Positions 1 to 15,489 of a stretch of 15,489 bases of DNA are shown here, one piece after another (within the stretch, counting starts at the first letter, position 1; each line of letters opens with the position of its first letter). The stretch comes from Actinomycetes bacterium (GTDB taxonomy: Bacteria; Actinomycetota; Humimicrobiia; Humimicrobiales; Humimicrobiaceae), in assembly GCA_030609215.1 (NCBI GenBank), contig JAUWCR010000004.1:1-15489 (forward strand). Direction: 5' to 3'. Below the pieces are notes generated by a model, which was given only the letters and a program-made list of their open reading frames with translations, was not told where the DNA came from and ran no database searches. The position numbers and the translations under genes were made by a program.

Positions 1-558
1 AAAGGTGTGCACGAGCCTTACAGAATGCTAACTTCAAGAAACGAGTACAGGCTTTATCACAGGCATGATAATGCAGATGTAAGGATGGTAAAATTTTTAA
101 AAATATTAGGTTTTAAAGAAAAAGCATCAAAGATTTGCAAAAAGTATAAAAAAATTGAAAGCGTAATTGAGGAGATTAAAAAGAGTAAAAGCTTAAAAGA
201 TAAAAATTTAATTGAGGAAATTAAACAGGATAAAATAAAAATAAGTGAGATTAACAATATAAAAAATATGTTTAATTTGGATGACGTGGAAATTAAGAGT
301 GTTCTTATAAATATGAAGTATAGGACTTATATAGATAGAGAAATTAATAATATAAATAAGGTGAGAAGTAATATAAACATAAAAATCCCTGAGGATATTG
401 AATACAGCAAAGTAAATAATATATCAAATGAAGCAACTAAAAGTTTAAAAATAAAAAAGCCAACAACACTGGGGCATGCAACAAGAATTGAAGGAGTCGG
501 CCCGGCAGATGTTTTTTCTTTGCTTTGTCATATAAAGAATGTTTCACGTGAAACATAG
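1..558 (+). CDS. mnmG: MnmG (GidA), first copy, C-terminal part only (5' end outside window)
   Basis: Reading frame 1 is open from the first base and ends at TAG 556-558, giving 185 visible residues. They are the helical C-terminal domain of MnmG, the FAD enzyme that works with MnmE to modify uridine 34 of certain tRNAs. The diagnostic start of this domain, EPYRMLTSRNEYR, is at residues 5-17. The conserved end motif (TLGHATRIEGVGPAD) lies near the C-terminus. The presence of this domain excludes the shorter relative TrmFO, which lacks it. A complete, clearly divergent second MnmG starts 43 bp downstream, so this is one of a tandem pair. From EPYRM to the stop it is about 23 residues shorter than the second copy. 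The final residues VSRET lie beyond the normal family end and are encoded by a parS site. Whether the missing N-terminal FAD domain is intact cannot be seen. Confidence 0.88.
   Translation, partial: KGVHEPYRMLTSRNEYRLYHRHDNADVRMVKFLKILGFKEKASKICKKYKKIESVIEEIKKSKSLKDKNLIEEIKQDKIKISEINNIKNMFNLDDVEIKSVLINMKYRTYIDREINNINKVRSNINIKIPEDIEYSKVNNISNEATKSLKIKKPTTLGHATRIEGVGPADVFSLLCHIKNVSRET
540..555. promoter_or_regulatory. parS: parS centromere site (ParB binding site)
   Basis: TGTTTCACGTGAAACA is a perfect 16-bp palindrome identical to the bacterial chromosomal parS consensus. It is the loading site for ParB, whose gene is about 3.6 kb downstream. It lies inside the last codons of the first mnmG copy, just before its stop codon, and supplies the residues VSRET. 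I saw no second perfect copy in the window. Confidence 0.93.
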
Positions 559-601
559 GGTAGTTTAATGGAAATTATTATATATAAAATATGGGAAAGT
601 T

Positions 602-2470
602 ATGAAATTTGATGTAATTGTGGTTGGCGCAGGACATGCGGGTTGTGAAGCTGCACTGGCTGCTGCAAGACTTGGTCTAAAGACTTTAGTAATTACTATA
701 AATTTGGATAAGATTGCCCTTATGCCATGTAACCCAGCTATTGGTGGACTGGGGAAAAGCCAGTTGGTAAAAGAAATAGATGCATTAGGTGGAGAGATGG
801 CAAAAGCAGCAGATAAAACGTTAATACAAATAAAGGTTTTAAATAGAAGCAAGGGGCCTGCAGTTCAAGCATTAAGAGCACAAATAGATAAGAAAGAATA
901 TGAAATGCAGATGAAAAAGACGCTTGAAAACACTGAAAATTTAACTTTAAGGCAGGGAACTGCAAGCAAGATTATTGCTGGCAAGGATAGGACAATAGAG
1001 ATTTTTATAGAAAGTGGTATGAAATTTATTGCCAAAGCAGTAATTATTACTTCCGGGACATTCTTAAGAGGAAGAATAATAATTGGCAAGAGAGATTACA
1101 AAGCCGGCAGGATGGGAGAATATGCAGCAATGAATTTAACAAGCAGTCTTAAAGAAATTGGATTTAGGATGGATAGGTATCAAACTGCTACACCTCCCAG
1201 GGTTGACAGGAGAACAATAGATTTTTCAAAAACAACTATTCAGCCAGGAGAATCAAATCCTATAAGCTTTTCATGTTGGAATGAAGATAAAGTCTATGAT
1301 AATATTCCAAGCTACTTAACATATACTAATGAAAAGACTCATAAAGTAATAAGGGATAATATAGATAAATCTCCGATAAAATCTGGCATGATAAATACTC
1401 ACGGGCCAAGACATTGTCCATCGATTGATAGGAAAGTCATTAATTTTGAAAGCAAGAAAAGGCATCCTGTTTTCATAGAACCTGAAGGAAGATATACAAA
1501 TGAGGCATACCTGCAGGGATTAACAACGAGTATGCCGGCAGAAATTCAACAGAAAATATTAAGAACAGTAAAAGGCTTAGAGAATGTAAAAATAATTAGA
1601 CCTGGTTATGCTGTTGAGTATGATTTTATAATTCCTAATCAATTAAGCGCCACTTTAGAATCAAAAATGATTGAGAATTTATATTTTGCTGGTCAAATAA
1701 ATGGAACTTCTGGTTACGAAGAGGCTGCAGCACAGGGATTTATTGCAGGAGTAAACGCTGCTTTGAAAATATTATCAAAGGAACCGTTGATAATGAAGAG
1801 AAGCAATAGCTTTATTGGGGTACTGGTAGATGATCTTATAACAAAAGAATTATATGAGCCTTACCGTATGTATACTTCAAGAGCTGAATTTCGGCTTTCA
1901 TTAAGACCTGATAATGCAGATATCAGGTTAAGCGGGGAGGGTTATAGAATAGGATTAATTAGTAAGGAGCAATACGGAAAGGTGGTTGAAAAGAAAAGAA
2001 AGATAGAGAAATTAATTAAGGAGTTTAAAAGTATATCTATAAGTCCCGTAGTAAAAAACAATGAATTTTTAAGTGAAATTAAAACCTCTACGATTAATAG
2101 TTCAATAAGTATTTATAAGTTATTAAAAAGACCAGAAGTTAAGATAACAGATGTTATGAAGTATTTTTATAATAATAATAAGAACGGCAGCAATAACGGC
2201 TTCAGTAACGAGACACTAAAACAGGTAGAGATTAATATAAAATACAAAGGCTATATAGATAGGGAATTACTCAATATTAGGAGATTAAGCAATCTCGAAA
2301 ATTATGGTATTAAAAAGGATACCAATTACTTTGATATAAAAGGGTTAAAATATGAGACTCAGGAAAAATTATCAAACATCAGGCCGGATACTTTAGGGCA
2401 GGTTTCAAGGGTTGCAGGAATTTCACCGGCAGATATATCTATATTAATGATTTATCTTAAGCAAAATTAA
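602..2470 (+). CDS. mnmG: MnmG (GidA), tRNA uridine-34 carboxymethylaminomethyl synthase subunit, second copy
   Basis: This is a full-length MnmG of 622 residues, the usual family size. With MnmE it uses FAD, folate and an amine donor to install the (carboxymethyl)aminomethyl group on wobble U34 of tRNAs. The N-terminal dinucleotide fold has GAGHAGCEAA at residues 9-18, then MPCNPAIGG with Cys43. The second conserved cysteine, Cys272, is in GPRHCPSID. The FAD-contacting GTSGYEEAAAQG is at 368-379. The C-terminal helical domain starts with EPYRMYTSRAEFR at 419 and ends with TLGQVSRVAGISPAD. All expected key residues are present. A weak ribosome-binding site (GGGAAAG) precedes ATG 602. It follows a divergent partial MnmG copy and parS, and precedes rsmG by 23 bp, matching the usual mnmG-rsmG-parA-parB order near bacterial origins. 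This copy looks fully functional. Confidence 0.97.
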   Translation: MKFDVIVVGAGHAGCEAALAAARLGLKTLVITINLDKIALMPCNPAIGGLGKSQLVKEIDALGGEMAKAADKTLIQIKVLNRSKGPAVQALRAQIDKKEYEMQMKKTLENTENLTLRQGTASKIIAGKDRTIEIFIESGMKFIAKAVIITSGTFLRGRIIIGKRDYKAGRMGEYAAMNLTSSLKEIGFRMDRYQTATPPRVDRRTIDFSKTTIQPGESNPISFSCWNEDKVYDNIPSYLTYTNEKTHKVIRDNIDKSPIKSGMINTHGPRHCPSIDRKVINFESKKRHPVFIEPEGRYTNEAYLQGLTTSMPAEIQQKILRTVKGLENVKIIRPGYAVEYDFIIPNQLSATLESKMIENLYFAGQINGTSGYEEAAAQGFIAGVNAALKILSKEPLIMKRSNSFIGVLVDDLITKELYEPYRMYTSRAEFRLSLRPDNADIRLSGEGYRIGLISKEQYGKVVEKKRKIEKLIKEFKSISISPVVKNNEFLSEIKTSTINSSISIYKLLKRPEVKITDVMKYFYNNNKNGSNNGFSNETLKQVEINIKYKGYIDRELLNIRRLSNLENYGIKKDTNYFDIKGLKYETQEKLSNIRPDTLGQVSRVAGISPADISILMIYLKQN

Positions 2471-2493
2471 TTATCATTAGTAATCAAAATATA

Positions 2494-3252
2494 ATGAACA
2501 TAGAGGATATTTTAAAGAATTCCCTAGAGTCATTAGGAATAGATTTTACTGATAGGGAAATAAATCTCACGAAGCATTATCTTGATATTTGTTATGAGTA
2601 TAATAAATCTGTAAATATTATTGGAACTAAAGATAAAACTGCTATATTAAAAAGGCATTTCATAGATTGCCTGTCAATTCTTAAATATATTAATAATGAA
2701 ATTATAGAGGGTAGGCCCTATAAAAAAATAATAGATATAGGAACGGGAGCCGGACTTCCAGGAATGTTAATAGCAATATTTTTGTATGATAGTGAGGTTT
2801 ATTTAGTTGATAAAAAATTAAAAATAATAAAATTTTTAGAAGGAGCAATATCAGAATTAAGTATTCTAAATGTAAAATTACTGAGAGGAAGAGCTGAAGA
2901 AATTGTTCATGATTCTAATTATAGAGAGGTATTCGATTTGGTTGTTGCTCGTGCTTTTGGAAAATTTAATATATTAAGTGAAATATCTATACCGTTTTGT
3001 AGAACAGGAGGGAGGGTAATTCTTTATAAAAGCAGGAAGGTATTTAAGGAATTAAATGAGTACGATAGTATTATACAAGCGCTTGGAGGTGAAGTAGAAA
3101 AATTACTGGATATTGAAGTGCCATACTTAAATGAGTATAGAACATTACTGGTAATATCAAAAAAACGCAGTTCATTGTATAAGTATCCTAGAAAATATGA
3201 TAAAATTAAAAAAGAACCAATTATACGAAATAATGTTCAAACAAATAAATAG
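2494..3252 (+). CDS. rsmG: RsmG (GidB), 16S rRNA guanine-527 N7-methyltransferase
   Basis: This 252-residue protein is a class I SAM-dependent methyltransferase that methylates N7 of G527 in 16S rRNA. The SAM-binding loop IDIGTGAGLPG is at residues 80-90. The acidic strand end YLVDKK and the LLRGRAEE segment follow, as in the family. Near the C-terminus, KYPRKYDKIKKEPI matches the conserved lysine/arginine-rich RsmG end, so the gene is intact. About 10 further residues after that motif form a short extension. No convincing ribosome-binding site precedes ATG 2494, so translation may depend on read-through from mnmG 23 bp upstream. Its place between mnmG and parA is the common bacterial arrangement. 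Confidence 0.97.
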   Translation: MNIEDILKNSLESLGIDFTDREINLTKHYLDICYEYNKSVNIIGTKDKTAILKRHFIDCLSILKYINNEIIEGRPYKKIIDIGTGAGLPGMLIAIFLYDSEVYLVDKKLKIIKFLEGAISELSILNVKLLRGRAEEIVHDSNYREVFDLVVARAFGKFNILSEISIPFCRTGGRVILYKSRKVFKELNEYDSIIQALGGEVEKLLDIEVPYLNEYRTLLVISKKRSSLYKYPRKYDKIKKEPIIRNNVQTNK

Positions 3253-3334
3253 TCAAATGTGTAATAGCTTTTATCCGCATAAGCATTTATGATAATAAAA
3301 ATTAAAAGATAAAAAGAAATATTTTTTTAAAGTA

Positions 3335-4195
3335 ATGGTAGATGCAAAAGAAACTAATTCTAAAGTAATTGAAGAAAAAAATGATGAATTATATAAAAAG
3401 CATAGTTGTTATAAAGACAGTAATAAATTTATTGGTAGAGTAATTGCTGTTACCAACCAAAAAGGTGGTGTTGGGAAAAGCACAACTGCTATTAATGTAT
3501 CAAACTGCTTGGGAAATTTAGATTACAAAACATTACTTGTAGATCTTGACCCTCAATATAATTCTACTAGCGGGTTAGGGGTACCCTATGATGATATAGA
3601 CTCGAGTATTTATAACATTATAATTTTAAATAGTGATCCAAGAGAAATAATATTAGAAACCTCTTTTAAAAATTTGTTTATTATACCATCTTCAATACAG
3701 CTTGCTGGAGCAGAAGTCGAGCTAGTATCAGTTTTAAAAAGGGAATATAAGCTTGCGATGGCAATAGATAAAATAAGAGATAGTTTTGATTTTATTATTA
3801 TTGATTGCCCCCCTGCTCTAGGTCTTTTAACTATTAATGCATTAACATGTGCTGATGAAGTATTAATACCAATCCAATGTGAATATTATGCATTAGAGGG
3901 ATTAAGTCAGCTTCTTGGTACAATTAATCTGGTTAGAGAAAATTTGAATGAAAGGTTAGAAATAAATGGTGTTGTAATGACAATGTATGATTCAAGGACA
4001 AAACTCTCTGAACAAGTGGTGGAGGAAGTAAAAGCTTATTTTCCTGATAAGGTTTATAGGACTATAATTCCCAGAAATATAAGGCTAAGTGAAGCACCCA
4101 GTCACGGTAAGCCTATTTCCGAGTATGATCCAAGGTGTAAGGGTGCGGTTGCATATAAAAAATTAACAAAGGAAGTGATTGAAAATGGCAGATAG
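3335..4195 (+). CDS. parA: ParA/Soj chromosome-partitioning ATPase
   Basis: This is a 286-residue P-loop ATPase of the ParA/MinD class, which moves or separates ParB-parS complexes on the nucleoid. The deviant Walker A motif KGGVGKST is at residues 43-50, with both signature lysines. Walker A' follows as LLVDLDPQ, and the Walker B-type segment as FIIIDCPPALGLL. The C-terminal PRNIRLSEAPSHGKPI matches chromosomal Soj proteins. Most Soj proteins start only two to five residues before the first beta strand. Here about 35 charged residues (rich in Lys, Glu and Asp) precede it, and no ATG, GTG or TTG occurs in frame nearer the fold. The extension is therefore probably real. No clear ribosome-binding site precedes ATG 3335. 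It overlaps parB by 11 bp. Confidence 0.95.
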   Translation: MVDAKETNSKVIEEKNDELYKKHSCYKDSNKFIGRVIAVTNQKGGVGKSTTAINVSNCLGNLDYKTLLVDLDPQYNSTSGLGVPYDDIDSSIYNIIILNSDPREIILETSFKNLFIIPSSIQLAGAEVELVSVLKREYKLAMAIDKIRDSFDFIIIDCPPALGLLTINALTCADEVLIPIQCEYYALEGLSQLLGTINLVRENLNERLEINGVVMTMYDSRTKLSEQVVEEVKAYFPDKVYRTIIPRNIRLSEAPSHGKPISEYDPRCKGAVAYKKLTKEVIENGR

Positions 4196-5048
4196 AGGAC
4201 TAGGAAGAGGTATCAGTGCTTTAATACCCAGTCACAAAGCTGATAGTACCGAAGATAAATTAAAAGGAAACATAATAGATCTTCCATTATCTAAAATAAT
4301 ACCTAACAAGAACCAACCACGGAGTAAATTTGACAAAGAAGCTTTATATGAACTGGCTAAATCAATTAAGGAATTTGGTATTCTGCAGCCAATTATAGTT
4401 AGGGAAACTGGGAAAGGTGGAGTTTATGAAATTATTGTTGGTGAAAGAAGATTTAGAGCAGCGGATGTGCTGGGGCTGGATACTATTCCTTCTATTATTA
4501 ATAAAAATATTGACGACACTTCCTCTTTAGAGATGGCTTTAGTAGAAAATATTCATAGAGAAGATTTAAGTCCTATTGAGCTTTCCTATACTTTCAAGCA
4601 GTTAATAGAAGAATTTAAACTAACTCATGAACAGCTGTCTAAAAGAGTTGGAAAAAGTAGAACAGTAATTACAAATTCATTAAGACTACTATCACTGCCT
4701 TTAGAAATTCAAAAGTATGTAGATGAAGGTCTTGTAAGTTCAGGTCATGCAAGAGCTCTGCTGAGTATTAAAAGTTCAGAGCACCAGATACAAATTGCAA
4801 AGAAAATAATAAAAAACGGATTAAGTGTCAGGCAAGTTGAAAGATTTGTAAGCAGGGAAGAAGTTAGCAAAAAGAAGATAAGAGACAGAATATTACAATT
4901 TGACAAATTACCAAAGATTGTAAAAAGAATATCCCAATATCTTAATTCACCAGTTAAAATATTGGTTGGCAAGAAAAAAGGAAAAATAGTAATTGGTTTT
5001 GAATCAGTTAGAGATCTGGAAGGGATCGTGAATAAGATAATTGGATAA
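4185..5048 (+). CDS. parB: ParB/Spo0J centromere-binding CTPase
   Basis: This 287-residue protein is a chromosomal ParB that loads at parS and spreads as a CTP-dependent DNA clamp. The N-terminal segment ADRGLGRGISALIP is the conserved ParA-stimulating peptide. The CTP-binding core has GERRFRA at residues 86-92 and the NIHREDLSPIE segment. A helix-turn-helix begins near residue 149 (EQLSKRVGKSRTVITNSLRL). A dimerisation domain ends the protein. ATG 4185 was chosen over in-frame TTG 4179 because it has a good ribosome-binding site (AAAGGAAG, 9-nt spacing) and gives the family-typical MADRGLGRG start. Its start overlaps the end of parA, implying coupled translation. A perfect parS lies at 540-555. 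Confidence 0.96.
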   Translation: MADRGLGRGISALIPSHKADSTEDKLKGNIIDLPLSKIIPNKNQPRSKFDKEALYELAKSIKEFGILQPIIVRETGKGGVYEIIVGERRFRAADVLGLDTIPSIINKNIDDTSSLEMALVENIHREDLSPIELSYTFKQLIEEFKLTHEQLSKRVGKSRTVITNSLRLLSLPLEIQKYVDEGLVSSGHARALLSIKSSEHQIQIAKKIIKNGLSVRQVERFVSREEVSKKKIRDRILQFDKLPKIVKRISQYLNSPVKILVGKKKGKIVIGFESVRDLEGIVNKIIG

Positions 5049-5907
5049 AAAACCCAGATGGTTAAGGAAAAAGGTTAGCCTGAATAGTAAAAATATTAAT
5101 GAAGTTAAAAACATTTTAAATAATTCCAATCTTCACACAGTATGCCAAAGTGCGAAATGTCCTAATATTTTTGAATGCTTCAGTAAAAAAACTGCTACTT
5201 TTATGCTGATGGGGGATATTTGTACAAGAAACTGTGCTTTTTGCGGTGTGGAATCCGGTAACCCTAAAAGTCTGGACAGGGAAGAGCCTGGAAAAATTGC
5301 TGAAGCTGTAAAAAAAATGGGGCTTAAATACATTGTTCTAACATCTGTAACAAGGGATGATCTGGATGATGGTGGAGCAAGGCATTTTGCCAGTACAGTA
5401 ACCGAAATAAAGAGAGTAATTCCAGAATCGAAAATTGAATGTTTAATCCCAGATTTTAAAGGAAGAATTGAAAGCCTAAAAATTTTCTTAAGATGCGATG
5501 TTGATGTTTTAAACCATAATCTAGAAACAGTAAAAAGAAATTATCCATCTGTAAGAAAAAATGCAAATTATGAAGTTTCTATTAATATTTTAAAGTGTGC
5601 AAAAGAAATTAAACCTAAAATTATTACTAAATCAGGTTTTATGCTGGGATTAGGAGAAAACAGGAATGAAATAATCAAGTTGCTTTCAGATCTTGATGGG
5701 GTAAATTGTGATATTTTAACTATTGGGCAATACTTAAGACCGGCTGCTGATAATATTTCAGTTAAAAAATATTATACCCCGGAGGAATTTGATGAAATTA
5801 AATCAACTGCTCAGAGTTTTAAATTTAAAGAGGTAGTAAGTGGAATATTTGTAAGATCGTCTTATCATGCCGCAGAGACACTGGAAAAAATTGAGGCTGG
5901 AGCCTGA
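5041..5907 (+). CDS. lipA: Lipoyl synthase LipA (radical SAM)
   Basis: This 288-residue lipoyl synthase inserts two sulfur atoms at C6 and C8 of protein-bound octanoyl groups. It makes the lipoyl cofactor of 2-oxoacid dehydrogenases and the glycine cleavage system. The auxiliary 4Fe-4S cluster ligands are Cys35, Cys40 and Cys46 (CQSAKCPNIFEC). The radical SAM cluster ligands are Cys61, Cys65 and Cys68 (CTRNCAFC). The conserved serine ligand motif RSSYHA is near the C-terminus. The start is TTG 5041: a stop codon lies immediately upstream in frame, and DKKPRWLRKKV is the normal LipA N-terminus. It overlaps parB by 8 bp without a well-placed ribosome-binding site, suggesting coupling to parB translation. 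An origin-cluster location for lipA is unusual. No lipB, lplA or lipoyl-accepting protein is in the window. Confidence 0.96.
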   Translation: MDKKPRWLRKKVSLNSKNINEVKNILNNSNLHTVCQSAKCPNIFECFSKKTATFMLMGDICTRNCAFCGVESGNPKSLDREEPGKIAEAVKKMGLKYIVLTSVTRDDLDDGGARHFASTVTEIKRVIPESKIECLIPDFKGRIESLKIFLRCDVDVLNHNLETVKRNYPSVRKNANYEVSINILKCAKEIKPKIITKSGFMLGLGENRNEIIKLLSDLDGVNCDILTIGQYLRPAADNISVKKYYTPEEFDEIKSTAQSFKFKEVVSGIFVRSSYHAAETLEKIEAGA

Positions 5908-6016
5908 TATTAAGCAAGATTTTTTGAATTTCTTTAACCTGGAAAAAAGTAAAAATAAGTGATATATTTCTGTTTGTATTATGAATTATAATTAAAATAT
6001 GAATGAGGTTAAAAAA

Positions 6017-6253
6017 ATGGCATCAGCATATGTAATGATAAAGACCTGCCTTGGCGAGCAGAATGATGTTTACACGAAGATTTTAAAAATAAATGGTGTA
6101 AAAAGAGCAAACACAATAACAGGACCGTATGATTTAATTGCATTTGTTGAAAGTTCTGATTTAAATGCGTTAGGTAAAACTATTATCTCAAAGATCCAGA
6201 ATCTAAAGGGAATTAGAGATACAATGACCTGCGTTGTTATAGAGCCTGTCTAA
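6017..6253 (+). CDS. Stand-alone Lrp/AsnC-type ligand-binding (RAM) domain protein
   Basis: This 78-residue protein consists only of the beta-alpha-beta-beta-alpha-beta ligand-binding domain of Lrp/AsnC regulators. It has no DNA-binding helix-turn-helix. The family signature INGVKRANTITGPYDLIAFVE is followed by LGKTIISKIQNLKGI and the closing strand TCVVIEP. ATG 6017 is preferred to in-frame ATG 5999 because GAGG (6005-6008) sits 8 nt upstream of it, and the family protein starts at the MASAYVMI strand. Such single-domain proteins are common in Actinobacteria and some other phyla. They probably form dimers or larger rings that bind amino acids or similar ligands, but their targets are mostly unknown. 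It lies in its own transcription context, 109 bp after lipA. Its function cannot be read from neighbours. Confidence 0.87.
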   Translation: MASAYVMIKTCLGEQNDVYTKILKINGVKRANTITGPYDLIAFVESSDLNALGKTIISKIQNLKGIRDTMTCVVIEPV

Positions 6254-6301
6254 TCCATGTCAATACATTTTATTATATTAAAGCCTAAATTTAATTACTT
6301 A

Positions 6302-6310
6302 TGCTATAAT
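6302..6310 (+). promoter_or_regulatory. Extended -10 promoter for the SPFH gene
   Basis: TGCTATAAT contains a perfect TATAAT (6305-6310) with the TGN extension directly before it. No recognisable -35 lies 16-18 bp upstream, which is usual for extended -10 promoters. It is 83 bp before the SPFH start codon and would give a leader of about 75 nt. Confidence 0.55.
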
Positions 6311-6392
6311 ACAACTATTGTATTAAATATGGTGGAAGCTATTATAAAAATTTAAAATTTTATTTAAAAAGTATCATAAAGGAAGGTAAAAG

Positions 6393-7352
6393 ATGAATGG
6401 AGATATTAAAATGAAAACTAAGTTAATTGGAAAAATTGTGATTGGGGTTGTAATATTTATTGTTGCGCTGGTACTTATTTTAAATAGTGTAGTAGTTGTT
6501 CAGGCTGGAAATATTAAAGTAGTTACTCAATTTGGAAGGACAATTGGAGTTACTTTCTACCCTGGGATACATATAAAAATTCCTTTTGTGCAAAATACCG
6601 TAAACTACTCGACTAGACAGGTAACATACGAAACAAGTGATTCTCCAGAATACAGTATGGCTAATTACCCTGATTATACAGTAGATACAACTTCTTCAGA
6701 CGGTCAGCAGATAAAACTGAAGTATACTATTAGATTTGCCATTGATGGAAAGGAAGCAGAATGGATATTAAATAATATTGGAACAATGGACAGTCTTGTA
6801 GAGAAGGTAGTAAAAACAGAAGCAAGGTCTCTTTCAAGAAATATTCCTAAAAAATATTCAGCTGCCCAACTATACTCAGAGCAGGTTTTTGATGTTCAAA
6901 AGGAGATCTCTGACACACTGAAACCAATATTTGAAAAAAATGGAATAATACTGGACGAGTTTCTATTGAGAAAGATAGATTTTACCCAGGAATATTTTAG
7001 TATTCTTGAAGAAAAACAGATTGCTGAAGAAAAAATAGTGGTTGAGAAGAATATTTTAGAACAGGAAAAAATTAAGAAAGAGCAAACAATAGTTAAGGCA
7101 GAGGCAGAAGCCAGGCAAATTGAAATTAAAGGTGAAGCGCTTAAAAAATATCCTCAAATAATACAATTAGAGTTTATACAGAAACTTTCACCAAATATAG
7201 CCTGGGGAATACTTCCTGAGGGGATAGTTCCACTTATAAATTTAAGTGATCTTCAGGAAGGATTTGAAAGTTACACAGAGCCTACTCCTGAACCTGTTGA
7301 AGTGGAAGAAGAGGAAAGTGAACCAAGTGAGGCAGAAAGCCAGGCGGAATAG
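6393..7352 (+). CDS. SPFH/prohibitin-domain membrane protein
   Basis: This is a 319-residue protein of the stomatin/prohibitin/flotillin (SPFH) superfamily, membrane scaffolds that oligomerise and often associate with membrane proteases. Residues about 15-36 form a single N-terminal membrane anchor (IVIGVVIFIVALVLILNSVV). The SPFH domain covers about 38-205 and includes the TQFGRTIGVTFYPGIHIKIPF start. An alpha-helical, Lys/Glu/Ala-rich coiled-coil segment follows at about 205-255. The last 30 residues are an acidic Pro/Glu tail. ATG 6393 has a strong ribosome-binding site (GGAAGG, 6-nt spacing). ATG 6411 (seven codons in) is a possible alternative. The prohibitin-like sequence fits better than HflK or HflC, as only one such gene is present. 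No NfeD or protease partner gene is adjacent. The exact role is unknown. Confidence 0.87.
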   Translation: MNGDIKMKTKLIGKIVIGVVIFIVALVLILNSVVVVQAGNIKVVTQFGRTIGVTFYPGIHIKIPFVQNTVNYSTRQVTYETSDSPEYSMANYPDYTVDTTSSDGQQIKLKYTIRFAIDGKEAEWILNNIGTMDSLVEKVVKTEARSLSRNIPKKYSAAQLYSEQVFDVQKEISDTLKPIFEKNGIILDEFLLRKIDFTQEYFSILEEKQIAEEKIVVEKNILEQEKIKKEQTIVKAEAEARQIEIKGEALKKYPQIIQLEFIQKLSPNIAWGILPEGIVPLINLSDLQEGFESYTEPTPEPVEVEEEESEPSEAESQAE

Positions 7353-7613
7353 TATAAGATTATAATAATTGCATAACTAAGTTAAGTTTTATTTATAAGA
7401 GATTTGTAAGATTGCTTTAATTAAAGATGCAGCAATTGAATTAGGCAGTACCTTATCTAAATCAAAGTAAAAAGTGAAAAATTTAAATAATGCTCCCATA
7501 AAAAAATCTTAAAACAATCTTGTATTGGCACTATAAAGTTCTGTCATAAGTGAGGGAGTGGAAGTAAATAATTTGCTTGATGGTGGTAAGGATGAATTTA
7601 ATAAGGCTTTGAA

Positions 7614-8222
7614 ATGATAGATTTCTTTAAAAAGAAGACTTCTGAATATATACGGAAAGTAAAAATATATAATAAAATTACTAATATTAGCAAAATTACT
7701 AGAAGATATTTTGCTGTAAATGGTTTTGATGGTGTTATAACAATTATTGGCGTGCTTGTGGGTAACTACATTATAGGAACAATTAGTTATAAAAATGTAA
7801 TTATTTCAGGCTTTGCAGTAATTATATCTCTTGGAATTTCTGGTATCTGGAGTGCTTATAATAGTGAAAGTGCTGAAAGGACAAAAGAAATACATGATCT
7901 TGAAAAATCAACACTTCATGATTTAGATGGAACAGTAATATCACGTGCACAAAATTATGCAACAATAATACTATCTGGTGTGAACGGCATTTCTCCAATG
8001 ATTACGGCTTTTATTCCTCTTATACCATTTTTATTTGGAAAGTACTTATCTGTAAATATTTGTTACTATGCTGGATTTGGGCTTGCGTTCTTAGTACTTT
8101 TTGGAATAGGTTTATTTTTAGGGAGAATTTCGGGGAGAAATTTAGTAGTAAGCGGAATAAAAATGCTTGTTGCAGGAGCATTTTGTATAGCTTTAAGCCT
8201 GTTGCTTAGTTTTATTGATTAG
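7614..8222 (+). CDS. VIT1/CCC1-like five-helix membrane protein (possible metal transporter)
   Basis: This 202-residue integral membrane protein has five predicted helices at about 39-57, 61-81, 115-141, 147-169 and 175-199. The first helix begins NGFDGVITIIGVLVG, resembling the DG-V-T-GV motif of VIT1/CCC1 iron and manganese transporters. The loop after helix 2 (residues 84-112) is rich in Glu, Asp and His, including ESAERTKEIHDLEKS. That is where this family carries metal-binding carboxylates. It is most like the shorter archaeal and bacterial branch of unknown function, so transport of divalent metal is inference. Start ATG 7614 has AAGG 7 nt upstream. The 261-bp spacer before it holds no convincing gene. 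The gene converges on glnA with only 22 bp between the stop codons. Confidence 0.7.
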   Translation: MIDFFKKKTSEYIRKVKIYNKITNISKITRRYFAVNGFDGVITIIGVLVGNYIIGTISYKNVIISGFAVIISLGISGIWSAYNSESAERTKEIHDLEKSTLHDLDGTVISRAQNYATIILSGVNGISPMITAFIPLIPFLFGKYLSVNICYYAGFGLAFLVLFGIGLFLGRISGRNLVVSGIKMLVAGAFCIALSLLLSFID

Positions 8223-8225
8223 ATG

Positions 8226-8249
8226 TATAAATATGTTAATTTATTTATA
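8226..8249. terminator. Weak all-A/T inverted repeat between convergent genes
   Basis: TATAAATA (8226-8233) and TATTTATA (8242-8249) are perfect inverted repeats around an 8-nt loop, spanning the convergent gap and the end of glnA. With no G/C pair the hairpin would be weak. It is the only candidate for a shared terminator here. Confidence 0.25.
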
Positions 8250-9582
8250 AAACAGAAAGATAATTTTCAAGTTCATAATTGGATATATGAATTTTATATC
8301 TGTCCCATTCTATTTTTTTATTATCAATAAATTTATAAAATATATGATCTCCTAGAGTTTTTCTTACCAAACTGCTTTTTTCCATATAGCTTATAGCTTC
8401 GCGCAGGTTATCAGGAAGCGTTTCAATTCCAGCTGCTTCCCTTTTTTTAGCATCCATTTCAAATATATTTTCTTCTATAGGGTCGGAAAGTTTATATTTA
8501 TTTTTTATTCCTTCTAATCCAGCTGCAAGCATTAAACTAAAAGCAAGATATGGGTTACAGGCAGGATCCGGACATCTGAACTCTACTCGGGTTGAATTTT
8601 CTTTTCCCGGTTTATACATAGGTACCCTTACAAGGGTTGATCTATTTCTTCTTGCCCAGGATATATATACAGGAGCTTCATATCCAGGTACAAGTCTTTT
8701 ATATGAATTAACCCATTGGTTGGTTACTGCAACTATTTCCTTGCAGTGCTTTAGTAGTCCAGCAATATAATACTTACTGATTTCTGATAAGTGATATTCT
8801 CCCTTTGGGTCGTGAAATGTATTTTTGTCTCCTTTAAATAAAGACTGGTGAGTATGCATGCCGCTGCCATTTACTCCAAAAATAGGTTTTGGCATAAATG
8901 TTGCATATACTCCATGTTTTGTAGCAACTTCTTTTACAACAAGTTTATAAGTCATAGCATTGTCTGCCATTGTTAGGGCATCAGTATATCTTAAGTCTAT
9001 TTCATGTTGAGAGGGAGCTACTTCATGGTGAGAGTATTCCACCCCAATACCCATTGATTCTAAAAAGAGTACTGTGTCTCTTCTTAAATCACTGGCTACA
9101 TCTAAGGTTGTTAAATCAAAGTAACCGCCTTTGTCCAGTACTATTGGATCTCCTGTGTCGGATTTAAAATAAAAGAATTCAAGTTCTGGCCCAACATAAA
9201 AAGTATATCCCATATCACTTGCCTTTTTTAATATTTTCCTGAGAACCCATCTAGGGTCACCTTCAAAGTGTGAACCATCAGGCTCTAAAATATCGCAAAA
9301 CATTCTAGCAACACCATTCTCGGTGGGACTCCATGGAAGTATTTGAAAAGTATTAGGGTCTGGCATGGCTATAACATCGCTTTCTTCTATTCTTGAGTAT
9401 CCCTCTATGGAAGACCCATCGAATCCCATTCCTTCTGATAATGCTTGCTCCAGCTCTTCGACTGTAATAGCAAAACTTTTTAAAAAGCCCTGAACATCTG
9501 TAAACCAGAATCTTATAAACTTAATATTATTATCGTGAGCTTTTTTTAATACATATTCTTTGGTTTTTTCATTGGTTTCCAT
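8245..9582 (-). CDS. glnA: Glutamine synthetase type I (alpha-like subgroup)
   Basis: This 445-residue glutamine synthetase makes glutamine from glutamate, ammonia and ATP as a dodecamer. Visible motifs are MGFDGSSIEGY at residues 52-62, GPELEFF, HHEVAPSQHEIDLRY, NGSGMHTHQSL, and the C-terminal CPDPACNPYLAFS. Arg64 in YSRIEESD matches the residue that gives feedback inhibition in Bacillus-type GSI-alpha enzymes. The region where GSI-beta enzymes carry the adenylylated tyrosine reads GIETLPDNL, with no tyrosine, so adenylylation control is unlikely. Together with the length this indicates the alpha subgroup. A strong ribosome-binding site (AAAGGA) lies 5 nt before the ATG. It is last in the order amt-PII-glnA, 161 bp after the PII gene. 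That spacer holds its own -10 and a repeat array, so it can be transcribed separately. Confidence 0.97.
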   Translation of the reverse strand: METNEKTKEYVLKKAHDNNIKFIRFWFTDVQGFLKSFAITVEELEQALSEGMGFDGSSIEGYSRIEESDVIAMPDPNTFQILPWSPTENGVARMFCDILEPDGSHFEGDPRWVLRKILKKASDMGYTFYVGPELEFFYFKSDTGDPIVLDKGGYFDLTTLDVASDLRRDTVLFLESMGIGVEYSHHEVAPSQHEIDLRYTDALTMADNAMTYKLVVKEVATKHGVYATFMPKPIFGVNGSGMHTHQSLFKGDKNTFHDPKGEYHLSEISKYYIAGLLKHCKEIVAVTNQWVNSYKRLVPGYEAPVYISWARRNRSTLVRVPMYKPGKENSTRVEFRCPDPACNPYLAFSLMLAAGLEGIKNKYKLSDPIEENIFEMDAKKREAAGIETLPDNLREAISYMEKSSLVRKTLGDHIFYKFIDNKKIEWDRYKIHISNYELENYLSVL

Positions 9583-9671
9583 ATTAGTCCTTTCTTTTCC
9601 TTATTATTTTAAATAATTACAATCATTAGAAATCGTTAAAAAAACAATAACTTAAAAAATACTTAAAAGGT

Positions 9672-9677
9672 ATTATA
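9672..9677 (-). promoter_or_regulatory. -10 element of the glnA promoter
   Basis: On the minus strand this is a perfect TATAAT, 90 bp before the glnA start codon. No good -35 is found at 16-18 bp. The 11-bp repeat array (9699-9731) occupies that place instead, which suggests an activator-dependent promoter. Confidence 0.5.
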
Positions 9678-9698
9678 TATTAATTTTAATGAAATTTG

Positions 9699-9731
9699 TG
9701 TAAATATATGTTAAATCTGTGTTAAATTTGT
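9699..9731 (-). promoter_or_regulatory. 11-bp tandem direct repeats upstream of glnA (putative GlnR-type boxes)
   Basis: Read on the + strand, three consecutive 11-mers are TGTAAATATAT (9699), GTTAAATCTGT (9710) and GTTAAATTTGT (9721). The exact 11-bp period and conserved GT-AAA core match binding sites of OmpR/PhoB-family regulators, where one monomer contacts each turn. The array resembles the GTTA repeats before amt, in the same orientation relative to the gene. It lies about -34 to -66 from the predicted start. Confidence 0.62.
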
Positions 9732-9743
9732 ATAATTTTTTAT

Positions 9744-10085
9744 CTAACCAATTGCATTTTTCCCTTCCTCTCCGGTTCTAATTCTTATACATCTTAAAAG
9801 ATCAAGAATAAATATTTTCCCATCACCAATTTTACCAGTGTAGGCTCCTTTCTTTATAGCCTCAATGGTTGATTCAACAAATTCTTTATTTACTGCAATT
9901 TCCAGTCTTACTTTTTTAAGTAAATTAACTTCATGTATTACTCCACGATAAGTTTCGGTATAGCCTTTTTGCTGGCCGCAACCAACTACATTGGTTACTG
10001 TCATTTTGTATATTTCGTTGTCAAATAGTTCCTTTTTTACATCAGGTAATTTATGTGGTTGAATCATAGCTATAATTAACTTCAT
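9744..10085 (-). CDS. glnB: PII nitrogen regulatory protein (GlnB/GlnK family)
   Basis: This 113-residue PII signalling trimer subunit senses ATP/ADP, 2-oxoglutarate and the glutamine state. The core is [19 protein letters not shown], containing the start of the T-loop. The B-loop [10 protein letters not shown] and the C-terminal [12 protein letters not shown] complete the nucleotide site. In the T-loop Tyr46 is present, but the position of the uridylylated Tyr51 of E. coli is His51. Uridylylation at the classical site is therefore not possible, and control is probably by ligand binding alone. It sits 40 bp after amt and before glnA. This linkage implies that it plugs the ammonium channel, as GlnK does, and it may also act on glutamine synthetase. 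The ribosome-binding site GGAAG lies 8 nt before the ATG. Confidence 0.96.
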
Positions 10086-10125
10086 CTTTATATCTTCCTT
10101 TCATGCAATAATTTGATAGTATTTT

Positions 10126-11385
10126 TTAATCATTCTGAAATATTTGAAATCCGCTATATGCTTCCATACCATGTTCAGAGATATCAAGACCCTTGAGTTC
10201 TGTTTCTCTGGATACTCTGAGCCCTATTGTCTTTTTAACTGCAAAGAATATTAGAAGCATTGTTCCAAAAGTCCATGCAAATACACTGATTGCGCCTATA
10301 AACTGGGTAAGAAGAAGTTTTCCTCCGCCACCGAAAAACAACCCGTTTACTCCTTCAAATCCAGCAAGGCTTGCATATTCTGACTGTGCAAAAAGACCTA
10401 CAAATAAAGTTCCGAAAAAACCGCAAACACCATGAACAGATATTGCTCCTACAGGATCATCTACTTTAAATTTCTTGTCCAGTACATCTACTGATATGCT
10501 TACAATTATTCCACAAAGTACACCTATAATCATAGCACTTACGGGGGATACCAATGCACATCCGGCGGTGATTCCCACAAGTCCTGCCAGTGCGCCGTTT
10601 AAGGTCATAGAAGCATCTGGTTTTTTATATCTTATCCAGGTAAAGAACATGGCAGCTAGTGCTGCAGCTGCAGCAGAAAGAGTGGTAGTCACGGTTATAG
10701 TGGATATAGCCGGGCTTGTACCTGAAAGTGTGCTGCCTGGATTAAATCCATACCATCCGAACCATAAGATAAATACCCCGAGTGCAGCCAGTGGTATGTT
10801 ATGGCCGGTAATAGCATTAGAGGTTCCATCTTTATTATATTTACCGATCCTTGGTCCTAAAATGATGGCACCTGCAAGACCAGCCCATCCTCCTACTGAA
10901 TGAACTACTGTAGAACCAGCAAAATCAATCATGCCCATATTTGCCAGCCATCCTCCTCCCCATATCCAGTGTCCTACTACTGGATATATGAGTGCGGTAA
11001 TAAATACGGAGTAAATCAAATAGTTTTTAAATTTGATCCTTTCCGCAACAGCTCCTGAGACAATGGTAGCTGCTGTAGCTGCAAATACCGCCTGGAAGAT
11101 CCAGAAGGCAAAGTTTGAAGTATCTGACCTAACCAGTATTGAAACAATAAAGTTATCGGTTCCGATGAAACCACCTGCATCCTTGCCAAACATAAGTCCA
11201 AAACCAACCAGAAAAAACAGGACACACCCAATACAAACATCCACCAGGTTTTTCATAAGGATGTTTACGGCATTCTTGGATCTGGTGAAGCCGGTTTCTA
11301 CCATAGCAAAACCAGGCTGCATGAAAAATACCAAAAATGCTGCTAGAAGTATCCAAACAGTGTCTATACTTGTTGATAATTCCAC
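10126..11385 (-). CDS. amt: Ammonium transporter (Amt/MEP/Rh family)
   Basis: This 419-residue membrane protein with the 11-helix Amt pattern conducts ammonium across the cytoplasmic membrane as a trimer. The pore twin histidines are His162 (STVVHSVGGWAGL) and His318 (ISVHGVCGFFGT). The structural Asp154 (DFAGS) and the signature FAATAATIVSGAVAER at 101-116 are present. The C-terminal tail (ETELKGLDISEHGMEAYSG) carries the conserved regulatory segment that couples the three pores and contacts PII. The start codon is GTG at 11383-11385, supported by a strong AAAGGTGG ribosome-binding site 7 nt upstream. PII and glnA follow. The promoter region holds four 11-bp repeats, indicating nitrogen control. 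Confidence 0.97.
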   Translation of the reverse strand: MELSTSIDTVWILLAAFLVFFMQPGFAMVETGFTRSKNAVNILMKNLVDVCIGCVLFFLVGFGLMFGKDAGGFIGTDNFIVSILVRSDTSNFAFWIFQAVFAATAATIVSGAVAERIKFKNYLIYSVFITALIYPVVGHWIWGGGWLANMGMIDFAGSTVVHSVGGWAGLAGAIILGPRIGKYNKDGTSNAITGHNIPLAALGVFILWFGWYGFNPGSTLSGTSPAISTITVTTTLSAAAAALAAMFFTWIRYKKPDASMTLNGALAGLVGITAGCALVSPVSAMIIGVLCGIIVSISVDVLDKKFKVDDPVGAISVHGVCGFFGTLFVGLFAQSEYASLAGFEGVNGLFFGGGGKLLLTQFIGAISVFAWTFGTMLLIFFAVKKTIGLRVSRETELKGLDISEHGMEAYSGFQIFQND

Positions 11386-11408
11386 TTTTTAACCACCTTT
11401 TACTAAAT

Positions 11409-11414
11409 TTTATA
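11409..11414 (-). promoter_or_regulatory. -10 element of the amt promoter
   Basis: TATAAA on the minus strand lies 24 bp before the GTG start of amt. The -35 region (near TTCAAG) is poor. The repeat array 11440-11483 ends right beside it, the arrangement expected for an activator that contacts RNA polymerase. Confidence 0.45.
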
Positions 11415-11439
11415 ATGGGATGTATTTTACAACTTGAAT

Positions 11440-11483
11440 GTTACGGGTAAGTTACGATTTTGTTAAAAGTATGTTAAATTTAG
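11440..11483 (-). promoter_or_regulatory. Four 11-bp direct repeats upstream of amt (putative GlnR-type boxes)
   Basis: Read on the + strand, four contiguous 11-mers begin GTTACGGGTAA (11440), GTTACGATTTT (11451), GTTAAAAGTAT (11462) and GTTAAATTTAG (11473). GTTAC followed by six bases and a second five-base half site is the form of the actinobacterial GlnR box. The array overlaps the stop codon of the adjacent regulator gene and spans about -38 to -81 from the predicted amt start. Confidence 0.72.
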
Positions 11484-12205
11484 GGGGAGAACATATAACC
11501 AACGTTTCGTACAGTTCTTAACATAGTACTGTAGGGATTATTAATTTTATACCGGAGTCTTCTTATATGAACATCAACAGTTCTGCTACCACCATAAAAA
11601 TCATAATCCCAGATTATGGACAGCAGCTTATCTCTTGAAAATACTTTATTTTTATTTTGAAGTAAAAATTTTAAAAGCTCATATTCTTTAAAAGTTAATT
11701 CAACAATTTTTCCATTTATTGTTAGTTCATATTTGTCTAAATCTAAAATTAGTTTGTTAATTACTATGCTATTTTTGGCTGCTGGATTTTTCATATTTGA
11801 GAGTAAATATTTTACCCTTATTAAGAGTTCCTTATTAAGATGAGGATAAAAAAGGAAATCTGCGGATTTTATATTGTTGCTAAATAATAAATCTTGTTGA
11901 TTATAAGATAGTATAAAGAGTTTAGCTATTTCATATTTATTAATTATTCTTAAAATTTTGCTAAAAGAAGGCTCATTATTAGATGTATTTATTATTATAT
12001 CAGAATTTTCTATTTTATTTATATCCAGAATTATCAGTTTTGTGTCTATAGGATTTTTTAGTTTCAATAAAATGTTATAAAGATTATTATACTGTGCCTT
12101 ATATGATATTTTTTTAACCAGCAGCTCATAATTTTCATTTTCTAGTAATTTTTTAATTTTTTCTATATCTTCTTTATCTTTAGAAAAGAGTAATATCTTT
12201 GTCAT
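11480..12205 (-). CDS. OmpR-family winged-helix regulator with degenerate receiver, GlnR-like
   Basis: This 241-residue protein has an N-terminal receiver-like domain (about 1-135) and a C-terminal OmpR-type winged helix (about 146-241). The DNA-binding part is strongly conserved: LTFKEYELLKFL at 170-181, the recognition helix region RTVDVHIRRLRYK at 208-220, and TVRNVGYMF. The motif YDFYGGSRTVDVH closely resembles actinobacterial GlnR as I recall it. The receiver keeps Asp61 at the phosphorylation position. It lacks the acidic pair after strand 1 (reads FSKDKED) and the conserved Lys-Pro (reads YPHLNKE), so normal phosphorylation is doubtful. GlnR is likewise an orphan regulator. No sensor kinase is adjacent. 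It lies 94 bp before amt, whose promoter carries matching 11-bp repeats. A role as nitrogen regulator is inferred from domain, context and sites together. No ribosome-binding site precedes the ATG. Confidence 0.8.
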   Translation of the reverse strand: MTKILLFSKDKEDIEKIKKLLENENYELLVKKISYKAQYNNLYNILLKLKNPIDTKLIILDINKIENSDIIINTSNNEPSFSKILRIINKYEIAKLFILSYNQQDLLFSNNIKSADFLFYPHLNKELLIRVKYLLSNMKNPAAKNSIVINKLILDLDKYELTINGKIVELTFKEYELLKFLLQNKNKVFSRDKLLSIIWDYDFYGGSRTVDVHIRRLRYKINNPYSTMLRTVRNVGYMFSP

Positions 12206-12413
12206 ATTTAAGGAATTGTTTAGGTAAAAAAGTTATTAATTTTGTTGTTCTTTTATGTATATTATAAATTAATTTCAATTAATATAAAAATTAATTTATG
12301 CTGCATAAAGAAAGAGTTGCAACAAGATGTTTAAAAGGCTGAGATTTTAAAGCCAAATAACGATTGAACAAGACCTGGATTTTCTAGATATAGTTACAGA
12401 GGCAGTTTTTGTA
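12206..12413. other. Divergent intergenic region, upstream half
   Basis: This very A/T-rich half of the 417-bp gap between the divergent regulator and glutamate synthase genes holds no plausible gene. Apart from the regulator's -10, I see one GTTAC half site at 12393-12397, about 20 bp before the glutamate synthase -35. It has no clear 11-bp partner. Confidence 0.5.
12261..12266 (-). promoter_or_regulatory. Possible -10 for the regulator gene
   Basis: TATAAT on the minus strand lies 55 bp before the regulator start. The -35 is poor, and the surrounding sequence is so A/T-rich that chance matches are likely. Confidence 0.33.
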
Positions 12414-12441
12414 TTGACAAATAGAAATTAAATGATATTCT
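12414..12441 (+). promoter_or_regulatory. Sigma-70-type promoter for the glutamate synthase genes
   Basis: A perfect -35 TTGACA (12414-12419) is separated by 16 bp from TATTCT (12436-12441), which carries a TGN extension (12433-12435). Transcription would begin near 12448, giving a leader of about 175 nt before the first gene. The leader contains the paired stem-loops and terminator described separately. Confidence 0.7.
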
Positions 12442-12470
12442 TACTTACTATAAAAATTAAATAAATATTT

Positions 12471-12522
12471 TCTTGTTTACATAAAGATGTGTAAATAAGG
12501 AAAAAGGCAAAGAAGCCTTTTT
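12471..12522 (+). ncRNA. Two tandem stem-loops in the leader, putative ANTAR antiterminator target
   Basis: Stem-loop 1 pairs 12471-12482 with 12489-12500: 12 pairs including three G-U wobbles. Its hexaloop is AAAGAT (12483-12488). The first and last loop bases can also pair, leaving loop AAGA. Stem-loop 2 pairs AAAAAGGC (12501-12508) with GCCTTTTT (12515-12522) and has hexaloop AAAGAA (12509-12514). ANTAR-domain antiterminators (NasR, EutV, AmiR and NitR types) recognise exactly this arrangement: two adjacent hairpins with six-base loops, A at position 1 and G at position 4, the second overlapping a terminator. The right arm of stem 2 is also the left arm of the terminator 12516-12543, so the two folds exclude each other. 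The regulator protein is not in the window. No meaningful leader peptide is present. Confidence 0.78.
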
Positions 12523-12550
12523 AAGTAATGGTGCTTAAAAAGGTTTTTTT
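12516..12550 (+). terminator. Intrinsic terminator (attenuator) before glutamate synthase genes
   Basis: CCTTTTTAAG (12516-12525) pairs perfectly with CTTAAAAAGG (12534-12543) across an 8-nt loop and is followed by seven T residues (12544-12550). It lies after the promoter and 72 bp before the first start codon. It would therefore stop transcription before the genes unless stem-loop 2 forms instead. Confidence 0.88.
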
Positions 12551-12622
12551 ATTTAAATAGAAATATTTTAAAGATATTAGTTATAAATAATATTATATTA
12601 GAAAATTTACAGGTATTATAAA

Positions 12623-13864
12623 ATGTCTGAAATTGAATATAGAGAATTTAAAAAAAATCTAATAGAAGACAAGGAAGAGTTTGAGCGGTCATGTAGAAAT
12701 CCATCAGGATGTGCGGTTTTTGGAGTAATGAATGAGGGCGGCAAAGCCTTTAGTGGAAGTATGGTGATGGAAGGAATATCTATAATGCATGAGCGATCAA
12801 ATGGTCTTGGTGGTGGTTTTGCGGCATATGGAATATATCCTCAATTTAAAGAAGACTGGGTATTTCACCTTTTTTATGATGATATTATTTCAAAAAAGCA
12901 AACAGAAGATATTATAGCTAAGGATTTTAATATCTTATTTAGTGAAGAGATTCCAACCAGTAAAGTAAGTTCTATAAAAAAGTCCCCAATAATTTATAGA
13001 TACTTTTTAAAGATAAAAAATAATTCTAGATTTAATGAAGTTGATATAAGCAAAAGGAGTTCTAGTAATCTGAATTTAAAGAGAATTTTAAAACAGAGAG
13101 AAGAAACTTTTATTGTAGAGTTTGTTATGAAAATAAATAGTCAAATAAAAGGAGCCTATATTATATCAAGTGGGAAAAATATGGGAATTTTTAAGGGTGT
13201 AGGTTACCCTGAAGATATTGGAGAATTTTTTAAAATTGATGAGTATAAAGGATATTTATGGATCTCTCATGGAAGGTTCCCAACAAACAGTGTTGTATGG
13301 TGGGGCGGTTCGCATCCGTTTGGTTTGTTGAACTGGTCAGTGGTACATAATGGAGAGATTTCATCTTATGGAACAAATAAAAGGTACGTTAGTGGATTTG
13401 GATATGAATGTACGCTTTCTACAGATACTGAAGTAATAACGTATTTATTTGATTTACTGGTAAGGAAGCTTGGAGTAAATTTAGAGATTATCCATATGAT
13501 TTTAGCTGCTCCATTATGGGAAGAGATAGAATTAATGGATGAAGATGTGAGGGAACTATTAAAAGCTCTTCGTATATCTTATAGCAGTGCATTATTAAAT
13601 GGGCCTTTCAGTATAATAGTGGGGAATAATAATTATATGTATGCATTAAATGACAGGATCAAGTTAAGACCCATGGTTGCAGCAAAAAAAGGTGATTATC
13701 TTTTTGTTTCCAGCGAGGAGGCTGCTATAAGGGGGGTTTGCATATCTCCGGATATTTTATGGCATCCAAGGGGAGGAGAACCTGTTATAGGGCTAATAAA
13801 TAAAAAAGGTAGCAATGCAGTAGTTAGTAGTAAAAATAAGTCTAAGATTTTAGATAGAATATAG
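12623..13864 (+). CDS. Glutamate synthase glutaminase subunit (class II glutamine amidotransferase, archaeal-type split form)
   Basis: This 413-residue class II (Ntn-type) glutamine amidotransferase releases ammonia from glutamine for glutamate synthesis. The probable nucleophile is Cys30 in PSGCAVFGV, so about 29 residues precede it and would need removal to expose the cysteine amine. Other active-site motifs are HGRFPTN at 216-222, HNGEI at 242-246 and STDTEV at 266-271. The signature HERSNGLGGGFAAYG marks the stand-alone glutaminase of split glutamate synthases. A segment of about 75 residues (near 105-180) is lysine-rich and variable. AGGT lies 8 nt before the ATG. The FMN subunit starts 85 bp downstream. 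Expression is probably set by the leader attenuator. A generic amidotransferase role is less likely, given the neighbour. Confidence 0.9.
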   Translation: MSEIEYREFKKNLIEDKEEFERSCRNPSGCAVFGVMNEGGKAFSGSMVMEGISIMHERSNGLGGGFAAYGIYPQFKEDWVFHLFYDDIISKKQTEDIIAKDFNILFSEEIPTSKVSSIKKSPIIYRYFLKIKNNSRFNEVDISKRSSSNLNLKRILKQREETFIVEFVMKINSQIKGAYIISSGKNMGIFKGVGYPEDIGEFFKIDEYKGYLWISHGRFPTNSVVWWGGSHPFGLLNWSVVHNGEISSYGTNKRYVSGFGYECTLSTDTEVITYLFDLLVRKLGVNLEIIHMILAAPLWEEIELMDEDVRELLKALRISYSSALLNGPFSIIVGNNNYMYALNDRIKLRPMVAAKKGDYLFVSSEEAAIRGVCISPDILWHPRGGEPVIGLINKKGSNAVVSSKNKSKILDRI

Positions 13865-13949
13865 AATTTGATTTCATGATTTAGAATTGGTAGACATATA
13901 AGAAATATTAATGAGTATATAGGAATATTAATAGAAGGTTATAATAAAA

Positions 13950-15485
13950 ATGGCTTTAAAATTAACTCAATCTGAATTTGAGATAGAAAGAGATATTGAT
14001 AAATGCATATCTTGTCAGGTTTGTGTAAGACAATGTTCTAATGACGTACATTATTATGATAGTGAAGATGATATTATTTATAGTGATAATATTAAATGTG
14101 TAGGATGTCATAGGTGTGAAAGTCTTTGTCCTACAGGAGCTATAAGAATAAGTAGAAGAGAGGCTGCTTTTAGGAAAAATTATAATTGGGTTCCAAATCA
14201 ATTAAAAAATATATATAAGCAGGCTGATTCAGGAGGAGTAATACTTGCAGGGATGGGATGCGATAAGCCCTATACGGTATATTGGGATCATATTCTTTTT
14301 AATGCTGCTCAAGTCACAAATCCATCAATAGACCCGTTACGCGAGCCTATGGAAATAAGAACATTTATAGGAAGAAAACATGATAAATTAGATATAGAGA
14401 TTTCAGAAAATAGGCGCGAGGGCAAAAAAATAAAATTAAAAAGAAAATTATTTCCACAGTTAGAACTATCAGCACCCATTATTTTTTCAGCTATGTCTTA
14501 CGGTTCTATAAGCTTTAATGCTTGCAAGTCTCTGGCAGCGGCTTCTTTTAAATTTGGTACTTTTTATAATACAGGAGAAGGTGGATTACATAAAGACCTA
14601 TATACTTATTCTAAAAATACAATTGCCCAGGTAGCATCAGGTAGATTTGGAGTTAATAAAAATTATTTAAGTAAAGTAGCTGCAATAGAAATTAAGATTG
14701 GGCAGGGCGCAAAACCAGGGATTGGAGGACATCTGCCTGGAGAAAAAGTAACTGGCGATGTTTCGATGACCAGAATGATACCAGAAGGTACAGATGCTAT
14801 CTCTCCTGCGCCGCATCATGATATTTATTCTATTGAGGATCTGTCTCAGCTAATTTTTGCTTTAAAAGAAGCTACAGATTGGACAAAGCCAGTAGGTGTA
14901 AAAGTTTCAGCAGTTCACAACATTGCTCCAATAGCAAGTGGTATTGTTAGAGCAGGAGCTGACTTTATAGCTATAGATGGATTTAGGGGAGGCACCGGGG
15001 CTGCGCCTCAGGTTATAAGGGATAATGTAGGAATACCTATTGAGCTTGCATTGGCTTCTGTTGATACAAGGCTAAGGGAAGAAGGAATAAGGCATAAAGC
15101 TTCAGTTATAATAGCAGGAAGCGTAAGATCAAGTTCTGATGTTATAAAAGCTATAGCTCTTGGTGCAGATGCTGTATATATAGGCACAGCAGCACTTGTA
15201 GCAATGGGCTGTCACCTCTGTCAGAAATGCTATACCGGAAAATGTAATTGGGGCATAGCGACACAGGATCCCTATCTTACCAAGAGGCTTAATCCTCAAA
15301 TAGGTGTAAGAAGACTAGTTAATTTACTAAAAGCATGGTCTCTTGAGATAAAAGAGATGCTAGGAGGCGTAGGTATCAACGCTATTGAGAGCCTTAGAGG
15401 AAATAGAGAACATCTAAGGGGGATAAATTTAAGTGATAGAGAACTTGCTATCCTTGGTATAAAACATGCTGGAGAGACGTGGTGA
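13950..15485 (+). CDS. Glutamate synthase FMN/ferredoxin-domain subunit (archaeal-type GltB2)
   Basis: This 511-residue synthase subunit converts 2-oxoglutarate and ammonia to glutamate on FMN. Two 4Fe-4S ferredoxin motifs lie at the N-terminus: Cys19, 22, 25, 29 and Cys50, 53, 56, 60. The central glutamate synthase barrel follows, with GEGGLHKDLYTYS near 209, KPGIGGHLPGEKV from 255, and GFRGGTGAAPQ. The 3Fe-4S ligands Cys421, Cys427 and Cys432 occur in the GCHLCQKC...CNWGIATQDP region. Cys424 is an extra cysteine in that loop. The large-subunit GXGXG and glutaminase domains are absent, so this is the split archaeal type. The glutaminase is the gene before it, and a GXGXG subunit is expected just past the window edge. 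TGA is at 15483-15485, so the gene is complete. The ribosome-binding site AAGG lies 11 nt before the ATG. Confidence 0.94.
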   Translation: MALKLTQSEFEIERDIDKCISCQVCVRQCSNDVHYYDSEDDIIYSDNIKCVGCHRCESLCPTGAIRISRREAAFRKNYNWVPNQLKNIYKQADSGGVILAGMGCDKPYTVYWDHILFNAAQVTNPSIDPLREPMEIRTFIGRKHDKLDIEISENRREGKKIKLKRKLFPQLELSAPIIFSAMSYGSISFNACKSLAAASFKFGTFYNTGEGGLHKDLYTYSKNTIAQVASGRFGVNKNYLSKVAAIEIKIGQGAKPGIGGHLPGEKVTGDVSMTRMIPEGTDAISPAPHHDIYSIEDLSQLIFALKEATDWTKPVGVKVSAVHNIAPIASGIVRAGADFIAIDGFRGGTGAAPQVIRDNVGIPIELALASVDTRLREEGIRHKASVIIAGSVRSSSDVIKAIALGADAVYIGTAALVAMGCHLCQKCYTGKCNWGIATQDPYLTKRLNPQIGVRRLVNLLKAWSLEIKEMLGGVGINAIESLRGNREHLRGINLSDRELAILGIKHAGETW

Positions 15486-15489
15486 TTAC

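Follow-up and report, generated by a model that had tools for sequence, protein, structure and literature searches.

The stretch of DNA analysed here (15,489 nucleotides, hereafter the window) belongs to a Humimicrobiaceae genome of the Actinomycetota and carries a split glutamate synthase on its + strand. The glutaminase part, a class-II glutamine amidotransferase of 413 aa, is encoded at 12623-13864 (GATase_2, 47.1 bits), followed at 13950-15485 by the FMN part of 511 aa (Glu_synthase, 475.3 bits), which has a 4Fe-4S ferredoxin-like N-terminus (Fer4_7). The genes further downstream were inspected in two relatives: in G009 they encode a protein resembling ferredoxin together with a pyridine-nucleotide oxidoreductase, and in G014 a GXGXG-domain protein. 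The - strand carries at 11480-12205 the gene of an OmpR-type regulator, in which only Trans_reg_C and no receiver domain was recognised; it lies beside amt, P-II and glnA genes, and the protein resembles nitrogen regulators of the GlnR type. At the start of the window, the translations of two adjacent ORFs (1-558, truncated by the contig start, and 602-2470) both resemble MnmG/GidA, a protein of tRNA modification, as if its gene were present in tandem.

Anatomy and folding of the gltB leader

Both direct reading of the letters and a script found two tandem stem-loops and a terminator on the + strand upstream of the glutamate synthase genes. The first hairpin, P1 (12468-12503), has a 15-bp stem (12468-12482 paired with 12489-12503) with three G-U pairs and the loop AAAGAT (12483-12488), and it includes a 9-bp core (12474-12497) that is conserved in the alignment of relatives. 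The second hairpin, P2 (12501-12522), has an 8-bp stem (12501-12508 with 12515-12522) and the loop AAAGAA (12509-12514). Both hexaloops have A at position 1 and G at position 4 (A1/G4); the loop closing pair is U-G in P1 and C-G in P2. The intrinsic terminator (12516-12550) consists of a perfect 10-bp stem (12516-12525 with 12534-12543), an 8-nt loop and seven T (12544-12550); positions 12516-12522 belong both to its left arm and to the right arm of P2. This terminator was absent from the + strand output of a generic terminator scan, which reported two stems, both on the - strand; the call was made from the letters, a strict motif scan and the folding of RNA prefixes. A promoter is predicted from the sequence at 12414-12441 on the + strand (TTGACA at 12414-12419, a 16-nt spacer, TATTCT at 12436-12441). 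The earlier note had described the tandem A1/G4 hexaloops, the three wobbles in stem 1, the arm shared with a perfect terminator followed by seven T and the upstream promoter, all of which were borne out. Its zero linker between the hairpins requires P1 to be drawn with 12 bp; in the window, 5 nt separate the 9-bp and 6-bp cores that relatives conserve, and the absence of a linker is not a conserved property.

The fold of 12461-12560 had an energy of -34.3 kcal/mol compared to -13.0 +/- 2.4 in shuffles (z = -8.9), and 0 of 200 shuffles were as stable. At 37 C, P1 (12 bp) plus P2 amounted to -20.2, and the terminator to -10.0, or -16.9 with its stem extended into the T run. RNA ending at 12522 or 12530 folded as P1 plus P2, and from 12543 on as P1 plus terminator with P2 replaced; for the full leader, the terminator form has the lowest energy, which is what a protein-free RNA should show. 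In the P1 loop, an A1-U6 pair is possible, and it is formed in the minimum-energy fold, which leaves a tetraloop. The strict scan gave a single match in the real window, the leader itself; when the whole window was shuffled preserving dinucleotides and both strands were scanned, 1 of 200 shuffles had any match and none had both stems of at least 8 bp. A loose two-loop DNA pattern applied to the whole genome was uninformative (688 forward and 562 reverse matches compared to 552 and 440 for the reversed control). No Rfam family matched the leader even at E 5, and the two weak matches in the window fall elsewhere.

Conservation of the leader in the family

Profile searches for gltB and ANTAR proteins were applied to 35 genomes of the family, and a family-specific profile confirmed the ANTAR set. 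The searches detected a true gltB in 23 genomes and an ANTAR protein in 17; the gltB search also gave weaker matches (E 2e-7 and worse; 34 genomes match at E 0.001), which their scores mark as other amidotransferases and which were excluded. Since the terminator criteria were tight, strict scans of the loci missed most relatives, and upstream regions were thereafter read directly, and looser scans and covariance models were applied.

A first covariance model, R1, was built from an alignment of 19 gltB leaders of the family. In this alignment, 89.4% of the cells were paired, and 10 of the 15 pairs had changed on both sides. The number of double-change cells was 41, compared to 14.5 in shuffles and 7-14 in slid controls, and the covariation score was 0.485, compared to 0.276 when shuffled and at most 0.207 when slid. 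R1 found a gltB leader in 21 of the 23 gltB-positive genomes, 19 of which formed the training set, with G048 and G007 outside it. Both the compensatory changes and the recurrence at homologous gltB genes, for which the earlier note had proposed to look, were therefore found. Of the two remaining genomes, G015 has a contig that begins just before gltB, and G010 has P2 and the terminator and no recognisable P1; in G043, the P2 loop is shifted. With 150 first-look candidates scored in each genome, the 12 genomes without a detected gltB gave no match at E 0.01.

In the window's genome, R1 gave one convincing site (150 of 1025 first-look candidates scored), the leader, which as a member of the training set reached the top score among the family sites, 61.7 bits. 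A match at the start of an argG-like gene (L065) has no terminator and was taken as chance, and the remaining matches in this genome (L066 to L070) had E values of 0.46 or worse. Across the phylum, 149 genomes were scanned with stricter filters and at most 40 candidates scored each; matches came from 8 genomes, of which seven belong to the Humimicrobiaceae family set. The eighth (G154) was rejected, as the match sits inside an ORF, and no ANTAR match was found in that genome. On eight further loci (L006, L008-L014), R1 gave nothing below E 0.1. In one of them, L014 (from a record titled Candidatus Geothermocultor quzhuomuensis), weak sites at 14811-14849 and 15445-15491 (13.8 and 17.3 bits) have A1/G4 hexaloops, and no nitrogen gene was recognised there. 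In another, L010 from a Clostridiales MAG, a tandem hairpin with the loops ATAGAA and AAAGAT, a short P1 stem and an overlapping terminator lies at 1221-1252 just upstream of gltB.

The letters of the loops were assessed in 46 upstream regions (22 of gltB, 24 of glutamate dehydrogenase genes, gdh), which were searched for tandem hexaloop hairpins with the second arm overlapping a terminator. A1/G4 loops were present in 23 of the 46 regions (15 gltB and 8 gdh, including a gdh match of G021 in the wrong register, its right reading being a 2-bp P2, and a gltB match of G008 that uses a second reading of P1), and each of the other 15 letter combinations in at most 2 regions, 5 in all. The G of loop 1 and the A and G of loop 2 are among the letters that are invariant in the alignment of 19 gltB leaders. 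Among the 19 aligned leaders, the closing pair of P1 is UG in 11, CG in 7 and UA in 1, and that of P2 is UG in 16, CG in 2 and unpaired in 1. TTGAC, followed after 16-19 nt by a -10-like hexamer, was found in 18 of 20 gltB leaders of the family. Hexaloops, P2/terminator overlap and promoter are thus conserved in most relatives with this gltB, the exception within the loops being position 1 of P1, which is a G in 3 or 4 of the 21 leaders (G005, G007, G042 and, in one reading, G008).

The GAF-ANTAR protein found in the genome and its association with gltB

The assembly of the window's genome comprises 1.34 Mb in 217 contigs and is 74% complete. The search for ANTAR domains in this genome gave one match, above the Pfam cut-off, on contig C188 (E 2.4e-20). 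The ORF codes for 235 aa with a GAF plus an ANTAR domain and extends to within 2 bases of the contig end. Its gene lies outside the window and not beside gltB, in agreement with the earlier note, which had placed the ANTAR regulator elsewhere and suggested such a search. On the opposite strand, it adjoins a tRNA-Glu (CTC) gene (L071, 958-1033). The protein shares 68-77% identity with 12 aligned family members, some of which are cut at the N-terminus. The nearest solved structures by sequence are GAF domains, the best being 3ci6 (phosphoenolpyruvate-protein phosphotransferase), and the ANTAR domain of the putative antiterminator 1s8n. Judged from its domains, the sensor of the protein is predicted to be the GAF domain and not a phosphorylated receiver. 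A link to glutamine or 2-oxoglutarate sensing may be drawn from its GAF likeness.

Presence and position tie this protein to glutamate synthase. An ANTAR protein was found in 17 of the 23 family genomes with gltB and in none of the 12 without it; Fisher's test, which takes no account of relatedness or missing sequence, gives p = 3e-5. Within several genera, the two are co-present or co-absent; in g7, both occur in G024 and neither in the other six genomes. In 15 of the 17 genomes, the ANTAR gene precedes gltB on one contig, in the same orientation and with 0.6 to 2.8 kb between the matches; in the two exceptions, the window's genome and G015, the two genes are on different contigs. In the loci that were read, the intervening gene is class II aldolase-like or microcompartment-like, as judged from the translations.

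Leaders at glutamate dehydrogenase and a second glutamate-synthase-like gene

R1 also matched leaders that precede glutamate dehydrogenase genes in G015 and G011. A search for this enzyme gave 43 matches in 28 of the 35 genomes, 30 of which were fetched and 24 had readable upstream sequence. Six loci were dropped, due to contig ends (G010, G006), a wrong frame (L126), the absence of the motif used (L132, L133) or a partial gene (L134). By eye, tandem A1/G4 hairpins were found before 16 of the 24 genes, with P2 reduced to two pairs in six cases (G048, G019, G009, G050, G021, G043) and one of the hairpins drawn with a 7-nt loop in two (G017, G042); they were additionally found before L126 (G041). 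They were not found at the other 8 of the 24 upstream regions, the window's own genome among them. Its glutamate dehydrogenase gene (C35) follows a P-II gene, and there is no leader in the available sequence, which starts about 90 bases before the P-II gene.

A second model, R2, was made from 15 dehydrogenase leaders and the leader of a glutamate-synthase-like gene of G007, with no gltB leader included. Its alignment had a covariation score of 0.494, compared to 0.183 when shuffled, and its 6 double-change pairs were not above the 5.3 of the shuffles. The best R2 site in the window's genome is the gltB leader (29.1 bits, E 5.9e-4); R2 also found the gltB leaders of G009, G048 and G019 and, outside its training set, the dehydrogenase leaders of G041, G042 and G014. 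The choice of training rows with A1/G4 makes R2 dependent on that rule, while it owes nothing to the gltB leaders. A second R2 match in the window's genome, C136, the one examined among R2 matches between E 0.01 and 0.3, and a match in G045 (C194) were rejected, as they lie inside an ORF and inside a transposase-like ORF, respectively; the match at L104 has no recognised nitrogen gene alongside.

Tandem A1/G4 hairpins also precede a second gene whose product has a partial Glu_synthase domain, in G007 (L105 1222-1340; R1 and R2), G011 (L176 1366-1407; R2) and G004 (L177 1405-1446; R2). For G011 and G004, it is not clear whether a terminator overlaps P2, and the G004 protein was judged from its translation. 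These results suggest that glutamate dehydrogenase and the second glutamate-synthase-like gene of relatives are probably under this regulator as well. Since its targets across the relatives would be glutamate synthase, the dehydrogenase and the glutamate-synthase-like protein, the regulon would make glutamate.

Between the -10 element and P1, just past the predicted start, the window has an A/T-rich box at 12453-12464 on the + strand (AAAATTAAATAA). At least 11 of its 12 letters were found in 12 of 22 gltB and 7 of 24 gdh upstream regions, compared to 1.1 and 1.8 in 2-mer shuffles. From these counts, the box, AAAATTAAATAT, is a putative element conserved in relatives and common to gltB and dehydrogenase leaders.

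Leaders in ANTAR-negative genomes and alternative readings

Leaders are not confined to genomes with a detected ANTAR protein, as 9 of the 18 ANTAR-negative family genomes keep one (G003, G005, G007, G008, G014, G021, G042, G049, G050). In three of these, it was found at the dehydrogenase gene only (G003, G021, G050), and two of the nine genomes are more than 90% complete (G014, G021). In G014, G049, G042 and G008, the contig with gltB ends within 0.6 kb upstream, so that a neighbouring ANTAR gene could be missing; the upstream sequence of G005 (2.0 kb) and G007 (4.3 kb) holds none. The G at position 1 of the P1 loop is confined to these genomes, as an A stands there in each of the 15 P1 loops that were found at gltB in genomes with an ANTAR protein. 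A second reading of P1 in G008 (loop ATTGAA) keeps A1, and the four of six ANTAR-negative gltB leaders with a G may therefore be three of six; with four, the association of G1 with ANTAR absence has a Fisher p of 0.0025, which is post hoc and ignores relatedness. The change from A to G is consistent with decay after loss of the protein, likewise a post hoc reading.

The leaders in these nine genomes would also be expected if the terminator/antiterminator leader were read not by an ANTAR protein but by a metabolite as a riboswitch, by way of a leader peptide or by another RNA-binding protein. We regard such a reader as unlikely, as what is conserved in the two tandem hexaloops is the A1/G4 pair of ANTAR targets, presence and position both connect the ANTAR gene with gltB, and Rfam holds no family that matches the leader. 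Still less likely, and in our view improbable, is a DNA operator in which the OmpR-type regulator encoded at 11480-12205 binds inverted repeats in front of an ordinary terminator, the RNA shape being incidental. The gene of this regulator, with its lack of a recognised receiver, adjoins the site near amt, P-II and glnA, and P1 amounts in the DNA to an inverted repeat of 15 bp, as this reading would have it; pairing is, however, maintained via G-U pairs and double changes, the invariant letters of the loops are needless for an inverted repeat in DNA, and the P2/terminator overlap is conserved. That the structure is a product of chance or a relic without present function in the window's genome is hardly credible, as all four key loop letters are intact, the R1 score is the top one of the family (though that of a training-set member), shuffles almost never yield such a site and an ANTAR gene is present, even if the MAG is fragmented and the changed P1 loop of some relatives without a detected ANTAR gene is what decay would give.

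We conclude that the leader is very probably an ANTAR target RNA that would act by antitermination and be opened by the GAF-ANTAR protein. As a working model, this ANTAR reading is well supported by the sequence, its conservation and covariation and the association with the protein; binding, antitermination and the sensed signal are inferred.

Discussion

In the model that we propose, transcription would start at about 12448, as deduced from the promoter, and the nascent RNA is computed to fold into P1 and P2 first. Without active protein, the terminator at 12516-12550 displaces P2 in the computed folds, and transcription would stop near 12550 before gltB. By analogy to EutV, NasR and AmiR, an active dimer of the GAF-ANTAR protein encoded on C188 would hold both hexaloops so that P2 stays closed; with P2 held, the terminator could not form, and the split glutamate synthase would be transcribed. 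The GAF domain probably senses a small metabolite that reports nitrogen status, for which glutamine or 2-oxoglutarate would be a guess. A more far-reaching version, which we put forward tentatively and consider rather doubtful in its entirety, has the one GAF-ANTAR protein as a dedicated one-component switch of the family: it would sense nitrogen through GAF and antiterminate most glutamate-forming enzymes (split GOGAT, glutamate dehydrogenases and the second glutamate-synthase-like protein), the leaders would share the 5' A/T box, and upon loss of the ANTAR protein, A1 of P1 would drift to G.

The closest known case comes from the Firmicute Desulfotomaculum reducens. The tandem A1/G4 hexaloop motif was defined by Ramesh et al. 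2012 (PMC3369931; this and the other articles cited are drawn on in part), where it is reported, as a prediction, at the glutamate synthase genes of D. reducens, and glutamate and glutamine synthases are among the listed ANTAR targets. The likeness lies in the tandem A1/G4 hexaloop hairpins before glutamate synthase and in a regulon related to glutamate metabolism (PMC3369931); here, in contrast, the organisms are uncultured Actinomycetota with one GAF-ANTAR protein, and glutamate dehydrogenase is included in relatives. The word dehydrogenase is absent from the main text of that article, and the portion of it used here names no sensor domain for the D. reducens regulator. Since ANTAR control of glutamate synthase was already predicted in Firmicutes, the leader belongs to a known kind of switch. 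Literature searches, with supplements and most subscription papers outside their scope, gave no report of ANTAR control of glutamate synthase for this lineage. The novelty suggested in the earlier note may thus hold for the lineage: ANTAR control of glutamate synthase as such had been predicted for a Firmicute (PMC3369931), and what seems new is a glutamate-tied ANTAR switch in this lineage, for which the articles used here describe none.

The leader resembles that of eutP in Enterococcus faecalis, which is bound by EutV and also has two A1/G4 hexaloop hairpins with P2 exclusive with the terminator (PMC3369931). The linker there is 5-12 nt, compared to 5 nt here on the conserved cores, and EutV is a phosphorylated response regulator, unlike the GAF sensor here (PMC3369931). 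With NasR and the nasF leader of Klebsiella, the system shares a one-component ANTAR regulator with a fused sensor and tandem A1/G4 hexaloops; NasR has a NIT nitrate sensor and acts on nitrate assimilation genes, as opposed to GAF and glutamate formation here (PMC7496416). C-G loop closing pairs are reported for NasR, where SELEX showed a preference for them (PMC7496416), and for EutV, where altered P1 closing pairs abolished eutP induction (PMC3369931), whereas the gltB leaders here have mostly U-G. This difference speaks against the ANTAR reading, C-G closing being a reported preference and not part of the definition of such RNAs.

In Clostridium acetobutylicum (NitR) and C. thermocellum (Clo1313_2030), an antiterminator or ANTAR gene is likewise tied to ammonia assimilation, and Clo1313_2030 sits in a cluster that holds the GOGAT genes (PMC4676874). 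Clo1313_2030 is annotated as a response-regulator ANTAR protein, an antisense RNA is mentioned for NitR, and the portion of that article used here describes no tandem-hairpin leader. A survey of actinobacterial ANTAR RNAs (2021) found dual stem-loops in Actinomycetota, few of them upstream of or overlapping terminators and about 37% overlapping the RBS or start codon, whereas terminator overlap is usual here (PMC8164766); glutamate is absent from its main text.

Terminator-type ANTAR control would thus be usual in one actinobacterial family, compared to few cases in the published survey. With one ANTAR protein, a few leaders and natural variants with altered loop letters, the family offers a simple test system. 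The finding connects a compact RNA switch with what is probably its only regulator and with a coherent set of genes for making glutamate, in a lineage represented here by MAGs alone.
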